Of a DNA stretch of 63,673 nt, positions 1 through 63,673 are shown in pieces. The notes beneath the pieces were generated by a model, which was given only the letters and a program-made list of their open reading frames with translations, searched no databases and was not told the DNA's origin. Position 1 is the first letter of the stretch. Every line of letters starts with the position of its first letter. Origin of the DNA: a bacterium (GTDB taxonomy: Bacteria; RBG-13-66-14; B26-G2; WVWN01); the NCBI GenBank assembly GCA_035529855.1, contig DATKVX010000043.1:1-63673 (forward strand), read 5' to 3'. The translations under genes and the position numbers were made by a program.

Positions 1-78
1 GGCGTCGGGTGGTAACACCCGACGCCACGATAACGCAATAATGTAGGGGCGTTTGGCCGGTAGGGGCGACCGGCCGGT
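1..78. repeat. 78-bp direct repeat, copy 1
   Basis: This stretch is repeated exactly at 162-239. It opens with a hairpin (1-26) with an 11-bp stem, GGCGTCGGGTG, and loop GTAA, and ends with a GTAGGGGCGACCGG half-palindrome. No open frame of note covers it. It belongs to a family of intergenic palindromes seen again at 23159-23400. Confidence 0.9.
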
Positions 79-104
79 AGGGGCGACTGGCCAGTCGCCC
101 CTAC
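77..104. repeat. 28-bp perfect palindrome
   Basis: The half-site GTAGGGGCGACTGG is followed directly by its reverse complement. The identical 28-bp element occurs at 23317-23344, more than 23 kb away, so it is a dispersed repeat and not a local terminator. Confidence 0.9.
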
Positions 105-125
105 TCTATAACCGCTCCGTGTGCC

Positions 126-145
126 GTCAGGTGTTACCACCTGAC
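126..145. repeat. Hairpin repeat, inverted relative of the 1-26 element
   Basis: GTCAGGTG, loop TTAC, then CACCTGAC. The central GGTGTTACCACC is the reverse complement of the core of the 1-26 hairpin, so the same element sits here in opposite orientation between the two direct copies. Confidence 0.75.
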
Positions 146-161
146 TGTTTCGGTAAGGGTT

Positions 162-239
162 GGCGTCGGGTGGTAACACCCGACGCCACGATAACGCAAT
201 AATGTAGGGGCGTTTGGCCGGTAGGGGCGACCGGCCGGT
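162..239. repeat. 78-bp direct repeat, copy 2
   Basis: Exact copy of 1-78. In this copy the final half-palindrome is completed: 221-248 is a perfect 28-bp palindrome with half-site GTAGGGGCGACCGG. Confidence 0.9.
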
Positions 240-302
240 CGCCCCTACGGTCGCGCCGATATCCCCCCGTGCCGCCGGCGTTCGTGGCAGTGTGGTGTTT
301 TG

Positions 303-326
303 GACAGTGGGCTTAAGCCCACTGTC
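303..326. repeat. 24-bp perfect palindrome
   Basis: Half-site GACAGTGGGCTT followed by its exact reverse complement. It lies between the repeat cluster and the first promoter. Related GGGCTTAAG-type palindromes are at 4020 and 62666. Confidence 0.8.
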
Positions 327-380
327 TACGCCATAGCGTCGACCCGGCCATTTGTCCCAAGCTACGCCACGATAACCGGT

Positions 381-409
381 TTGACTTACCGCGGCGGTTT
401 TGATATATT
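381..409 (+). promoter_or_regulatory. Sigma70-like promoter for the exported-protein cluster
   Basis: TTGACT at 381-386, a 17-bp spacer and TATATT at 404-409. The start codon is 57 bp downstream with a GGAGGT ribosome-binding site at about 455-460. Confidence 0.7.
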
Positions 410-465
410 GAAAACGATTGGTCAGAGCTGCGGCAATCGCCGCGGCCGAGCAACGGAGGTGACGT

Positions 466-1110
466 ATGAGAACGTGCGTTATAAGGGCGGTCGCGTTGGC
501 GGTTTGTCTGGCCTGGGGCCAGGCCGCGTTCGCTACCGGCAGCGAGGTTTACGTCAAGTACGGCGAGGGGATGAACGCCATCCCGTGGTGGCCGCACCCC
601 ACGCTGACGAGCGTGCGGTGCCAGATGCTCTACGACAGCTCGTACATAAGCTACGCCGGTACCATTACGGAGTTCCAATTGGAGAAAAGCGACGGCAATT
701 CGGCGGAATTCTACAACGTCAAGTTCTACCTGTGTCACACCGGCCTCGTGTCGCTGACGCCGGTCTTCCGGCAAAACTACGACGGCAACACGCCGACGAT
801 GGTCGCCAGCTTCGCGACGTACAAGGTCCCGGCGGTGGTGGGGCCGTACCCGATTCCGATGGCCGAGACGTTCGCGTACAACAACGTGGACAACCTCCTG
901 TTCGAAGTTACGTGGGAGTCCTCGGACAAGACGAACATAATGTGTCGGATTAAGAACGGGTCCGTGGCCAACCACCGCTGCTTCGCGTGGGATTATCAGG
1001 CCGAGACCGGGACACCAGATATCATCGCGTACAACGCCCTTATAGTCTTCGACAAGTACCCGGGCGTCGCGCCGGCGTCGTTCGGTCGCCTCAAGGCTTT
1101 GTTTCGGTAG
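466..1110 (+). CDS. Exported protein with GRLKALFR C-terminal tail (paralog 1 of 3)
   Basis: Unknown function, 214 residues. A signal peptide ends at about A23, followed by a T-G-S-E-V-Y-V strand that is kept in the two downstream paralogs. The middle (roughly 45-165) is shared with them: QMLYD, a Y-A-G-T-I stretch, YNVKFYLCHT, NYGGNTP, IPMAETF and a DNLLFEVTWE strand. It reads as a beta-sandwich like those in secreted proteins of Bacteroidota and candidate phyla (inference). Several Cys residues could form disulfides. The protein ends PASFGRLKALFR, a tail shared by five exported proteins here. The start is set by a GGAGGTGACGT ribosome-binding site. It is first in an apparent three-gene tandem. 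Confidence 0.85.
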   Translation: MRTCVIRAVALAVCLAWGQAAFATGSEVYVKYGEGMNAIPWWPHPTLTSVRCQMLYDSSYISYAGTITEFQLEKSDGNSAEFYNVKFYLCHTGLVSLTPVFRQNYDGNTPTMVASFATYKVPAVVGPYPIPMAETFAYNNVDNLLFEVTWESSDKTNIMCRIKNGSVANHRCFAWDYQAETGTPDIIAYNALIVFDKYPGVAPASFGRLKALFR

Positions 1111-1148
1111 CCGGGAAGCGCTTTTTCGAGCGAGGAGGTTGTTCGCCT

Positions 1149-1769
1149 ATGAGAGCGGTAGTTTTGACGTTTGCCGCCGCGGCGCTTTTAGCGGGTCCGG
1201 CTTGGGCCACGGGTCACGCCGTTTACATCTTAAACGGCAGCTCGGGTTCCAGCTATCCGTGGTACTCTCCCAACGAAGGCATGCGCTGTCAGATGCTGTT
1301 CGACCGGGACAAGCTCAGCTACGCCGGGACGGTCGCCGAGTTCGAATTGGAGAAGCAAGTCTACGTGGGCGAGTACGGCAACGTCAAGTTCTACCTGTGT
1401 CACACGCCGCTGGCGGCGCTGGCGACGGATTTCAACGCCAACTACGGCGGCAATACTCCCAAGCTGGTGGCGAGCTTCGCGACGTATAAGCTGCCCGCGG
1501 TCGAGGGCGTTTATCCCATCCCGATGGCGGAGACGTTCGATTACAACAACCGCGATAATCTCATTTTAGAGGTGACGTGGGAGACGGGCGGCCGGCAAAA
1601 GGTGACGTTGTTATCGGGTCCGGTGACGGCGTACGTCTGTTACGCGTACGATGCGAAGGCTACGGTCGGGGCCGTCGCGAACGTGGGATTGAACGCCCGC
1701 ATTTCCTTCGATACCTATAAGGGGTTCGCGCCGGCTTCCTTAGGCCGCGTCAAGGCGCTTTACCGGTAG
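1149..1769 (+). CDS. Exported protein with GRVKALYR C-terminal tail (paralog 2 of 3)
   Basis: Unknown function, 206 residues from this ATG. An upstream in-frame start is possible, but the signal peptide (MRAVVLTFAAAALLAGPAWA) and the GAGGAGG ribosome-binding site at about 1132 fix the start here. The mature protein begins TGHAVYI and carries the same core as its neighbours: MRCQMLFD, YAGTVAEFELEK, YGNVKFYLCHTPL, NYGGNTPKLVASFATY, NNRDNLILEVTWE. It ends PASLGRVKALYR. It lies 38 bp after paralog 1 and 29 bp before paralog 3. High identity to both suggests local duplication. Confidence 0.85.
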   Translation: MRAVVLTFAAAALLAGPAWATGHAVYILNGSSGSSYPWYSPNEGMRCQMLFDRDKLSYAGTVAEFELEKQVYVGEYGNVKFYLCHTPLAALATDFNANYGGNTPKLVASFATYKLPAVEGVYPIPMAETFDYNNRDNLILEVTWETGGRQKVTLLSGPVTAYVCYAYDAKATVGAVANVGLNARISFDTYKGFAPASLGRVKALYR

Positions 1770-1798
1770 GTTGGGTTACTTCGACCGAGGAGGTCGGG

Positions 1799-2425
1799 AT
1801 GGTAACGCGAGGTGTTCTCTTCGGCGTCGTCGCGTCTTTGGCCGTCGTTGCCGCCGCGGCCGCGACGGGTAAGCAGGTCTACGTGTACGTCGGCAACGAG
1901 CCGAGCGACCATCCCTGGGTCGCGTGGCGGCCGGCGCTGCGGATGCAGATGCTGTTCGACCAAAGCCGTATCGATTACGCCGGGACCATTAACGAGTTCG
2001 AGCTGGAGAAGAACGAGACGACGGCGACGTTCTATAACGTCAAATTTTACCTGTGCCACACGCCGCTCGCGGCGCTGACGTCGGATTTCGCCGCCAACTA
2101 CGGCGGCAACACGCCCAAGCTGGTCGCGAGCTTCGCGACGTACGAGTTGCCCTCCGTCCAGGGCGTCTACCCCATACCGATGGCGGAGACGTTCGATTAC
2201 AACAACCGCGACAACCTGATTTTGGAAATTACGTGGGAATCGGCGACCGGCGGGAAGGTCCTCGTTTTGATGGACAAGCTTGCGGGGCATCATTGCCTCG
2301 CGTACGACCACCGGGCCACGACCGGGACCGTGGGCGAATGGGGATATAACGCCCGCATCAGTTTCGGCTTTTACCCGGCGGTGACGCCGGCGTCCTTCGG
2401 GCGCGTTAAAGCGCTTTACCGCTAG
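1799..2425 (+). CDS. Exported protein with GRVKALYR C-terminal tail (paralog 3 of 3)
   Basis: Unknown function, 208 residues. Signal peptide to about A22 (AAAA then TGKQVYVYVG). The core matches paralog 2 closely: LRMQMLFD, YAGTINEFELEK, FYNVKFYLCHTPLAALT, NYGGNTPKLVASFATYEL, PIPMAETFDYNNRDNL. The Cys of RCQMLF is replaced by Met here, so one disulfide candidate is lost. The tail is PASFGRVKALYR. A GAGGAGG site precedes the ATG. Probably co-transcribed with the two upstream paralogs. Confidence 0.85.
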   Translation: MVTRGVLFGVVASLAVVAAAAATGKQVYVYVGNEPSDHPWVAWRPALRMQMLFDQSRIDYAGTINEFELEKNETTATFYNVKFYLCHTPLAALTSDFAANYGGNTPKLVASFATYELPSVQGVYPIPMAETFDYNNRDNLILEITWESATGGKVLVLMDKLAGHHCLAYDHRATTGTVGEWGYNARISFGFYPAVTPASFGRVKALYR

Positions 2426-2472
2426 GTCCGGTTGCGGCCTTAGGCCGCGGCCGGCGCGAAAGGAACCGCGTT

Positions 2473-3195
2473 TTGGAAAAACCCGCGGCGGTCTTCTTCG
2501 ACCTCGACAATACGCTGTACGACCATCGCCGCGCCGCCCGGGAGGCGTTGGCCGAGCTCTACCGCCGCTACCGCGTATCCGATACCGGGATGACGGTCGG
2601 CGCTTTCTCCCGCCTTTTCTTCGACGTCAACCAGCGTATGTGGCTCGAGCTTGCCACCGGCGAGATCGACGGGACGACGCTCCGCGCGCGGCGTTTCGCG
2701 GAGCTCTTCGCGCTGGCCGGCAAGCCGCCGCCCGACGACGCCGCGGCCTTGGGCCGCGAATATCTGGATATCTACATGACCGTCAGCTACCCGCTGCCGG
2801 GTGCCGAGGAGACGCTCGCCGCGCTGGAGCCCCTCGTTCCGCTCGGCCTCCTCACCAACGGCTTCACCGACATCCAGCGGCCCAAGGTAGCCCGGCTGGG
2901 CTGGGAGAAGTACTTCCGATGGGTCGCGGTCGCCGAGGAGATGGGCGTCTACAAGCCGGACGTCGCCATCTACGAGAAGATGTGCGCGATGGCGGGGTTC
3001 TCGCCCGGCGAGGTCCTGTACGTGGGCGACTCGCCGGCGGAGGACATAATCGCCGCGCGCAAGGTGGGGCTCGGGACGGTGTGGGTGCGGCGCGACGGCC
3101 CGGAGGTGGCGCGGTGGGCCGCGGCGGCGGAGGCCGACTACGAGGTCGCCGACGTGCGCGACGTGGTACCGTTGCTCGAGCGCGTCATCGGGTAG
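2473..3195 (+). CDS. HAD-superfamily hydrolase (YjjG-like)
   Basis: Predicted cytosolic phosphatase, 240 residues, HAD subclass I. Motif I is DLDNTLYD (D10 nucleophile, D12 acid), followed by a helical cap; motif II is LLTNGF near residue 120; motif III is the Lys in GVYKPD; motif IV is YVGDSPAEDI. The pattern fits the YjjG/PynA nucleotidase branch, but the substrate cannot be read from sequence. Start is TTG with an AAAGGA site nine bases upstream; no ATG gives the N-terminal strand before motif I. It follows the three exported paralogs by 47 bp but has no signal peptide. Confidence 0.85.
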   Translation: MEKPAAVFFDLDNTLYDHRRAAREALAELYRRYRVSDTGMTVGAFSRLFFDVNQRMWLELATGEIDGTTLRARRFAELFALAGKPPPDDAAALGREYLDIYMTVSYPLPGAEETLAALEPLVPLGLLTNGFTDIQRPKVARLGWEKYFRWVAVAEEMGVYKPDVAIYEKMCAMAGFSPGEVLYVGDSPAEDIIAARKVGLGTVWVRRDGPEVARWAAAAEADYEVADVRDVVPLLERVIG

Positions 3196-3261
3196 GGTTA
3201 GGTCCGTTTATACAACGAAGCGCGAGGCGCTGGCCGATAACGTGTCAGTAGGGGGCGATTA

Positions 3262-3998
3262 ATGATGCGTAGGTTATTGGCAGTAGTCCTTGGGGCGACG
3301 ACGTTCGCCGGGGCCGCGGCGGCGTGGGAACTCGTCGGTTCCTTCCGCTGCCCCGTAGCAAACGCTCGTGGTTACGCGCGGTATGCGTTGGAAAGCGGTT
3401 GGACCGTAAGCGGCGGCCCGACGCCGTATATATATTATATTTCCTCTCAGTTTAGTATGATCATCTCCAGTTTCCCGGCCCCGGGAGGAGCCGGCGCGTG
3501 GGGTGTCGGGAGCGACTCGGGGTATGCCTTATTCATTTCCAATAACCGTACTTCATGGATCTACAAAACCACCACCAGTGGTTCGTTATATAGGTCGTTC
3601 CAGTGCCCGGTCCCGGGGCCCGCCGACCCGGACGTAAGGGTTATCCGGGATCCCTTTACATAGCGATACCCGACCGCAACGTCATCGCCGTCGTAAACCC
3701 CACGACGGGTTCGTTGGTGAGTACGTTCGCGGGGCCCGGGTCGCGGCCTACGGGCTGCTGCGGCTACGGCATGACGTTAATATCGGACTCGGCGACGCAC
3801 ACGATATACGAGGACGGCCGCCCCGTTATCGTGGGCATACAAACGCCAGTGGGAATCGACGAAGACCATACCGTCGGCCAAGACATTGGACATTTCATTT
3901 GGGTCTTGGACGCGGCGACGAACTACATATACCGTTACGACAACTGGGTAGACGTCGGGCCTGCTTCCCTCGGCCGGGTGAAGGCGTTGTTTAAGTAG
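3262..3998 (+). pseudogene. Exported beta-rich protein with GRVKALFK tail, broken by a frameshift
   Basis: One gene in two frames. The first part has a signal peptide (cleavage near AGAAAAW) and stops at 3663 after IRDPFT. The second frame continues from about 3650 with GSLYIAIPDRNVIAVVNP and ends PASLGRVKALFK at 3998. Adding one G to the CCGGG run at about 3644-3648 joins them into about 245 residues (...VIRGSLYIAIPD...). The repeated SFRCPV/SFQCPV and STFAGPG strands suggest a small beta-propeller (inference). It may be a real pseudogene, a phase-variable homopolymer or a base-calling error. The intact tail in the second frame argues that the break is recent or artificial. Confidence 0.7.
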
Positions 3999-4019
3999 GG
4001 CGACCGGCTAGTAGCCCCC

Positions 4020-4041
4020 GACAAGGGCCTTAAGGCCCTTG
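4020..4041. repeat. Palindromic repeat, GACAAGGGCCTTAAGG family
   Basis: A near-perfect palindrome centred on CCTTAAGG. The same sequence recurs at 62666-62689 at the other end of the window, also just after a gene. Confidence 0.6.
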
Positions 4042-4065
4042 CCGCCTGAACTTGCCTCTGTAGCG

Positions 4066-4090
4066 CCCGGCGTTTCGCCGGGGTTTTTTT
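4066..4090 (+). terminator. Rho-independent terminator after the frameshifted exported gene
   Basis: Stem CCCGGCG/CGCCGGG with loop TTT, followed by seven T at 4084-4090. Confidence 0.8.
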
Positions 4091-4114
4091 ATTAATAGGG
4101 GAAAATATTTGCCG

Positions 4115-4300
4115 TTATTCTGACGGACCCGGCCCCACCTCGCGCGCGGGCGCTTTCTCCTCTTTCTCGGCGCGAGCGGCTTCCTCGAGCGTAATCGCCG
4201 GCTTCATAGTACGTCGCGCCCAGCTCGAAGGCCAAGGCCGGGTCGTCCGGCGCCGCGGCAAAAGGCGGATATTTAAGCCGTTGCCGCCGGGCCGATACGT
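4115..4300 (-). pseudogene. Remnant of the C-terminal end of a TPR protein
   Basis: Reading leftward, one frame gives DDPALAFELGATYYEAGDYA, a clear TPR helix pair, up to about position 4190. The neighbouring frame then gives LEEAARAEKEEKAPAREVG and a stop at 4115. One added base near 4189 would join them. The upstream part overlaps the ispF promoter and no start region is visible, so this reads as a decayed 3' fragment of a TPR gene. It may also be chance, since GC-rich DNA produces Ala/Glu-rich frames. Confidence 0.4.
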
Positions 4301-4309
4301 TGTTATAAT
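4281..4309 (+). promoter_or_regulatory. Sigma70-like promoter for ispF
   Basis: TTGCCG at 4281-4286, 17-bp spacer, perfect TATAAT at 4304-4309. Only 12 bp separate the -10 box from the ispF ATG, so the 5' leader would be about 5 nt. Confidence 0.75.
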
Positions 4310-4321
4310 AGCCGTTGGAAT

Positions 4322-4804
4322 ATGACCAGAATAGGTATAGGGTACGACGTGCACGGCTTCAAGAACGAGGGCCCGTTAATCCTCGGCGGCGTGGAAGTCC
4401 CCTACGAGCGGGGGCTGGCCGGGCACTCCGACGGCGACGTCCTGTTGCACGCCGTTATGGACGCGATGCTCGGCGCCGCGGCGCTCAAGGACATCGGCCA
4501 CCAGTTCCCGGACACCGACGTTCGCTTCAAGGGCGCGGACAGCGCCAAACTCCTGGCCGAAGTGCGGACCATGGTCGAAAGCGAAGGGTTGAGGGTCGGC
4601 AACGTCGATTGCGTAGTCGTCGTCGAGCGGCCTCGCCTCGCCAAGTACGTCGACCGGATGCGCGCCCGCGTCGCGGAGCTGCTGGGCGTGGGCATAGCCG
4701 CGGTAGGCGTAAAGGCCAAGACGAACGAGGGCTTCGGTTACATCGGCGAAGGGGAGGCCATAGCGGCGTGGGCGACGGTGTTGCTCGAGCCGCTCGAGGG
4801 GTGA
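4322..4804 (+). CDS. ispF: 2-C-methyl-D-erythritol 2,4-cyclodiphosphate synthase
   Basis: Cyclises CDP-methylerythritol 2-phosphate to ME-2,4-cPP in the non-mevalonate isoprenoid pathway, in the cytosol. 160 residues, the usual length. Metal ligands of the family are visible: D9 and H11 in GYDVHG and H43 in LLHAVMDA; HSDGDV (35-40) and IGHQFPDTD are conserved substrate-site segments, and the C-terminal KAKTNEGFGYIGEGEAI matches the CDP-binding region. It sits behind its own promoter, without ispD beside it, followed 27 bp later by archease. Confidence 0.95.
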   Translation: MTRIGIGYDVHGFKNEGPLILGGVEVPYERGLAGHSDGDVLLHAVMDAMLGAAALKDIGHQFPDTDVRFKGADSAKLLAEVRTMVESEGLRVGNVDCVVVVERPRLAKYVDRMRARVAELLGVGIAAVGVKAKTNEGFGYIGEGEAIAAWATVLLEPLEG

Positions 4805-4831
4805 AAGCCCGGGGGCGCCTTCGTAGTCGGG

Positions 4832-5254
4832 ATGGGCGACATACGGTATATAGAGCACACGGCCGACGCCGGCGTCGAGGTCACCGCGGCCTCTCGGGAG
4901 GAGCTCTTCGTCCTGGGCGCGCGGGCCTTGTATCAGCTGGCGCTCGACTACGACGCGGTCGAGGCCGTGGTGGAACGGCGGCTCGAGCTCGCCGCGGCCG
5001 ACCTGGCCGAGCTCTTCCACGAGTGGCTGGCGGAACTCCTATACCTGCTCGACGCCAAGAGCTACGCCTTCAAGAAGTTCAGCTTCGATTTTCGGGACGA
5101 CGATACCGGGCTCGCGGCGACGTTGTGGGGCGAGGAGGTCGACGTCGACCGTCATCGGCCCCACGGCGAAATTAAGAACGTGACGTACGGGGACTTCGTC
5201 GTCGAGCGCCGGGGCGACGGTACGTACGTCGCGCGCGTGATCTTCGACCTCTAG
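4832..5254 (+). CDS. Archease family protein
   Basis: 140 residues, full length for the archease family, whose studied members activate the RNA ligase RtcB by promoting guanylylation and turnover. Seen: the N-terminal IEHTADAGVEV with the family HTAD metal-binding motif (H9-D12), the central LFHEWLAELLYLLDAKSYAFKKF helix and strand, and a C-terminal EIKNVTYGDFVVE strand. It follows ispF by 27 bp in the same direction and ends before a strong terminator, so the two form a small operon. No rtcB lies in this window, so the partner must be elsewhere or the role differs. Confidence 0.9.
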   Translation: MGDIRYIEHTADAGVEVTAASREELFVLGARALYQLALDYDAVEAVVERRLELAAADLAELFHEWLAELLYLLDAKSYAFKKFSFDFRDDDTGLAATLWGEEVDVDRHRPHGEIKNVTYGDFVVERRGDGTYVARVIFDL

Positions 5255-5276
5255 AACCGCGTCGGCGCGAACGTTT

Positions 5277-5298
5277 GCCGCCCGTCGGGCGGCTTTTT
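5277..5298 (+). terminator. Rho-independent terminator after archease
   Basis: Stem GCCGCCC/GGGCGGC with loop GTC and five T. Confidence 0.85.
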
Positions 5299-5317
5299 AG
5301 CAACTCGGGGCCGTATG

Positions 5318-5347
5318 TTGCGCGGCCCGTAAGTTGTGTGATAGAAT
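5318..5347 (+). promoter_or_regulatory. Promoter abutting the tamA/bamA-like gene
   Basis: TTGCGC at 5318-5323, 18-bp spacer, TAGAAT at 5342-5347. Six bases separate the -10 box from the ATG at 5354, so transcription should begin at or next to the start codon (leaderless). No Shine-Dalgarno sequence is present. Confidence 0.6.
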
Positions 5348-5353
5348 TCAAAT

Positions 5354-7246
5354 ATGAAGCTTAAGGCCGCCTTTCTAGTAGTTGCGGCGTTGGCGGCGAC
5401 GTGCGCCGCGGCCGCCCAGGACGAAGGCGGCGAGGGCGCGTTCGTTATTTCGAAGGTGGCCGTAGACGGCAATAAGTATTTCAAGGACGACCGGGTCAAA
5501 GACCTCTTGGCCGTCGAGAAGGGGGAGCGGTACGAGAGGTACCTCTTCGATTATGTGTTGGAGCGCGGCGTGGACGCGATAGAGAACGCCTACCACGCGG
5601 AGGGTTTCCCGGAGGCCAACGTGCTGTGGGCTTTCCGCGACGTTAAGGAGGACAAGCGTAAGCTCCAGCTGCGGGTGGAGGAGGGGCCGCGGGCCAAGAT
5701 TAAGGAGATCTTGCTGGGGGGCGTCAGCCCGGAACGCTACCTCGAGGTGCGCGAAAATTTGGGCGTTGACGTCGGTTCGCCGCTCTCGGCCCGCCTCCTC
5801 AACGAGGCGGCGGTGAAGATAGGCCGGTACTACGGCGAGCGCGGTTACGCCCGCGCCAGCGCCAAGCTCGAGATAGATCGGGACGCCGGCGTCGTCACCT
5901 TTACGGTGGACGAGGGCCGCGTATACCGCGTGGGCGGCATTTTAGTCGCCGGCAACGAAAAGACGCGGCCGAAAATCGTTACCCGCGAAATCAACTATAA
6001 GATTAAACCGGATCGCTTGTGGCGGGCGTCCAAGATTGACGAGAGCCGCGCCAACATCTACCGTACCGGCTTATACCGCGACCTCAGGGTAGAAACCGTC
6101 GATTCGCCGCGTTCGCCGGATTTGGTCGACATCCTCGTCATCGTGCGGGAGGATAGATTCAAATGGTACAAGCTCGAGCCGGGTTACGAGTCGCCGGACC
6201 GCGCGACGGTCGCCGTGGGGTGGGGCCACAACAACGTGTTCGGGAATAACCAGCGTTTATCGACGGAGGTCTCCGCGGCGTACGGGTTCGCGTTGGAGGA
6301 ATCGAAGTTCGGGGCGAACGTCACCTATACCGAACCTTGGCTCTTCGGGTATCGGTACATCGGTTCGGTGACGCTGTTCTACGACCGGGAGTTGCGGGTG
6401 GACCTGCGCCAGTGGGAAGTCGGCATCAAGCCGGACGTTACGCGGGAAATTACGGAACATCTGGAGGTTACGGGCGGCTTCCGGTTCAAGAAGTCGAAAA
6501 CGACGTTCGGGGGGGACGAGGCCCCGCTGGTAATAGTCTGGCCCGCGGGGGAAGTCGTCCTGGCCGAGAGGTTCGTGGGTGCGCGGGGTTTGCAGAACAT
6601 CGCCAGCGTCATCTTCTCGTCCACGTACGCCACCCGCGACGATATCTTCAACCCGCGGCAAGGCGTCTATCTGTTCGGTTCCGAAGAGACGGCGGGCGGT
6701 TTTATAACCGGAGCCGACTTCTGGCGCGTAATCGGCGACGGGCGTCAATACATCCGCGTGGCTGAGGCCGCGACGGTGGCCGCTCACGTCCGCGGCGGAT
6801 ACGCCCGCGCGTACGCTCAGACGAAGGACGTTCCGTACTCCGAGAAGTTTTTCGCGGGCGGCGCGTATTCCATCCGGGGTTACGGCGAACGCGACGTCGG
6901 GCCGAAGGTCGTCGTCGACGACGTGGATTATCCCTTGGGCGGCAACATGATGTTTATCGCGAACGTCGAGTTCCGCTTCCAACTCCCGTTTACGGCGGGG
7001 AGACGCGTACCCGGCATAGGGCTCAACCTCGGGAATATGTGGGCGGGTTTGTTCGTCGACGGCGGAAACGTGTGGAGCGATTGGCCCGAGACGAAAAAGG
7101 TGGGCCTGTTTTACGGCGCCGGCTTCGGCCTGCGCTATAATACGCCCGTCGGGCCCATACGGTTCGATTACGGCGAGCCGATTCTCGGGAAGAGCGGCGG
7201 GGGGAGGCCGGGTCGTTTCTATTTGGCCTTCGGCCACATCTTCTAG
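5354..7246 (+). CDS. Omp85-family outer membrane assembly protein (TamA/BamA-like)
   Basis: Outer-membrane beta-barrel that inserts or exports envelope proteins. 630 residues: signal peptide to about residue 21, then periplasmic POTRA domains (about 28-265), then a 16-stranded barrel ending FYLAFGHIF. I count three POTRA units, beginning FVISKVAVDGNKYF, AKIKEILLGGV and YRVGGILVAGNEKT. BamA usually has five and TamA three. The lid-loop motif of the family is seen as SIRGYGERDVG. tamB follows after 19 bp, which supports a TamA role; a sole BamA with few POTRAs is the alternative. Start: ATG directly behind the -10 box. Confidence 0.88.
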   Translation: MKLKAAFLVVAALAATCAAAAQDEGGEGAFVISKVAVDGNKYFKDDRVKDLLAVEKGERYERYLFDYVLERGVDAIENAYHAEGFPEANVLWAFRDVKEDKRKLQLRVEEGPRAKIKEILLGGVSPERYLEVRENLGVDVGSPLSARLLNEAAVKIGRYYGERGYARASAKLEIDRDAGVVTFTVDEGRVYRVGGILVAGNEKTRPKIVTREINYKIKPDRLWRASKIDESRANIYRTGLYRDLRVETVDSPRSPDLVDILVIVREDRFKWYKLEPGYESPDRATVAVGWGHNNVFGNNQRLSTEVSAAYGFALEESKFGANVTYTEPWLFGYRYIGSVTLFYDRELRVDLRQWEVGIKPDVTREITEHLEVTGGFRFKKSKTTFGGDEAPLVIVWPAGEVVLAERFVGARGLQNIASVIFSSTYATRDDIFNPRQGVYLFGSEETAGGFITGADFWRVIGDGRQYIRVAEAATVAAHVRGGYARAYAQTKDVPYSEKFFAGGAYSIRGYGERDVGPKVVVDDVDYPLGGNMMFIANVEFRFQLPFTAGRRVPGIGLNLGNMWAGLFVDGGNVWSDWPETKKVGLFYGAGFGLRYNTPVGPIRFDYGEPILGKSGGGRPGRFYLAFGHIF

Positions 7247-7265
7247 TCGAGTCGGAGTTGAAGTT

Positions 7266-10200
7266 TTGGCCAGGTTCTCGAAGAAAGCCCTTTTAGTTTT
7301 ACGAGACGCGTCGTGGATCCTGCTTCGCCTCGCGCTGGCGTTCGTCCGCGTCCTCGGCGTGGTGACTTCGGTAGTTTTGGTCGGCGCGTTCGCGCTCGCC
7401 TTCGCGCTGTACGGGGCCGGTTATTTCCACTCGCTGGTGGACTTCGCCATCGAGAAGTACACGAGCGATTATACCCGGACCGAGTGCCGCGTGGGGCGGG
7501 TGGAGGGCACGCTGCTTACGGGCGTGGATATATACGATTTCGCCATCGGCGACGGGCCGTCGCTGACGCGCGACGGCGCCGCGCTCGTCATCGACGAAAT
7601 CCACGTCCGCTATAATCCCCTTCATTTTATGCGCCGCGACGTCGTAATCGACCGCGTGCACTGCGTCCGGCCGCGGCTGTTGCTGAAGGAGGACCCCGAC
7701 GGTCGCGTAAACCTCGACCGCATCTTCGGCGCCAAGGGGCCGCCCGAGGGCAAGGGGGTATACTTCGAGATCGTTAACGTATATCTGGAAGACGCCTACT
7801 TCAGGATGCTCGTAGGCGGCCCCTTGAGTGAGTTCGCGGACGCCGACATCGAATGTACTTTCACCAAGGCGCGCGGTGCCGTCTTCATCGATTTGCGGCA
7901 CTGCAGCTGTTATTTGCCGGAATTCGGCCAACGCATCTTACACTTCGGCTCGGGCTCGCTGGCCATAAACGAGCGGCTTATGCACTTCTCCGGCGTGGAC
8001 GCGGCCTCCCATATTACTCGCATCAGGACCGACGGCACGATAAAATTCAAGCCGGAGGTACACATCGAGCTCGAGTTCGAGGCGGACCCCATAGATTTCG
8101 GCGAAGCGCTGCAGGGAGCGTTCGACGACCCGCCCGAGGTCTTCGGGCGCGGCCGTTATAGCGGGTCGTTGGTGGGTACTACCGAGCGGCTGGTGCAGAA
8201 AGGCTCTTTGACGGTCGACGACGCGTACATATACGGCTTCGACGTGCGCGACGTTTTCGCCTACTACGACGTCGACATCGCGACGCGGCAGGTTCGACTC
8301 CGCGGTTTTGAAGGTCGGGTCAACGAGACGCCGGTGTACGCAAAAATGACGGTCGATTTATCGAACGACAGGCCGGTCTATTGGGGCGAGGCCCGCTTGC
8401 TGCGCGTGAACCTGGCCGATTACGTTCACAGTAGCTTTCTCGAGACCGACGTCGACGTCCGGCTGCAGTTCGCCGGGGCCGGCGCCCGCCCCGACGACTA
8501 CGCCGTCGACGTTTCGTTGCATCTGGGCCCGGGGCAGCTGGGTCCGCTTATAATCGACGGCGGGAACGCGGACATCCGTTACGCATCGTCTCGCGTGTAC
8601 ATCTCGGGGTTGTTCCTGCGTTTGGGAGGCGGCGGCGATTTCTACGTGAAAGGCGACGCCGACCCGGAAGCGCTGGATTTGGAAATCCAGGCGCGCTTCG
8701 TACCGGTCGAGCGGTTCGCCGCGGAGCGGGAGTGGCGCGGGCTCGAGGGGGCGGTATCGGTCGACGGCCGGATCTTCGGTTCCTATAAGCACCCGTCGTT
8801 CGAGGGAGGCGTGGTGTTCAAGGACTTCGCCTACGGCCGGGTGAAGTGCGGCGTCGCCCGGGCGGAGGGGTATTGGAAGGACATCGGCGCCGACGACCGC
8901 GGCGAGGTTCGCTTTATGGCGTGGGACGTATCGGTAGGGCCGCTCCGGCTCGCCCGCGCGTACGGCGACCTCGACGCCGAGGACGGCGTATACGTCTTCC
9001 GGAACGGGTATATAGAGAGTGTGAAGGGAAGCAACGTACGTTTCGATTTGGCGTACGACAGTCGTCAGGGGCGTATGGAATTGACCAGCTTAACGCTGGA
9101 CTTGGGGGAAACCGAGGCCGAGCTGATGCAACCTCTGGTCGTCAGTCGCGAAAAGGGCCGGGGCGTTCTAAGCGGCGGCATTTTGAAGTTCCGCGGCGGC
9201 GAGTTCGGCCTGGCCGGCTCTTTCGGCCTCGACGGCGGGCCCTTGGCGCTGGAGATCGAAGCCCGCGGCGTTCCCCTCGACGAGTTGCTGCCCGCGGAGG
9301 TGGGCCCGAGCCTCGGCGGAACGTTGGACCGCGTCCGTTTAGATATAGGAGGTACGATGGACGCTCCCTCTTTCTACGCCAGCGTCGCCGCCTCCAACGT
9401 CTTCTTCGGGCGGCAACCGATCGATTACATAGAGGGGGAGGTCTCGTACGAGCACAACCGGTTGACGGTTCCGGGCCTGGTCGCGGGTTTGGCGGGCGGT
9501 ACGCTCCGCGCCGCGGCCTACTTGCCCCTCTCCGCCTTGGCGGGCGAGGGCGACGAACCGCTGGACGTTACGTTGAGGTTCTCCAAGTTCAAGTTGGCCG
9601 CCCTTACCTCGTTATACAAGGAGGGGCTGGCGGAAGAGGGCTTCGTCGACGGCGTTATCACCGCTACGGGGACCGCGTCTTCGCCCACGGTGCGCGCCAA
9701 CTTCCTGTTGAGCGAAGCCCGCTGGGGAGGGGTGTATTTCGCCAAGGGACGCGCCGACTTCACGTACCGCGACGGCGTCGTCTCCATCCGCGAAATTTCG
9801 CTTTCCGAGAGTACGCTTCCCAACGTCGTTGTCACGGGCGAACTGCCGTTGGATTTGCGTAAGGGGGAAGGTTCGCCCCTCGGAGGCGAGATGGAGCTCA
9901 GGGCGGATTTTACCGACCTCGACCTACGAGCCCTCAATCCCCTTACGGACGAAGTGCTGATTACGGGCGGGAAGGTGCGGGGCCGGCTGGAGTTAGGGGG
10001 GACGTATCGGACCCCCGCCTTCAAAGGGCGCGTCGAGGTCCTGGAGGGCGAAGGCGTGGTAAGCTCCTTACGCTCTTCTTTTTCGAACCTTTCGGGGGCG
10101 TTCGAAGCCCGGGGGGACAGCGTCGTCGTCCCGCCCGAGGACCCCATTACGTTCGACCTTGACGAAGGCCGCGGCCGCGCGTGGGGGAGCGTGTCCTTCG

Positions 10201-11213
10201 AGGCCGTAAAGCCGCTCGAGTTGGATTTGTCCGTATCGTTGGAGGACTACGTCGTACGCGCTATCAGCGGGGTACAAGCTTCGGGGGACGTCGAGGCCAG
10301 CATTAACGGCCCGGTGGACCGGTTACGGGCGACGGCGGAGGTGAGGCTGTCCAGCGGCCTCATTACCATAGGTTTCGGCGGGGAGTCGAAGGCCGGCGGC
10401 CCTCCTTCCTCCGGGGGGTTCGACTACGAAGTCCACGTACTGGCCCCGGGGAACCTGTGGTTAAGAAACAAGGACGCGGAGATCGAGCTCGAGGCCGACG
10501 TGGTTTTCCGCCGAACCGGCGCCGCGACCTATTACGCCGGCGAGTTGCACGCACGCCGGGGCTACTATTACTTCCTCAAGCGCGATTTTACGGTCGAGAA
10601 GGCCGACATAATATTAACCGGGACCGAAGAGCTGAACCCGGTCATCAACCTACAGGCCAAGCACGTGATACGCGCCGTTCGCCCGGGGAACGCCGACGCC
10701 GTCGTATACGTCGACGTCACCGGTACGCTGCGGGAACCGGAGGTCACGCTGCGCTACGAGCTTACTTCCGGCCAAACGGTCGGATTGGCGCAGGACGAGA
10801 TTATGAAGGTGTTGGCGTTGGACGTTACGTGGGAAGACTACAACGACCTCAGCTCGAGCGAACTGGCCTCCAAAGGCTCAAGCGACTACGTCCGCCATTA
10901 CGCCGAAGCGGAGGTGTCGCGCGCCGTGCGCCGCGAGACCGGCGTCGACGTCTTCGAGTTCGACGCCAACGTCTTCCGAGGGGAGCAGCAAAACCCGTAC
11001 GCCGAATTTACCGTCGGACAGCACTTGACCCACGACCTCTTCGTCTCTTATACTGGCAAGTACCGGGAGGAAGTTTCCGGGGCCCGCGAGCTCGAGCACT
11101 CCGCGGAGGTCGACTACGAGCTTAAGCGGGATTTCTACGTCGTGGGCAGTACGTTCGAGGACGAGGGAAGTCAGCGTTACGGCCTCGGCCTGCGCTTTAT
11201 CCACAAATATTAA
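7266..11213 (+). CDS. tamB: Translocation and assembly module protein TamB
   Basis: Very long periplasm-spanning protein (1315 residues) with one N-terminal transmembrane helix (about 15-50) anchoring it in the inner membrane, then repetitive beta-strand AsmA/TamB-type sequence and a C-terminal DUF490 (TamB) domain at about 950-1315 (ATYYAGELHARRGYYYF, DIILTGTEELNPVINLQAKH, DVTGTLREPEVTL). Family members work with an Omp85 protein and in lipid transport between membranes. Start is TTG with GGAG upstream; the preceding gene ends 19 bp before. Length is typical. The C-terminal GLGLRFIHKY looks like the amphipathic end that contacts an Omp85 barrel. Confidence 0.92.
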   Translation: MARFSKKALLVLRDASWILLRLALAFVRVLGVVTSVVLVGAFALAFALYGAGYFHSLVDFAIEKYTSDYTRTECRVGRVEGTLLTGVDIYDFAIGDGPSLTRDGAALVIDEIHVRYNPLHFMRRDVVIDRVHCVRPRLLLKEDPDGRVNLDRIFGAKGPPEGKGVYFEIVNVYLEDAYFRMLVGGPLSEFADADIECTFTKARGAVFIDLRHCSCYLPEFGQRILHFGSGSLAINERLMHFSGVDAASHITRIRTDGTIKFKPEVHIELEFEADPIDFGEALQGAFDDPPEVFGRGRYSGSLVGTTERLVQKGSLTVDDAYIYGFDVRDVFAYYDVDIATRQVRLRGFEGRVNETPVYAKMTVDLSNDRPVYWGEARLLRVNLADYVHSSFLETDVDVRLQFAGAGARPDDYAVDVSLHLGPGQLGPLIIDGGNADIRYASSRVYISGLFLRLGGGGDFYVKGDADPEALDLEIQARFVPVERFAAEREWRGLEGAVSVDGRIFGSYKHPSFEGGVVFKDFAYGRVKCGVARAEGYWKDIGADDRGEVRFMAWDVSVGPLRLARAYGDLDAEDGVYVFRNGYIESVKGSNVRFDLAYDSRQGRMELTSLTLDLGETEAELMQPLVVSREKGRGVLSGGILKFRGGEFGLAGSFGLDGGPLALEIEARGVPLDELLPAEVGPSLGGTLDRVRLDIGGTMDAPSFYASVAASNVFFGRQPIDYIEGEVSYEHNRLTVPGLVAGLAGGTLRAAAYLPLSALAGEGDEPLDVTLRFSKFKLAALTSLYKEGLAEEGFVDGVITATGTASSPTVRANFLLSEARWGGVYFAKGRADFTYRDGVVSIREISLSESTLPNVVVTGELPLDLRKGEGSPLGGEMELRADFTDLDLRALNPLTDEVLITGGKVRGRLELGGTYRTPAFKGRVEVLEGEGVVSSLRSSFSNLSGAFEARGDSVVVPPEDPITFDLDEGRGRAWGSVSFEAVKPLELDLSVSLEDYVVRAISGVQASGDVEASINGPVDRLRATAEVRLSSGLITIGFGGESKAGGPPSSGGFDYEVHVLAPGNLWLRNKDAEIELEADVVFRRTGAATYYAGELHARRGYYYFLKRDFTVEKADIILTGTEELNPVINLQAKHVIRAVRPGNADAVVYVDVTGTLREPEVTLRYELTSGQTVGLAQDEIMKVLALDVTWEDYNDLSSSELASKGSSDYVRHYAEAEVSRAVRRETGVDVFEFDANVFRGEQQNPYAEFTVGQHLTHDLFVSYTGKYREEVSGARELEHSAEVDYELKRDFYVVGSTFEDEGSQRYGLGLRFIHKY

Positions 11214-11231
11214 AAGACGGGAGTATATACT

Positions 11232-11396
11232 ATGGTCGATAAGGAACTGCTCGAGATCTTGGCCTGCCCGGACTGTAAGGGCGACGTCGAGTACGATGAG
11301 GAGAACCAAAAGATAATATGCTGTAAGTGCGGCCTTAAGTATCCCGTCCGGGACGGCATTCCCGTGATGTTGGTCGAAGAGGCGGAACGCGACTGA
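11232..11396 (+). CDS. Small Trm112/YcaR (UPF0434) family protein
   Basis: A 54-residue protein with two CxxC/CxC pairs: [16 protein letters not shown] at the N-terminus and [20 protein letters not shown] at the C-terminus. This is the Trm112p-like/YcaR fold, a mini zinc ribbon; some members activate methyltransferases and others lack a known role. The [10 protein letters not shown] signature is highly conserved. GGGAG lies before the ATG, 18 bp after tamB, so it is probably co-transcribed with it. Confidence 0.88.
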
Positions 11397-11420
11397 GGCC
11401 CGGCCCGCCGGCCGCGGCAT

Positions 11421-11449
11421 AAGAAAAACGCCCGGCGAACCCGGGCGTT
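11421..11449 (-). terminator. Terminator of the sigma/anti-sigma operon (minus strand)
   Basis: Nine-bp stem AACGCCCGG/CCGGGCGTT (11427-11449) with a five-base loop. Reading leftward it is followed by TTTTTCTT. It lies between convergent genes and may also stop tamB transcripts, though no T run follows on the plus side. Confidence 0.75.
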
Positions 11450-11469
11450 CTAATTCCGCGGAGGGCGCC

Positions 11470-11979
11470 TTACGGCTGCCGCGTCGCCGGCCCCGGCGGC
11501 TGGCGTTGTTGCTCCTGGACGAACCGGCGCAGCGTCCGATTGAAGTTGTGCTCGAAAAGCAGCAGTCGGGCGTATTGGTCGTCGGACAACAGCGACCTGA
11601 ACTCGGCCCGCAAACGGTCCTCGGAGCCCCGACTCTCCGCGTCTACGGCGTCGACGTCGTCGAGTATTTCGGCTACGGGCCTGGCGTCACTTCCCGCTAT
11701 GGCCAGGCGGAGTTCTTCCATCAGCGCGCCGCGCCGTTCGCGGTAGCGCCAACGCACTTCCTCCCAACGGTTGTATACGCCCAGGAAGGTCTCTTCCTCC
11801 CCGTCCTCCAGCTCGAGAACGTCGACCACGTTCTTCTGTTTGATCTCGTTAATCGCGGCCCGGACGGCTTCGCGCTCCGGCGGCGTATCCTCGGGCGGTT
11901 GTTGGGCGTACGACGCCGCGCCGAGAAGGATTGCCGTAAGGCAAACCGCGGCGAAACCGCCCGTCGTGTTCGTCTTCAT
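11470..11979 (-). CDS. Spy/CpxP-like periplasmic protein
   Basis: 169 residues. Signal peptide (MKTNTTGGFAAVCLTAILLG, cleavage near SYA|QQ), then an all-helical charged body with a DLxxxQ-like segment, LLSDDQYARLLLFEHNFN, matching the LTxxQ-type repeats of Spy/CpxP and related periplasmic heavy-metal sensor proteins. Known members are chaperone-like stress proteins that may feed back on envelope-stress signalling. Its place directly after an ECF sigma factor and anti-sigma factor (25 bp gap) fits this. The assignment rests on fold pattern and context, not a clear signature. Confidence 0.65.
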   Translation of the reverse strand: MKTNTTGGFAAVCLTAILLGAASYAQQPPEDTPPEREAVRAAINEIKQKNVVDVLELEDGEEETFLGVYNRWEEVRWRYRERRGALMEELRLAIAGSDARPVAEILDDVDAVDAESRGSEDRLRAEFRSLLSDDQYARLLLFEHNFNRTLRRFVQEQQRQPPGPATRQP

Positions 11980-12004
11980 CGCGGCACCCCCGGGAACCGA
12001 TTGG

Positions 12005-13222
12005 TCAGTGCGATAGTAGTAACTCCGCGGCGGTAGCGGCTTCCGCTTCCCGCCGTAGACGGCTCAACACCGTTTTTTGTTCTTCCACCGGTAGCTCGTA
12101 GAAGTACGTCATGAGCAGGCCGTTGGGCGTGACGTAATCCACCAGGGCCACGCCCCCCCGCGTAAGCCGCTCGACGTCGGCCTCGAAGCGCGCGTCCATC
12201 CGGGCCTCGACGTCGGCCGCGGTCAGGGTTTCCTCTTCCAATCCCGCCAACGCCGGCGTTCCGTCGTCGTCGGTTAAGCGTCCGAACGTAGAGACCTCGG
12301 CGCGCCGGCCGTAGTCCGCGGCGTCGTAGCGCGCGCGGGTCCGGGCCGCGAACGGCGCCGTTGCCGTTTCGTAGGTTTCGGGCGAAGCCGTTACCGGATA
12401 AGGTGCTTCCGCCGTGGCTTCTTCTTTTTCTTTCGCCGCGAGCGTCCTCGCCGACTTTTCCTCGGTCGCGGCCAGTTCGAAGCGGCGAGGGGCGGTTTCG
12501 CCGGCCGCACCCGCTCCCGCCCGAGTTCCTCGCGACGCTACTTCCGACCGTCCTTCCGCGGCGGTAGCGTCTTTGTCTCGGGTCGGCACTTCAGCCGGTT
12601 TGCCGGCTGCCGCCGCGAATTCGTCGGCCGCCGGTTCCTCGGCTGCGGCGATTTCCGTTAACGAGAGAGCGAGCTCGCCGCGTACGCCGGTCCCGGCTCG
12701 AGTTCCCCGCAGCTCTACTTCCGGCCGTCCTTCGGCGGGCGCGGTTTCCTTTTCGGGCGCCGGCGCCGCGGCCAATTTACCGGCCTTCGACGCGACTTCG
12801 CCGGCCGGGGGCATCGTGGGTTCTCGCGACGCGCGCGGCAGCCACACCTTTACGTACAATATCGCCGTCACCGCGGCGATAGACGCGGCCGCGACCGCCG
12901 ACGCGACGGCGGGCCGGCGCATCCAGCGCCGGAGGCCGGGGAGGGCTCCTTCGTCCATCGCCCCGGGCGCTGCGGCTTCGGTTTCTTTCCGGACGGCGTG
13001 CACCACTTTCGCGGCGAAGAACGGCCCGGGTTTCGCCGGCTCGAAGTCGCCCAGGAGGTGGTACATTTCTTCCATCTCGGCGAGCTCGCGGCGGCAGCGG
13101 TCGCACCGCGATAGGTGCCGCTCGAGCCGCCCGCGGTCGCGTTCGTCGACGGTCCCCAGGACGTATTCGCCGAGGATAATTTGCCATTTACGGCACGAGC
13201 TTTTTTCGGTTTCGCTTTCCAT
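12005..13222 (-). CDS. Anti-sigma factor with zf-HC2 domain and long periplasmic tail
   Basis: 405 residues. The N-terminus carries the anti-sigma zinc-binding motif: C10, then H36-x3-C40-x2-C43 (ERHLSRCDRCRREL). One transmembrane helix lies at about 104-128 with a periplasmic C-terminal part. The linker (about 150-260) is Ala/Glu-rich and contains an imperfect tandem repeat (AEGRPEVELRGTRAGTG and AEGRSEVASRGTRAGAG). The last 70 residues are again structured (DVEARMDARFEADVERL, then VALVDYVTPNGLLMTYFYEL). It should hold the ECF sigma factor at the membrane. It follows the sigma gene by 14 bp. The release signal and protease are unknown. Confidence 0.88.
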   Translation of the reverse strand: MESETEKSSCRKWQIILGEYVLGTVDERDRGRLERHLSRCDRCRRELAEMEEMYHLLGDFEPAKPGPFFAAKVVHAVRKETEAAAPGAMDEGALPGLRRWMRRPAVASAVAAASIAAVTAILYVKVWLPRASREPTMPPAGEVASKAGKLAAAPAPEKETAPAEGRPEVELRGTRAGTGVRGELALSLTEIAAAEEPAADEFAAAAGKPAEVPTRDKDATAAEGRSEVASRGTRAGAGAAGETAPRRFELAATEEKSARTLAAKEKEEATAEAPYPVTASPETYETATAPFAARTRARYDAADYGRRAEVSTFGRLTDDDGTPALAGLEEETLTAADVEARMDARFEADVERLTRGGVALVDYVTPNGLLMTYFYELPVEEQKTVLSRLRREAEAATAAELLLSH

Positions 13223-13236
13223 TTCCGTTACCCGTT

Positions 13237-13818
13237 CTACGTTACGTACGGCCTTAACGCCCCTTTGAGTTTTTGTACGGCGTGAAAGAAATTGGCTTTT
13301 ATCGCCCCTTCCGTTACGCCCAGCGTCTCCGCTATTTCGCGATGAGTCATCCGTTCGAAGTAGTGCAGTATGAACACTTCCCGTTGGCGCGGCGGCAGCC
13401 GGCGGACGGCGCCGTCTATGGCCTCCCCCAGTTCGGTATTGGCGGCGCCGTCGGCCGGGTTGAGGCCGCGGGCCTCGATGAACGGCGCCACGTCGTCGAA
13501 GTCTACTCCCCCCCTCCGACTCGCTTTTCTTAAGTGGTTGTGCGCCGTGTTGACCGCTATCCGGTATAACCAGGTGTAAATGCTGGCCTCGCCGCGAAAG
13601 CGCTTGAGGTTCTTGTAGGCTTTTATGAACGCCTCTTGTACGATGTCTTCCGCCGCGTCCCTGTTCCGCACGATTCCCAAGGCCAGGCCGAACAAGCGGT
13701 CGCGGTAGGTCTCGACGATGAGGCCGAACGCGTCGTCGTCGCCGTCGCGGGCCCGTTGCACCATTTCGCGGGATACAACGGCCTTTTTGCTTTCCCCACC
13801 GCTAATGTTGGACGCCAT
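13237..13818 (-). CDS. ECF-family RNA polymerase sigma factor (RpoE-like)
   Basis: 193 residues with sigma region 2 (about 25-95: YRDRLFGLALGIVRNRDAAE, DIVQEAFIKAYKNL, then the -10 recognition helix region FRGEASIYTWLYRIAVN) and region 4 (about 135-185: LPPRQREVFILHYFERMTHR, EIAETLGVTEGAIKANFFHA). There is no region 1 or 3, as expected for the ECF class. The anti-sigma factor and a Spy-like protein follow at once, the usual layout of an ECF regulon core. The gene begins 15 bp after the membrane glycosyltransferase, so expression may be linked to envelope glycan genes. Confidence 0.93.
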   Translation of the reverse strand: MASNISGGESKKAVVSREMVQRARDGDDDAFGLIVETYRDRLFGLALGIVRNRDAAEDIVQEAFIKAYKNLKRFRGEASIYTWLYRIAVNTAHNHLRKASRRGGVDFDDVAPFIEARGLNPADGAANTELGEAIDGAVRRLPPRQREVFILHYFERMTHREIAETLGVTEGAIKANFFHAVQKLKGALRPYVT

Positions 13819-13833
13819 AACGCCCCGGGAAGT

Positions 13834-15462
13834 TTAGTCGCTTAAGAACTTTATTTTATAGAGCACCAGCCGAGGGTACGCTATCGCGGTAACGCTTAAC
13901 CACCGTCGTCGGCTGAGATTGAGGTTCCACGATTTGAGGAATTCGATTCGGAAGACTTTGCCCTCGTCTTGATAGAAGCCGAGCCGTTCCGCCAGCGGTA
14001 TAATTTCCGGCGATTCGACTTCCATCATCGCGACGTAGTCGGCGCCTTTCATTTTCAGGTACCGGCTCATAGTCTTGGTGCGGAGGTACTTGTCGGCGTC
14101 GCGGTCGAGGAGGCCGCCCAGGTCGATGATGTAGTGGTCGGCGTAGTAGCCGAAGGCGCCGATGTCGAAGGCCGCTATGCGCGCCTCCGCCGGGAGGTTT
14201 TGGGCGACCCATTTGCCCGCGCGCTCGTGGACCGTGGTGATGTGGTGGATGTTGTCGGCGTACATTATACGCCATTGTAAGTACGAGCCCGCCGCCGAGA
14301 CGAAGGCCGCCGCGAGGAAGACGTACGGGATTATCTTGTATCCCCTATCCTTGACCCAACCCAACACGAGTAGGGCGCCGTACGGTATGGCGATGGCGAA
14401 TAGCGCGAAGTTGCAGCCCTCGTACCTGCCGGCGGTGCCGAAGTTGGGCAAAAGGAAGCCGTACAAGACGTTGTGGGCCAGCACCCAGATTATGAAGAAC
14501 GCGAAACCGGATTGCAAGCGGCGCCGGAAGAGCTGGATAGCGGCGCCCCACAGGCCGAGCTGGCTCAACACGACCGGTTCGGTGAATATCTTCATAGCGT
14601 TGGATAGGTCGTTTTGCCCCAGCATCCACACGTGGATGTACCGGTACCAGTAAAACGCCAGTATGGCGGGGCCGTTCCATACGACGCGCTGATAATCGGC
14701 CGCCGCGCCCAGGTAAAGCCAGTGCCGGCCGAAATACGTCGTGGGGAAGGGCACGCCCGCCACGAGCCAACTGTGGACTACAAACGGCGTGTCGAACAGC
14801 AGCGGCATCAGTACGTAGCCGACGAGCTCGCCCGCGTTCGGCCGCCGCCTTTCGCGGACGAGCTTAAAAACCCACCACGCGAACAGCATGACGACTAGTA
14901 TGCCTCCCTCGGGCCGCACCGGTACGGAGGCCGCGGCGGCGAAACCGGCGACGGCGTGGCGGCCCCGGCCGAAGGCCGCGGCGGCGAGAGTCGCCAGCGC
15001 GAAGAACAGCGACGTCTCCATGCCGGATACCGAAAACCACAACGCCGGCCCGAAGAGCGTAAAAAGGCACGCCGCGGCCGCGGGCCACCACCGCGAGCGG
15101 TCGGGCCAGAAACCCCGGCAGAGCCAGTATATCGCCCCCACCCACAGCACGTGGCTCGCGATGGTCAACGCCAACGCCGCGGCCCGCGCCGGGAGGTGGA
15201 AGAAATAAGTTTCGCTCAGAAGCATGGTCCATAAGGGCCCGGTGACGCCCGCGGAGCGCTCCCCCGGGTTGTACTCGAACCTTCCCTCTCGGGCCAGGTT
15301 CCGGGCGAAAACCTGGTGGATCCAGGCGTCGTCCGAGGACAAATTCAATCCCTCGAGGGGGATGACGGTCGCGAGCCAGATGGCGGGCGCTATTACCGCC
15401 AAAGATAGCGTTACGGCCAGCGGCAACTTTGGGCTCTTGAGTATATTGCTCATAAGCGGCAT
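13834..15462 (-). CDS. GT-C membrane glycosyltransferase (arabinofuranosyltransferase/GT39-like)
   Basis: 542 residues with about ten transmembrane helices and a C-terminal soluble part. The first periplasmic loop has SSDDAWIHQVFARNLAREG and NPGERSAGVTGPLWTMLL. This is the DDA...ARNLA...NPGE...G.T.PLW pattern of AftB-like/GT-C enzymes that use polyprenyl-phosphate sugars; the two Asp are the likely catalytic base region. A late soluble segment (WVAQNLPAEARIAAFDIGAFGY, IDLGGLLDRD) recurs in the family. Donor and acceptor sugars are unknown. It may start at the fourth-codon Met instead. It sits 70 bp after another GT-C gene. Confidence 0.8.
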   Translation of the reverse strand: MPLMSNILKSPKLPLAVTLSLAVIAPAIWLATVIPLEGLNLSSDDAWIHQVFARNLAREGRFEYNPGERSAGVTGPLWTMLLSETYFFHLPARAAALALTIASHVLWVGAIYWLCRGFWPDRSRWWPAAAACLFTLFGPALWFSVSGMETSLFFALATLAAAAFGRGRHAVAGFAAAASVPVRPEGGILVVMLFAWWVFKLVRERRRPNAGELVGYVLMPLLFDTPFVVHSWLVAGVPFPTTYFGRHWLYLGAAADYQRVVWNGPAILAFYWYRYIHVWMLGQNDLSNAMKIFTEPVVLSQLGLWGAAIQLFRRRLQSGFAFFIIWVLAHNVLYGFLLPNFGTAGRYEGCNFALFAIAIPYGALLVLGWVKDRGYKIIPYVFLAAAFVSAAGSYLQWRIMYADNIHHITTVHERAGKWVAQNLPAEARIAAFDIGAFGYYADHYIIDLGGLLDRDADKYLRTKTMSRYLKMKGADYVAMMEVESPEIIPLAERLGFYQDEGKVFRIEFLKSWNLNLSRRRWLSVTAIAYPRLVLYKIKFLSD

Positions 15463-15532
15463 CCGCGTTGAGTTAATTTGGGGCCGGTCCGTCGTTTACC
15501 CGGCTTCGCGGGGCGGAAGAAGAAAGGGTTTG

Positions 15533-17614
15533 TTAATGGCTACCCGAGCCTAATAACCGCGCGGCCTCCTCGAGGTTTCCGGGCCGTACCATATGGCGGA
15601 CGTTGGGTTGGTCGGGATAGGTCTCCAGCGAGCGGCGGAAGGCTTTTTCCGCGGCCTCAACGTCGCCGACGCGCAGGTACGCGATCGCTTTATTCGCGAG
15701 GATTTGCGCGTAGTGCAATCGGAAACTCTGGTCGCCTACGCCTTTGCGCGGAAAGGCCTCGAGGGCTCGGTCGTAGTGCGGTATGGCTTCTTTATAATAA
15801 CCGTGCATAGCGTAAATATTGGCCAGCTCAAGCAAGGACTCCGTCAAGTCCCGGGCGACGGGCGCGGCCGCGGCGAGCGTCGCGAGCGCTTTGTCGGTCT
15901 CGCCGGCCTGGAAATAATCCCTTGCCAGCATTAACTTGTATTTACAAATACCGTCGCGGACCCACTCTTCGGCCAGGTAGCGCCGGGAGGCGGGGTCGGC
16001 CTCGACCTCGGCGACGCCCCGCACGGCGTACCGGCGCCAAACGGGCGACACGGGCCGTCGCTCGAGCGGCGGCTCCGTTACGCGGTACAACATACCGGCG
16101 GGCTCGAGCGCGAAGCCGTACGACGGGACTTCTTCCCTGAAGATGCTGTAGTAGACGTCGTGGTGGGTGGGCGCGGTTAAGATGTCTCGCTCGAAGGCAC
16201 GCTCCCACATTTGCGCCGCCACCGGGTCCCGCGGCTCGAGGCGGCCCGCGGCGAAGCGCCCGTACTCCGAGTACACGCTCCCCGTCGCATCCACGAACAC
16301 GTGGTCCGGTCGGTAGCCTTCGACCTTCTTCAAGTAAGCGGTCTCGAACGTCCCCAGCGAACCGCGTTCGAACATTATGTTAAGGCCGTTGTACGCTATC
16401 GTGCGGAGGAAGTTGGCGCCGTAGTCCTCGGCGAAGTAGTAGTCGCGGTAATCGTTCCAATAGAAGTTGAACGCCGCCGGCAGCGCTACGGCCAGCGCGA
16501 GGGCGGCGTATCCGGCCCGCCGCACCCAGGCGTTCCGGCGCGTAGTCAACTCGAAGAGCGCCAACCCCAGGAACAGCGCCGACAACATAAAGAAGGGGAT
16601 GTACCAAACCTGAATCCCCGGGAGTTGATGTCCCTGGAGCAGTAGGACCAGCGCCGCCGTGGCCAGCGGCCCGGTAACCAGCAGCAGCAGCGCCAGAAAG
16701 CCCCACGGCTTGGCGCGGCGTATCAAGCCGATTACTATCCCGGCCGCGACGGCCAAGACCGCGGGCGGCGCGAACTCCTGCCATAAGAATTTCCCCAGCT
16801 CGAGTAGATGGAACGGCAGGAACTGGAGGCGCTCCGGGTTGGGGCCGCCGTACATCCGCCGCGTAATGTGGCCGTAGGCGCGCGCGAACGTGCGGGGGTC
16901 GCCCCAATTTATGGCCGGCCCCTGGACCGCGCGGATGGGTAAATAGAGGTATACCGCGAATCCGAGCAGGACGAACGCGAGCGCCGCGAATAAACCCCGA
17001 AGGCTCGGCAACCTGCGAAAACGCCAGATTAAATATACCCCTACCGGTATAGATACTATGGCCGAGGAGGTGTGGGCGCTGAGCGCGAGGCCGCCGACGA
17101 AGGCCGCGAGGTACCCCCACCTGACGTCGCGCGTGCGGGCGAAGTTGAAGGCGGCGTACAACACCGCCGCGAGCGCGAGCGCGTTCACCGCGTACGCTTC
17201 GGCGACCACGGCCTGGCTCCAGAACGCGCGGCCCAGGCCGAAGGCCGCCGCCGCGGCCGCCGCCGCAGCCGGTGCCGCCATCCGGGCGTCGGTTTTCACG
17301 TCCAGTAATAAGCGACGCAGCAGGAGGAACAACACCAGGCAACAGGCCGCGGCCGCCGCCGCCGACGCGAGGTTAACCCGCCAGGCGATGCGGCCGAAGG
17401 GCACCAGCGTGAAGAAGTGGCCTACCAGCGACTCGAGCGGATACCCCGACGGGTGGGAGATGCCGAGCTTCGCCGCGGCGGTGATAATCTGCCCCGAGTC
17501 CTCGAACGTTATCGTCGGCGGCAGCGTGACCAGGTACGCCGCGAACGGTACGGCGGCGCTTAGTGCGCCGAATAATACGTCTAACTTTTTACCCTTCTTC
17601 TTCAAGTCGCGCAT
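15533..17614 (-). CDS. DUF2723 membrane protein with C-terminal TPRs (GT-C-like)
   Basis: 693 residues. The N-terminal domain matches DUF2723: PPTITFEDSGQIITAAAKLG, then HPSGYPLESLVGHFFTLVPF and RIAWRVNLASA, followed by about ten transmembrane helices to residue 380. In this family the first loop holds the conserved E-D-S-G acidic pair and members act as protein O-glycosyltransferases or look like them. After a soluble segment, residues about 565-690 form at least two TPRs (ESLLELANIYAMHGYYKEAI, IAYLRVGDVEAAEKAFRRSL). The TPR tail likely binds a protein partner or substrate. Co-directional with the GT-C enzyme downstream. Confidence 0.85.
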   Translation of the reverse strand: MRDLKKKGKKLDVLFGALSAAVPFAAYLVTLPPTITFEDSGQIITAAAKLGISHPSGYPLESLVGHFFTLVPFGRIAWRVNLASAAAAAACCLVLFLLLRRLLLDVKTDARMAAPAAAAAAAAAFGLGRAFWSQAVVAEAYAVNALALAAVLYAAFNFARTRDVRWGYLAAFVGGLALSAHTSSAIVSIPVGVYLIWRFRRLPSLRGLFAALAFVLLGFAVYLYLPIRAVQGPAINWGDPRTFARAYGHITRRMYGGPNPERLQFLPFHLLELGKFLWQEFAPPAVLAVAAGIVIGLIRRAKPWGFLALLLLVTGPLATAALVLLLQGHQLPGIQVWYIPFFMLSALFLGLALFELTTRRNAWVRRAGYAALALAVALPAAFNFYWNDYRDYYFAEDYGANFLRTIAYNGLNIMFERGSLGTFETAYLKKVEGYRPDHVFVDATGSVYSEYGRFAAGRLEPRDPVAAQMWERAFERDILTAPTHHDVYYSIFREEVPSYGFALEPAGMLYRVTEPPLERRPVSPVWRRYAVRGVAEVEADPASRRYLAEEWVRDGICKYKLMLARDYFQAGETDKALATLAAAAPVARDLTESLLELANIYAMHGYYKEAIPHYDRALEAFPRKGVGDQSFRLHYAQILANKAIAYLRVGDVEAAEKAFRRSLETYPDQPNVRHMVRPGNLEEAARLLGSGSH

Positions 17615-17680
17615 TTATTACCCGTGGTTTAGCGGTTTACCCGCTGCCCTTCCGCGCTTCCGCTTTTAACGCGCCGTCCG

Positions 17681-18553
17681 TCACGGCTTCGCTTGCCCGG
17701 CGGCGATAAGCTCCGCCACGTAGGCCGCCGGGGGTTCTTGGCCTTTGAAGAACGACAATACGTACGGCCGGCCCCGGGCGACGAAGAACAGGCGGTCCAA
17801 CAGCGTGTCCTCGCCCACGTAGACGTCTTCCAGTTCCTTAAAATAATAACCGCGGACCTTCGCCTTCACGACCCGCTTGACGTACAGCGCCAGCCGGTCG
17901 CGCCACACGAGGAGGTAGCCCATACGGCGCCGGCCGTAATTGCCCTCCAACACCCGGGCCGCGCCGAGGGGCGCTTCCGCCAGCGCCAGGTCCTGCAGCG
18001 GCGGCGGCAAGTTGACCGCCCTCGCCTCCGGCCTCCAATCGGGCTCGAGCCAACGGCGGAGCTTACGCCCCAGGTTCCGAACGTAGTTCGACGAGACCGC
18101 CCAGCTTATGCGGAACGCCCGGACCAGCTTGGGCCCGAATATCGCCGCCGAGAGGAGCGCCGCCAATACCAGCGCGCCCAACACGACGGGGTAGAACGCG
18201 GCCAGCACGGACCCCAGGGCGACGAACACGTCTTCGGCCGCGCTCACGACGGCGTTGGCGGTCGCGGCGGTGACCTTGGTGGAGGCGACTCGAGCCGTGG
18301 CCTTGCCGGCGTGCGCTACGAACGCTACGCCCCCCGCGACCAGGATGGCGATAACCTGCCACGTTACGTCCTGGCCCTGCATCAGGACCGCTACGACGAC
18401 CATCGCGCCCGGCGTCCGTATGAAGGTGTGAACCGCGTCCCATACGTGGTCCACGGCCGGGATTTTATCGGCCACTACCTCGACGACGAGGAGGACGCCG
18501 GCGACGATGAGCACCGGCCAGCTCGCGAGGACGTCGAACTCCGGCCCCAGCAC
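17681..18553 (-). CDS. DUF4126 family membrane protein (N-terminus probably longer)
   Basis: 290 residues from this GTG. Residues 8-30, 44-75 and 100-145 are hydrophobic helices with VLLVVEVVADKIPAVDHVWD, the DUF4126 signature; the C-terminal half is a basic soluble domain of unknown role. The same frame stays open upstream to a stop at 18674-18676 and encodes IPFLAGINLYVTVFALGLIK, which fits the expected first helix of the family. The true start is therefore probably upstream, but no ATG, GTG or TTG exists there in frame, although a GGAGGT site lies at about 18675-18680. A rare start codon or a sequence error may be involved. Immediately downstream of guaB. Confidence 0.8.
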   Translation of the reverse strand: MLGPEFDVLASWPVLIVAGVLLVVEVVADKIPAVDHVWDAVHTFIRTPGAMVVVAVLMQGQDVTWQVIAILVAGGVAFVAHAGKATARVASTKVTAATANAVVSAAEDVFVALGSVLAAFYPVVLGALVLAALLSAAIFGPKLVRAFRISWAVSSNYVRNLGRKLRRWLEPDWRPEARAVNLPPPLQDLALAEAPLGAARVLEGNYGRRRMGYLLVWRDRLALYVKRVVKAKVRGYYFKELEDVYVGEDTLLDRLFFVARGRPYVLSFFKGQEPPAAYVAELIAAGQAKP

Positions 18554-18688
18554 CGTCGCCCCGGTGAGCTTTTTGATCAGGCCCAGCGCGAAGACCGTTA
18601 CGTATAAATTAATCCCGGCCAGGAACGGGATGCCGAGCGCGCGGGCGGCGATTATGATTGCCGGGGGAACGGCCTACCTCCCGGGTCC

Positions 18689-20182
18689 TTATTTCTTGTG
18701 CCACGGCGTGCGGACGCCGTAGTTGGGGGCCTCTTTGGTTATCTGGACGTCGTGGGGGTGGCTCTCGGCCAGGCCGGCGGGCGTCACGCGGACGAACTCC
18801 GCGGTTTTCCACAGCGTTTTTACGTCCTTGGCGCCGCAGTAGCCCATGCCGGCGCGCAGGCCGCCGACGAGTTGATAGACGACTTGCGACAACGGGCCCC
18901 GGTACGGGACGCGGCCCTCGATGCCTTCGGGCACGAGCTTCGCCGCTTCGGCGTCTTCCGGCTGGCCGTAGCGGTCGCGCGACAGCGACGAGCCGCCCAG
19001 CGCGCCCATGCTCCCCATGCCGCGGTAGGATTTGTAGGCGCGACCCTCGTAGAGTATGAGCTCGCCCGGGCTCTCCTCGGTTCCGGCGAAGAGCGAGCCG
19101 ATCATCACGGACGAAGCGCCGGCGGCGACGGCCTTGGTAATGTCGCCGGAGTACTTGATGCCGCCGTCGGCGATGAGCGGTATTTTGGCCTTCCGGCATA
19201 CCGGCGCCGTTTCCATTATGGCCGTCACCTGGGGGACGCCGGCGCCGGCCACGACGCGCGTGGTGCAGATGGCGCTCGGGCCGATGCCCACCTTGACGCC
19301 GTCGACCCCGGCGGCGATAAGTGCCTCGGCCCCTTCCGCGGTGCCGACGTTTCCCGCGGCCACCTCCGCCTTTTTGAATTTGCGTTTGAGCAGCTTGACG
19401 GTGTCGATGACGCCTTTGCTGTGGCCGTGGGCGGTGTCCACGACGACGACGTCGCAGCCGTTCTCGAGCAGACGCTCGACGCGCTCCAGCGCGCGTTTGC
19501 CCACGCCCACCGCCGCGGCGACCCGCAGCCGCCCCTGCTCGTCCTTGCAGGCGTTCGGGTACTCGATGGCTTTGACGATATCCTTGACGGTTATAAGGCC
19601 TTTGAGGCGCCCCTTGGCGTCGACGATGGGGAGCTTTTCGATGCGGTGCTTGTGGAGCAGCTTTTTGGCCTGCTCGAGCGAGGTCCCCACCGGCGCGGTT
19701 ATCAGACCTTCGCGCGTCATCAGCTCGGCCACCGGGATGTCGCGCCGCTTCTCGAAGCGCAAGTCGCGGTTGGTGATGATGCCGAGGAGGACCCCCTCCG
19801 CGTCGACCACGGGGACGCCGGATATTTTGTAACCGGCCATAATGGCGAGGGCGTCGGCGATGGGGGAGTCGGGGGCGAGGGTGAAGGGGTCGACGATCAT
19901 GCCGGAGACGTACCGCTTGACCTTGTTGACCTCCGCGGCCTGCGCCTCCGTCGGCATATTGCGATGTATTACGCCGATGCCGCCCTCCTGCGCGAGCGCA
20001 ATTGCGAGCGCGGCCTCGGTGACGGTGTCCATCGCCGCCGAGACGATGGGGACGTTGAGCTTTATGTGGCGCGTGAACTGCGTCCGGACGTCCACGTCCG
20101 GCGGGAGGGCGGCGCTGTAGCGGGGTTTCAACAGTACGTCGTCGAAGGTTACGGCAATCTTGTTGGCGTCGAACTTGGGCAT
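18689..20182 (-). CDS. guaB: Inosine-5'-monophosphate dehydrogenase
   Basis: Oxidises IMP to XMP with NAD+, the committed step to GMP. 497 residues from the ATG of MPKFDANK, chosen because AAGGGAG lies eight bases upstream; a TTG eight codons earlier is less likely. Domains: TIM barrel split by two CBS domains (about 90-215). The catalytic loop [19 protein letters not shown] places the active-site Cys at about 306, and GIKYSGDI and [10 protein letters not shown] are the substrate and flap segments. Full length, with no missing key residue. It has its own promoter and leads into DUF4126 and the glycosyltransferase genes. Confidence 0.96.
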
Positions 20183-20204
20183 GGTCTGCTCCCTTTTAAC
20201 TTGC

Positions 20205-20234
20205 AATATAGCATAAATAAACCGCCGGGGGCAA
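20205..20234 (-). promoter_or_regulatory. guaB promoter
   Basis: On the minus strand TTGCCC (20229-20234), 18-bp spacer, TATATT (20205-20210), about 23 bp before the guaB ATG. Confidence 0.6.
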
Positions 20235-20303
20235 GGTTTATGGCGGCGGTATTTTTGCCTCCGCGCCGCCGTAGACTAAATACACGCCGCGCTTAAAATC
20301 CCT

Positions 20304-20332
20304 TTGACAACCGAGGCGGGTTGGGTTAATAT
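20304..20332 (+). promoter_or_regulatory. Promoter for the zinc-ribbon pair
   Basis: Perfect -35 TTGACA (20304-20309), 17-bp spacer, TAATAT (20327-20332). It is divergent from the guaB promoter about 70 bp away. Confidence 0.65.
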
Positions 20333-20387
20333 ACTCCGCTTCCCGCGTGTGGGTTCCGGCTCGCGGAAGGCGAAAGGGGTGGTCGGA

Positions 20388-20519
20388 ATGCCGAAGACGG
20401 GGGAACAACCCGGGGTCGGCTTATACGTGTGCTCGAGCTGTGACCAGATCGTGCGGCTCGACGACCCCGACGACGCACTGCCGCCGTGCCCGAATTGCGA
20501 AGGGACCGAATACCGCTAG
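20388..20519 (+). CDS. Mini zinc-ribbon protein (43 residues)
   Basis: A 43-residue protein starting MPKTGEQPG with AAGGGGTGG upstream. It has two CxxC knuckles, LYVCSSCDQIVRLDD and LPPCPNCEGTEY, a single rubredoxin/zinc-ribbon-like fold. Related short proteins are annotated only as zinc-ribbon-containing. A TTG 84 bp upstream would give a 71-residue version, but it overlaps the promoter. The next gene encodes a second, different mini ribbon. Role unknown; possible nucleic-acid or protein adaptor. Confidence 0.75.
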   Translation: MPKTGEQPGVGLYVCSSCDQIVRLDDPDDALPPCPNCEGTEYR

Positions 20520-20586
20520 CGGAGCGGTTCGGCCGGCGAGGACGGGCGCACGTGAACGTGCGCCGCGAACACCCGGAGGGACGATT

Positions 20587-20781
20587 ATGGTATACCGTGC
20601 CGGATTGCCGACGCCGTTGACGGACGTGTACCGTTGCGACAATTGCGGTCACGAGGTATCGCTGTCCCGGGGCGATAAATTCCCGCCCTGCCGCTGCGGC
20701 GAAGCCGATTGGGATAACGCCGGAGAACGACCGGATGCGGCGCGCCGCGACGACGAGCGCGCGGAACCGGCCGCTCGCTGA
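20587..20781 (+). CDS. Mini zinc-ribbon protein (64 residues)
   Basis: 64 residues. The N-terminal half is a zinc ribbon: VYRCDNCGHEVSLSRGDKF followed by PPCRCGEADW, ligands CxxC plus CxC. The last 20 residues are charged and probably disordered (Arg, Asp, Glu, Ala). GGAGGG precedes the ATG. It follows the first mini ribbon by 67 bp, behind the same promoter. Although tandem, the two differ in knuckle spacing, so recent duplication is unlikely. Function unknown. Confidence 0.75.
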   Translation: MVYRAGLPTPLTDVYRCDNCGHEVSLSRGDKFPPCRCGEADWDNAGERPDAARRDDERAEPAAR

Positions 20782-21016
20782 ACGGCGGCCTAAAACCTTA
20801 TAATATACCGTGCGGCTTCCTTTGCGGGGGCGGCTTGAACGGCGCCTTTTACTATGTCCCCGCGTATTTCGTAACCGCCGTCACGACGGCGCAAGAAACG
20901 CTGAAACGCGGGGCGGCCGTTCGTTACGGATAACTAGGGTGGTTTTTTTCCGAAATTTATTTACGCAACCGCCGGGGCGGGCGCGCCCGGGTAGGGGCCG
21001 CGAGTTTCGTTTTCGC

Positions 21017-21045
21017 TTGACAGATATAGGCTACCCTGCCATAAT
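21017..21045 (+). promoter_or_regulatory. Strong sigma70-like promoter for the lamin-tail protein
   Basis: Perfect TTGACA at 21017-21022, 17-bp spacer, CATAAT at 21040-21045. The gap 20782-21016 before it holds no convincing gene. Confidence 0.75.
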
Positions 21046-21069
21046 GGTAGGTGAGAGGAGAAGTTTGGC

Positions 21070-21741
21070 TTGCGGCCATCGGCTTACATATTAGTATGTT
21101 TGCTACTAGCTGGCGTGGGCTTGGCGGCCGACCCGGCGGATAAGGTTTTCATCTCGGAAGTCTCGTACGACCCCGCCGAAGGCTCGCCGCCGCCGTTCAT
21201 AGAATTTTATAACGCCGGCAAAACCAACGTCGACCTTAGCGGGTGGCGCGTGCGTATCGCTTCCAGGCAAGGCATCGAAATGGTCGCGTTGGTGAAGGAC
21301 GGCGAAAAAATGGTTATCCCGAGTCACGGTTTTTACCTTATAGGCCGGGAACGGGACCGCGGCGCCTGGTCGAAATTCTCGTATAAGCCCGACTTCTATT
21401 GTGAACTCTCGATGGATTTTTTGAAAGGCGAGGGGGGCGTTATAGTCGAGCTCCCCGGCGGCCAAAAGCGGGACGCCGTCGGCTGGGGACCGGTGCGTTG
21501 GCCTTATTACGAGGGCACGCAGCATCCCGGCGTAAGCCGCGGCCACAGCTTGGAACGCAAGTCCGGCCCGAACCACAACGAAGTTAACGGGAACTCGTAC
21601 GACACCGGCGACAATCTAACCGATTTACGCGAACGCGCCAAACCTCAACCCCAAAATATCAATAGCCCCCGCGAATCCCCGGCCGCCAACACCGAGAGCA
21701 ACGCCTGGGGCCGAATAAAAGCGATGTATTACAACCAGTAA
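21070..21741 (+). CDS. Exported lamin-tail-domain protein with GRIKAMYY tail
   Basis: 223 residues. Signal peptide (MRPSAYILVCLLLAGVGLA), then a lamin-tail domain (LTD) at about 25-160: ISEVSYDP, PFIEFYNAG, VDLSGWRVR and a late SLERK strand, the immunoglobulin-like fold found in secreted bacterial proteins. The linker is Asn/Pro-rich. The end NAWGRIKAMYYNQ matches the C-terminal tail of the 466-3998 exported proteins (GR-[VLI]-KA-[LM]-[FY]). Start is TTG with GAGGAG upstream, behind a strong promoter and followed by its own terminator, so it is a single-gene unit. Confidence 0.85.
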   Translation: MRPSAYILVCLLLAGVGLAADPADKVFISEVSYDPAEGSPPPFIEFYNAGKTNVDLSGWRVRIASRQGIEMVALVKDGEKMVIPSHGFYLIGRERDRGAWSKFSYKPDFYCELSMDFLKGEGGVIVELPGGQKRDAVGWGPVRWPYYEGTQHPGVSRGHSLERKSGPNHNEVNGNSYDTGDNLTDLRERAKPQPQNINSPRESPAANTESNAWGRIKAMYYNQ

Positions 21742-21764
21742 AGGCCTCGCCGCGCCGACGGTGG

Positions 21765-21797
21765 GGCATAGGGCGCAGTAGGTCCTATGCCTTTTTT
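21765..21797 (+). terminator. Terminator after the lamin-tail protein
   Basis: Stem GGCATAGG/CCTATGCC and six T. An ATG inside this hairpin (21787) is in frame with tyrS but is unlikely to be its start. Confidence 0.85.
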
Positions 21798-21831
21798 ATA
21801 TCCGGCGAGCCCCAGGCGAGGACGGAGCGAC

Positions 21832-23109
21832 GTGGCGACGAAAAGCGACGCGAAAATAGAGGCCGAAGTCGAGCGACAACTCGCGGTCATCCGCGAGGGC
21901 GCGCTGGAAATCGTCACCGAGGACGACCTGCGCGCCAAGCTCCGCTCGTCGCTCGAGACCGGGCGGCCGTTGACGGTTAAGCTCGGCCTCGACCCCACCG
22001 CGCCCGATATCCACCTCGGCCACACGGTCGTATTGGGCAAGCTCCGCGACTTCCAGGACCTGGGCCACCAGGTCGTCTTCCTGGTGGGCGATTTCACCTG
22101 CAGCATCGGCGACCCGTCGGGCCGCTCCAAGACCCGGCCCGCGCTGTCGGCGGAAGAAATTCGCGTCAACGCCGAGACCTATTGCGACCAGGCGTTCAAA
22201 ATCCTCGACCGCGAGAAGACGGTCATCGACTACAACAGCCGCTGGCTCGAGCCTATGTCCTTCGCCGACGTCATCCGCCTCGCCGCCCGTTACACCGTCG
22301 CCCGCATGGTCGAGCGCGACGACTTCGCCAAGCGCCTCGCCGAGGGGTTGCCTATAAGCCTCCACGAGCTGCTCTACCCGCTGGCGCAGGCGTACGACTC
22401 GGTGGCGCTCCAGGCCGACGTGGAGCTGGGCGGCTCCGACCAGAAGTTCAACCTGATGGTAGTGCGCGACATCCAGCGCGAGTTCGGCCAACTGCCCGAG
22501 GTCGCGGTCATTACGCCGCTGCTGGTGGGCACCGACGGCGCCCGGAAGATGTCGAAGTCGCTCGGTAACTACGTCGGCGTGACCGAGGAGGCCGAAGAGA
22601 TTTACGGCAAGCTGATGTCGGTATCGGACGAGCTGATGTTCGACTACCTGGAGATACTCCGGCTCAAGAAGCCGGAAGAGGTGAAGAAGCTGCGGGCCGA
22701 CGTCGCCGCCGGCGGGGCCCATCCCAAGGACGTGAAGATGGAGATGGCGCGTCGCGTCGTCGAGCTCTATCACGACGCCGCCGCCGCTCGAGCCGCCGAG
22801 GAACACTTCGAGCGCGTCCATAAAGAGGGCCTGACGCCCAAGGATATGCCGGTTTTCAAGTTTAAACGGGAAAGCGTTAAGAATACCCCCGTAGAAATTA
22901 TGGTGGGTGCGAGATTAGTTAAATCTAAAAGTGAGGCTAGAAGGTTAGTTAACCAAGGTGCGGTGGAAATAGACGGCCGGAGGTTAAAGGAAGGCGAAGG
23001 AGATATTTCGTTTACGTTCGCCGAAGGCGATTCTTTCTTTATTGAATTAGGTAAACCTTTCGTTATTAAGGTTGGAAAACGGAGATTCGCCCGAATCGTA
23101 ATCGAATGA
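21832..23109 (+). CDS. tyrS: Tyrosyl-tRNA synthetase
   Basis: Class I synthetase charging tRNA-Tyr, 425 residues from the GTG preceded by GGAG. The in-frame ATG 45 bp upstream lies inside the terminator stem. HIGH-like HLGH at about 61-64, KMSKS at about 239-243, and an S4 RNA-binding domain at about 350-420 (ARLVKSKSEARRLVNQGAVE). Spacing fits the longer bacterial TyrZ-like branch. Odd feature: the last 250 bp, covering the S4 domain, are far richer in A/T-ending codons than the rest. Confidence 0.95.
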   Translation: MATKSDAKIEAEVERQLAVIREGALEIVTEDDLRAKLRSSLETGRPLTVKLGLDPTAPDIHLGHTVVLGKLRDFQDLGHQVVFLVGDFTCSIGDPSGRSKTRPALSAEEIRVNAETYCDQAFKILDREKTVIDYNSRWLEPMSFADVIRLAARYTVARMVERDDFAKRLAEGLPISLHELLYPLAQAYDSVALQADVELGGSDQKFNLMVVRDIQREFGQLPEVAVITPLLVGTDGARKMSKSLGNYVGVTEEAEEIYGKLMSVSDELMFDYLEILRLKKPEEVKKLRADVAAGGAHPKDVKMEMARRVVELYHDAAAARAAEEHFERVHKEGLTPKDMPVFKFKRESVKNTPVEIMVGARLVKSKSEARRLVNQGAVEIDGRRLKEGEGDISFTFAEGDSFFIELGKPFVIKVGKRRFARIVIE

Positions 23110-23158
23110 GCGTAAAACCCTACTACGAGGCGACGTTCGCGTTGCTTTTTTAATGTAG

Positions 23159-23400
23159 GGGCCGGCCTTTAGGCCGGCCCGTTGCGTCGGCCGACAGGAA
23201 TGTCGGCCCCACCGGCTGTACCTTCAGGTGCGGCCACCTTGTTTTTATTAAATATGAACGGCGGGCCGACAGGAATGTCGGCCCCTACGAGAACGCGGCG
23301 GCGCGGCGATGGGGTGGTAGGGGCGACTGGCCAGTCGCCCCTACAAAACGCGGCCGGGGTGGTACGGTCGTTCTAGTTGGGGCGAAAGGCCTTTCGCCCC
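23159..23400. repeat. Cluster of five perfect or near-perfect palindromes
   Basis: Elements: GGGCCGGCC stem at 23159-23180; GGCCGACA/TGTCGGCC with loop GGAA at 23189-23208; the same element, one pair longer, at 23263-23284; the 28-bp GTAGGGGCGACTGG palindrome at 23317-23344, identical to 77-104; and a 22-bp palindrome of GGGGCGAAAGG at 23379-23400. They fill the tyrS/lipoprotein gap, which holds no gene. Each is flanked by or includes CCCCTAC, so the elements share an end sequence but differ in their cores. Confidence 0.85.
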
Positions 23401-23476
23401 TACGAAGGTCGGCCCCTACGAAAACCGGCCGGGATTCGTTTTTAAACGTATTCGCGCCGTGCCGTTCCGCACTCTG

Positions 23477-23504
23477 TTGTTGGGCGCGCCGAGCGGTTTA
23501 TGTT
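23477..23504 (+). promoter_or_regulatory. Possible promoter close to the lipoprotein start
   Basis: TTGTTG (23477-23482), 16-bp spacer, TATGTT (23499-23504); the ATG is 11 bp after the -10 box. Weak matches, so low certainty. Confidence 0.4.
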
Positions 23505-23515
23505 AAACTTATATT

Positions 23516-24670
23516 ATGCGTAGTCGTTCGTTCCCCCTTCTATATGTATCCGGTTTCGTGGTCGTTGCCCTTCTCGCCGTATCGTGCCGCCCGGGCGAAG
23601 TGGCGTGGCCCGCGGCCGGCGACGAGGATTTAAACGGCGCCGTTTACGTAACGCGGTTGGCCGAGGGGGGCGCGGAGATAATAGGAGTATCCGCGGAAGG
23701 CGGCGTCGACGAGCTGGGCCTCCGCGGCGACGGCCAAAGCGACGTCGGCCCCTCGCCCGACGGCCGGCGCCTGTACTACGGCCGCGACGGCGCCCTCCAC
23801 GAGTACGAGCTGGCCACGGCGTCCGACCGCGTCGTCGCGTCGTTTCCGGCCGGCGTCGCCTGCGAAGTGGGTACGGACGATAAGGGCCGGGCCAAAGAGT
23901 ACGCTTGGCGTTGCGGCGTACGATTCCGCGACGTCAGCTTTTCCCCCGAAGGGCGGGTGGCGTTCGTCGTTGAGCCGACGGAGTGCCCCGTATCGACGGA
24001 GGATGCGGCGGCCCGTGCCAAGGGCGAGTTAAAACCCCGCGCCGATTTCGCCGTCGACGCCGGCGCGTACCTTCTGGAGCCGGGGAGCGACGCGCCCCGC
24101 TACCTGGGCCCGACGCGGGCCGTCTACGGTTTTGTGGGCGACGAAGCGTTAATAATCGAGAACAAGTTGACGGTGGCGCGCTACGAGCTCGAGGGGGGAA
24201 CGGTGCGGCCGCTGTTGGGCGCGGACGCCCACGAGCTGGGGTGGCTGCCGTCGGCCGCGGCTCGAGGCGACGACGTCGTAATCGTAGCCGCCAAGGCCGA
24301 CGAAAAATCCCACGAGGTCGTGCTCAATCGCGTCTTCGTCGTCCGCGGCGGCGGCGGCGGCGATGAACCCGTCGTAGAGCTCGAGGGCAGGGACCCGGCG
24401 ACGCGCGCCGAGGTTTCGGCCGACGGCCGGTACGTCGCCGTCCAGTGTACGCCGCAAGTGTTCGGGGAGGCCACGATTTACGCGGTGGACCTCGAGCGGA
24501 AGAGGTTCAAAATTTTAGTGAACGGCGCGAACCTGGTCGGCTTCGGGCGCGGCTCGCGGGCCGTCTTCTACGTCGTCGGCGCGGGGCGGGCCGGCGACCT
24601 TTTCCTTGCCGGCCTCGACGGCGCGGCGCGGCGCCTCACCTCGGGCGGGGATATAATCCTGCCGCCATAA
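23516..24670 (+). CDS. Predicted lipoprotein with beta-propeller (TolB/WD40-like) repeats
   Basis: 384 residues. The N-terminal hydrophobic stretch ends ALLAVSC with Cys at 24, a loose lipobox, so it is probably lipid-anchored and exported. The rest has repeated strand patterns with S-P-D-G-R and S-A-D-G-R turns (GPSPDGRRLYYGRDG, VSADGRYVAVQC), as in TolB-type six-bladed propellers. No enzyme residues were seen. Neighbours: palindrome cluster upstream, dnaE downstream. It may be a scaffold or sensor; TolB itself is unlikely because no Tol-Pal genes are near. Confidence 0.75.
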   Translation: MRSRSFPLLYVSGFVVVALLAVSCRPGEVAWPAAGDEDLNGAVYVTRLAEGGAEIIGVSAEGGVDELGLRGDGQSDVGPSPDGRRLYYGRDGALHEYELATASDRVVASFPAGVACEVGTDDKGRAKEYAWRCGVRFRDVSFSPEGRVAFVVEPTECPVSTEDAAARAKGELKPRADFAVDAGAYLLEPGSDAPRYLGPTRAVYGFVGDEALIIENKLTVARYELEGGTVRPLLGADAHELGWLPSAAARGDDVVIVAAKADEKSHEVVLNRVFVVRGGGGGDEPVVELEGRDPATRAEVSADGRYVAVQCTPQVFGEATIYAVDLERKRFKILVNGANLVGFGRGSRAVFYVVGAGRAGDLFLAGLDGAARRLTSGGDIILPP

Positions 24671-24692
24671 TTTCGGCTCGGCTACGGCGGCC

Positions 24693-24721
24693 TTGCGGCC
24701 GGCCCGAACGTTATGTATAAT
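24693..24721 (+). promoter_or_regulatory. dnaE promoter
   Basis: TTGCGG at 24693-24698, 17-bp spacer, perfect TATAAT at 24716-24721. Transcription should start near 24728, only a few bases before the GTG (24732) and TTG (24741) start candidates of dnaE. Confidence 0.7.
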
Positions 24722-24740
24722 CGGGCGAAGGGTGTACGCC

Positions 24741-27700
24741 TTGGCCGAGTTTACCCATCTCCACGTCCACAGCGAATATTCGTTCCTCGACGGCATGTGC
24801 CGCCCGCGCGAGGTTGTGGCCCGGGCGCGCGAGCTCGGCATGTCGGCGGTGGCGCTCACCGACCACGGCGGCCTCTTCGGTGCCGTCCCCTTTTATAAGG
24901 CCGCCGTCGAGGAGGGCGTTAAGCCCATAATTGGGTGCGAGCTGTACGTCGCGCCGGAGGGCCGGTTGGTGAAGAAGGCCGGGCCGCGCGGCGAGGCGGG
25001 GGGACACCTCGTCGTCCTGGCTGAAACGGACGAGGGCTATCGCAACCTTCTTAGGCTTTCTACCAAGGGTTACCTGGAGGGCTTTTATTACAAGCCGCGC
25101 GTAGACCGCGAACTCCTGGACCAGTACGGCCGAGGCCTTATCGCTTTATCCGCTTGCCTCAAGGGCTACGTGGCGCAGGCGGTATTGGCGGGCGATTGGA
25201 CCCGGGCCGACCGCGTCGTCGGAGAGTACGCCGACATCTTCGGGCGGGAGAACTTCTTCCTCGAGGTGCAGGACCACGGCCTGCCGGAGCAGCACCGCGT
25301 CAACCGCGGCCTCTACGAACTCGCCGGCCGCCATAAATTGAAGCTCGTCGCGACCAACGACGTCCACTACGTCGGCGCCGGCGACGCACGCGCCCACGAC
25401 ATTTTGCTTTGCATCCAGACCGGGAAGACTTTGAGCGACCCGGGCCGGATGCGTTTCGAGACCGACCAGGTCTATTTAAAATCACCGGAGGAGATGGCGA
25501 CGCTTTTCGCCGAGCTCCCCGCGGCCCTCGACGAAACCGCGAATATCGCCGAACGTTGCAGCGTGGAGCTCACCTTCGGCCAGGTGCGGCTGCCGCGCTT
25601 CGACGTCCCGGAGGGCGGGTCCGCCGCCGACTTCCTCCGCAAACTCGCGTCCGAGGGGCTCGCGCGCCGCTTCCCCGACGCCGGCCCGGACCTACGGGAG
25701 CGGCTGGAATTCGAGCTCGGCGTCATCACCCAAATGGGGATGGAGGCTTACTTCCTCATCGTGTGGGACGTGGTGCGGTTCGCGCACAGCTGCGGCATTA
25801 AGGTGGGCCCCGGCCGCGGGTCCGCGGCGTCGTCGTTGGCGGCGTATCTTTTAGGTATAACCGGCGTCGACCCCATCGAACACGGCCTGGTCTTCGAGCG
25901 CTTCCTGAATCCGGAGCGGATATCGATGCCGGACTTCGACATCGACTTCGGCGACCAGCGCCGCGACGAGGTCGTCGCGTACGTTACCGAGAAATACGGC
26001 CAGGAGAGCGTGGCGCAGATAATTACGTTCGGGACCATGGCGGCGCGCGCCGCGGTCAAGGACGTGGGCCGGGTGCTCGAAATCCCGTTCGCGGAAGCCG
26101 ACATGATCTCGAAAGAGATAAACCCCATGGCCCCTCTCGCCGAATCGTTGAAGGAGAACCCGGTCCTCAAGCGCGAGTACGAGGACAACCGCCGCGTGCG
26201 GGAGTGCATCGACCTCGCGCTCCAGCTCGAGGGCCTGACGCGCCACCCGTCGGTGCACGCCGCGGGCGTCGTTATTGCCCCCGACGAATTGACGAAGTAC
26301 ACCGGCCTCTACCGCGGTCGGAAGAACGAGGTCACGACCCAATTCGACATGAACGCGGTCGAGGCGCTGGGCCTGCTCAAGGTCGACATCCTGGGCCTGA
26401 AGACGTTGACGGTTATCGAGGACGCTATAAAGGCCGTTCAACGCCGGCGGGGAGTGGACGTCACCTTCGAGAACGTGCGCTACGACGACGACGCGACGTA
26501 CGATCTCTTGTGCCGGGCCGATACCGACGGCGTGTTCCAGCTCGAGTCCGAAGGGATGCGCGACCTGTGTCGCCGCGTGGCGCCGCGCACCTTCAAAGAG
26601 CTCATCCCCATCCTGGCGCTCTTCCGGCCCGGGCCTATGGGCTCCGGCGCGACGGAGCAGTTCATCAACCGCAAGCACGGCCGGGCTACGGCGCCGCTGC
26701 TCCATCCCTCGCTCGAGCCGATCCTGGACGATGCCTACGGCGCCATCCTGTACCAGGAACACGTCATGAAGATCGCGAGCGAGGTCGCCGGATACTCGCT
26801 GGGCCAGGCCGATATACTTCGCCGGGCGATGGGTAAAAAGAAGCGGCGTGAGATGAAGGCGCAGCGGGAGTCGTTCGTGGAGGGCGCGCGCCGTCGCGGG
26901 TACGGCCGGGAAGAGGCGGAGGCCATTTTCGACGCCGTAGCGCCCTTCGCCGAGTACGGCTTCAACAAGGCGCACGCCACGGCCTACGCCTTCCTCTCCT
27001 ACCAGACGGCGTACCTCAAAGCCAACTACCCGCCCGAATTTATGGCGGCGCTGCTCACCTCCGAGCAGGGCAACGCCGATAAAATCGTCCAGTACGTCCG
27101 GAGCGCCCGCCAGATGGGCCTCGAGATCCTTCCGCCTGAAATAAATTCCTCCTGGTACAATTTCTGGGTGGAGGACGACGACCGCATACGGATGGGAATG
27201 GGGGCTATAAAGAACGTGGGCCGGGCCGCGATCGACGAGATCGTAGCCGCGCGCGACCGGGGAGGGCCGTTCGCGAGCCTTACCGACCTCTGCAGCCGCG
27301 TCGACCTGCGCGTCGTCAACCGGGCCGTCGTCGAGTCGCTCATTAAAGTGGGCGCGTTCGATTCTTTCGGGAAAGGCCGGGCGCCGCTGTACGAGGGCGT
27401 GGACGCCGCGCTGGAGGTCGGCAAGAGGCTCCACCGCGACCGGACGTTGGGGCAGGAGAGCCTCCTCGGTTCCTGGGGCGAGGAGGCCGGCGCGGAGGAG
27501 GTCAAGGCCGAGGGGAGCGATTGGCACCACCTCGAGCTCCTCCGCTACGAAAAGGAACTCCTGGGCGTCAGCATCTCGGGCCACCCCCTCGACCGCTACC
27601 GCGACGTCTTGGCCCGGCACGGCGCCGTTACGGTGGGGGACGTTCTGGCCGGCCGCGCCGGCCGGACGGCGAAGGTCGGCGGCATGGTAGGGCGCATCAA

Positions 27701-28151
27701 GACCTTAGCGGACAAGAAAGGCCGGGAGATGGCGTTCTTCACGCTCGAGGACGACGGCGGCGTCGAGGTTATTGCTTTCGCGGACTGCTACGCCAAGGCG
27801 GAGTTCGTCATCTTCGTCGACCGGCCGGTCCTCGTACGGGGGAGCGTGCGGCGCGACGAGGGGGCGTACAAAATAATCGCCGACGACGTCACGTCGCTCG
27901 AGGATGCGGAGTACCGGTTCGCCCGCGAGATTCACATAACGCTGCCCGAGAACGCCGACGCCGAACTTTTGGCGGATATGGAAAAAATTATGGGCCGCCA
28001 CGTCGGCCGGTGCCCGGTATTCTTCCACGTCCGGCGTAACGGCCGCGAAGTCGTCATCCGCGCGCGGCCGCAATTCAACTGCAACCCGACGCGGCAATTG
28101 GTGCGTTCCCTCGAGCGTTTCACCGGACGCGGCCGCGTTCAGTTGAAATAG
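24741..28151 (+). CDS. dnaE: DNA polymerase III alpha subunit
   Basis: Replicative polymerase, 1136 residues. Order: PHP domain (FTHLHVHSEYSFLDG, ALTDHGGLFGAV), palm with catalytic Asp in MPDFDIDFGDQRRDEV at about 396-407, the FRPGPMGSG region, fingers and helix-hairpin-helix, then a C-terminal OB fold (GGMVGRIKTLADKKGREMAF). PHP-site His and Asp residues appear kept. Start: TTG before AEFTHLHVH, the usual N-terminus; a GTG three codons earlier is possible; anything further upstream overlaps the promoter. The M28 peptidase follows 10 bp later. Confidence 0.96.
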   Translation: MAEFTHLHVHSEYSFLDGMCRPREVVARARELGMSAVALTDHGGLFGAVPFYKAAVEEGVKPIIGCELYVAPEGRLVKKAGPRGEAGGHLVVLAETDEGYRNLLRLSTKGYLEGFYYKPRVDRELLDQYGRGLIALSACLKGYVAQAVLAGDWTRADRVVGEYADIFGRENFFLEVQDHGLPEQHRVNRGLYELAGRHKLKLVATNDVHYVGAGDARAHDILLCIQTGKTLSDPGRMRFETDQVYLKSPEEMATLFAELPAALDETANIAERCSVELTFGQVRLPRFDVPEGGSAADFLRKLASEGLARRFPDAGPDLRERLEFELGVITQMGMEAYFLIVWDVVRFAHSCGIKVGPGRGSAASSLAAYLLGITGVDPIEHGLVFERFLNPERISMPDFDIDFGDQRRDEVVAYVTEKYGQESVAQIITFGTMAARAAVKDVGRVLEIPFAEADMISKEINPMAPLAESLKENPVLKREYEDNRRVRECIDLALQLEGLTRHPSVHAAGVVIAPDELTKYTGLYRGRKNEVTTQFDMNAVEALGLLKVDILGLKTLTVIEDAIKAVQRRRGVDVTFENVRYDDDATYDLLCRADTDGVFQLESEGMRDLCRRVAPRTFKELIPILALFRPGPMGSGATEQFINRKHGRATAPLLHPSLEPILDDAYGAILYQEHVMKIASEVAGYSLGQADILRRAMGKKKRREMKAQRESFVEGARRRGYGREEAEAIFDAVAPFAEYGFNKAHATAYAFLSYQTAYLKANYPPEFMAALLTSEQGNADKIVQYVRSARQMGLEILPPEINSSWYNFWVEDDDRIRMGMGAIKNVGRAAIDEIVAARDRGGPFASLTDLCSRVDLRVVNRAVVESLIKVGAFDSFGKGRAPLYEGVDAALEVGKRLHRDRTLGQESLLGSWGEEAGAEEVKAEGSDWHHLELLRYEKELLGVSISGHPLDRYRDVLARHGAVTVGDVLAGRAGRTAKVGGMVGRIKTLADKKGREMAFFTLEDDGGVEVIAFADCYAKAEFVIFVDRPVLVRGSVRRDEGAYKIIADDVTSLEDAEYRFAREIHITLPENADAELLADMEKIMGRHVGRCPVFFHVRRNGREVVIRARPQFNCNPTRQLVRSLERFTGRGRVQLK

Positions 28152-28161
28152 AGGAACCGAC

Positions 28162-30603
28162 ATGCGAAGAGCGGTAATAATCGCGATCATTTCGGCGGCC
28201 GCCGGCGCCGCGTTCGCCGGACCCACGCTCGTCGCCGTCGAGCTCGAGCGGCCGGCGGACGCGTACGCGCTGTTGGCCGAAGGCGTCGCCGTAGTCGAAG
28301 CCCGGCCCGATTTCGCGCTCGCGTTCGCGGCGCCCGATACCTTGGGCGCTCTCGACGGGTATCGGTACGCGGACCTGGGGCCGCCGCCCGGGCCCGTTTA
28401 CCTGGCCTGGCCCCGCCCGGGGGCCGAGTTGCCCCGCGTCGCCGGCGTAACGGTCCTCGCCCGCTTCGGCGAGACGTACGTCGTCGCGGGCGCCGCCGCC
28501 GCGGTGGAGGAATTGGCGACGCTGGGCGCCGAGATTAAACGCGTGAGCGGCGAGCCGCTCAAGGCGCCGCGGAGAGCCGTCCTGCCCGAGATAACGTACG
28601 ACCCGGCGGTAGCGCAGCTCGTCGCGCGCGTCCGCGCCGACCGCTACTTCGGCCATATCGAAAACCTAGCGGCCATAAAGACGCGCTATTCCCACGCCGA
28701 CGAGATAGCCGAGGCCACCGCCTATATCGAGGACCATTTCAAGGAGCTGGGTTACGAAACCGCTCGGCGACCGTACGAGTACGAGCCGATGGCCAACGAC
28801 TACCTCGCGGACTGCGTCTTTCGCGCGGGCGGCAGGTTGGGGTGGCTGATTTCGTCGTGGGGATACGTGTGGCGCAGCGACGACTCCGGCCGGAGTTGGA
28901 CCTATCATAAGTCGGAGGGGCGGCTGGACCACGGTTGCTTCGTTACCGACCGTACGGGGTTCGTCGTCGGCGGCCGGGGTTTCCTGGCGCGGACCGACGA
29001 CGGCGGCCGGAACTGGGCCCGGCTCCCGCTGGAGGACCCGACCGACTATTTGCGGGATATCTATTTCTTCGGCGCGACGCTCGGCGTGGCCGGCGGCGCG
29101 GACGGCGCGGTCTACCGGACGGTGGACGGCGGCGCTACGTGGCGCAAGGTGACGACGCCGACGAAGGAGTTGGTCCTCGGCGTTTACGGGCAGACGGCGG
29201 ATAAGTGGTGGGCCCTCGGGATGGAAGGGCTGGTGATGCGCTCGTACGACGGCGGCGCCGGCTGGAAGGTCGTGGACGTACCGCAGACCGAGGGCTTCGG
29301 CATGCGACGCATGGCGTTCGCGGACGACACCCACGCCGTGATGGTGGGCAACGAGGGGACCATCCTCTACTCGCAGGACGCGGGCGAGACGTGGCGGCGG
29401 GTGTCGGGTTATTACCCGGCCTGGCCTTTCTTCACCGAGGTCGCCTTCGCGGACGCTACGCGGGGATGGGCCGCCGGCTCCGACGGCCACGTCTACCGCA
29501 CCGACGACGCCGGTGCGAGCTGGAAGCGGCAGCGAACGCCCTTCGGCGACAACTACACCTACTTAGGCATATCCGCCGTCAGCCGCGACGAGGCGTGGGT
29601 CGTCGGCGGCCCGTCGGCCGTTATCCACACTACCGACGGCGGCGAGCATTGGAAGAAGGTCGAAGTAAAAAACGCCCGGCCCGTCGTCTGGTACAACGTC
29701 GAGGCCGTGAAGAAGGGCGTCGCCCGCCCCGACGAGGTGTACGTGCTGTGCGGCCACTACGACTCGATATCGGAAGACCCGTGGAACCGGGCGCCCGGCG
29801 CGGAAGATAACGCCTCCGGCGTGGCCGCGGTGCTCGAGGCCGCCACCGTACTGGCGGACCGCAATTTCGATAGTACGGTCAAGTTCGTGGCTTTCTCGGG
29901 GGAGGAGGAGGGCCTGCTGGGCTCCCGGGCGTACGCCCGCGAAGAATATAAAGTCGGGGCGGGCATCCGCGGCGTCTTCAATATGGATATGATATCGTAC
30001 CTCGACGAGGCCGCCCACGACGTCGAGGTCCGGTACAACGACTTTTCGGGAGAGCTCCTGGCGGCGTATCAGGACGTGGCGCGGCTGTACGTGCCGACGT
30101 GCGTCGTTTACGCGACGACGGAGGGCCGGGGCGGCAGCGACCACGAGCCGTTCTGGGAGTTCGGCTACCCGGCGCTGCTTTCGATTGAATACGCCGGCAA
30201 AGAGTTCTACCCCTGGTACCATACGACGGAGGACCTCCCCGCGCACCTCACGCCCGCGTTCGGCGCGGACGTAGCCCGCGTAAACCTTGCCGCGGCGGCG
30301 GCGCTGGCCGGCGCGCGCGGCGGGCCCGGGCCCTCGTCGGGAGTCGTGGCGTACCCCAACCCGGCGAAGCCGTCCGTCGGCCATGACCGCATCCGCTTCG
30401 CCAACGTCGTCGCCGGCAGCTCGCTCGCGCTCTACGACGTCGCCGGCGCGAAAGTGTGGGACGCGACGGCCGACGCGTCCGGCGTCGTGGAGTGGCTCCT
30501 CACGACGGCGGGAGGCGGCGCCGCGGCCTCGGGCGTCTACCTCTTCATGATCGAAGGCCCCGACGGCGACCGGCGCTTCGGCAAGGTAGCCGTAGTCAAC
30601 TAA
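28162..30603 (+). CDS. Exported M28 zinc aminopeptidase with inserted BNR/Ycf48-like propeller and sorting-like C-terminal domain
   Basis: 813 residues. Signal peptide to about A18, then a prodomain to about 200. Residues about 215-510 form a seven-bladed propeller with repeated G-G-x-x-W and T-D-D-G/A-G turns (RSDDSGRSWTYHKS, VYRTVDGGATWRKV, YRTDDAGASWKRQ), the Ycf48/BNR type. The M28 peptidase core then runs to about 720 with its zinc site: H532 (CGHYDS), D549 (AEDNASG), E581-E583 (SGEEEGLLGS), D609 (NMDM) and H661 (SDHEPFW). The end (about 735-813) has PNPAKPS and SGVYLFMIEG, as in type A sorting/FlgD-Ig domains. It lacks the GRVKAL tail. Confidence 0.88.
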   Translation: MRRAVIIAIISAAAGAAFAGPTLVAVELERPADAYALLAEGVAVVEARPDFALAFAAPDTLGALDGYRYADLGPPPGPVYLAWPRPGAELPRVAGVTVLARFGETYVVAGAAAAVEELATLGAEIKRVSGEPLKAPRRAVLPEITYDPAVAQLVARVRADRYFGHIENLAAIKTRYSHADEIAEATAYIEDHFKELGYETARRPYEYEPMANDYLADCVFRAGGRLGWLISSWGYVWRSDDSGRSWTYHKSEGRLDHGCFVTDRTGFVVGGRGFLARTDDGGRNWARLPLEDPTDYLRDIYFFGATLGVAGGADGAVYRTVDGGATWRKVTTPTKELVLGVYGQTADKWWALGMEGLVMRSYDGGAGWKVVDVPQTEGFGMRRMAFADDTHAVMVGNEGTILYSQDAGETWRRVSGYYPAWPFFTEVAFADATRGWAAGSDGHVYRTDDAGASWKRQRTPFGDNYTYLGISAVSRDEAWVVGGPSAVIHTTDGGEHWKKVEVKNARPVVWYNVEAVKKGVARPDEVYVLCGHYDSISEDPWNRAPGAEDNASGVAAVLEAATVLADRNFDSTVKFVAFSGEEEGLLGSRAYAREEYKVGAGIRGVFNMDMISYLDEAAHDVEVRYNDFSGELLAAYQDVARLYVPTCVVYATTEGRGGSDHEPFWEFGYPALLSIEYAGKEFYPWYHTTEDLPAHLTPAFGADVARVNLAAAAALAGARGGPGPSSGVVAYPNPAKPSVGHDRIRFANVVAGSSLALYDVAGAKVWDATADASGVVEWLLTTAGGGAAASGVYLFMIEGPDGDRRFGKVAVVN

Positions 30604-30615
30604 ATAAGCGAAACC

Positions 30616-31821
30616 TTGACGGTGGAAGGAACGAGTAAACCATATACGCCCAGGCCGCGGCTCGCGGATTTATTTTTCGTGGGCGTCATAGCGCTCGCGC
30701 CGGCGCCGCTGTTCGCGACGTCGATGGCCTATTTCGGCCTGTTGACCGTAACGGTATTCTTTTTATTATACCTCCGGGCCGGGGGATGGGGGCGGCTCCG
30801 GCTTACGCCGTTGGACTTGCCCGTCGCGGCGTTCCTCCTCGTGCGTATACTCTCGACGCTTACGTCGGTATCGCCGGCGACCAGCTGGAAGGGCCTCGAG
30901 AAATCGGGGTTGTTGTTGGCATATTATCCGCTGGCCCATATGGCCCTTTCGCGGCCGCGCCGGATGGCGGGGATATACTTATTTCTGGTGGCCACCGTCG
31001 CGGCCTCGGCCGCGGGGCTCGTAGATTTCGGCGTGGGCGACGTCAACCGGGTGGTATCGCGCGCCGGCGGATATACGACTTTCGCCGAGATATTGGCGGT
31101 AGCGTTGTGTCTTTTCGTAGCCCGCGGCGCATTTTCGTTAAGCGGACGGGCCCGGGCGTGGTCGGCGGCGGCGGCCCTTTTTCCGTTCGCGGCGCTGGTA
31201 CTCACTTTTTGCCGGGGGCAGTGGCTCGCTCTTGCGGGAGGCGTGGGCCTCGTCGGCGCCTTGCGGAACCGGCGCGTTTGGGCCTTGCTCCTTTTAATCG
31301 CGGTCGCGGCGGGGGTGGCCGCCTACCTGTTACCGGCCGGGGTGGCCTCGGGCCGGTTTTCGCTGGGGGACCCCGCTTTTGAGAACTACCGCGACATCCT
31401 TTGGAAAGGCGGGTTGGCGATAATTTTCGACCGGCCTTTGACCGGCTTCGGGCCGGAGACGATAAAACTAATTTTCCCTTACCAAACGCGTTTTTATTCC
31501 CCGGTGGCGGGCGTCATCGGATGGCATAACGACTACTTGCGGCTGGTTATAGAGTCGGGCCTGCTGGCGGCCGCCGCGGCCGTTTGGATCGTCGTGGCGT
31601 CGACGCAAACGGCGGCGCGAGCGTTCCGTCGGGAGGACGAAGAACCCCGCGTCCGCGCGCTGGCCTTGGGGCTGGTGGCGGCGACGGCGGCCGTACTCGT
31701 GAGCGGCCTCGTGGGCGACGTAGTGGCGGACCCGGCGATGCTCATCGTCTTCGTCATATTGTGGGGATTGTCGGCGCCCCTGTTGGCGCCCGAGGAAGAT
31801 GGCGACGTTGGGAATCGATAG
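30616..31821 (+). CDS. O-antigen ligase/polymerase family membrane protein
   Basis: 401 residues, about eleven transmembrane helices. The Wzy/O-antigen ligase (Wzy_C) segment lies at about 190-320, with a large periplasmic loop containing ENYRDILWKGGLAIIFDRPL, GFGPE and WHNDYLRLVIESGL; the P-L-x-G-x-G and H-N-x-Y/L signatures of the family are present. Ligases join polymerised glycans to lipid A core and polymerases extend them; which one this is cannot be told. Start uncertain: TTG here or GTG six bases later. It overlaps the next gene, a GT9 enzyme, by 23 bp, so both belong to a surface-glycan unit. Confidence 0.82.
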   Translation: MTVEGTSKPYTPRPRLADLFFVGVIALAPAPLFATSMAYFGLLTVTVFFLLYLRAGGWGRLRLTPLDLPVAAFLLVRILSTLTSVSPATSWKGLEKSGLLLAYYPLAHMALSRPRRMAGIYLFLVATVAASAAGLVDFGVGDVNRVVSRAGGYTTFAEILAVALCLFVARGAFSLSGRARAWSAAAALFPFAALVLTFCRGQWLALAGGVGLVGALRNRRVWALLLLIAVAAGVAAYLLPAGVASGRFSLGDPAFENYRDILWKGGLAIIFDRPLTGFGPETIKLIFPYQTRFYSPVAGVIGWHNDYLRLVIESGLLAAAAAVWIVVASTQTAARAFRREDEEPRVRALALGLVAATAAVLVSGLVGDVVADPAMLIVFVILWGLSAPLLAPEEDGDVGNR

Positions 31822-32827
31822 CGTATTGGTCGTCCGCAGCGACCGGCTCGGCGATTGGGTGTTGACGTTGCCGCTGCTCGACCGTTTGAAGGCGGCGGCG
31901 CCGGGGGTCCGCTTGGGCGCGATGGCGACGGCAGCCGTGGCGCCGCTGCTCGAGCGCTGCCCTACCGTCGATGCGATAATCGTGTCGAAAAGAGGGCCGG
32001 GGGGCTTCCGCGAGACGACGGCGGAAGTCCGGCGGGGCGGTTTCGAGGCGGCCGTCGTCGTACATCCGGATATGGTCGACACGTTGGTCGTCTGGCGCGC
32101 CGGCGTCAAGTTGCGCATCGGCAACGGTTACCGCGGGTATTCTTTCCTTTACAACCGGCGCGTATATTTTCACCGCTCGCCCTCCACCCGCCACGAGATC
32201 GAATACAATCTAAAATATTTAGAGGCGTTGGCCTTGCCGGTACCGGCGGAAGTCCCCGCTCCTCGCTTGGACGTAACCGAAGCCGACCGGGCGAAGGCGA
32301 GAGAGCTCCTGGCGGCTCGGGGCGTCGCCGACGAGGGGTACGTCGTGATTCATCCCGGCGGCGGCGGTTCGTCGCTCAACTGGTCGCCGCGGCGGTACCG
32401 CGTTTTGGCCGCCGAACTCTCCAAAGCTTTGGGCGCGGCCGTGGTCGTTACGGGCTCGGCCGCCGAGGCGGAGCTCGCCTCGTACGTCGCGGGGGAGGGG
32501 GTCGGCCGCGTAAGCGTGGCTGGGGAGACGGACTTGGGGGCGCTGTTGGGCGTGCTGGCGGGGGCGCGGCTCTTCGTCTCGAGCAATACCGGTCCGATGC
32601 ACCTGGCGGCGGCGGTAGGGACGCCGACGTTGTCGCTATTCTCGCCCCTTCGCTCGGGGGCGCCGGCGCGGTGGGGGCCGCGAGGCGAACGCGCCGCGGT
32701 GATTACGCCCGCCGGTTTGGCGTGCGAGACGTGCCGCGGCGAACGGTGCGAACATTACAACTGTATGGAAGCCATAACCGTGGAAGCGGCGTTGGCGGAG
32801 GCGCGCCGCGTCGCCGTCAAATCGTAA
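31799..32827 (+). CDS. Glycosyltransferase family 9 (heptosyltransferase-like)
   Basis: 342 residues, GT-B fold. N-terminal DSVLVVRSDRLGDWVLTLPL is the acceptor-side signature of WaaC/WaaF/RfaQ enzymes. The C-terminal donor site has VVIHPGGGGSSLNWSPRRY and FVSSNTGPMHLAAAVGTPTL, the S-N-x-G-P-x-H-L-A-A-A motif. It transfers a heptose or similar nucleotide sugar to an LPS core in known members. Late Cys residues (CETCRGERCEHYNCM) match the conserved C-terminal Cys pattern of many GT9 proteins. Translationally coupled to the O-antigen-ligase-like gene upstream. Confidence 0.9.
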   Translation: MATLGIDSVLVVRSDRLGDWVLTLPLLDRLKAAAPGVRLGAMATAAVAPLLERCPTVDAIIVSKRGPGGFRETTAEVRRGGFEAAVVVHPDMVDTLVVWRAGVKLRIGNGYRGYSFLYNRRVYFHRSPSTRHEIEYNLKYLEALALPVPAEVPAPRLDVTEADRAKARELLAARGVADEGYVVIHPGGGGSSLNWSPRRYRVLAAELSKALGAAVVVTGSAAEAELASYVAGEGVGRVSVAGETDLGALLGVLAGARLFVSSNTGPMHLAAAVGTPTLSLFSPLRSGAPARWGPRGERAAVITPAGLACETCRGERCEHYNCMEAITVEAALAEARRVAVKS

Positions 32828-32889
32828 AAGCAGCGCCGGGAGGGGGAAATCGCGCCGTATTTTGAGCCGTCGCGGAATAAGGTTATGCG

Positions 32890-32980
32890 TTGACTAAGTA
32901 GGCCATATATGATAAACTGATATTATAGGGTAAAAATCTTACTCAGTAAATTTGCTAAAGAACGTAACTATATATATAGT
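32890..32980 (+). promoter_or_regulatory. AT-rich promoter/operator region of the Fe-S operon
   Basis: TTGACT at 32890-32895 with TAAACT 17 bp on, and a second candidate -10 TATTAT at 32921-32926. A perfect 14-bp palindrome, ACTATAT plus its complement, lies at 32967-32980, about 20 bp before the Rrf2 start, and could be an autoregulatory operator. The region is strikingly AT-rich for this genome. Confidence 0.5.
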
Positions 32981-33000
32981 ATATAAGATGAGGTTTAGTT

Positions 33001-33465
33001 ATGCGGATGTCTACGCGGGGTCGCTTTGGCCTGAGGGCGTTACTACATCTCGCCGAGAACGATAACGACACGCCGGTCTCGGTATCGGCGTTGGCAAGGG
33101 AGATGGCGGTATCGGCCGACTACCTAATGCAGTTGTTCGTGAAGTTAAGGAGGGCCGGTCTTATCAAGAGCATCCGTGGGCCCCGGGGTGGTTTCGTACT
33201 CTCTCGCGCTCCCGCTAAGATCACGGTCGGCGACATCGTGCGGGCGGTGGAGGGCCCGATCGGCGTCGCGCCGTGCATAGCTCCCGAGCCGTGTTACGGC
33301 GGAAGGGGGCGACGCCGCTCGAAGGCCCTTTGTCCCAAGAGGGATAGCTGCGCCGCCCGGGTAGTATGGCAACAACTGAGCGCGGAGATAGAGGATTTCC
33401 TCGATAATACGGACTTGCGCCAAGTGTTGACCGAAGCCCAGCGGCTGCAACTGCGGCCCGTTTAG
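33001..33465 (+). CDS. Rrf2-family regulator (IscR-like, Fe-S sensing)
   Basis: 154 residues. N-terminal winged helix (MRMSTRGRFGLRALLHLAEN, VSADYLMQLFVKLRRAGLIK, IRGPRGGFVLSR). The cluster-binding region has C92 and C98 at the same numbers as E. coli IscR, but the third ligand (C104 there) is displaced: after C98 comes a basic insert GGRGRRRSKAL and then C111 and C117. It therefore probably still holds a cluster, with altered geometry. It heads an operon of IscU, ThiS-like and SufT-like genes and likely regulates it from the palindromic site upstream. It could also sense NO or redox, as other Rrf2 members do. Confidence 0.9.
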   Translation: MRMSTRGRFGLRALLHLAENDNDTPVSVSALAREMAVSADYLMQLFVKLRRAGLIKSIRGPRGGFVLSRAPAKITVGDIVRAVEGPIGVAPCIAPEPCYGGRGRRRSKALCPKRDSCAARVVWQQLSAEIEDFLDNTDLRQVLTEAQRLQLRPV

Positions 33466-33487
33466 CGGCGGCGGAAGAGGGGAACCG

Positions 33488-33940
33488 GTGTACAGCGAAA
33501 AGGTAATGGACCATTTTTACAAGCCTCGCAACGTGGGCGTGATTGAGGATGCCGACGGCGTAGGTAAAGTCGGCAACCCGGTATGCGGCGACATGATGGA
33601 GCTCTTTATCAAGGTCGAAGACGACGTCATTAAAGACATCAAGTTCCGGACCTTCGGCTGCGGCGCCGCCATCGCCACCTCGAGCATGGTTACGGAACTC
33701 GTGAAGGGGAAGACGCTGGAAGAAGCGCTGAGGATCACGAACAAAGCCGTCGCCGAAGCGCTCGGCGGCCTCCCCAAGCAGAAGATGCACTGCTCCGTCC
33801 TGGGCGAGGAGGCGCTCGACGCCGCCATCTACGACTACCTCACCAAGAACGACCTGCGGCCCGACTTGCAGAAGCTCATCGAGGAAGCGCGCGAGAAGCG
33901 TAAGGGCCGCGTCGACGACCCGCATGGTGATCACGGTTAA
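33488..33940 (+). CDS. NifU/IscU-type iron-sulfur cluster scaffold
   Basis: 150 residues. Scaffold on which Fe-S clusters form. Cluster ligands are present: C33 in GNPVCGD with D35, C58 in FGCGAAIATSSM, and C102 in HCSVLGEEALDAAI. The ELVKGKTLEEA segment is conserved. Start is GTG; GGGGAACC lies just before it. It is the short NifU-N type without a C-terminal thioredoxin-like domain. The tail (DDPHGDHG) overlaps the start of the ThiS-like gene by 17 bp. No cysteine desulfurase (iscS/nifS) is found here, which is unusual beside a scaffold gene. Confidence 0.92.
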   Translation: MYSEKVMDHFYKPRNVGVIEDADGVGKVGNPVCGDMMELFIKVEDDVIKDIKFRTFGCGAAIATSSMVTELVKGKTLEEALRITNKAVAEALGGLPKQKMHCSVLGEEALDAAIYDYLTKNDLRPDLQKLIEEAREKRKGRVDDPHGDHG

Positions 33941-34124
33941 CGGCGAGCGGCGCGAGTTCCCCGGCGACGCGACCGTGGCCGGGGTGCTCGAGCACTTCGG
34001 CGTCGACGCCGCCCGGGCGGTAGTGGAGCTCAACCGCGAGATCGTGCCGCGCGAGGACTACGGCGCGACGCCGGTGGCCGAAGGCGACGTTCTGGAGCTG
34101 GTGGAAGTAGTGGGCGGCGGCTAA
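33924..34124 (+). CDS. ThiS/MoaD-like sulfur carrier protein
   Basis: 66 residues with a ubiquitin-like fold: MVITVNGERREFPGDATVAG at the start, the VVELNREIVPREDY core and GDVLELVEVVGGG at the end. ThiS proteins carry sulfur as a thiocarboxylate on their terminal GlyGly; this one ends in three glycines, so the active end would be free. It lies inside an Fe-S operon and no thiG, thiF, moaE or adenylyltransferase is nearby, so a thiamine role is not implied. It may hand sulfur to the IscU scaffold (inference). It overlaps the scaffold gene. Confidence 0.82.
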   Translation: MVITVNGERREFPGDATVAGVLEHFGVDAARAVVELNREIVPREDYGATPVAEGDVLELVEVVGGG

Positions 34125-34159
34125 GCGGCGCCGCCCCGATAATTTCCGGAGGTTAGGCC

Positions 34160-34465
34160 GTGGCGGTAACCAAAGAAGTCGTAATGGAAGCGCTGGGCAC
34201 GGTGAACGACCCCGAGATCCCGGGCCTCAGCATCGTCGACCTGGGCCTGATATACGGCGTAGACGTAGAGGGTGGCAAGGTGGACGTGCGGATGACGGTT
34301 ACGGCGCCGGGCTGCCCCATGGCCCATTATATGGCGCAGATGGCGAAGAAAGCCGTCGAGCAGCTGGAGGGCGTCGACGAGGCCAACGTCGAGGTGGTCT
34401 TCGAGCCGTCGTGGAACCCGGAAATGATGAGCGCCGAGGCCAAGAAGAGGTTGGGCTTCGAGTAG
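34160..34465 (+). CDS. SufT/MIP18 (DUF59) family Fe-S assembly protein
   Basis: 101 residues. MIP18 family, involved in cluster carriage or targeting. Motifs: VNDPEIPGLSIVDLGLIYGV (the D-P-E-x-P metal-related region, about 17-33), TVTAPGCPMA with conserved C52, and a C-terminal SWNPEMMSAEAKKRLG, the W-x-P-x-x-M-S/T-x-x-A/G signature. Start is GTG with GGAGG upstream. It is last in the Rrf2-IscU-ThiS-SufT operon and is followed by a strong terminator. Confidence 0.9.
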   Translation: MAVTKEVVMEALGTVNDPEIPGLSIVDLGLIYGVDVEGGKVDVRMTVTAPGCPMAHYMAQMAKKAVEQLEGVDEANVEVVFEPSWNPEMMSAEAKKRLGFE

Positions 34466-34492
34466 CCGGGCCGAAAAAGCGTCGAGCATGGC

Positions 34493-34517
34493 GGCGGCTT
34501 TCGAGCCGCCTTTTTTT
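34493..34517 (+). terminator. Terminator of the Fe-S operon
   Basis: Stem GGCGGCT/AGCCGCC with loop TTCG and seven T. Confidence 0.9.
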
Positions 34518-34653
34518 ATTAAGCCGAATCGTTTTTATTGTTCGTTCCCGGTTGCTCCGTACGACGCCGCTCTCTTAGAACGGCCTTCAGCTCGATGCCG
34601 TTTTTAATTGAAATTCTTGGCGTTTATGCCCCGCGGCCGCGGCCAGTAATAAC

Positions 34654-34682
34654 TTGACAACGGTATTTCGCTCTGGTATTCT
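34654..34682 (+). promoter_or_regulatory. Promoter for the giant TPR gene
   Basis: Perfect TTGACA at 34654-34659, 17-bp spacer, TATTCT at 34677-34682. The leader is about 60 nt with GAAGAGG before the ATG. Confidence 0.65.
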
Positions 34683-34748
34683 GTAATATTAAGCAGGTAT
34701 TCAAAAAAAATAAATCGTCGCCGCAGCCTACCAACGAAGAGGGCTAAT

Positions 34749-37700
34749 ATGAAGGCAACGAAGGTACTTACGCTATTTACGTTCGCGGCCGCGCTCGTCG
34801 CGGCTTCGGCCGCCGCGCCGGCGCTCGGCCAGTCCGAGATGGAGATCCGCAACCGCGCGCTGGAGTCCTTCGAGGAGGGGATGAAGCTCTTCGAGGCCAG
34901 CAAGTTCGCGCGCGCCGTCGCCGTGTTCGAGGAAGCGCTCGAGCTCTTCGATTCCATCGGCGACGTCGAGGGCGTCGCCCGCGGCAACAACATCCTCGGC
35001 TCGGTGTACGAAGTCCAGGGCGAGTACGACAAGGCCGTGAGCTACTATCAGAAGGCGCTGAACGACTTCACCGCGCTGAAGGATAACGCCGGCCTGGCGT
35101 TGGTCAATAAAAACCTCGGCTCCACCTATCAGGCCAAGGAGCAGTACGACCAGGCGCTCACCTACTACGGGGAGTCGTACGGCCTTTACAAGAAGGCCGA
35201 CGACGTCACGGGCCAGGCCCGGGCCCAGGCCGCCATCGGCTCCGTCTACTTCGCGCGCGGCGAGTACGAGCTGGCGTTGAAGGCGTACGACGAGGCTACG
35301 GCGAAGTACGCCGGCGCCGCCGACGAGAAGATGAAGGGGAGGATGTACCTCGAGGCCGGCCAGATCGTGCTCGACAAGGGCGAGATAGACCGCGCGCTCG
35401 ACTATTTCCGCAAGGGCCTCTCCATCTACGCCAAGCTCGGCGAGCGCGAGGGGGAGGCCGAGGGCGAGATGCTCATCGGCCGCGTCTCCCTCGAGAAGAA
35501 GGACTACACCGGCGCGCAGTCCCAACTGGAGAAAGCTCGCGAGCTCTATACGAAGCTCGGCAAGCAGGACGGCATCGCGCGCTGCCTGAAATATACCGGC
35601 GACGCGTTACGCGCGCAGGGCGACGCCGCCAATTCGCTGCGGTACTACGAGCAGGCGCTGTCCATAACGCGGCGCCTGGCCGACTGGGAGGGGACCGCCG
35701 AAATTCTGAATTCCATGGGCCTCGTTTACACGTACGCGATGAAGAACTACCGCAAGGCCGCCATCTACTTCAACGACGCCGTCAAGCAGTACCGCGAGAT
35801 AAACAATCAGACCGGCCAGGCGGACGCGGCCCACAACGTCGGTTACGCGTACGAGATGCAGGCCGACTACCGGTCCGCCTTGGAGTCGTACAACGAGGCG
35901 CTGCGCGTCCGCCAGACGTTGGGCCACAAGGGCAACGTCGCCGATACCACCATCGCCATAGCCCGCGTCTACAAGACCACCGGCGAATATCCCAAGGCGC
36001 TGCAGACGTACGAGCAGGCGTTGGATATCGTCAAGGGCCTTAAGGACAACGCCCGCCTCGCGAAGGTTACGTGGGAGATAGGAACCATCCAAATGCGTCA
36101 GGGTCAGCTCGAGGAGGCGCGCAAGTCGCTCGAGCGCGCGCTCTCCATCTACGAGGGCGAGAACATGACGGTGGAGGTGGCGGGCGTCCAGCGCGACCTG
36201 GGCGCGGCCCTCCAGACGCTGGGCGACCAGGACGGCGCGTTGTCCCTCTTCGAGCAGTCGTCCCAGAACTTCGGCCGCGAGGGCGACGAGACGGGCAAGG
36301 CGCTGTCGCAAATGAAGGTCGGCGACATCAAGTTCGACCGCGGCCAGTACGGCGAAGCCTTGAACAACTACACGGGCGCGCTTGACACTTTCCGCCGAAC
36401 CGAGGACCGCACGGACGTCGGGCTGGCGTTGAACGCGGTGGGTAAGGTGAACACGGCCCAGGGCGACTTCGAACAGGCCAACAGCGCGTTTAACGAGGCG
36501 TTGGCGACGAACCGCCTCCTTCAGAACGAGCTCGGTGTAGCGCAGACGATGGCCAACGTGGGGCGGATGCATTACGCCAAGGGCGACTACAACTCCGCGG
36601 CCCGCTACCTCGACGAAGCGCTGCGCATCAACCGCGCGCAGGACTATAAACTGGGCGTGGCGGAAGTGGAGAACGACCTGGGCGTCACGTACGTCGCCCG
36701 AGAGGACTACGATACGGCGCTTCACTATTTCGACGACGCGCTCGCGGCCTATTCCGCCATAAACGACCAACCGGGCAAGGCCCGCACGCTGATGAACCTC
36801 GGCGCCGCCCACATGTCGAAGCGCGACTACCAGAACGCTTCCTCGAAGTTCTCGGAGGCGCTGGCTATTTACCGGACCATCAAGGACCCCGCGGGCGAGG
36901 GAGCCGCGGCCGCGGCGCTGGGCGACGTGAAGTACCGCCAGGGGGACTACGACGGCGCCCAAGAGGATTACAAGGTTGCGCTGAGCGCGATGAACAAAGC
37001 CGGCAATACGAAAGACGTCCCCTCGGTTTACAATCGGATGGGGGTGGCGTTCGTCGCCGCGGGCGACCAGAAGAAAGCTCTCGCCCAATTCGATAAGGCC
37101 CTCGAGTACGAGCGGGCGGCGAACACCAAAGGGGAGATAGCGGAGACTTCGGTTTACAAAGGCCAGGCCCACCTCGAGCTGGGCGAATACGACTTCGCCA
37201 ACCAGGCCTTCGGCGAGGCGCTCAGCACGTACACCTCCCTCGGCGACGAAAACGGCCAGGCCGAGGCGACGTTCGGCCGGGCCAAAGGGCTGCGCGCCCA
37301 GGAGAAAAACGACCAGGCGCTCAAGGATTTCGAAGCCGCGCTCGAGCTCTTCCGCGCCGCCCGCAATCAGATACGTTCCGCCGACGCCGGCATCGAAATA
37401 GGCGCTATCCAATTCGAAGAGGGGCGGCATAAAGAGGCTATCCGGTCGTTCAGCGAATCGCTGCGCATCTATCGTACGCTCAATATCGAAAATGGCGCCG
37501 CGCTGGCGATGAACTGGATCGGCCGGGTATACGTCGCCCTCCAACAACCGGACAGCGGCTTGAAGTATCACAACGACGCGCTGGCTCTGTATCAGCAGGT
37601 GCAGGACAAGATGGGCGTGGCCGAGACCCAATATTACATCGGCGAAGCCCAGGAGACCAAAGGCGCGCTCGACGACGCGCTTTCGGCCTTCAAGTCGGCG

Positions 37701-40181
37701 CTCAGCGGCTTTACCCCCTTGAACGAAGGCCATTGGGCGGCGCACACCCACCGCCGCCTGGGCGCCACCTACGAGAAGCAGGGCAACCTCGGCCAGTCGC
37801 AGACCGAGTATCAACAGGCGCTCGACGGTTTCGCAGAGACCAAAGACGACCCCGCCGCCGCGGATACCGCGGTGGACCTCGCCCGCGTCCAGTATAGCGC
37901 CGGCAACGCCGACGACGCGCTCGCGAGCTACAAGAAGGCCGAATCGATTTACAAAAAGCTCGACGACAACGCCGGTCAGGGGTATTGCGAGCTTCAGATG
38001 GGCATCATCGCCTACGACCGCTACGATTACAAGGGCGCCGAGAAGAACTTCGACCTCGGCCTCCAGTTCTATACCGCGGCGGGCGACGACGCGGGCCAGA
38101 GCCGCGTCCTGATCCGGCGCTCGACGCTGTTCGAGGCCGAGCTCCTCTTCGACCGGGCGGTGGAGGATGCTAAGAAAGCGCAGGGCCTGGCCGAGCGCGC
38201 CGGCGAGAGGGCGTACGTCGCGATGGCGTTGAACGCGTTAGGCCGGGCGGAACGTCGCAAGGGCAACGCCGACGCGGCGCTCGCCGCCCACGGCCAGGCG
38301 CTCGAGGCGTACCGCGAGCTCCACGACCAGGTAGGCATCGGCGAGTCGCAGCGCCAGCTCGCGCAGGCGCGGTTGGCCTCGGGCGACATCCGGACCGCCG
38401 CCCGCGAGTTTAACGAGGCGCTCCGCATCTTCAACGCCCTGAACGACGAGGCCGGCAAAGCGCAGGCGCTCGTCGGCTTGGGCGAAGTATTCCTCGCCCA
38501 GGGCGACACCGCCACCGCGGCGAAGTACTTCGGCGAGGCGGAGGCGATATACCGGAGCGGCAAGATCTCGGCCGGCAAGGGCGATTTCTACTACAGCCTC
38601 GGCCAAACCCTCGCGGCCCAGGGGGACTACGGCGGTGCCGTCCAGCGGTACGACACCGCGCTGGAGGTATTCCGGGCGACGCTCCAGCCGATGGCGGAGG
38701 GCGACGCGCTGCGGGCCAAGGGGCTCGCACAGGCCGAGCTGGGCCAATACGACGTCGCGGCCAAATCGTTGGGCGAGGCCGTGAGCGTCCAGAAGAAGAT
38801 ACAAAATACGCCCGCCGTCGCGCGGCTCTACGTCGACCTCGGCGGGCTGGCGCTGCGGCAGGGAGAACTCTCGAGCGCCGAGAAGAACTTCACGACGGCG
38901 CTCGAGACGGCGACGCTCCTCAACGACAAGGGTGTCACCGCGGAAATTAAAAACCACCTCGGCTACACCAACGAGCTCATCGGCGTTTCCAAGCTAAGTC
39001 CCCGCGTCGCCGAAGAGGACCCGGCTTATTTCCAAAAGAGTAAGACGCTATACAACGAGGCGTTGGGCGCGTACCGCTCGCTCGACGACAAGGCCGGCGT
39101 CGCGACGTCGTTGAATCATCTCGGCTCGGTGCAGGCGCGGCTCGGCGAGGCGGAAGCGGCGAAGACGAGTCAAACCGAAGGGCTGGCCTTGTGGCGTGAG
39201 CTCAGGCGCCAGGAAGAGGTGGCGCGCACGCTCGTTTACCTTGGCGGCGTCAACTACGAGTTGGGGGATTACAAGGAATCCAACAAAGTGCTGACGGAGG
39301 CGCTGCGCATCTGGCGCCGCGAGGGTAAAAAGAACGAAGAGGGGACCACGCTGCGCACCATCGGCCGGGCGTTGGGCGCCCAGGAGAATTACCGCAGCGC
39401 GTTGAAGTATTGCGACGACGCGCTGCCCCTCTTGACCGAGGCCAAGAACCAGAAGGAAATGGGTGAAACCAACTACGACGCCGGCGTCTACCGCGAGGCG
39501 CTAAAGGAATACGGCGAGGCCGACGCGTCCTACAATAAGGCCAAGCAGGCCTTCGCCGCGGCCGAAGACGAGGAGGGCCAGGCGCGGTGCCTGCGCAAAC
39601 TGGGCGACGTGTATATGGCGCAGCGCCAATACGACAAGGCCAAGACCAGCTATATGCAAGCCGTCGAGGCCTATAAACCCCTTAAAAAGTACACCTCCGA
39701 TTTGGCCTTTTGCTACCGCGCGCTGGGCGACGCCGAGTTCAGCACCGCCAACCTGGCCGCGGCCGGTTCCGCTTACAAGAACGCGTACGCGACGTACTCC
39801 AATTTGGACGACAAGGAGAACATCGCGTTAGCGGCGAACAAGCAGGGTTTGGTGGAGGCGGGCTTCGGGAAGTTCGAGGCCGGCGAGGCCAAGTACAACG
39901 AGGCGCTGAGTATATACCAGGGCCTGCGGGATGACCGCGGCCGGGCCGACGCGTTATTCAACATCGGCGAGGTAAAGGAAAATACTCAGCAACTTAAAGA
40001 GGCCGTAAAGATGTACGAGGAGGCTCTGGCGCTCTACAAAACGGTCGGCGCTCAGCTCGAGGTCGCGAATACGTTGAATAAGTTGGGGCTCCTCTACAAC
40101 CGGGCGGGCGAGGTGGAGAAAGGTCGGTCGTACCTCGACCAATCGCAGCAGCTCTTGCGGTCCATACGGGCGGGCCGCTGA
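34749..40181 (+). CDS. Giant exported TPR-repeat protein (1810 residues)
   Basis: Signal peptide MKATKVLTLFTFAAALVAAS, cleavage near ALGQS, then almost nothing but about 43 tandem 40-residue TPRs to residue 1800. A typical unit is N-x-L-G-x-x-Y-x-x-x-G-x-Y-x-x-A-x-x-Y-x-x-A-L, closest to the TPR_12/kinesin-light-chain/LGN spacing of 40 (not 34). This should form a long superhelix in the periplasm or on the surface. No enzyme or anchor domain was seen. One longer unit near 1410-1450 (LIGVSKLSPRVAEEDPAYF) breaks the 40-residue phase. nadK starts 13 bp later. Its role may be a scaffold for a large envelope complex. Confidence 0.9.
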   Translation: MKATKVLTLFTFAAALVAASAAAPALGQSEMEIRNRALESFEEGMKLFEASKFARAVAVFEEALELFDSIGDVEGVARGNNILGSVYEVQGEYDKAVSYYQKALNDFTALKDNAGLALVNKNLGSTYQAKEQYDQALTYYGESYGLYKKADDVTGQARAQAAIGSVYFARGEYELALKAYDEATAKYAGAADEKMKGRMYLEAGQIVLDKGEIDRALDYFRKGLSIYAKLGEREGEAEGEMLIGRVSLEKKDYTGAQSQLEKARELYTKLGKQDGIARCLKYTGDALRAQGDAANSLRYYEQALSITRRLADWEGTAEILNSMGLVYTYAMKNYRKAAIYFNDAVKQYREINNQTGQADAAHNVGYAYEMQADYRSALESYNEALRVRQTLGHKGNVADTTIAIARVYKTTGEYPKALQTYEQALDIVKGLKDNARLAKVTWEIGTIQMRQGQLEEARKSLERALSIYEGENMTVEVAGVQRDLGAALQTLGDQDGALSLFEQSSQNFGREGDETGKALSQMKVGDIKFDRGQYGEALNNYTGALDTFRRTEDRTDVGLALNAVGKVNTAQGDFEQANSAFNEALATNRLLQNELGVAQTMANVGRMHYAKGDYNSAARYLDEALRINRAQDYKLGVAEVENDLGVTYVAREDYDTALHYFDDALAAYSAINDQPGKARTLMNLGAAHMSKRDYQNASSKFSEALAIYRTIKDPAGEGAAAAALGDVKYRQGDYDGAQEDYKVALSAMNKAGNTKDVPSVYNRMGVAFVAAGDQKKALAQFDKALEYERAANTKGEIAETSVYKGQAHLELGEYDFANQAFGEALSTYTSLGDENGQAEATFGRAKGLRAQEKNDQALKDFEAALELFRAARNQIRSADAGIEIGAIQFEEGRHKEAIRSFSESLRIYRTLNIENGAALAMNWIGRVYVALQQPDSGLKYHNDALALYQQVQDKMGVAETQYYIGEAQETKGALDDALSAFKSALSGFTPLNEGHWAAHTHRRLGATYEKQGNLGQSQTEYQQALDGFAETKDDPAAADTAVDLARVQYSAGNADDALASYKKAESIYKKLDDNAGQGYCELQMGIIAYDRYDYKGAEKNFDLGLQFYTAAGDDAGQSRVLIRRSTLFEAELLFDRAVEDAKKAQGLAERAGERAYVAMALNALGRAERRKGNADAALAAHGQALEAYRELHDQVGIGESQRQLAQARLASGDIRTAAREFNEALRIFNALNDEAGKAQALVGLGEVFLAQGDTATAAKYFGEAEAIYRSGKISAGKGDFYYSLGQTLAAQGDYGGAVQRYDTALEVFRATLQPMAEGDALRAKGLAQAELGQYDVAAKSLGEAVSVQKKIQNTPAVARLYVDLGGLALRQGELSSAEKNFTTALETATLLNDKGVTAEIKNHLGYTNELIGVSKLSPRVAEEDPAYFQKSKTLYNEALGAYRSLDDKAGVATSLNHLGSVQARLGEAEAAKTSQTEGLALWRELRRQEEVARTLVYLGGVNYELGDYKESNKVLTEALRIWRREGKKNEEGTTLRTIGRALGAQENYRSALKYCDDALPLLTEAKNQKEMGETNYDAGVYREALKEYGEADASYNKAKQAFAAAEDEEGQARCLRKLGDVYMAQRQYDKAKTSYMQAVEAYKPLKKYTSDLAFCYRALGDAEFSTANLAAAGSAYKNAYATYSNLDDKENIALAANKQGLVEAGFGKFEAGEAKYNEALSIYQGLRDDRGRADALFNIGEVKENTQQLKEAVKMYEEALALYKTVGAQLEVANTLNKLGLLYNRAGEVEKGRSYLDQSQQLLRSIRAGR

Positions 40182-40194
40182 CGCCGGGATACTG

Positions 40195-41103
40195 ATGGCG
40201 GTTTCGGACAGCTACATTTTCGGCATCGTGGCCAACTGGAAGCAAAAGGACGCCGTCAACGGCGTGGCCTCTTGCTTGGAGGCGTTGGAGAAGCGGGGCC
40301 AGCGGTACGTCATCGAGGAGCGGACCGCCGTATGGGGGAATTTGAAGGGCGACCGTGTGGCCATAAGCGATATGGGTAAGGCGTGCGACCTCGTCATCTC
40401 TTTCGGCGGCGACGGAACGTTGCTTTCGGTGGGGCGGTTGGTGGCCGCTAATGAAGTGCCGGTCCTGGCGGTGAACCTCGGCGGCCTCGGCTTTCTATCC
40501 GAGATGGACATCAGCTTAATGGAAACCGCCGTCGACGCCATTTTAACGGACCGCTTCCTCGTGGAAAGCCGCATGTTGCTCTCGGTCCGGCTCGAGCGTA
40601 CGAGCGGCGAAGTCGAACGGGACATATTGGCGGTCAACGACCTCGTCTTGGGGCCCAAGGCCATTTCGCGTATCGTCATCGTAAACGCCTATATCCAACG
40701 CGAGCGCTTGTTCTCCTACCGGGGCGACGGCATCATCGCCGCGACGCCCACCGGCTCGACGGCGTACTCGCTGTCCGCCGGCGGCCCCATCGTCGACCCG
40801 CGCGTAGACGTCCTGTTATTGACGCCCATATGCGCCCACTCCCTCACGGTGCGCCCCCTCATCATCCCCCCCAACCTCGAGGTCGGCATAGAGCTCCACA
40901 CGCGCGGCAAGGAAGAGGTCGTGATGACGGTGGACGGCCAGGCCACGTACACCCTGGCCGAGGGCGACCGCGCGTACGCCACGCGCGCCAAGAAGCGCCT
41001 CCGCCTCATACGTTTGGAGGAGAAGGACTTCTACAAACTACTGAAGGAGAAATTGGGTTGGGGAATCCAGGAATACGTGCCCGAACCGCGCGGCGAGGGA
41101 TAG
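40195..41103 (+). CDS. nadK: NAD kinase
   Basis: Phosphorylates NAD+ to NADP+. 302 residues. GGDGT at 71-75 (D73 catalytic), conserved N148-D149 in AVNDLVLG, then IAATPTGSTAYSLSAGGP (about 181-198) for the NAD pocket, and GQATYTLAEGD near the C-terminus. Full length. The 13-bp gap to the giant TPR gene suggests it is expressed from that gene's promoter, an odd coupling of a housekeeping enzyme to a structural exported protein. Confidence 0.95.
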   Translation: MAVSDSYIFGIVANWKQKDAVNGVASCLEALEKRGQRYVIEERTAVWGNLKGDRVAISDMGKACDLVISFGGDGTLLSVGRLVAANEVPVLAVNLGGLGFLSEMDISLMETAVDAILTDRFLVESRMLLSVRLERTSGEVERDILAVNDLVLGPKAISRIVIVNAYIQRERLFSYRGDGIIAATPTGSTAYSLSAGGPIVDPRVDVLLLTPICAHSLTVRPLIIPPNLEVGIELHTRGKEEVVMTVDGQATYTLAEGDRAYATRAKKRLRLIRLEEKDFYKLLKEKLGWGIQEYVPEPRGEG

Positions 41104-41131
41104 TTTAAACCGCTGCAGCGAATACTCTGAT

Positions 41132-41160
41132 GGCCGGCTACGCGCCGGCCAATATTTTTT
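41132..41160 (+). terminator. nadK terminator, inside the 3' end of the convergent gene
   Basis: Stem GGCCGGC/GCCGGCC and a T-rich tail to 41160. The stop codon of the STT3-like gene (41138-41140) lies in the loop region, so the last codons of that gene are part of this terminator. Confidence 0.8.
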
Positions 41161-43495
41161 CCGTCAACCGTATCCGCTCCAGGTTTTCCGGGTCGTCGGG
41201 GTCGAGCTCGTACGCGCGGCGATATTCCTTGAGCGCGGCCTCGTACGACCCGGTCGAGAAATAGTACGAGCCCATGTAAGTATGGGCCGTCGCGTTCTCG
41301 GGCTCGACGTGCAACGCCCGGCGGAAGTGGGGCTCGGCCTCGCCGTAGCGTTGGAGTTGTGCCAGGCAATAACCCAGCCGCAACTCCGCGTCTTCGTAAT
41401 CCCGGTGGAGGCTCAGCGCTATGCCGTACTGGGCCGCGGCCGCGGACCAACGCGAGGAGCGCTCAAGGACCGGGCCGCGGTTGTAATGGTCGCCGGCGCG
41501 TTCGATGGCGGCCACAACCTCACGGTAGTGCTCGCGCGAGGGCAACCCCGGGAAGAGGGAATCGTCGAAATAGGGATGGTAGCGCCGGGCGACGAAACCG
41601 TCGTACGGCCGCCCGACTTCGAAGACGCGGAAGGAATAAGTTTCGTGAATCAGGCGGAAGCGCGTCAACGACTCGGGTTGGAACTGCATCTTCATGCCGA
41701 CGGCGTCGGCCGGGGGGTTGGGGGTGGCGGCGAAGTACCGGTCGCCCGGGGGTTGGTACACGAGGAAGACGGGGGCGTTGAAGACGACGTACGAGATGCG
41801 CCACCGGCGGCATAGCTCGTAGAAGTCGTCCTCGGGGCTCATATACGCGCGCGACGTTTCGACGATCTTGGTCCTTATTTCGGGGACCTCGTACATGGGG
41901 TGAAGCGCCACCGGCCTTTCGCTCCAATACATTACGGACGCGCTCAGGCCGAATTGGCCCAGTATAGCCGACCCCTCGGGCGTGTTGTCTTTCAGCCAGA
42001 AGAATATTTCGTTGTCGCTCTTGCCGTAGTCCCACAGAGGGTCTTCCTTTTCCGGCAAAAACTCGAGCAGTCGCCGCGGGAGGCCGGGGCGGCCGTAATT
42101 CGTCGCCCAATAAAATTGGAACGCTAAAAGCCCCGCTACCAACGCCGCGCCGACGGCTTTGGTCCACGTCCGGCGGGCCGTCGCCGCCGGGAACGCCGCC
42201 CATATCGCGGCCCAGGGGGCGAAGAAAATGGTTAGCCGGACCAGAAACCAATATAAAACGGCCGTGATGACGGTCATCGCCGCCGGAAAGAACGGCGCAC
42301 CTCCCGCCGGGGTTTTCCTCCGGCGTACGTACTTCCCGCACGACCAGAAGAAGGCCGTCGCCGCCGCCACGAGGAGGGGCCCGTATTCGATGAGGGCCCG
42401 CTTCAACGTCGTCGTATCGTACGGGCCCATCCAGAAAATGCGCGCGTCGACGGGCAGCCGCGTCGGGTCGTCGGGGTGCACCCCGGCCAGCCGCAGCTTC
42501 GCCCATATCAATGCGTACGCGTGGCCGTAGGCGCCGGACCCGACGGCGAGCAGCGACAGAGCCGCCAGCGCCGTCGCGCCGCCGGCCAGCGCCAACCTCC
42601 AGCGGACGGTCGCCGGCCGCCGCACCGCGCCCCACGCCGCGAGGGCCGCCGCCGCGGCGACGGTGGGAGACCAGAGGACGCCCTTCGCGAAGAGCGGTTT
42701 ATTGAGGAGCGCCGCGGCCGCGGTTCCCAGCAACAAACCGACGCCGATATGGCCGTACGCGCCCGGCCGGCCGAGGAACGCCGCGAGGAAAACGGCCGCC
42801 AGCAGGACGTTGGCGTAAAACTGGGCCATGTGCCAGCAGCTCAGCGCGTAGAGGACGCACGCGCCCAGCGCCGCGGCGACAGCGATTCTCTTGCCGCGGC
42901 CTTTCGGTCTTCCCTCCAGAAGTAACCAAACCAGCGCCGAGCCGGCGAGCAGCGCCGGCGTCGCGAAGTCCTCGCGGAGGTAATTGCCGGCGGCGCGGAG
43001 GAACGTGGGGAGGCACGTGGCGTAGAGGGCGGTGGCCGCCCACGCCGGCCACGGCCGCCGGAACATGACCCAGAAAAGAAGGAAAGCCGCGGGAACGTAC
43101 GTCGCCGCGTAGAACGCCATGAAGTACCGGAGGTACGCGTAGCGGTCGGCCGGGCCGAATCCGGCGCTCCACAGCCTGTAGCTCAAGCCGACGGCGTAGT
43201 CCGGCAGCGGCATTATCATCTCGTCGCGCGGAAAGCCTTCGGGCCATTGGACCATCGGGTCGGCGCGCGGCAGCGCCTCGCCCTTCATAATCATTTCCGC
43301 GTACCGGAACCGGACCAGCGACTCCGAGTACATCTCGTTGGTTTGGGGGGTAAGCTTTAAAAGGAAGTCGACGCGGGCGACGGCTACGGCGGCCAGGGCG
43401 AGCGCCGTCGCGGCCACGACTATGCCGGGTCGGCGCGCGGCCGCGGCCCAAAGCGAACGGGCCCGCGAAACGAGGCGGGAGGGGAACGCAGCCAT
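41138..43495 (-). CDS. STT3-like GT-C membrane protein with C-terminal TPRs
   Basis: 785 residues, about twelve transmembrane helices to residue 450, then a soluble part. The first loop NEMYSESLVRFRYAEMIMKG followed by PRADPMVQWPEGFP resembles oligosaccharyltransferase STT3/PglB/AglB (D-P-x-x-x-x-P-E-G), and LREDFATPALL is like the family's EL5-region E/D-F-A-T-P. A later NTPEGSAILGQFGLSASVMY matches the WWDYG-like region but lacks WWDYG itself. Residues about 665-785 are three TPRs. It may be an oligosaccharyl- or O-glycosyltransferase; the classic motif is missing, so activity is uncertain. Expressed leftward after the fab-operon terminator. Confidence 0.72.
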   Translation of the reverse strand: MAAFPSRLVSRARSLWAAAARRPGIVVAATALALAAVAVARVDFLLKLTPQTNEMYSESLVRFRYAEMIMKGEALPRADPMVQWPEGFPRDEMIMPLPDYAVGLSYRLWSAGFGPADRYAYLRYFMAFYAATYVPAAFLLFWVMFRRPWPAWAATALYATCLPTFLRAAGNYLREDFATPALLAGSALVWLLLEGRPKGRGKRIAVAAALGACVLYALSCWHMAQFYANVLLAAVFLAAFLGRPGAYGHIGVGLLLGTAAAALLNKPLFAKGVLWSPTVAAAAALAAWGAVRRPATVRWRLALAGGATALAALSLLAVGSGAYGHAYALIWAKLRLAGVHPDDPTRLPVDARIFWMGPYDTTTLKRALIEYGPLLVAAATAFFWSCGKYVRRRKTPAGGAPFFPAAMTVITAVLYWFLVRLTIFFAPWAAIWAAFPAATARRTWTKAVGAALVAGLLAFQFYWATNYGRPGLPRRLLEFLPEKEDPLWDYGKSDNEIFFWLKDNTPEGSAILGQFGLSASVMYWSERPVALHPMYEVPEIRTKIVETSRAYMSPEDDFYELCRRWRISYVVFNAPVFLVYQPPGDRYFAATPNPPADAVGMKMQFQPESLTRFRLIHETYSFRVFEVGRPYDGFVARRYHPYFDDSLFPGLPSREHYREVVAAIERAGDHYNRGPVLERSSRWSAAAAQYGIALSLHRDYEDAELRLGYCLAQLQRYGEAEPHFRRALHVEPENATAHTYMGSYYFSTGSYEAALKEYRRAYELDPDDPENLERIRLTEKILAGA

Positions 43496-43501
43496 AGGTT
43501 T

Positions 43502-43526
43502 AAAAAAAGCCCCCGCCGCCGGGGGC
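43502..43526 (-). terminator. Terminator of the fab operon (minus strand)
   Basis: Reading leftward: CCCCC, six-base loop, GGGGG, C and seven T. It follows the acyl-CoA dehydrogenase stop and lies just before the STT3-like start. Confidence 0.85.
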
Positions 43527-43538
43527 CGACCGCGGCCG

Positions 43539-44696
43539 CTACGAGTTGCGGCCGGCGGTCCGGATGAGGTCCAGCGCGATCACTTGCCGCTGGATCTGGT
43601 TCGTCCCTTCGTAGAGCTGCGTGATTTTGGCGTCGCGAAAGTACTTCTCGATGGGGTACTCGCGCATGTAGCCGTAGCCGCCGAATATCTGGAGTGCGTC
43701 GGCGGTCACCTCGACGGCGATGTCGGAGGCGAAAGCCTTACAGGCGGAAGAGTAACGGCTGACGTCGCGGGCGCCGGCGTCAATCGTTCGCGCCGCGGCG
43801 TACGTCAGCGCGCGCGCCGCCTCGACCTTTATCGCCATATCGGCCAGCATGAACTGCAACCCCTGGAAGCTCGAGATGGGTTGGCCGAACTGGCGGCGCT
43901 CTTTGGCGTAGGCCACGGCGAGCTCGAGCGCGCCCTGGGCGATGCCCACGGCCTGCGCGGCGACGCCGGGCCGCGTCCGGTCGAAGGTCCGCATCGCCGT
44001 GATGAAACCGGTGCCCTCTTTACCGAGCAGGTTCGCCGCCGGCACCGTACAGTCGCTAAATATTAATTCCCGCGTCGCCGACGCGCGGATGCCGAGCTTG
44101 TCTTCCCTTTTGCCGAACGTGAAGCCGGGGGTGCCCTTCTCGACCGCGAGAGCGCTCAGGCCGCGGGCGCCGCGCGCCGGGTCGGTGCTCGCGACGACGA
44201 CGTATATCTCGGCCTCGCCGCCGTTGGTTATCCACTGCTTGGTCCCGTTGAGGACGTAATGGTCGCCGTCGCGGCGGGCCCGCGTCCGCACCGCCGACGG
44301 GTCCGAGCCGGCCTCGGCCTCGGTTAGGGCGAACGCCGCGAGCGCTTTGCCCGCGGCCACGCGCGGCAGGAACCTCTTCTTCTGCTCGTCGTTCCCCGCG
44401 ATCAAAATAGGTTCTACGGCGAGCGCGGTCCCCAGCAGCGCGAGCGCGATGCCGGCGCACGCCCGGGACAGCTCCTCGGCGACGATGCACAGCTCGAAGG
44501 TGCCCATACCCAGGCCGTCGTATTCTTCCGGGACGAAGACGCGGAAGAGGTCCGCCTGCGCGAAGACCTCTACCATGTCCCACGGGAACTCGTCGTGCCG
44601 GTCGTAGTGCTCGGCCTTGGGCGCGACGGTGTTGCGCGCAATATCGCGGGTTAGCTTCTGGAGCTCGCGTTGCTCTTCGGTCAACAAGTAGTCCAT
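43539..44696 (-). CDS. Acyl-CoA dehydrogenase
   Basis: 385 residues, full length for the ACAD family (FAD-dependent alpha-beta dehydrogenation of acyl-CoA). N-terminal DYLLTEEQRELQKLTRDIAR, the FAD/substrate segment FALTEAEAGSDPSAVRTRA, TKQWITNGG, then MLADMAIKVEAAR and a final YEGTNQIQRQVIA whose Glu is the likely base. Short/butyryl-CoA-type by pattern. It is last in a fatty-acid-synthesis operon, only four bp after rnc. This is unexpected and may supply a branch or turnover function; the usual enoyl-ACP reductase is absent from this operon. Confidence 0.92.
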   Translation of the reverse strand: MDYLLTEEQRELQKLTRDIARNTVAPKAEHYDRHDEFPWDMVEVFAQADLFRVFVPEEYDGLGMGTFELCIVAEELSRACAGIALALLGTALAVEPILIAGNDEQKKRFLPRVAAGKALAAFALTEAEAGSDPSAVRTRARRDGDHYVLNGTKQWITNGGEAEIYVVVASTDPARGARGLSALAVEKGTPGFTFGKREDKLGIRASATRELIFSDCTVPAANLLGKEGTGFITAMRTFDRTRPGVAAQAVGIAQGALELAVAYAKERRQFGQPISSFQGLQFMLADMAIKVEAARALTYAAARTIDAGARDVSRYSSACKAFASDIAVEVTADALQIFGGYGYMREYPIEKYFRDAKITQLYEGTNQIQRQVIALDLIRTAGRNS

Positions 44697-44700
44697 CGGG

Positions 44701-45516
44701 TTAGTTCGCCTTTGTTTCTTTTTGGTGGGGCGCGCGTTGGCGCTTCTTCGACCGGAGGAGCTGCAGCGTTTTGTGCGCCGCCCTCATTTCGGCGTCTTTC
44801 TTGGAGCGGCCCCGGGCCTTGCCGTACACTTTACCTTTTATTTCGACGCCCACGACGAACTCGGCGTTGTGCTGCGGGCCCCGCCGGGTGAGGACGCGGT
44901 AGGTCGGGTTTTCGCCGAACCGCTCCAACACGACGCGCTGCAGCAGCGATTTGTAATTCTCGAGGTTGCCGCGCGAGACTATTTTCTGGATGCGCCCCTC
45001 GAGTTGCTCGGTTATGAAATCCTTCGTCTCGTCGATGGTCGACGAGAGGTAGAGCGCGCCCACCAGCGCCTCGAAAATGTCGGAGAGGATGGAGGGTTTA
45101 CGCCGGCCGCGGCTCAGGACCTCCCCTTTGCCGAGGTGCATAAGCCGATTCAGGCCCAACTCGGTCGCGATTTCGGACAGCGTGGTCTGGCTGACGACCT
45201 CGCTTTTGATCTTCGTCATGTCCCCTTCGTTCATGTCCGGGAAAGTGTTGTAGAGGTATTCGACGACGACGAGGCCTATGACGGAGTCGCCCAGGAACTC
45301 GAGCCGCTCGTAATCCTCGGTGTCTTGTTCCGACTCGTGGGCGAACGAGGTATGGGTCAGCGCCTGGTCGATGAGCGAGAGGTCGGCGAGGTGGATGTCG
45401 TGCTCTTTGCAGAATTGCCTGAGCTCCCGGAGGCGGTCTTCCGGGAGCTCGTCGTCGAAGAGGTAGCCTTCCAAAGGCTCCTGGCGGCCGAGTAATTTTT
45501 TCACGAAATTAGCCAT
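44701..45516 (-). CDS. rnc: Ribonuclease III
   Basis: 271 residues, dsRNA endonuclease for rRNA and mRNA processing. Signature ERLEFLGDSVIGLVV at 70-84 (E73 and D77 metal-binding), DIFEALVGALYLSS for the second acidic pair, then a double-stranded RNA-binding domain at about 195-262. An N-terminal extension of about 40 residues (LGRQEPLEGYLFDDELPEDR) precedes the usual start of the fold. Start is the ATG of MANFVKK; the longer open frame upstream overlaps fabF and is spurious. The rnc-acpP-fab arrangement is common in bacteria. Confidence 0.94.
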   Translation of the reverse strand: MANFVKKLLGRQEPLEGYLFDDELPEDRLRELRQFCKEHDIHLADLSLIDQALTHTSFAHESEQDTEDYERLEFLGDSVIGLVVVEYLYNTFPDMNEGDMTKIKSEVVSQTTLSEIATELGLNRLMHLGKGEVLSRGRRKPSILSDIFEALVGALYLSSTIDETKDFITEQLEGRIQKIVSRGNLENYKSLLQRVVLERFGENPTYRVLTRRGPQHNAEFVVGVEIKGKVYGKARGRSKKDAEMRAAHKTLQLLRSKKRQRAPHQKETKAN

Positions 45517-45536
45517 AATCGATTGGCGGGGGCCCG

Positions 45537-46781
45537 TTATACGCGCTTGAACGCTAAGGTTGCGTTCTGGCCCCCGAACGCGAAGGAATTGGTGATCGCG
45601 ACTTTCACGTCCGCCTGGCGCGCTTCGTTGGGGACGTAGTCGAGGTCGCATTCCGGGTCGGGATATTCGTAATTTATCGTCGGGTGGATTACGCCGTTTT
45701 TTATGGTAAGGACGGCGGCGACGCTCTCGATGCCGCCCGCGGCGCCGAGGAGGTGGCCGGTCATAGATTTGGTGGACGAGATGGGTATTTTGTACGCGTG
45801 GTCGCCGAACGCCTTTTTGATGGCTATGGTCTCGGCCACGTCGTTCAACGGCGTGGACGTGCCGTGGGCGTTTATGTAGTCGATGTCCTCCGGATTTACG
45901 CCGGCGTGTTCGATCGCCATCTTCATGGCGCGGGCGCTGCCTTCGCCGTCCGGGTCGGGTGCCGTAATGTGGTAGGCGTCGGCCGTTATGCCGTAACCGA
46001 CTATCTCGGCATATATGTCGGCGCCGCGTTTCTTGGCCCGGTCGTATTCCTCGAGTATAAGTATACCGGAGCCTTCGCCCACGACGAAGCCGTCGCGCTC
46101 CCGGTCGAAAGGCCGCGAGGCGTGCTCGGGGTCGTCGTTGCGGGTGGAGAGCGCCTTCATCATACAGAACCCCGCGAACCCCAGGGGCGTTATGGCGGCC
46201 TCGGTCCCGCCCGCGATCATTACGTCGGCGTCGCCCCGCTCGATTACGCGGTACGCGTCGCCGATGCAGTGGGCCGCGGTGGCGCACGCCGTGACGACGC
46301 AGCTGTTGGGCCCTTTGGCGTTGAAATATATCGAGAGCTGGCCGGACGCCATATTGGAGATGAGCATCGGGATGAGGAGCGGCGTTACCCGTCGGGGCCC
46401 TTTGTCGAGCAGTATCGTATGCTGCTTCTCGATGACGCCGATGCCGCCGATGCCGGAGCCGACGATGACGCCGACGCGCGTAGCGTCGAGGTCGTCTCGG
46501 CCCACTTTAAGGCCGGCGTCGTCCATCGCCATTACCGTGCTGGCGAGCGCGTATTGGACGAAAGTGTCCATCCGCCGGAGGGCTTTGGGGTCTATGTACT
46601 CTTCGGGCTTGAAGTTCTTGACCTCGCAAGCCACCTGGCTCGAGAACCCGTCGGTGTCGAAATGGGTAACGCGCCCCGCGCCGCCTTTGCCGGCGACCAG
46701 GTTTTCCCAGTACTCCCCGGCGTTATTCCCGTTAGGCGCCACTACGCCTAAGCCGGTTATTAGGACCCGCCGTCCCGTCAT
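45537..46781 (-). CDS. fabF: Beta-ketoacyl-ACP synthase II
   Basis: Elongating condensing enzyme of type II fatty acid synthesis, 414 residues. Catalytic Cys about 166 in [11 protein letters not shown], with His in [11 protein letters not shown] and in [13 protein letters not shown], a complete C-H-H triad. GSGIGG and the [13 protein letters not shown] end fit FabF. The next genes upstream are acpP, fabG, fabD and fabH, the standard order. Confidence 0.96.
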
Positions 46782-46922
46782 AGTCGTTTCTCCTCGCGCG
46801 CTGTGGCGTAATAAACAGCGGTCGACGCCGCGGCCCGACCCGCCGGCCGGAAGACGCGGGAACGGCTGCGGCCGGCGGTGAACTCTCTTAAGGTCCGGCC
46901 TTTACCGCGGCGCCCGGTCCGG

Positions 46923-47162
46923 CTACTCGCCTTTCTTGTTGATTATATAGTCGACCGCTTGCTGTACGGTCGTTATCTTCTCCGCCTCTTCGTCCGGTAT
47001 CTGAATGTCGAATTCCTCTTCCAACGCCATTACGAGTTCTACCGTGTCCAGCGAGTCGGCGCCCAGGTCCTCGATGAACGATGCTTCCGGCGTAACCTGC
47101 TCCGGCGTTACGCCCAACTGCTCGACGATGATCTCTTTGACTTTTCCGGCAACGTCCGCCAT
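46923..47162 (-). CDS. acpP: Acyl carrier protein
   Basis: 79 residues. Carries growing acyl chains on a 4'-phosphopantetheine attached to S37 in the [18 protein letters not shown] motif. Acidic, four-helix pattern, full length. It lies between fabG and fabF in the fab operon, GGAGG upstream of the ATG. Confidence 0.97.
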
Positions 47163-47224
47163 TTTCGGGTTTCCTCCTGCGATAAAGTATGATTATTACT
47201 GAAAGCCTTATATCCTGACTGTGC

Positions 47225-47971
47225 TCACATCATCATCCCGCCGTCGACGAAGATCAATTGGCCGGTGAGGTAGGCCGAGGCCTCCGACGCCAGGAACGCG
47301 ACGACTTCCGCCACGTCCTGGGGCGCGCCGAACCGCCCCACCGGGATGAGCTTCTTATACTCCTCTTTGACCTCGTCGGCGAGGGAGGCCGTCATCTCGG
47401 TTTCGATGAAGCCCGGCGCCACGGCGTTGACGTTGACGCCCCGGCCGGCGAGCTCTTTGGCCACGGTTTTGGTCAACGCGATAAGGCCGCCCTTGGCCGC
47501 GGCGTAGTTCGCCTGCCCCGCGTTGCCCATCACGCCGATGACCGACGACATGTTGATTATCTTGCCCGAGCGTTGTTTGGCCATTATGCGGCCCGCCGCC
47601 CGGCAGAAGTAGAACGCGCCGTAGAGGTTGACTTTGAGGACGCGGTCGAAGTCGTCGTCGCTCATCCGTATCAGTAGGCCGTCGCGGGCGATGCCGGCGT
47701 TGTTAACCAGGATGTCGAGCGAGCCGAATTCTTTGGGAACTCCCGACGCGAAGCCGTTGACCGCCTCCGCGTCGGCGACGTCGACGACGTATCCCCGCGC
47801 CGGCACGTCGTATTCCTGCGCCAGCGCCGTCGCCGCCTCGTCGACCTCGTCGGCCAGGACGTCGCACAGCGCCAGCGAGGCGCCGCCCTTCGCCAGCCGC
47901 GCGGCTACGGCACGGCCTATCCCTCGCGCCGCGCCCGTCACCACCGCTACTTTGTTTTCGAATTCCGGCAT
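47225..47971 (-). CDS. fabG: 3-oxoacyl-ACP reductase
   Basis: 248 residues, NADPH-dependent short-chain dehydrogenase that reduces beta-ketoacyl-ACP. NADP site [12 protein letters not shown] (12-23), NNAG at 90-93, S142/S143, Y156 and K160 (YAAAK) as the catalytic set, and a C-terminal [15 protein letters not shown] typical of FabG. It lies between fabD and acpP. Confidence 0.96.
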
Positions 47972-47997
47972 AAGTCCGCCTCCCTTTTAATCCCCGT

Positions 47998-48939
47998 TCA
48001 GAGCGCGAATTCCCGGCACGCCTCGACGGCGGCGGCCAGGCTCGCCTCGTCGCCCACGTTGAAGACCCGGGCGTCGCGTTTTACTTTTTTAAACATCCCG
48101 GTCAGGACGCGGCCGTGGCCGAACTCGACGACGACGTCTACGTCCCCGGCCGTCATCCGCTCCAACGTCTCGCTCCACCGCACCGGCCGCGAGATCTGCT
48201 TATATAAGAGGTCCCTTATGACCTCCGGCTGGCCGGCCGCTTTTCCCGAAGCGTTGGCTATGAAAACCGCCGCCGGCGGTTGGACCATCACTTTCTTCAG
48301 CGCTTCCTTCATTCGCTCACCCGCGGCGGCGACGAGCGGCGAGTGGAACGCGCCCGAGACTTTCAACGGCACGAACTTGCCGCCCCGTTCCCCGGCGAGC
48401 TCACCCGCGCGCGCGACGCCCGGCTCGCTCCCCGACACGACCACTTGCCCCGGCGTGTTGTAGTTCGCCGGCACCACGACCCCCGCCGCCGAGGCTTCCT
48501 CGCAAATCTTCTCCACGGCCTCGTCGTCCAGGCCCATCACCGCGGCCATCGCCCCCGGCGTTCGGGCGCACGCGTCGGCGATGAATTGGCCGCGTTGGCA
48601 GACCAGCGACGCGGCGTCCTCGAGCGAAAGCGCGCCGGCGGCGTAGAGCGCGGTGTACTCGCCGAGGCTGTGGCCGGCGTAGAAGTCCGCGGCCCGCGGG
48701 CACCGTTCGCCGAAGAGGTCGAAGCAAGCGGCCGAAAGCGCGAAGATGGCCGGCTGCGCGTTCTCGGTCGCGACCAGCGTCTCCTCCGGGCCCTCGAGCG
48801 TTATGGCCTTGAGGTCGCGGCCCAGCGCCGCCGAGACCTTGCCGAAGTATTCGTCGAGCAACGGTTCGCGCTCGAACAGTTCGGCGCCCATGCCGACTTC
48901 GGCCGAACCTTGTCCCGGAAATAAGAATGCGATCGCCAT
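47998..48939 (-). CDS. fabD: Malonyl-CoA:ACP transacylase
   Basis: 313 residues. Loads malonyl onto ACP. FPGQGSAEVGMG near the start, nucleophile S91 in GHSLGEYTALYAAG, conserved Gln of the FPGQGS loop, and H in VSGAFHSPL near 200. Next in order after fabH in the fab operon. Confidence 0.96.
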   Translation of the reverse strand: MAIAFLFPGQGSAEVGMGAELFEREPLLDEYFGKVSAALGRDLKAITLEGPEETLVATENAQPAIFALSAACFDLFGERCPRAADFYAGHSLGEYTALYAAGALSLEDAASLVCQRGQFIADACARTPGAMAAVMGLDDEAVEKICEEASAAGVVVPANYNTPGQVVVSGSEPGVARAGELAGERGGKFVPLKVSGAFHSPLVAAAGERMKEALKKVMVQPPAAVFIANASGKAAGQPEVIRDLLYKQISRPVRWSETLERMTAGDVDVVVEFGHGRVLTGMFKKVKRDARVFNVGDEASLAAAVEACREFAL

Positions 48940-48999
48940 AAAATCTATTTAAACGTTACTTAGAGAGCCGTGCTTTACGCCCCCGCGCCGCGCCGGCGC

Positions 49000-49995
49000 C
49001 TATTCCCATCGCACTAAATTCGCGGCCCACGTGAACCCGGCGCCGAAGGCGACGTTCAGCACGAGGTCGCCCGCTTTTACGCGCCCTTGCTCCACCGCTT
49101 CCGACAGCGCGATGGGGATGGAGGCCGCGGAGGTGTTGCCGTACTTGTCCAGGTTTACGAAGACCTTCTCGTGCGGGATTTTGAGCTTGTCGGCCACGAC
49201 GCTCATGATGCGCCAGTTGGCCTGATGCGGTATGAGGAGGTCGACGTCTTCGCCGGTGTAGCCCGCCTCGTCGAGGACGTATTGCCCCGCCTCGACCATC
49301 GACCGCACGGCGTTTTTGAAGACCTCCCGCCCCGCCATCTTTATGTAGTGCAGCTTCGCGTCGAGCGATTCGTGGGTAGGCGGTTGGCGCGAGCCGCCGC
49401 CCGGCATCTCCAGCAAATACCCCAAGGAGCCGTCCGCTTTCATGTGGGTGGCGAGGATGCCGCCGTCGCCCCGCGCCGGCCCGAGCACCGCGGCGCCGGC
49501 GCCGTCGCCGAACAGGACGCACGTATTGCGGTCGGTGTAGTCCGTGAGCTTGCTAAGCGTCTCGACGCCGATGACCAGGATGTGTTCGTAGCGGCCGGTC
49601 TCGATGAACTGGCTCGCGATGTTGCAGCCGTAGATGAAGGCGGAACAGCCTACGGAGGTATCCAAGGCCGCGGCGTTCCTGGCGCCGATTTTATTCTGAA
49701 CGACGCAGGCGGTGCTGGGGAAGAAGTAGTCGGGCGTAACGGTCCCCAGGAGGATGAGGTCCAATTCTTCCGGCGATACGCCCGCCGCCTCGAGCGCGTT
49801 CAGCGCCGCGGGGACGGCGAGGTCCGACGCCGCCTGGTCGTCGCTCGCGATGCGGCGCTCGCGGATGCCGGTACGCTCGATTATCCACTCGTCGGTGGTA
49901 TCGACCATCTTCTCCAGGTCGAAGTTCGTCAACACTTTCTCGGGGGCGTACCGGCCCACGCCGAGGAAAGCGGCCCGGCGGCCTTTACCCGCCAT
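49000..49995 (-). CDS. fabH: Beta-ketoacyl-ACP synthase III
   Basis: 331 residues. Starts fatty acid synthesis by condensing acyl-CoA with malonyl-ACP. Catalytic C117 in TSVGCSAFIYG, His in LLIPHQANWRIM and Asn in a later N-x-x-x-x-G-N-T-S-A-A segment (VNLDKYGNTSAASIPIAL). Full length. Its start overlaps plsX by 11 bp, as is common. Confidence 0.96.
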   Translation of the reverse strand: MAGKGRRAAFLGVGRYAPEKVLTNFDLEKMVDTTDEWIIERTGIRERRIASDDQAASDLAVPAALNALEAAGVSPEELDLILLGTVTPDYFFPSTACVVQNKIGARNAAALDTSVGCSAFIYGCNIASQFIETGRYEHILVIGVETLSKLTDYTDRNTCVLFGDGAGAAVLGPARGDGGILATHMKADGSLGYLLEMPGGGSRQPPTHESLDAKLHYIKMAGREVFKNAVRSMVEAGQYVLDEAGYTGEDVDLLIPHQANWRIMSVVADKLKIPHEKVFVNLDKYGNTSAASIPIALSEAVEQGRVKAGDLVLNVAFGAGFTWAANLVRWE

Positions 49996-50989
49996 CGGCG
50001 AACCTCCCGAGCTTGTCGGTTATCTTCTCGGTCGCGCCGAAGTGGACGTATTTCTCCGCTACCAGGATAGCGTTCATAATCGCTTTGGGCGACGACTTGC
50101 CGTGGCATATAATTACGCCGCCGTTGACGCCTAGAAGCGGCGCGCCGCCGTACTCGGCGTAGTCCCATCGCTTCTTGACGCGGCGCAGGGCCGCGCGCGA
50201 AAGGCCGGCGCCGATCCGTACCAGGAGGTCGCGCTTGACCTCGCTCCTGAGCCCCGAGAAGACGATGGCGGGCACCGATTCGGCGAATTTCAGCAAGACG
50301 TTGCCGGTAAAGCCGTCGCAAGCTACCACGTCGGCCTTGCCGTTAAGGATGTCGCCCCCCTCGACGTAGCCGATATAGTTCACGGGCGCTTGCGAGAGTA
50401 AGCGATGAGCTTCGAAAACCGCCTCCGAGCCTTTGGCGGCCTCTTCGCCGATGGAGAGCAGGCCGACGCGCGGCCGCTCGAGATCGAAGATGCACTGGGC
50501 GTAAACTTCGCCCATTATCGCGAACTGGTGCAGGTGGACGCCTTTGCAGAAGAGGTTGGCGCCGACGTCCAGCACGACGCAGTGGCCTTCCCGCGTTGGG
50601 AATAGCGCCGCGATGGCGGGCCGTCGCACGCCCCGCGCGCGACCTATGGCTATAAGGGATGCCATGGCCGCGGCGCCGGTGTTGCCCGCCGAGACGAAGG
50701 CTTCGCCCCGGCCTTCGCGTACGCAGATGGCCCCTACTCGTATGGAGGCGTCTTTTTTCTTGCGAAGGGCTTCGGCCGGTTTCTCGTCCATGCCTATTAT
50801 CTCGGAAGCCGGCACGACTTCGATGCGGCCGCCCGGAACGGCGTATTTCCGCAGTTCCTTCGCGAGCCGCTTCGGGTCGCCCACCAACAATATCTCGAGG
50901 TCGGGAGACTCTTTAAGCGCCTTGACGCAGCCGGCGGCCTCGTTTGCCGGGGCCGCGTCGCTGCCCATCCCGTCGACGACGATCTTCAT
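49985..50989 (-). CDS. plsX: Phosphate acyltransferase PlsX
   Basis: 334 residues. Makes acyl-phosphate from acyl-ACP as the first step of phospholipid synthesis with PlsY. MKIVVDGMGSDAAPANEAAG, the central SAGNTGAAAMASLIAIGRAR and ALFPTREGHCVVLDVGAN, and the late PLLGVNGGVIICHGKSSPKA all match the family. It sits between rpmF and fabH, the standard arrangement. Confidence 0.95.
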   Translation of the reverse strand: MKIVVDGMGSDAAPANEAAGCVKALKESPDLEILLVGDPKRLAKELRKYAVPGGRIEVVPASEIIGMDEKPAEALRKKKDASIRVGAICVREGRGEAFVSAGNTGAAAMASLIAIGRARGVRRPAIAALFPTREGHCVVLDVGANLFCKGVHLHQFAIMGEVYAQCIFDLERPRVGLLSIGEEAAKGSEAVFEAHRLLSQAPVNYIGYVEGGDILNGKADVVACDGFTGNVLLKFAESVPAIVFSGLRSEVKRDLLVRIGAGLSRAALRRVKKRWDYAEYGGAPLLGVNGGVIICHGKSSPKAIMNAILVAEKYVHFGATEKITDKLGRFADGG

Positions 50990-51013
50990 GGCGTGGTGCG
51001 GTACTTGACCTTA

Positions 51014-51040
51014 CGAAATAAAGCCCGCCTAAGCGGGTCT
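51014..51040 (-). terminator. Weak hairpin between rpmF and plsX (possible attenuator)
   Basis: Reading leftward: CCCGC, four-base loop, GGCGGGC-type return and TTTATTT. The stem is only five to six pairs, so partial termination is more likely than full. It could set the L32:PlsX ratio. Confidence 0.4.
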
Positions 51041-51071
51041 TTTACGTTGCGTGGAGGCCGTGAGGGCGCCG

Positions 51072-51254
51072 TCATTTCTCTTTGGGTTTAATGACTTCTT
51101 CGCCGTCGTAGTGGCCGCATTTCGGACACACGTGATGCGGCAGCCGCGCCTCGCCGCAATTGGGACATAATACCGGCTTCGGCACTTTTACGCCGTCGTG
51201 GCTGCGGCGGTTCCCCCGCCGCGAACGTGACGTTTTTCTCTTTGGGACGCCCAT
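51072..51254 (-). CDS. rpmF: 50S ribosomal protein L32
   Basis: 60 residues. [20 protein letters not shown] at the basic N-terminus and a four-Cys zinc ribbon ([23 protein letters not shown]) typical of the zinc-bound L32 form. First gene after a near-perfect promoter; plsX and the fab genes follow, the common bacterial operon. Confidence 0.95.
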
Positions 51255-51289
51255 GACGTTATACCTTTATCGGTTAAAGTTTAACGCGG

Positions 51290-51318
51290 ATTATACGGGA
51301 TATCCGTACCGCTGTCAA
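51290..51318 (-). promoter_or_regulatory. Consensus promoter of the rpmF-plsX-fab operon
   Basis: On the minus strand, perfect TTGACA (51313-51318), 17-bp spacer, perfect TATAAT (51290-51295), 35 bp before the L32 ATG. The strongest sigma70 match in the window. A purine-rich AAAGG acts as ribosome-binding site. Confidence 0.9.
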
Positions 51319-51440
51319 GGGAAATCGAGGAAGGCGGTTTCCTAAACCGGCTTCCGGCTTAGGGTTATGTCGAATCCGGCGCGGCGGTTTCCACCTCGAG
51401 GCGGGACGGCCGGTACAGCGGGCGGTTCCCCAAACGTCAA

Positions 51441-51470
51441 TTGACCGGGGCACCGTAAAGATGTTACTAT
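51441..51470 (+). promoter_or_regulatory. Promoter of the DUF2284 gene
   Basis: TTGACC (51441-51446), 18-bp spacer, TACTAT (51465-51470). The -10 box overlaps the first in-frame ATG (51461) region, arguing for the ATG at 51479 and a leaderless message. Confidence 0.5.
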
Positions 51471-51478
51471 TAATGAAT

Positions 51479-52024
51479 ATGAACGGTTGTGGGCCGCGCC
51501 AATTGGAAGAATACTGCCGGGGCGCGCTCGAGCGCGGCGCGTCTTGGGCCCGGCCCGCGCCGGCGTCGTACGTCGTTACGGCGGCGTGGGTTCGCTACAA
51601 GTGCCGGTTCGGCTGCGGGAGCTACGGCGCCCGGCACCTGTGCCCGCCGGCTACGCCCACGGCGGCCGAGACCAAGGCCGTGGTACGCTGCTACGATAGG
51701 GCTATACTCGTAACGTACGACGCCGGGGGCTCGAGCAAACAGCGGCCTTTACGGAAGAAGATGCATAAGGACCTGCTCGCGCTCGAGCGCGAAATCTTCC
51801 TGGACGGCTTCCACAAGGCCCTGGCTTTCGTGGCCGGCCCCTGCAACCTGTGCCGAACGTGCGACGTTTCGAAGCCGTGCAAGCTCCCCGGAGAGCCGCG
51901 GCCGGCGATGGAGGCTTGCGGGATAGACGTATTCGCGACCTTCGCCAACGCCGGCGTCAAGCTGGACGTCGTCCGCCGCGAGTCGGACCCCTATAAATTA
52001 TGCGCTATGATATTGGTCGCGTGA
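51479..52024 (+). CDS. DUF2284 Cys-rich metal-binding protein
   Basis: 181 residues from this ATG; ATGs 6 and 18 bp upstream give slightly longer forms. Many Cys residues sit in ordered pairs: YKCRFGCGSYGARHLCPP near the start, and GPCNLCRTCDVSKPCKLPGE, MEACGID and KLCAMILV later. This is the DUF2284 pattern, predicted to bind metal or Fe-S clusters; function unknown. The C-R-x-x-C-x-V-x-K-P-C core is conserved. A promoter lies so close that only the third ATG avoids it. No SD sequence. The sulfatase-like gene follows 21 bp later. Confidence 0.8.
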   Translation: MNGCGPRQLEEYCRGALERGASWARPAPASYVVTAAWVRYKCRFGCGSYGARHLCPPATPTAAETKAVVRCYDRAILVTYDAGGSSKQRPLRKKMHKDLLALEREIFLDGFHKALAFVAGPCNLCRTCDVSKPCKLPGEPRPAMEACGIDVFATFANAGVKLDVVRRESDPYKLCAMILVA

Positions 52025-52045
52025 TTTGTAATTCAACGGGTTAAT

Positions 52046-53887
52046 ATGAGAAGTATATTACTGAAGACCGTAAAGGTAATCGGCGTTTTCCTGGCCGCGG
52101 CCGCTTTCGGCGCGACGTGGGAATTGTTCCTCAACAAATACCTACGCCTCACCGAGCCGTTGGCGGGTTGGTACTGGTTCTGGTCTTTCTTCCACCGGGC
52201 CAAGTTATACGCGCTGCTCGGCGCCGCGGCCGCGGCCTTGACGTCGCTGGCCGCGGCGGTCCTGTGGGCCGTACGGCGGCGGCGCGCCGAAGAGGCAACG
52301 GGCAGGTCGTTGGCGCGGGTCGCGTACGCCGGCGCCTTCGCGGCGTTGCTGGCGGCGACGCCCCTCTGGGTCGTTTTGGCCACCGTATCGTTGGAGCTGC
52401 CGGCGTGGGCCGCCTTCGTGATGGGCCCCGGGTGGCTGGCGGTAACGTTCGCGCTGACGTTCGGCATATATCGGTTGGCCGGTAGTTTGAGCCGCGCCGG
52501 GCCGTACGTCGTCCGGGCCTTGGCGGCCGTCGGCTACGTCGCCCTGGCGGTATACGTCGTCGCCGGTGCAATTTCGGCGCTAACGAGGCCCGCGCCCGCG
52601 CCCGGCCTCCCCGACGTAATAATAATTACGCTTGATGCCTGGCGGGCCGACAAGTTGGGCCCCCGGGCGGAGGGACCTTCGCTGACGCCCAACATCGACC
52701 GCTTCGCCAAGAACGCGTACGTCTTCACGTACTGCCGTTCGCAGGCGAGCTGGACGTCGCCGTCGCTGGGGACCCTCCACACCGGCCAGTACCCCATGGT
52801 GCACTACACCACCGCGGACCGGCCTCTCGGCACGTCGCAGCCGGCGTTGGCCGAAATTTTGCGCGACGCCGGGTACGACACCCGGGCGGTGGTCGCCAAC
52901 CGCCTCTGCCACCGGAGCTCGGGGCTGGCGCGCGGCTTCGACGACTACCTGTACTGGGACCAGAACAAGCTCGTTCGCGGCCTGGGGTATTACGAGACCT
53001 ATTTTTATTACCTCGAGAACCGGGTCTTCGAGAAGCGGAACACGCGCGTCGGCGTCAAGGACGACCACACGACGGTCATTACGGACCACCTGGTGCGGAT
53101 ACTGAGCGAGAAGAGGCGCCGGCCGCTCTTGCTGTGGACCCATTACCTCGACCCCCACTGTCCGTACAGCCCGCCGCCGGAGTACGTGGCCGCGGCGGAC
53201 CGGCGTCTCATAGACAGGTTCGCGCACGGCGACGGGACGAGGGCCGACGTGCTCGAGCGTATGTACGAGGGCGAGGTCCGCTACGTCGACGACGAGCTGG
53301 GGCGCGTCTTCGCCGTAATGCCGAAGAACGCGCTGGTCGTAATCTCCAGCGACCACGGCGAAGAGTTCTGGGAACACGGCAAGTACGACCACGGCAAGAC
53401 CCTGTACGAGGAGGTCATCCGCGTTCCGTTGGTGGTGCGGTATCCGGAAAGCGGCGCCGGCGTTTCGGACGCCGAGGTGGGCCTGGTCGACTTCGCGCCG
53501 TCCGTACTGACGTACGTCGGCTTGGACGTGCCGCCGTCCATGCAAGGCCGCGATATCCGCGTCGCCGCCCGGGGGGCCGAAGGGGACGTAGCCGCGTTCG
53601 CCGGCTCGAGTATGTTGAAGGGCCAAAGACGATATTGCGTCGTTTATAAAGGCCGGAAGCTCATCATAGGCCACGGGGACGATTGGTCCAAGGCGGAGTA
53701 CTTCAACCTGGTGGCCGACGCCGGCGAACGGGACCCGATAAGCCTTTTCGACCCGTCGCGCGTCAAGCTCGAGGAGTCGCTCCGGAGTTGGATGGAGGGC
53801 AACATCGAATTCTCGCAGCAGTTCGAACGGGCGGGCGTGAGCAACGCCGTTCGCGACCAGATGCGCGCGGTCGGGTACATCGACTGA
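52046..53887 (+). CDS. Sulfatase-superfamily membrane protein (phosphoethanolamine/glycerophosphate transferase-like)
   Basis: 613 residues. About four transmembrane helices to residue 185, then a periplasmic alkaline-phosphatase-fold domain: PDVIIITLDAWRADKLG, the nucleophile region QASWTSPSLGTLHTGQYP, then ALVVISSDHGEEFWEHGKYD with metal-binding D-H-G and H, and a late LYEEVIRVPLVVRYP. The C-x-P-x-R formylglycine motif of true sulfatases is absent; Thr/Ser takes its place, as in membrane transferases such as LtaS, MdoB or EptA. The substrate is unknown. The IMPase-like gene begins one base after the stop, so the two are coupled. Confidence 0.85.
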   Translation: MRSILLKTVKVIGVFLAAAAFGATWELFLNKYLRLTEPLAGWYWFWSFFHRAKLYALLGAAAAALTSLAAAVLWAVRRRRAEEATGRSLARVAYAGAFAALLAATPLWVVLATVSLELPAWAAFVMGPGWLAVTFALTFGIYRLAGSLSRAGPYVVRALAAVGYVALAVYVVAGAISALTRPAPAPGLPDVIIITLDAWRADKLGPRAEGPSLTPNIDRFAKNAYVFTYCRSQASWTSPSLGTLHTGQYPMVHYTTADRPLGTSQPALAEILRDAGYDTRAVVANRLCHRSSGLARGFDDYLYWDQNKLVRGLGYYETYFYYLENRVFEKRNTRVGVKDDHTTVITDHLVRILSEKRRRPLLLWTHYLDPHCPYSPPPEYVAAADRRLIDRFAHGDGTRADVLERMYEGEVRYVDDELGRVFAVMPKNALVVISSDHGEEFWEHGKYDHGKTLYEEVIRVPLVVRYPESGAGVSDAEVGLVDFAPSVLTYVGLDVPPSMQGRDIRVAARGAEGDVAAFAGSSMLKGQRRYCVVYKGRKLIIGHGDDWSKAEYFNLVADAGERDPISLFDPSRVKLEESLRSWMEGNIEFSQQFERAGVSNAVRDQMRAVGYID

Positions 53888-53888
53888 C

Positions 53889-54674
53889 GTGGGCGCGTAC
53901 GAACCGTACGTTTCGTTCGCCAGGCGCGTCGCCGCGGAAGCCGGCGCGTTAATCGCCGAGAACTTCCTGGGCTCGTTCGGCGTCGACCGCAAGGGCGCCA
54001 CCAACCTCGTCACCGACGTCGACCGCCGCGCCGAGGCTTTAATCGTGGACGCCATAGGCCGGGAGTACCCGGCGCACGCCGTCGTCGCCGAGGAAGGCTC
54101 GAGCCGGGAGGGGCAAAGCGGCTGGCGGTGGTACGTCGACCCGTTGGACGGAACCAACAACTTCGCCCACGGCTATCCTATGGTGGCGGTCTCGCTGGCG
54201 TTGGCGCACGACGACGAGGCGGTGGCGGGCGTAGTCTTCGACGCGCTGCGCCGCGAAACGTTTTGGGCCGAACGCGGCGGCGGCGCGGCGTGTGAGGCGG
54301 GGCCCCTTAAAGTGTCGGGGGCGGAGACGCTCGCCGACGCGCTCGTCGCCACCGGCTTCCCGTACGACAAACACGAGTCGGCGGTGGACAACGTCGCGAA
54401 CTTCGGCCGCGTTACCAAACGGGTCATGGGCATCCGGCGGGGCGGCGCGGCGGCGCTGGATTTGGCGTACGTGGCCGCGGGGAGGCTGGACGGGTTCTGG
54501 GAGTTGAAACTTTCACCCTGGGATACCGCGGCGGGCGTACTCCTCGTCGCCGAGGCGGGAGGACGAGTGAGCCGCGTCGACGGTTCGGCGTACGTCCCGG
54601 GCGACGTAGACGTGGTGGCGACTAACGGCCGCGTTCACGAAGCGCTGTGCGGCCTTTTGAGGCTCGAGGGGTGA
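53889..54674 (+). CDS. Inositol monophosphatase family protein
   Basis: 261 residues, Mg-dependent sugar phosphatase fold. Metal ligands: E in VVAEEGSS (E-E-x-S), D-P-L-D-G-T in WYVDPLDGTNNFAHGYP, and W-D-T-A-A-G in SPWDTAAGVLL, all intact. SuhB-like by pattern; it could dephosphorylate inositol-1-P, other sugar phosphates or PAP. Start is GTG. Its stop overlaps the start of a 36-residue membrane protein (GTGA). Confidence 0.92.
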   Translation: MGAYEPYVSFARRVAAEAGALIAENFLGSFGVDRKGATNLVTDVDRRAEALIVDAIGREYPAHAVVAEEGSSREGQSGWRWYVDPLDGTNNFAHGYPMVAVSLALAHDDEAVAGVVFDALRRETFWAERGGGAACEAGPLKVSGAETLADALVATGFPYDKHESAVDNVANFGRVTKRVMGIRRGGAAALDLAYVAAGRLDGFWELKLSPWDTAAGVLLVAEAGGRVSRVDGSAYVPGDVDVVATNGRVHEALCGLLRLEG

Positions 54675-54781
54675 CCGACGTGGTTAAAAAGAAGGCGAAT
54701 CCGGCGTACGTACGCGCGGTGATATACGGCGCGTTGTTCGTAATAATTATCGCCTACTTGATATGGAAGGGTGGTTGTTAG
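54671..54781 (+). CDS. 36-residue single-pass membrane protein
   Basis: Small open frame on GTG overlapping the IMPase stop by four bases and ending directly before the next GTG. MTDVVKKKANPAYVRA is a basic N-terminus, then a hydrophobic helix VIYGALFVIIIAYLIW and a KGGC end. Perfect packing between two genes plus a GAGG site supports translation. Family unknown. The C-terminal Cys could be a metal or disulfide ligand; topology would be N-in by the positive-inside rule. Possible anchor or regulator for its neighbours. Confidence 0.7.
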   Translation: MTDVVKKKANPAYVRAVIYGALFVIIIAYLIWKGGC

Positions 54782-55870
54782 GTGAAGGCGAAGGGTATCC
54801 TTGCGTTGACGTTGGCCCTGGCCGCGGCCCCGGTACTCGCGGCGACGCTGACGCTCGAGGAGGCGTACGAAAACCTCGCGCGCGGTACGCTGGCGGAGCA
54901 GTGCGAGGCCGCGGAGTACCTCGGCGTGGCGGGCGACGAGGCGGCGCTCGAGCCGCTCATCGTCGCGCTATCGGACGAGAACCCCGAGCTTCGTCAGTGC
55001 GCGGCCATGGCGCTCGGCGAACTGGGCTCGAGCCGCGCGGTTCCGGCCCTGGCCCGGGCGCTGGGCGACCGCGACCGCGCCGTCCAATGGTTCGCCGCTA
55101 CGTCGCTGGCCAAACTCGGCGAGCCGGCCGTAAAGATGCTTCTGACGGAGCTGCGGTCCGATGACGAGGACGCCGTGGTGGGCGCGGCCATCGCCCTAGG
55201 CCGCATGCGGGAGCGGCGGGCGGTGGGCCCGTTGCTCGAGCTGCTGTCGTCGCCCGACCTCTACGTACGCGAACAGGCCATCGAGGCCCTGGTGGCTATC
55301 GGCAAGCCGTCGGTCGGGCCGTTGGTTAAGAAGCTCGGTTCGGCCGACCCGGCCGTGAAGAAGAGCGCCGTCGTGGCGTTGGGCCGGCTGGCGGACGTGG
55401 AAGCGGCGGCGGCGCTGGTGAAGCTGCTCGGCGAGCGGGACCTGGTCGCGCGGCACTATGCGATGGTGGCGCTCCGCGGCATGGGCCCGGACGTTTATAA
55501 TGTATTGGAAGACGCGCTGGCCTCCCGGAACCCGTCCGCCCAGAAGGCGGCTTGCGAGATATTGGGCTTCGCGCGCGACGCCCGGGCTATTGAACCCGTC
55601 GCCGCCCTGCTCGACGATGACGACGAGTCGGTCCGGTGGACCGCGGCCAAGACGTTGGGCGCCATCGACGGGAAGTACGCCGTCGCGAACCTGATCCGGG
55701 CGCTCCAGGACCCCAGCCCGCGGGTGCGCGAGGTAACGGTCCTCGCGCTGGGTAAGATAGGCCACTTCGACGCCGTGCCGGCCTTGACCACCGTCGCCGA
55801 GAACGACCCCGACGACGCGGTGCGGGCCGCCGCGACCGACGCGCTGGCCGCCATCGCGGGCCGCAAATAA
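54782..55870 (+). CDS. Exported HEAT/PBS-lyase-repeat protein
   Basis: 362 residues. Signal peptide MKAKGILALTLALAAAPVLA, then HEAT repeats of about 31 residues (roughly ten) through the whole protein: AALEPLIVALSDENPELRQC, AVPALARALGDRDRAVQWFA, AVGPLLELLSSPDLYVREQA, AIEPVAALLDDDDESVRWTA. Such proteins act as interaction scaffolds. Start GTG abuts the preceding stop; SD GGAAGGG is ten bases upstream. No catalytic residues seen. Confidence 0.88.
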   Translation: MKAKGILALTLALAAAPVLAATLTLEEAYENLARGTLAEQCEAAEYLGVAGDEAALEPLIVALSDENPELRQCAAMALGELGSSRAVPALARALGDRDRAVQWFAATSLAKLGEPAVKMLLTELRSDDEDAVVGAAIALGRMRERRAVGPLLELLSSPDLYVREQAIEALVAIGKPSVGPLVKKLGSADPAVKKSAVVALGRLADVEAAAALVKLLGERDLVARHYAMVALRGMGPDVYNVLEDALASRNPSAQKAACEILGFARDARAIEPVAALLDDDDESVRWTAAKTLGAIDGKYAVANLIRALQDPSPRVREVTVLALGKIGHFDAVPALTTVAENDPDDAVRAAATDALAAIAGRK

Positions 55871-55883
55871 CCCGTGAGTTTAA

Positions 55884-56312
55884 ATGGAGCTGAAAGGCGA
55901 CGACTATTGCTTCGGTTGCGGCGCCGCGAATCCCGTGGGTTTGCGGCTCCAGTTTGACGTCGACGCCGTGAAGCGTTCGGCCGAGGCGACGTTCAAGCCC
56001 CGCCCCGAGCATCAAGGTTACACCGGCGTAACGCACGGCGGCATAATCGCGACCTTACTCGACGAGGCGATGTTGAAGCTGTGTTGGGAGCTCGGCATCC
56101 CCGCCGTCACGGCGAGGTTGGAGGTGGAGCTGAAGAGGCCGGTGCCGGTGGGCGAGGAGCTGCGGGTCCGGGGTTGGATCGCGGCGGACAGGGTAAGGAT
56201 GGTCGAGGCCGAAGCCGAGATTAGGAATTCGTCGGGAGAGCTGGTGGCTCGCGGCCGGAGCACGGCGGTCGTCAAGGGCCCGCGCCGACGGCGCGGGCGG
56301 CCTTCGGATTAA
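55884..56312 (+). CDS. PaaI/HotDog-fold thioesterase
   Basis: 142 residues, single HotDog domain. GVTHGGIIATLLDEAMLKLC gives the H-G-G-x-x-A-T-x-x-D-E motif with the catalytic-region Asp/Glu; CFGCGAANPVGLRLQF at the N-terminus is the common C-F-x-C-G-x-x-N-P-x-G-L signature. It hydrolyses acyl-CoA or acyl-ACP in known members; substrate unknown. TsaD starts two bases after the stop. Confidence 0.88.
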   Translation: MELKGDDYCFGCGAANPVGLRLQFDVDAVKRSAEATFKPRPEHQGYTGVTHGGIIATLLDEAMLKLCWELGIPAVTARLEVELKRPVPVGEELRVRGWIAADRVRMVEAEAEIRNSSGELVARGRSTAVVKGPRRRRGRPSD

Positions 56313-56314
56313 AG

Positions 56315-57298
56315 GTGAAGATTTTAGGGCTGGAAACTTCCTGCGACGAAACGGCCGCGGGCGTCGTCGACGACGGCGTCCGTTTGATTTCCAACGTCGT
56401 AGCGAGCCAGGCGGGCCTTCACGCGCCGTACGGCGGCGTCGTGCCCGAGCTGGCGTCGCGCGAGCACGAGGTCAACCTACTCCCGGTAACGGAGGGCGCG
56501 CTCGAGCCGGTGGGGGGGCTGCGGGGCGTAGACGCGCTGGCGGTAACGGTAGGACCGGGTTTGCAGGGCTCGCTGCTGGTGGGGATGACGTTCGCCAAGG
56601 CGGTGGCGCATGCCGCCGGCCTGCCGGCGTACCCCGTGAACCACCTGGAGGGGCACCTCGCGGCGCTGCGGCTGATGGAGGGGCCGCCCGAGCCGCCGTT
56701 TGTAGCGCTTTTGGCCACCGGCGGCCATACCGCGCTCTACGACGTCGTCGGCTGGGGGGAATACCGCCTGCTCGGCGAGACGCGCGATGACGCCGCCGGG
56801 GAGGCTTTCGACAAAGTGGCGCGGTTGCTCGGGATGCCGTATCCCGGCGGGCCGCCCGTAGAACGCGCCGCGGCCGAGGGCTCGCCGACGTTCGCGTTCC
56901 CGCGGCCTATGTTGGGCCGCGGTTTGGCGTTTTCTTTCGCCGGCCTGAAGACCGCGGTATCCTTGAAGGTAAAAGAGTTGGGCGAGGGGGAGACGGCCCG
57001 CCGACGCGCGGACCTCGCGGCCTCGTTCCAGGAGGCGGCCGTCGGCGTCCTGGCGGCGAAGGCGCTCCGCGCTTGCGCGGAGTTGGGTAGGAAAGCGCTC
57101 GCGGTCGTGGGGGGCGTAGCGGCCAACCGGCGGCTCAGGGAGGCGGTCGCGGCCGGCGACGTCGAACCTTACTGGCCCCCGGCCGAACTTTGCGGCGACA
57201 ACGGCGCGATGGTAGCGGCGGCGGGTTTTCTCGCCGCGGCCCGGGGCGAGCTTCTGGACGCCGCGGCGGACCCGGCGCCCTCGGCCGCTATCGGTTAG
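56315..57298 (+). CDS. tsaD: tRNA N6-threonylcarbamoyladenosine transferase subunit TsaD
   Basis: 327 residues. Attaches threonylcarbamoyl to A37 of ANN-decoding tRNAs with TsaB/TsaE. MKILGLETSCDETAAGVVDD, SQAGLHAPYGGVVPELASRE with its H-E residues, NHLEGHLAAL (metal His pair), ATGGHTALY and late GGVAANRRLREA all fit. Start GTG. No tsaB or tsaE was seen in the window. Confidence 0.95.
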   Translation: MKILGLETSCDETAAGVVDDGVRLISNVVASQAGLHAPYGGVVPELASREHEVNLLPVTEGALEPVGGLRGVDALAVTVGPGLQGSLLVGMTFAKAVAHAAGLPAYPVNHLEGHLAALRLMEGPPEPPFVALLATGGHTALYDVVGWGEYRLLGETRDDAAGEAFDKVARLLGMPYPGGPPVERAAAEGSPTFAFPRPMLGRGLAFSFAGLKTAVSLKVKELGEGETARRRADLAASFQEAAVGVLAAKALRACAELGRKALAVVGGVAANRRLREAVAAGDVEPYWPPAELCGDNGAMVAAAGFLAAARGELLDAAADPAPSAAIG

Positions 57299-57316
57299 TG
57301 CGGCGGGAGAATTAAC

Positions 57317-57346
57317 TTGCGTTATAATTAGTTTATCGGTTATAAT
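57317..57346 (+). promoter_or_regulatory. Promoter for the TPR membrane gene
   Basis: TTGCGT at 57317-57322, 18-bp spacer, perfect TATAAT at 57341-57346; another TATAAT lies at 57323-57328 without a clear -35. Confidence 0.6.
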
Positions 57347-57377
57347 CCGGCGCAGGAGTGGGGAAGTCTAAGCACCC

Positions 57378-59090
57378 ATGGCTATCTGGGATTTTATAGC
57401 TCGGTTAGTAAGCTATCCGGTTTACTTCCGCGCCGAGACGGCCTTCGCCGTTCTGTTGGCGATGGTAATCGGCGGCCTCGTTTACTTCTTCTTCAAATTT
57501 AACCGCGACGTCTTTCGGACCACCGATATTTTCTGGGTGGCCGACGCCGCGGCGGTCCTGTTTATCGTAATATTCTCGGTGCTGGTTAAGAACTTCGTCG
57601 CGTCTGCGATACTGGTTGCCGCGTTCCTGGTGGCGGCCACGGCGGAGGTCATCTATTTAACGCGCCGCGGGACGAGTACCATCGCCTTGCGGAGAGACGC
57701 CAAGATCGCCGTTATGCCTATGTTATTGGGCGGGACGGTCGAGGAAGATTGGCGTCTCGGCTACGGCCTGGCGGACGTGGTATCGCGCTGTCTATCGGCG
57801 TACGACGTATCGGTTATGGACCCGTTTCGCGCGGCGACGGGGTACGTGCGGCGGGGCGTGGTGTCCGAAGCCGAGGTCGTAGAGTGGGGGGAGGCGCTGG
57901 AGGTAGATTATTTAGTAATAGGGCGGGCGCGGAGAGTGGGGCGGAACTTTCAGGTGCGTTATAAAATCGCGGGGATGTTCGAGCGGCACGATTGGCGGCG
58001 GCCGCGCATCCTCGTCGGCGGGGACCGGCCTTTCGAGGCGGCGCGCGCCATCCTCGGAGACGTCGTGGGGCTGTGCGATTTACGGGTCAAGAACGACGCG
58101 GCGCTCAGCTATTACTTGGGGCCGACGTCGTCGTCGCTCGCCTGGAGGAACTACTGCGACGGCCGTCGTTACCACATCTCGGGAACGTCCGGGGATTTGG
58201 AGCGGGCGCGCGAAGCGTACCGTCGGGCGCTGGCGGAGGACGAGGACTTCACGCTCGCGGCGGTCGCCGCGGTGGAGCTTTTGTTGCAACTCGCGCGCCG
58301 GCACGTACGCGACGAGGATAAATTCCTCTCCTTTCTGGAGGAGGGGTACCGGGTGGCGCTTCGGGCCGTGCGGCAGCATCCCGAGCTCTACGAGACGCAG
58401 AACGTAATGGGCGAGGTCTTCGTCTTCCTGTCGGGCGGGCGGGACGAGGACCTCTTCCGTCGCGCGCAGACGCGCTTTCTGGAGGCGGTGCGGCTCAACC
58501 CCAATTCGGCGCGGTCGTGGTACAACCTGGCGTTGATATCGAAGTACAGCGTGCCGGAGGAGGACGTGGGTTACGCCGATTTCCTGGGCAAGGCTATCTC
58601 GGCCGACCCGTCGTACATCACGGCGCGCCTGGCGCTCGGCCGGCACCTGGACGAGAAGAACGACCACGAGGGCGCGCGGCGCCAATACCGGCTGGCTTTG
58701 ACCTACAACCCCCGGAATACGTCGGCCCTGACGGAGCTCGGTTACTTCTACCTCAAACGCGGCGACGCCGAACGGGCGGTCGAAATCCTGGAGCGCAGCA
58801 AAGAGGTCGACGAGTCCAACGCTACGACGCGGTATTACCTTGGAATCGCCCATTTCCGGAAGGGCGATATGACGCGCGCCGAGGACGAGCTTTGGGCGGC
58901 GTTGGCTTTCAGGCCGCAAGTGCCGAAGTATTACCACGCATTGGCGCGGGTGTTGGAAACCAGTGAGCAGTACGCGGAGGCGATATCGGTCTGGGAGGAG
59001 GCGCTGAAAAGGGTAAGCGGCGAGGGCGAGGTGCAGAAAGTCCGGGCGCATATAAAACGTTTGGCCGATAAAGCTATAGAACGCGCGTAG
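57378..59090 (+). CDS. Membrane-anchored TPR protein
   Basis: 570 residues. Three transmembrane helices to about residue 95 (YFRAETAFAVLLAMVIGGLV and two more), then a small alpha/beta domain (about 105-215: IAVMPMLLGGTVEEDWRLGY, LEVDYLVIGRARRVGRNFQV) like the FlgO/TolB-N-type nucleotide-like domain found before TPRs in adenylate-cyclase-related and CadC-like proteins. From about 270 to 560 come at least eight TPRs (LTYNPRNTSALTELGYFYLK, VDESNATTRYYLGIAHFRKG). Function unknown; likely a cytosolic interaction platform at the membrane. Confidence 0.85.
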   Translation: MAIWDFIARLVSYPVYFRAETAFAVLLAMVIGGLVYFFFKFNRDVFRTTDIFWVADAAAVLFIVIFSVLVKNFVASAILVAAFLVAATAEVIYLTRRGTSTIALRRDAKIAVMPMLLGGTVEEDWRLGYGLADVVSRCLSAYDVSVMDPFRAATGYVRRGVVSEAEVVEWGEALEVDYLVIGRARRVGRNFQVRYKIAGMFERHDWRRPRILVGGDRPFEAARAILGDVVGLCDLRVKNDAALSYYLGPTSSSLAWRNYCDGRRYHISGTSGDLERAREAYRRALAEDEDFTLAAVAAVELLLQLARRHVRDEDKFLSFLEEGYRVALRAVRQHPELYETQNVMGEVFVFLSGGRDEDLFRRAQTRFLEAVRLNPNSARSWYNLALISKYSVPEEDVGYADFLGKAISADPSYITARLALGRHLDEKNDHEGARRQYRLALTYNPRNTSALTELGYFYLKRGDAERAVEILERSKEVDESNATTRYYLGIAHFRKGDMTRAEDELWAALAFRPQVPKYYHALARVLETSEQYAEAISVWEEALKRVSGEGEVQKVRAHIKRLADKAIERA

Positions 59091-59145
59091 GGTGGATTTA
59101 GGCCGAGTTAACAAATATAGCTTGATTTCCCGGAATATTTTTATT

Positions 59146-59302
59146 AGGATGGAACTCCCTGCGGTGCAAGTGATGGGGCTTAGAAGATTAGAGCTTACGA
59201 CCGTTGTTTAGGGAGTCAGTCCTTGAGCGCCGGGCAAGCCGCCGCGAGCGGAAGTCCAAACCTCAAAAAGCCGGCACCCACTTTAAACAGCTGTTCCAAT
59301 CT
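59146..59302 (+). ncRNA. Candidate structured RNA (unassigned)
   Basis: No gene covers this stretch. Ends pair: AGGATGGAAC (59146-59155) with GTTCCAATCT (59293-59302), nine of ten positions including a G-T. Just inside, TCCCT (59156-59160) pairs with AGGGA (59210-59214), continued by GCGGT (59161-59165) with ACCGT (59200-59204). The second half has GCCGG/CCGGC and CCG/CGG hairpins. A terminator follows at 59335. A weak resemblance to 6S RNA (AGTCCTTGAGC and a long closing stem) exists, but position and fold do not fit well. It could be a leader-independent sRNA; no match to tRNA, SRP, RNase P or tmRNA. Confidence 0.5.
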
Positions 59303-59334
59303 CACCCCCACACGGTACCGACGGGGTAAAAAGA

Positions 59335-59358
59335 GGGCCCGCAAGGGCCCCTTTTATT
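59335..59358 (+). terminator. Terminator of the candidate RNA or TPR transcript
   Basis: Stem GGGCCC/GGGCCC with loop GCAA, then CTTTTATT. Confidence 0.85.
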
Positions 59359-59360
59359 AA

Positions 59361-59391
59361 TTAAAAAGCCCGGGCCACGTCGGACCCGGGC
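59361..59391 (-). terminator. Terminator of the outer-membrane protein gene (minus strand)
   Basis: Stem GCCCGGG/CCCGGGC with a ten-base loop; reading leftward five T and more AT-rich sequence follow. Confidence 0.8.
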
Positions 59392-59413
59392 AAACCTCTT
59401 AATATTTCCGACC

Positions 59414-60142
59414 CTAAAGATAAAAACGCGGGGCGACCCAAATGGCCCACCCGGTGAAGTCCTCGCTGGTGGGGCCCCGTAGCGGTACTTCGCCGTATTG
59501 GGCCCAGTTGGCGAGCGTCGCTTCCCCGGTCCAATAGGTACCGTACGCTTCGACTGCCAGGGGGCCGAACAAGGCGAACTCGGCCCCGAGTCTTAGCTCC
59601 GGGCCGTAGCACACCTCTCTCGTCCACGCCGTGCCGTCAACGGTTAAGAGCCCCAGGAGCGTAGCGTCCTGGGCCGTGTCGTAGTTCACGATAAAGGTGA
59701 CTATGCCCAGACCCATCTCCGGTTTTATTCGGCCGTCGAGGAATCCCGGCATGAGGAACGTGCCGCCGATGCGAAGTGGTAGGATGTGCGTCGTAAGTTT
59801 TACGGTGCGCTTGTATTGCGGGCCGGTGTAAATTGCTTCGTGCTCTTTGCGGATATTGGCGACGAAGGCGTCTATCCGGAAGTAACTGCCGAGAGTGACG
59901 CCGTAGCCCAGGCCGAAGCCCATCCCAGGCGTGATGTCGCCGAACTCGCCGTCGTGGCCCAAATACTTTTCGAAGCCTTCCACGTCCTCTGTTTTGACCC
60001 AGGCATTTGCCCGCGGCATCTCCATTTGCGGGAGAACGAACCCCGCGGTCACGCTGCCTTCGACGAACAAGGCGCCCGCGGTGCCGGCCGTCGCCGCGAA
60101 TAGGCCCGCAACGGCACAGATTACTACGGTCCATTTGTACAT
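59414..60142 (-). CDS. Predicted outer-membrane beta-barrel protein
   Basis: 242 residues. Signal peptide MYKWTVVICAVAGLFAATAG to about A24, then alternating strands of a small barrel (VEGSVTAGFVLPQME, FGLGYGVTLGSYFRIDAFVA, LTTHILPLRIGGTF) ending VAPRFYL with C-terminal aromatic Y/L, as in OmpW or OMP_b-brl proteins. No known family is certain. It is a single-gene unit with its own hairpin-flanked promoter region at 60180-60205 and terminator. Confidence 0.78.
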   Translation of the reverse strand: MYKWTVVICAVAGLFAATAGTAGALFVEGSVTAGFVLPQMEMPRANAWVKTEDVEGFEKYLGHDGEFGDITPGMGFGLGYGVTLGSYFRIDAFVANIRKEHEAIYTGPQYKRTVKLTTHILPLRIGGTFLMPGFLDGRIKPEMGLGIVTFIVNYDTAQDATLLGLLTVDGTAWTREVCYGPELRLGAEFALFGPLAVEAYGTYWTGEATLANWAQYGEVPLRGPTSEDFTGWAIWVAPRFYL

Positions 60143-60179
60143 TCGAATTCCTCCTTGGGATTAGAGAAATGTTAAAAGT

Positions 60180-60205
60180 GCTAACCGCTTAAGCTATGTT
60201 AGCAT
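60180..60205. promoter_or_regulatory. Compound palindrome upstream of the outer-membrane gene
   Basis: TGCTAAC at 60180-60186 and GTTAGCA at 60199-60205 are exact inverted repeats enclosing another palindrome, GCTTAAGC (60188-60195). It lies about 40-60 bp before the minus-strand ATG at 60142 and may be an operator or stabilising 5' hairpin. Confidence 0.55.
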
Positions 60206-60301
60206 ATATTCGTTTCGGGGGCACCTAAAAAATGCTACGCCTCGGCGAAGGAAAGGTCGCTCGGGCCGGCCGGTCAATTCGTTGTTTGCGCTCTTTTTTG
60301 A

Positions 60302-60330
60302 TTGCCGCGGCGCCCTGAGGCGTTTATAAT
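60302..60330 (+). promoter_or_regulatory. rarA promoter
   Basis: TTGCCG at 60302-60307, 17-bp spacer, perfect TATAAT at 60325-60330. Six bases to the GTG start at 60337: transcription should start at the codon (leaderless). Same -35/-10 pair as for ispF. Confidence 0.75.
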
Positions 60331-60336
60331 CGAGCC

Positions 60337-61638
60337 GTGGCCAAAGGACTATTCGAAAAGGACGACTTCGCCCGGGCGCCGCTCGCGGTTCGTATGAGGC
60401 CGCGGACGCTCGACGAGTTCGTGGGCCAAGAGGAGGTTCTGGGCCCGGGGACATTCCTGCGCCGCGCGATAGAGGAGGACCGCCTCCAGTCGCTCGTCCT
60501 CTACGGCCCGCCGGGGACCGGCAAGACCACGCTGGCCCACATCATCTCGAACGTGACCGGCGCCGCGTTCGAGGCGCTCAACGCCGTGACCGACGGCCTG
60601 CCCGAGCTCCGCGCCGTCGTCGAGCGGGCCCGCCAGCGCCGCGCGCTCGAGGGCCGGCGCACCCTCCTCTTCATCGACGAGCTCCACCGCTTCAACAAGA
60701 CGCAGCAGGACGGCCTCTTGCCCCACGTCGAGGCCGGCCTCTTCGTCATGGTGGGCGCGACGGTTCACAATCCCTACTTCGCGCTCACGCCGCCGCTGCG
60801 CTCGCGCAGCCGCGTCGTCCGCTTCGACGCCCTGAGCGACGACGACCTCAACGTCGTCGCCGACCGCGCCCTCGCCGACGACGAGCGGGGGCTAGGCGAA
60901 CTTAAGCTGGAGCTGGCCGACGACGCCCGGCGCCATATCCGACGCGCCGCGGAGGGCGACGCCCGCCGGGTCCTAAACGCGCTCGAGGCGTCGGCGCTGC
61001 TGATGGGCGAGGGGGGCGAGATAACGCTCGACGTCGCGACGGAGGCGACGGGAGGCCGCGACTACCTCTACGACCGCGACGAGACCGGCCACTACGAGAC
61101 CATCTCCGCGTTCATCAAGTCCATGCGCGGCTCCGACCCGGACGCCGCCCTCTACTGGCTGGCGCGGATGCTCGCCGGCGGCGAGGACCCGCGTTTCGTC
61201 GCGCGGCGGATGGTCATCTTCGCCTCCGAGGACGTGGGCCTGGCGGACGCCAAGGCCGCGCTGCTGGCGCAGGCCGCGTTCCGCGCCGCCGAGACCATAG
61301 GCGACGCCGAGATGCCTTTGATACTAGGCCACGTCACTATCTACCTCGCCACCGCGCCCAAGTCCAACACGGCGACGAGGGCTATAGGGAAGGCTATGAA
61401 AGAAGTGGAGGAGGGGCCGCGGCGCGAGGTCCCGCTGCCGCTGCGCAACGTCCCGCGGGCCGGCGACCCGGACCACGAGGACTATAAATATCCCCATAGC
61501 TTCCCGGGCGGCTGGGTGGAGCAGGAGTATATGCCCGAGCCGGTTCGGTTTTACGGAGCCGGCGAGCGCGGCGACGAGGCGCGGATTAAAAAATATCTGG
61601 CGTGGATTGCCGAAATGAGGAAGAAGTCGCGTAAGTAG
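60337..61638 (+). CDS. rarA: Replication-associated recombination protein A (MgsA/WRNIP1 family)
   Basis: 433 residues, clamp-loader-related AAA+ ATPase at stalled forks. Walker A GPPGTGKTT near 65, Walker B LLFIDELHRF near 110, sensor-1 VGATVHNPYF (normally GATTENPSF; here V-H replace T-E), and the C-terminal tetramerisation domain (YDRDETGHYETISAFIKSMRG, EDPRFVARRMVIFASEDVG, HSFPGGWVEQEYMPE). Start GTG without SD directly behind the -10 box. Confidence 0.95.
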   Translation: MAKGLFEKDDFARAPLAVRMRPRTLDEFVGQEEVLGPGTFLRRAIEEDRLQSLVLYGPPGTGKTTLAHIISNVTGAAFEALNAVTDGLPELRAVVERARQRRALEGRRTLLFIDELHRFNKTQQDGLLPHVEAGLFVMVGATVHNPYFALTPPLRSRSRVVRFDALSDDDLNVVADRALADDERGLGELKLELADDARRHIRRAAEGDARRVLNALEASALLMGEGGEITLDVATEATGGRDYLYDRDETGHYETISAFIKSMRGSDPDAALYWLARMLAGGEDPRFVARRMVIFASEDVGLADAKAALLAQAAFRAAETIGDAEMPLILGHVTIYLATAPKSNTATRAIGKAMKEVEEGPRREVPLPLRNVPRAGDPDHEDYKYPHSFPGGWVEQEYMPEPVRFYGAGERGDEARIKKYLAWIAEMRKKSRK

Positions 61639-61640
61639 TT

Positions 61641-61669
61641 TTGACTGGAAAGGCCGGTGCGGGTATAAT
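61641..61669 (+). promoter_or_regulatory. Promoter of the hicBA pair
   Basis: TTGACT at 61641-61646, 17-bp spacer, perfect TATAAT at 61664-61669, 32 bp before hicB, with GGAGGT in between. Confidence 0.8.
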
Positions 61670-61701
61670 ATCGGCGGCGGTATTAGTTACGGAGGTACAA
61701 G

Positions 61702-61923
61702 ATGCTTAGAAGATATAACGCGGTAATAACGCGCGAAGGCAAGTGGTACGTCGCGCGGTGTATTGAGCTCGGCGTCGTGAGTCAGGGGACGACGGTCGAA
61801 GAAGCGCAGGCGAACCTAAAAGAAGCGGTTGACTTGTATATCGAAAGCTTCGGCGACGAGGATTTGCCCGAGGATTCGGGGCCCGCGCTTATGTATCAAC
61901 TTGAGGTCGCGGTCGGTGTCTAA
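61702..61923 (+). CDS. hicB: HicB-type antitoxin
   Basis: 73 residues. Short HicB domain: YNAVITREGKWYVARCIELG, then VVSQGTTVEEAQANLKEAVD. No C-terminal DNA-binding helix is visible, so regulation is probably by occlusion of the toxin only. Ribosome-binding site GGAGGT is strong. It precedes hicA, which starts in its last codons (8-bp overlap). In many systems hicA comes first. Confidence 0.88.
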   Translation: MLRRYNAVITREGKWYVARCIELGVVSQGTTVEEAQANLKEAVDLYIESFGDEDLPEDSGPALMYQLEVAVGV

Positions 61924-62137
61924 GCTACCCGTGTTGTCGGGTGCCGCCCTAATAAAACTATTGAAGAAAGCCGGTTTTGAGGAAGTGCGGCAGCGGGGGA
62001 GCCACGTTACCCTCAGGAAGGGGGAGTATAAAACCGTCGTTCCGCTCCACGCGGAGCTTGCGCCGGGGACGTTGCTCGGGATAATGAAACAATGCGGCCT
62101 TACGCGGGATGATTTAACGGCCCTTTTAGGTAAATAA
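61916..62137 (+). CDS. hicA: HicA-type mRNA interferase toxin
   Basis: 73 residues from a GTG overlapping hicB: SKLPVLSGAALIKLLKKAGF, QRGSHVTLRKGEYKTVVPLH, GTLLGIMKQCGLTRDDL. The catalytic His (about H30) in GSHV, the L-x-K-G motif and the H-x-E-L-x-x-G-T turn are intact. It is a dsRBD-like fold ribonuclease that cleaves mRNA when free of HicB. Confidence 0.9.
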   Translation: MSKLPVLSGAALIKLLKKAGFEEVRQRGSHVTLRKGEYKTVVPLHAELAPGTLLGIMKQCGLTRDDLTALLGK

Positions 62138-62172
62138 ATAACGTTTGTACAAGATACCCTAAGGAGCGAACT

Positions 62173-62577
62173 ATGCCCGAACTGACGTTCTCCGAAATGC
62201 TGCGCTTAGGCGGCATCCCGACCTATATCTCGTTCCTGGCGGGAATATTTATAATAACTCTTATTATAATGGGCTATTTTACCATCGCGCCGTACGCGCG
62301 CAAGCGGCCCCACGGGCCGCTCGTCAAGCAGTGGGCGTGGGCCATCCTCATCTGCGGCCTTGTCTCCGCGTTCAACGGCGGCCTGGGGACCGTCACCGGG
62401 CTGGTCAACGTCCACCGCGCCGCGGCCGCGGCCGGCGTCGACGCCGGCGCCGTCATGGCCCAGGGCGCGTTCGAGGTCCTCTTCAACGTGGCCTTCAGCT
62501 TTATGTTCGCCTGGTTGGCGTTCTTCGGCTACGCGACGATGCGGCTGGTCGCGGCCGGGGAAGTAAAGGAAGAATAA
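62173..62577 (+). CDS. Small membrane protein with MotA/TolQ/ExbB-like segment
   Basis: 134 residues, three transmembrane helices (ISFLAGIFIITLIIMGYF, WAWAILICGLVSAFNGGLG and the last, FEVLFNVAFSFMFAWLAFFG). The stretch GGLGTVTGLVNVHRAAAAAG plus MAQGAFEVLFNVAFS resembles the G-L-x-G-T-V-x-G-x-I pore region of MotA/TolQ/ExbB proton channels, but the protein is much shorter than those. No TolR/ExbD partner is beside it. GGAG lies before the ATG. It may be a remnant or mini-channel; low certainty. Confidence 0.6.
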   Translation: MPELTFSEMLRLGGIPTYISFLAGIFIITLIIMGYFTIAPYARKRPHGPLVKQWAWAILICGLVSAFNGGLGTVTGLVNVHRAAAAAGVDAGAVMAQGAFEVLFNVAFSFMFAWLAFFGYATMRLVAAGEVKEE

Positions 62578-62597
62578 CCTTAGTATAAAGAGTACGG

Positions 62598-62624
62598 GGC
62601 CGGCCCGGAGGCCGGCCTTTTTTT
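62598..62624 (+). terminator. Terminator after the small membrane protein
   Basis: Stem GGCCGGC/GCCGGCC with loop CCGGAG and seven T. Confidence 0.88.
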
Positions 62625-62665
62625 ACGCTCCGCCCGGCATCACAAACCCTCCCGCGAGGGGGCTC

Positions 62666-62689
62666 GACAAGGGCCTTAAGGCCTTTGTC
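62666..62689. repeat. Palindromic repeat matching 4020-4041
   Basis: GACAAGGGCCTTAAGG continues as a near-complementary half (one mismatch). The 62625-62769 gap also has a C5/G5 hairpin at 62725-62738 whose leftward T run resembles a minus-strand terminator, though no minus-strand gene is there. Confidence 0.65.
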
Positions 62690-62769
62690 CCCGCGGGGGG
62701 AGGGTCAAGGCGTAAAATAAAAAACCCCCAGCCGGGGGGAGGGGGAGGGCTGAAATGTAAAAAAACTTA

Positions 62770-62798
62770 TTGACGCGGTAGCTCCTTTTATTTAGATT
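62770..62798 (+). promoter_or_regulatory. Promoter for the zinc-ribbon/barrel protein
   Basis: TTGACG at 62770-62775, 17-bp spacer, TAGATT at 62793-62798, about 50 bp before the ATG; GAGGAGG ribosome-binding site. Confidence 0.55.
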
Positions 62799-62848
62799 TA
62801 GCTAAGAAGTAACTTGTTCAGAGACGTTAACGCGACGAGGAGGGCGTA

Positions 62849-63607
62849 ATGAAAGAAGTGACGGCGGTAGTAGTCGGCGTTATCATTGCTTTAGGGCCCG
62901 CGGCCGTTTCGGCGTTTGCGGATTTTAATGAAGAAAATCCGTTCGCTTTGGCGGCCGGCGACGCGGATGGTGAAATTTGCCCGAGTTGCGGCGCGGCGAA
63001 CGTAGCCGATGCCGTTTACTGTTATAAGTGCGGTGAGAAATTCCCCCAGCGCCCGCAGGATTTCGAATTCTGTCCATATTGCGGCGAAAAAATAAACCCG
63101 GGAGACCGGACGTGTCCTCATTGCGGCATTACGATAGCCCGGGGGCCAGTGCCGGAAAAGCGGGCCACATGGGAAAGAAAGATGTTTGGTTTTACGTTGG
63201 GCGTAGGAGCAGACATCGGCGACGACACCGATATCTTATTTCCGGCCGAATTCGCGTTAAACTTCTTCGACCATTTAGCTTTCGGCCCTGAGGTAAGTTG
63301 GGCGCCGGGCAGCTCAAGAAAGGTCGTGTTGGTCGGGGGCAGCGTGCGGGGTTATATTTTACCTTACTCACGGGGTTATTTTATTAAACCGTACGGGAAT
63401 TTTAGGTTCGGTTTAAACAACTATAAAGACCGATATGGCGACCGGCAAGATATGGTTTATTACGGTGCCGGTGGCGGCCTGGATTTAAGGATAACCGGGA
63501 GTCCATTGGTTATTTTCGTCAGCGCCGGGGTTAGGGTAAGAAGGGACGCTTGGGAGATTAAAGATACGTACTTTACCCCCGCCGCCGGCCTACGCCTGTT
63601 TTTATGA
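62849..63607 (+). CDS. Exported double-zinc-ribbon protein fused to an outer-membrane beta-barrel
   Basis: 252 residues. Signal peptide with probable cleavage near SAFA|DF. Then two zinc ribbons at about 44-100: EICPSCGAANVADAVYCYKC (first) and FCPYCGEKINPGDRTCPHCG (second), eight Cys in DZANK-like spacing. From about 112 to the end is an eight-stranded barrel pattern (MFGFTLGVGADIGDD, EFALNFFDHLAFGPEVSW, FIKPYGNFRFGLNN) ending FTPAAGLRLFL with C-terminal aromatic/Leu. Zinc ribbons normally stay in the cytosol, so export of reduced Cys8 ribbons joined to a barrel is unusual. It may sense or bind metal. Single-gene unit. Confidence 0.8.
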   Translation: MKEVTAVVVGVIIALGPAAVSAFADFNEENPFALAAGDADGEICPSCGAANVADAVYCYKCGEKFPQRPQDFEFCPYCGEKINPGDRTCPHCGITIARGPVPEKRATWERKMFGFTLGVGADIGDDTDILFPAEFALNFFDHLAFGPEVSWAPGSSRKVVLVGGSVRGYILPYSRGYFIKPYGNFRFGLNNYKDRYGDRQDMVYYGAGGGLDLRITGSPLVIFVSAGVRVRRDAWEIKDTYFTPAAGLRLFL

Positions 63608-63642
63608 TTCCCGTAGCGCGGCCCGCATACATGGGGAAAAAA

Positions 63643-63669
63643 GGCCGGCCTTCGGGCCGGCCCCTTTTT
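63643..63669 (+). terminator. Terminator after the zinc-ribbon/barrel gene
   Basis: Stem GGCCGGCC/GGCCGGCC with loop TTCG, then CC and five T. Confidence 0.88.
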
Positions 63670-63673
63670 ATGT

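Follow-up and report, generated by a model that had tools for sequence, protein, structure and literature searches.

A zinc ribbon predicted to be exported with a small outer-membrane barrel in a bacterial lineage with no detectable disulfide-forming enzymes

Zinc ribbons are regarded as cytosolic domains, and the periplasm is regarded as a place where free cysteines are oxidised. The ribbon families DZR (PF12773) and Zn_Ribbon_1 (PF13240) are usually found in the cytosol, and in the membrane-anchored zinc-ribbon proteins ZitP and TcaA, the ribbon lies before the membrane segment and is cytosolic too. Small eight-stranded outer-membrane barrels include NspA, OmpX, OmpW, the N-domain of OprF and the transmembrane domain of OmpA. 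In two-domain proteins of the OmpA/OprF type, a small barrel is combined with a periplasmic domain, a peptidoglycan-binding OmpA-like domain at the C-terminus.

Here, we describe a gene from a bacterium of the phylum RBG-13-66-14 that brings a double zinc ribbon and a predicted barrel together behind a predicted signal peptide. The gene is found near the end of the 63,673-nucleotide stretch that was analysed (the window), which is the complete contig C43 of a 2.62 Mb genome (G000, 97% complete). Its product resembles ZitP and TcaA in having a ribbon joined to a membrane segment, but the ribbon comes after a signal peptide. It resembles OmpA and OprF in the pairing of a small barrel with a putative periplasmic domain, but the domain in question is N-terminal and consists of a zinc ribbon; the protein ends where the barrel ends, with no C-terminal OmpA-like peptidoglycan-binding domain. 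The same domain order recurs in the phylum, and no Dsb or VKOR enzyme for disulfide formation was detectable in the sampled genomes. Ribbon and barrel are both known, but their compartment and combination appear to be new and undescribed, and a full-text search of the open-access literature returned no paper on an exported ribbon–barrel fusion.

The gene and its predicted parts

The gene is a single open reading frame of 252 amino acids with an ATG start and a TGA stop, which leaves 66 bases between it and the contig end (Table 1). A promoter-like match is located 50 bases upstream of the start codon.

Table 1. Features of the ribbon–barrel gene and its flanks (window coordinates).
Feature	Position	Strand	Basis
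Candidate promoter, sigma-70-like TTGACG-17-TAGATT	62770..62798	+	Pattern scan 9/12, consensus match only
Whole gene: predicted signal peptide, double zinc ribbon and predicted outer-membrane barrel	62849..63607	+	Full-length homolog L105:5974-6774
Predicted Sec signal peptide, residues 1-24, AFA|D site	62849..62920	+	Hydropathy, motif
Linker, residues 25-43	62921..62977	+	AlphaFold model, low confidence there
Zinc ribbon 1, residues 44-61, CPSCG ... CYKCG	62978..63031	+	Pfam DZR stretch 44-93
Zinc ribbon 2, residues 75-92, CPYCG ... CPHCG	63071..63124	+	Zn_Ribbon_1 best stretch 74-93
Predicted beta-barrel, residues 113-252, 8-9 strands, C-terminus AAGLRLFL	63185..63604	+	AlphaFold, Foldseek
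Intrinsic-terminator-like hairpin 3' of gene	63643..63662	+	8 G-C pairs, then T-run

The third-position GC content was 0.56 in this gene and 0.59 in its closest homolog (L105:5977-6771), compared to 0.74–0.89 in most neighbouring genes, a pattern as seen in recently acquired or fast-changing genes. Closely upstream (62173-62577) is a membrane protein of 134 residues that weakly matches MotA/ExbB, and the minus strand at 59414-60142 encodes a further exported protein whose match to an outer-membrane barrel family is weak (OMP_b-brl, 0.0003, below cut-off).

Signal peptides and export were called by rules based on hydropathy and motif. The N-terminus, MKEVTAVVVGVIIALGPAAVSAFA followed by DFNEE, is signal-peptide-like, with a lysine at position 2 and an AFA|D cleavage motif, and the most hydrophobic 13-residue segment of the protein begins at residue 4. 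These features predict a Sec signal peptide of about 24 residues; a signal peptide had also been supposed in the original prediction. No segment past residue 30 reached a transmembrane level of hydropathy. We considered the possibility that the ribbon is cytosolic, with a transmembrane anchor or a wrong start accounting for the first hydrophobic segment, as the phylum has numerous ribbon proteins that are cytosolic or whose N-termini are of the cytosolic type. This is very improbable, however, since the ribbon comes after the sole strongly hydrophobic segment and before the predicted barrel, which has to sit outside the inner membrane, and since signal peptide, ribbon and barrel follow each other in the same order in ten proteins of the phylum.

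The eight cysteines are arranged in two CxxC...CxxC quartets (residues 44, 47, 58 and 61, and 75, 78, 89 and 92) with CPxCG knuckles. At the cysteine frequency of 0.008 found in the sampled exported proteins, eight cysteines in 48 residues would be expected with P ≈ 5e-9, and a chance cluster was rejected. Zn_Ribbon_1 (3.2e-12), Zn_ribbon_3 (2.9e-11) and DZR (1.5e-9; 38.3 bits against a curated cut-off of 27.3) all matched above their curated cut-offs. A PDB sequence search with the ribbon gave weak matches to ribosomal and polymerase ribbons and nothing else, and the AlphaFold model of the closest homolog shows four short strands within the two ribbons. The two ribbons originally proposed thus stand, but they do not directly follow the signal peptide, beginning about 19 residues past the predicted cleavage site.

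CPxCG knuckles occur in rubredoxins as well, and COX1 and cytochrome bd subunit I were not found in any of the 14 phylum genomes; since neither a heme-copper nor a bd oxidase was found, anaerobic life is likely. The Cys4 sites could then bind iron in a rubredoxin-like manner and carry electrons within an anaerobe's envelope. We regard such a redox role as highly unlikely, because the knuckle spacing of ≈10 residues and the best profiles are those of zinc ribbons. Among the 25 of 36 Pfam matches listed there was no rubredoxin, and the best-scoring ones were ribbon families.

No Pfam family matched the barrel part (residues 102–252) up to E 0.1, OMP_b-brl (PF13505) included. AlphaFold predicted 8–9 strands for the window protein modelled with one homolog, with block-mean pLDDT of 67–84 over the barrel, and exactly eight strands for the closest homolog. 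Both models were made from two-sequence alignments (mean pLDDT 66 and 62), and the strand number is therefore a prediction. In Foldseek, both models matched NspA, OprF, OmpA, Ail, OmpX and OmpW, the best PDB matches being NspA, OprF, OmpA and OmpW (E 8e-6 to about 1e-3). The predicted fold and strand number are those of NspA, OmpX, OmpW and the OprF and OmpA barrel domains, but the identity is only about 9–16%, and the window barrel differs in matching no Pfam family and in carrying the extra N-terminal ribbon module. The C-terminal residue is aromatic, as is typical of barrels, in most of the ribbon–barrel relatives, and the source genome encodes homologs of Omp85 (3.7e-59), the family that inserts barrels. 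The structure prediction agrees with the expectation of a barrel after the ribbons, and the C-terminal part is predicted to be a small outer-membrane barrel of about eight strands.

Recurrence of the fusion

The closest homolog (L105:5974-6774; probable GTG start) belongs to another species of the same genus, Candidatus Zixiibacteriota bacterium CSMAG_2382 (G001), in which we take CSMAG to mean a cold-seep genome. It is 36–38% identical to the window protein, has its parts in the same order and conserves all eight ribbon cysteines. Proteins with a signal peptide, ribbon and barrel were found ten times, in five of the 14 phylum genomes (G000, G001, G005, G009 and G012): the window gene; a second G000 gene, split across the ends of contigs C62 and C93 and joined via an identical overlap; L105, L080 and L082 in G001; L024; L060; a tandem pair in G005 (L031); and L087. 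Some start and end calls of these relatives were made by us and not taken from the annotation. The same order was thus found in homologs, as the original prediction called for, and a restriction of the fusion to the window contig was rejected, since L105 and other loci carry all three parts. In the relatives, signal-peptide-like N-termini also precede the ribbon, which is present in one or two copies per protein, and the ribbon cysteines always occur in whole CxxC...CxxC quartets, even in highly diverged members.

The barrels are far less uniform. In an all-against-all BLASTP comparison of the barrel parts, the window protein, L105 and a G000 relic were interlinked (E 2e-33 to 1e-13) and the two tandem G005 copies were linked to each other (E 1e-8), while every other pair gave E 0.04 or worse. 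Two histories would account for this: repeated fusion of the ribbon to barrels, or divergence of the barrels past the point at which kinship can be recognised. Two remnants were found in G000: a barrel remnant beside nadB, without an in-frame ribbon or signal peptide (C93 near 44762-45115; L002), and a single-ribbon remnant interrupted by a stop codon and what seems to be a frameshift (C129 near 4216-4383; L005). They indicate that ribbon–barrel copies have been gained and lost.

Used as a lone query against the genome contigs, the window protein gave no match, and an alignment of it with its homologs gave one locus. A wide profile search of 386 genomes gave matches in 262, nearly all of them ribbon-only. 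The loci fetched outside the phylum included one protein with the same part order (L151 in G117) and one in which a signal peptide and ribbon are followed by a domain other than a barrel (L137, G132:C31); a plasmid search with the outside-phylum member gave no match. Since the survey outside the phylum was shallow, similar ribbon–barrel proteins may be common elsewhere.

A second exported class in the phylum has a signal peptide, a ribbon and transmembrane segments (L105:5066-5698, L003:434-1333, L069 and L085). One such gene sits just upstream of the ribbon–barrel gene in both L105 and G000:C62; the L105 copy appears to continue beyond its stop in another frame. Further along L105 (8745-10493 and 10587-12338) are two M14-like carboxypeptidases in tandem, whose C-terminal domains look like type IX secretion sorting domains. 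A widespread SPFH-domain-like protein carrying between two and four zinc ribbons at its C-terminus was also seen (L004, L007, L011, L014, L016 and L020).

Redox setting of the envelope

Searches with Pfam-type Dsb and VKOR families, in which the controls gave matches, found DsbB and VKOR in none of the 14 phylum genomes, and DsbA above cut-off in none, with one sub-threshold match in G003. DsbD_TM matched in 12 of the 14, including the source genome, where the protein is 244 residues long and thus of CcdA size. The DsbD_TM family carries reducing power outward, and CcdA-size proteins also serve cytochrome maturation.

A bias towards even numbers of cysteines in exported proteins goes with possession of DsbA and DsbB/VKOR (PMC12453122). 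Among 60 exported proteins from ≈420 kb of the source genome, 50 contained cysteine, 24 with an even and 26 with an odd number. The same script gave 16 even and 4 odd for 200 kb of E. coli K-12 (Fisher P 0.017, small samples of 50 and 20 proteins), with a crude, rule-based screen that lets through a few cytosolic E. coli proteins. The contrast was kept at three of four thresholds; at the strictest, power was lost and it was not significant.

The original prediction had presumed an oxidising compartment, which appears to be wrong here in view of the searches for disulfide-forming enzymes and terminal oxidases, the DsbD_TM matches and the lack of an even-cysteine bias. The lack of detectable disulfide-making enzymes, together with the repeated fusion to dissimilar barrels, suggests that envelope conditions are probably sufficiently reducing for zinc ribbons to function. 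Outside the phylum, the genome with the ribbon–barrel protein (G117) had no DsbA match, but G132, with the ribbon and other domain, had one, so that absence of DsbA is no strict condition for ribbon export.

The original prediction had offered two states for the domain, one that binds zinc in the periplasm and an oxidised disulfide form descended from a ribbon. In the latter case, the ribbon scaffold would have been retained as a metal-free knob braced by periplasmic disulfides, consistent with a cysteine-rich domain behind a signal peptide and with eight being an even number. We consider this unlikely: the knuckle motifs match metal-binding profiles above cut-off, the cysteines keep their grouping in fours and their ribbon spacing even where relatives have diverged strongly, neither DsbB, VKOR nor DsbA over cut-off was found in the 14 genomes, and the sampled exported proteins lack the parity bias. 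The sequences favour zinc binding, because the knuckles are intact, every relative has whole quartets, and the lineage combines a DsbD/CcdA-type exporter with no detectable disulfide-forming enzymes.

Possible role of the exported ribbon

On balance, we think it probable, though far from certain, that the gene encodes a small outer-membrane barrel bearing, on its periplasmic side, an exported, reduced, metal-folded Zn(Cys4) ribbon that likely acts as a contact domain; we infer the metal, redox state, orientation and contact role. The product would be exported via Sec, its ribbons passing the inner membrane unfolded and metal-free, and the C-terminal barrel of about eight strands would be inserted in the outer membrane. 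Because an even-stranded barrel has both ends on the periplasmic side, the N-terminal double ribbon would hang there. It would stay reduced because the lineage lacks detectable periplasmic thiol-oxidising enzymes and has a DsbD/CcdA-type reductant exporter, and would fold as each Cys4 site takes up one Zn2+ or a similar metal. The ribbon may be a small shuffled contact domain, most likely for protein–protein contacts, and its partner is perhaps the exported double-ribbon inner-membrane protein encoded beside the barrel gene at L105. This contact role is suggested by analogy and by one conserved gene pair.

The Cys8 domain might instead take up, buffer or sense Zn2+ (or Fe or Cu) at the outer membrane, with the barrel sharing in this function. 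A barrel with two Cys4 sites at its periplasmic face would suit such a role, as would the variation among copies and their turnover, which is like that of accessory genes. The sites in zinc ribbons usually serve structure rather than metal exchange, however, an eight-stranded barrel is usually too narrow for conduction, and no metal-transport genes were identified in the partly annotated neighbourhood of the window gene, which makes metal handling rather unlikely.

A broader idea, less likely than not, is that zinc ribbons have become a general envelope module in this lineage, a metal-folded contact domain that has been shuffled onto different barrels and also onto inner-membrane proteins. Ribbon-to-ribbon contacts might then link the two membranes, and a periplasm without oxidative folding would have made this possible. 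Cysteine-rich exported proteins of such anaerobes should not be taken for disulfide proteins, and the lineage makes it testable whether a Zn(Cys4) domain folds and works in a non-oxidising bacterial envelope.
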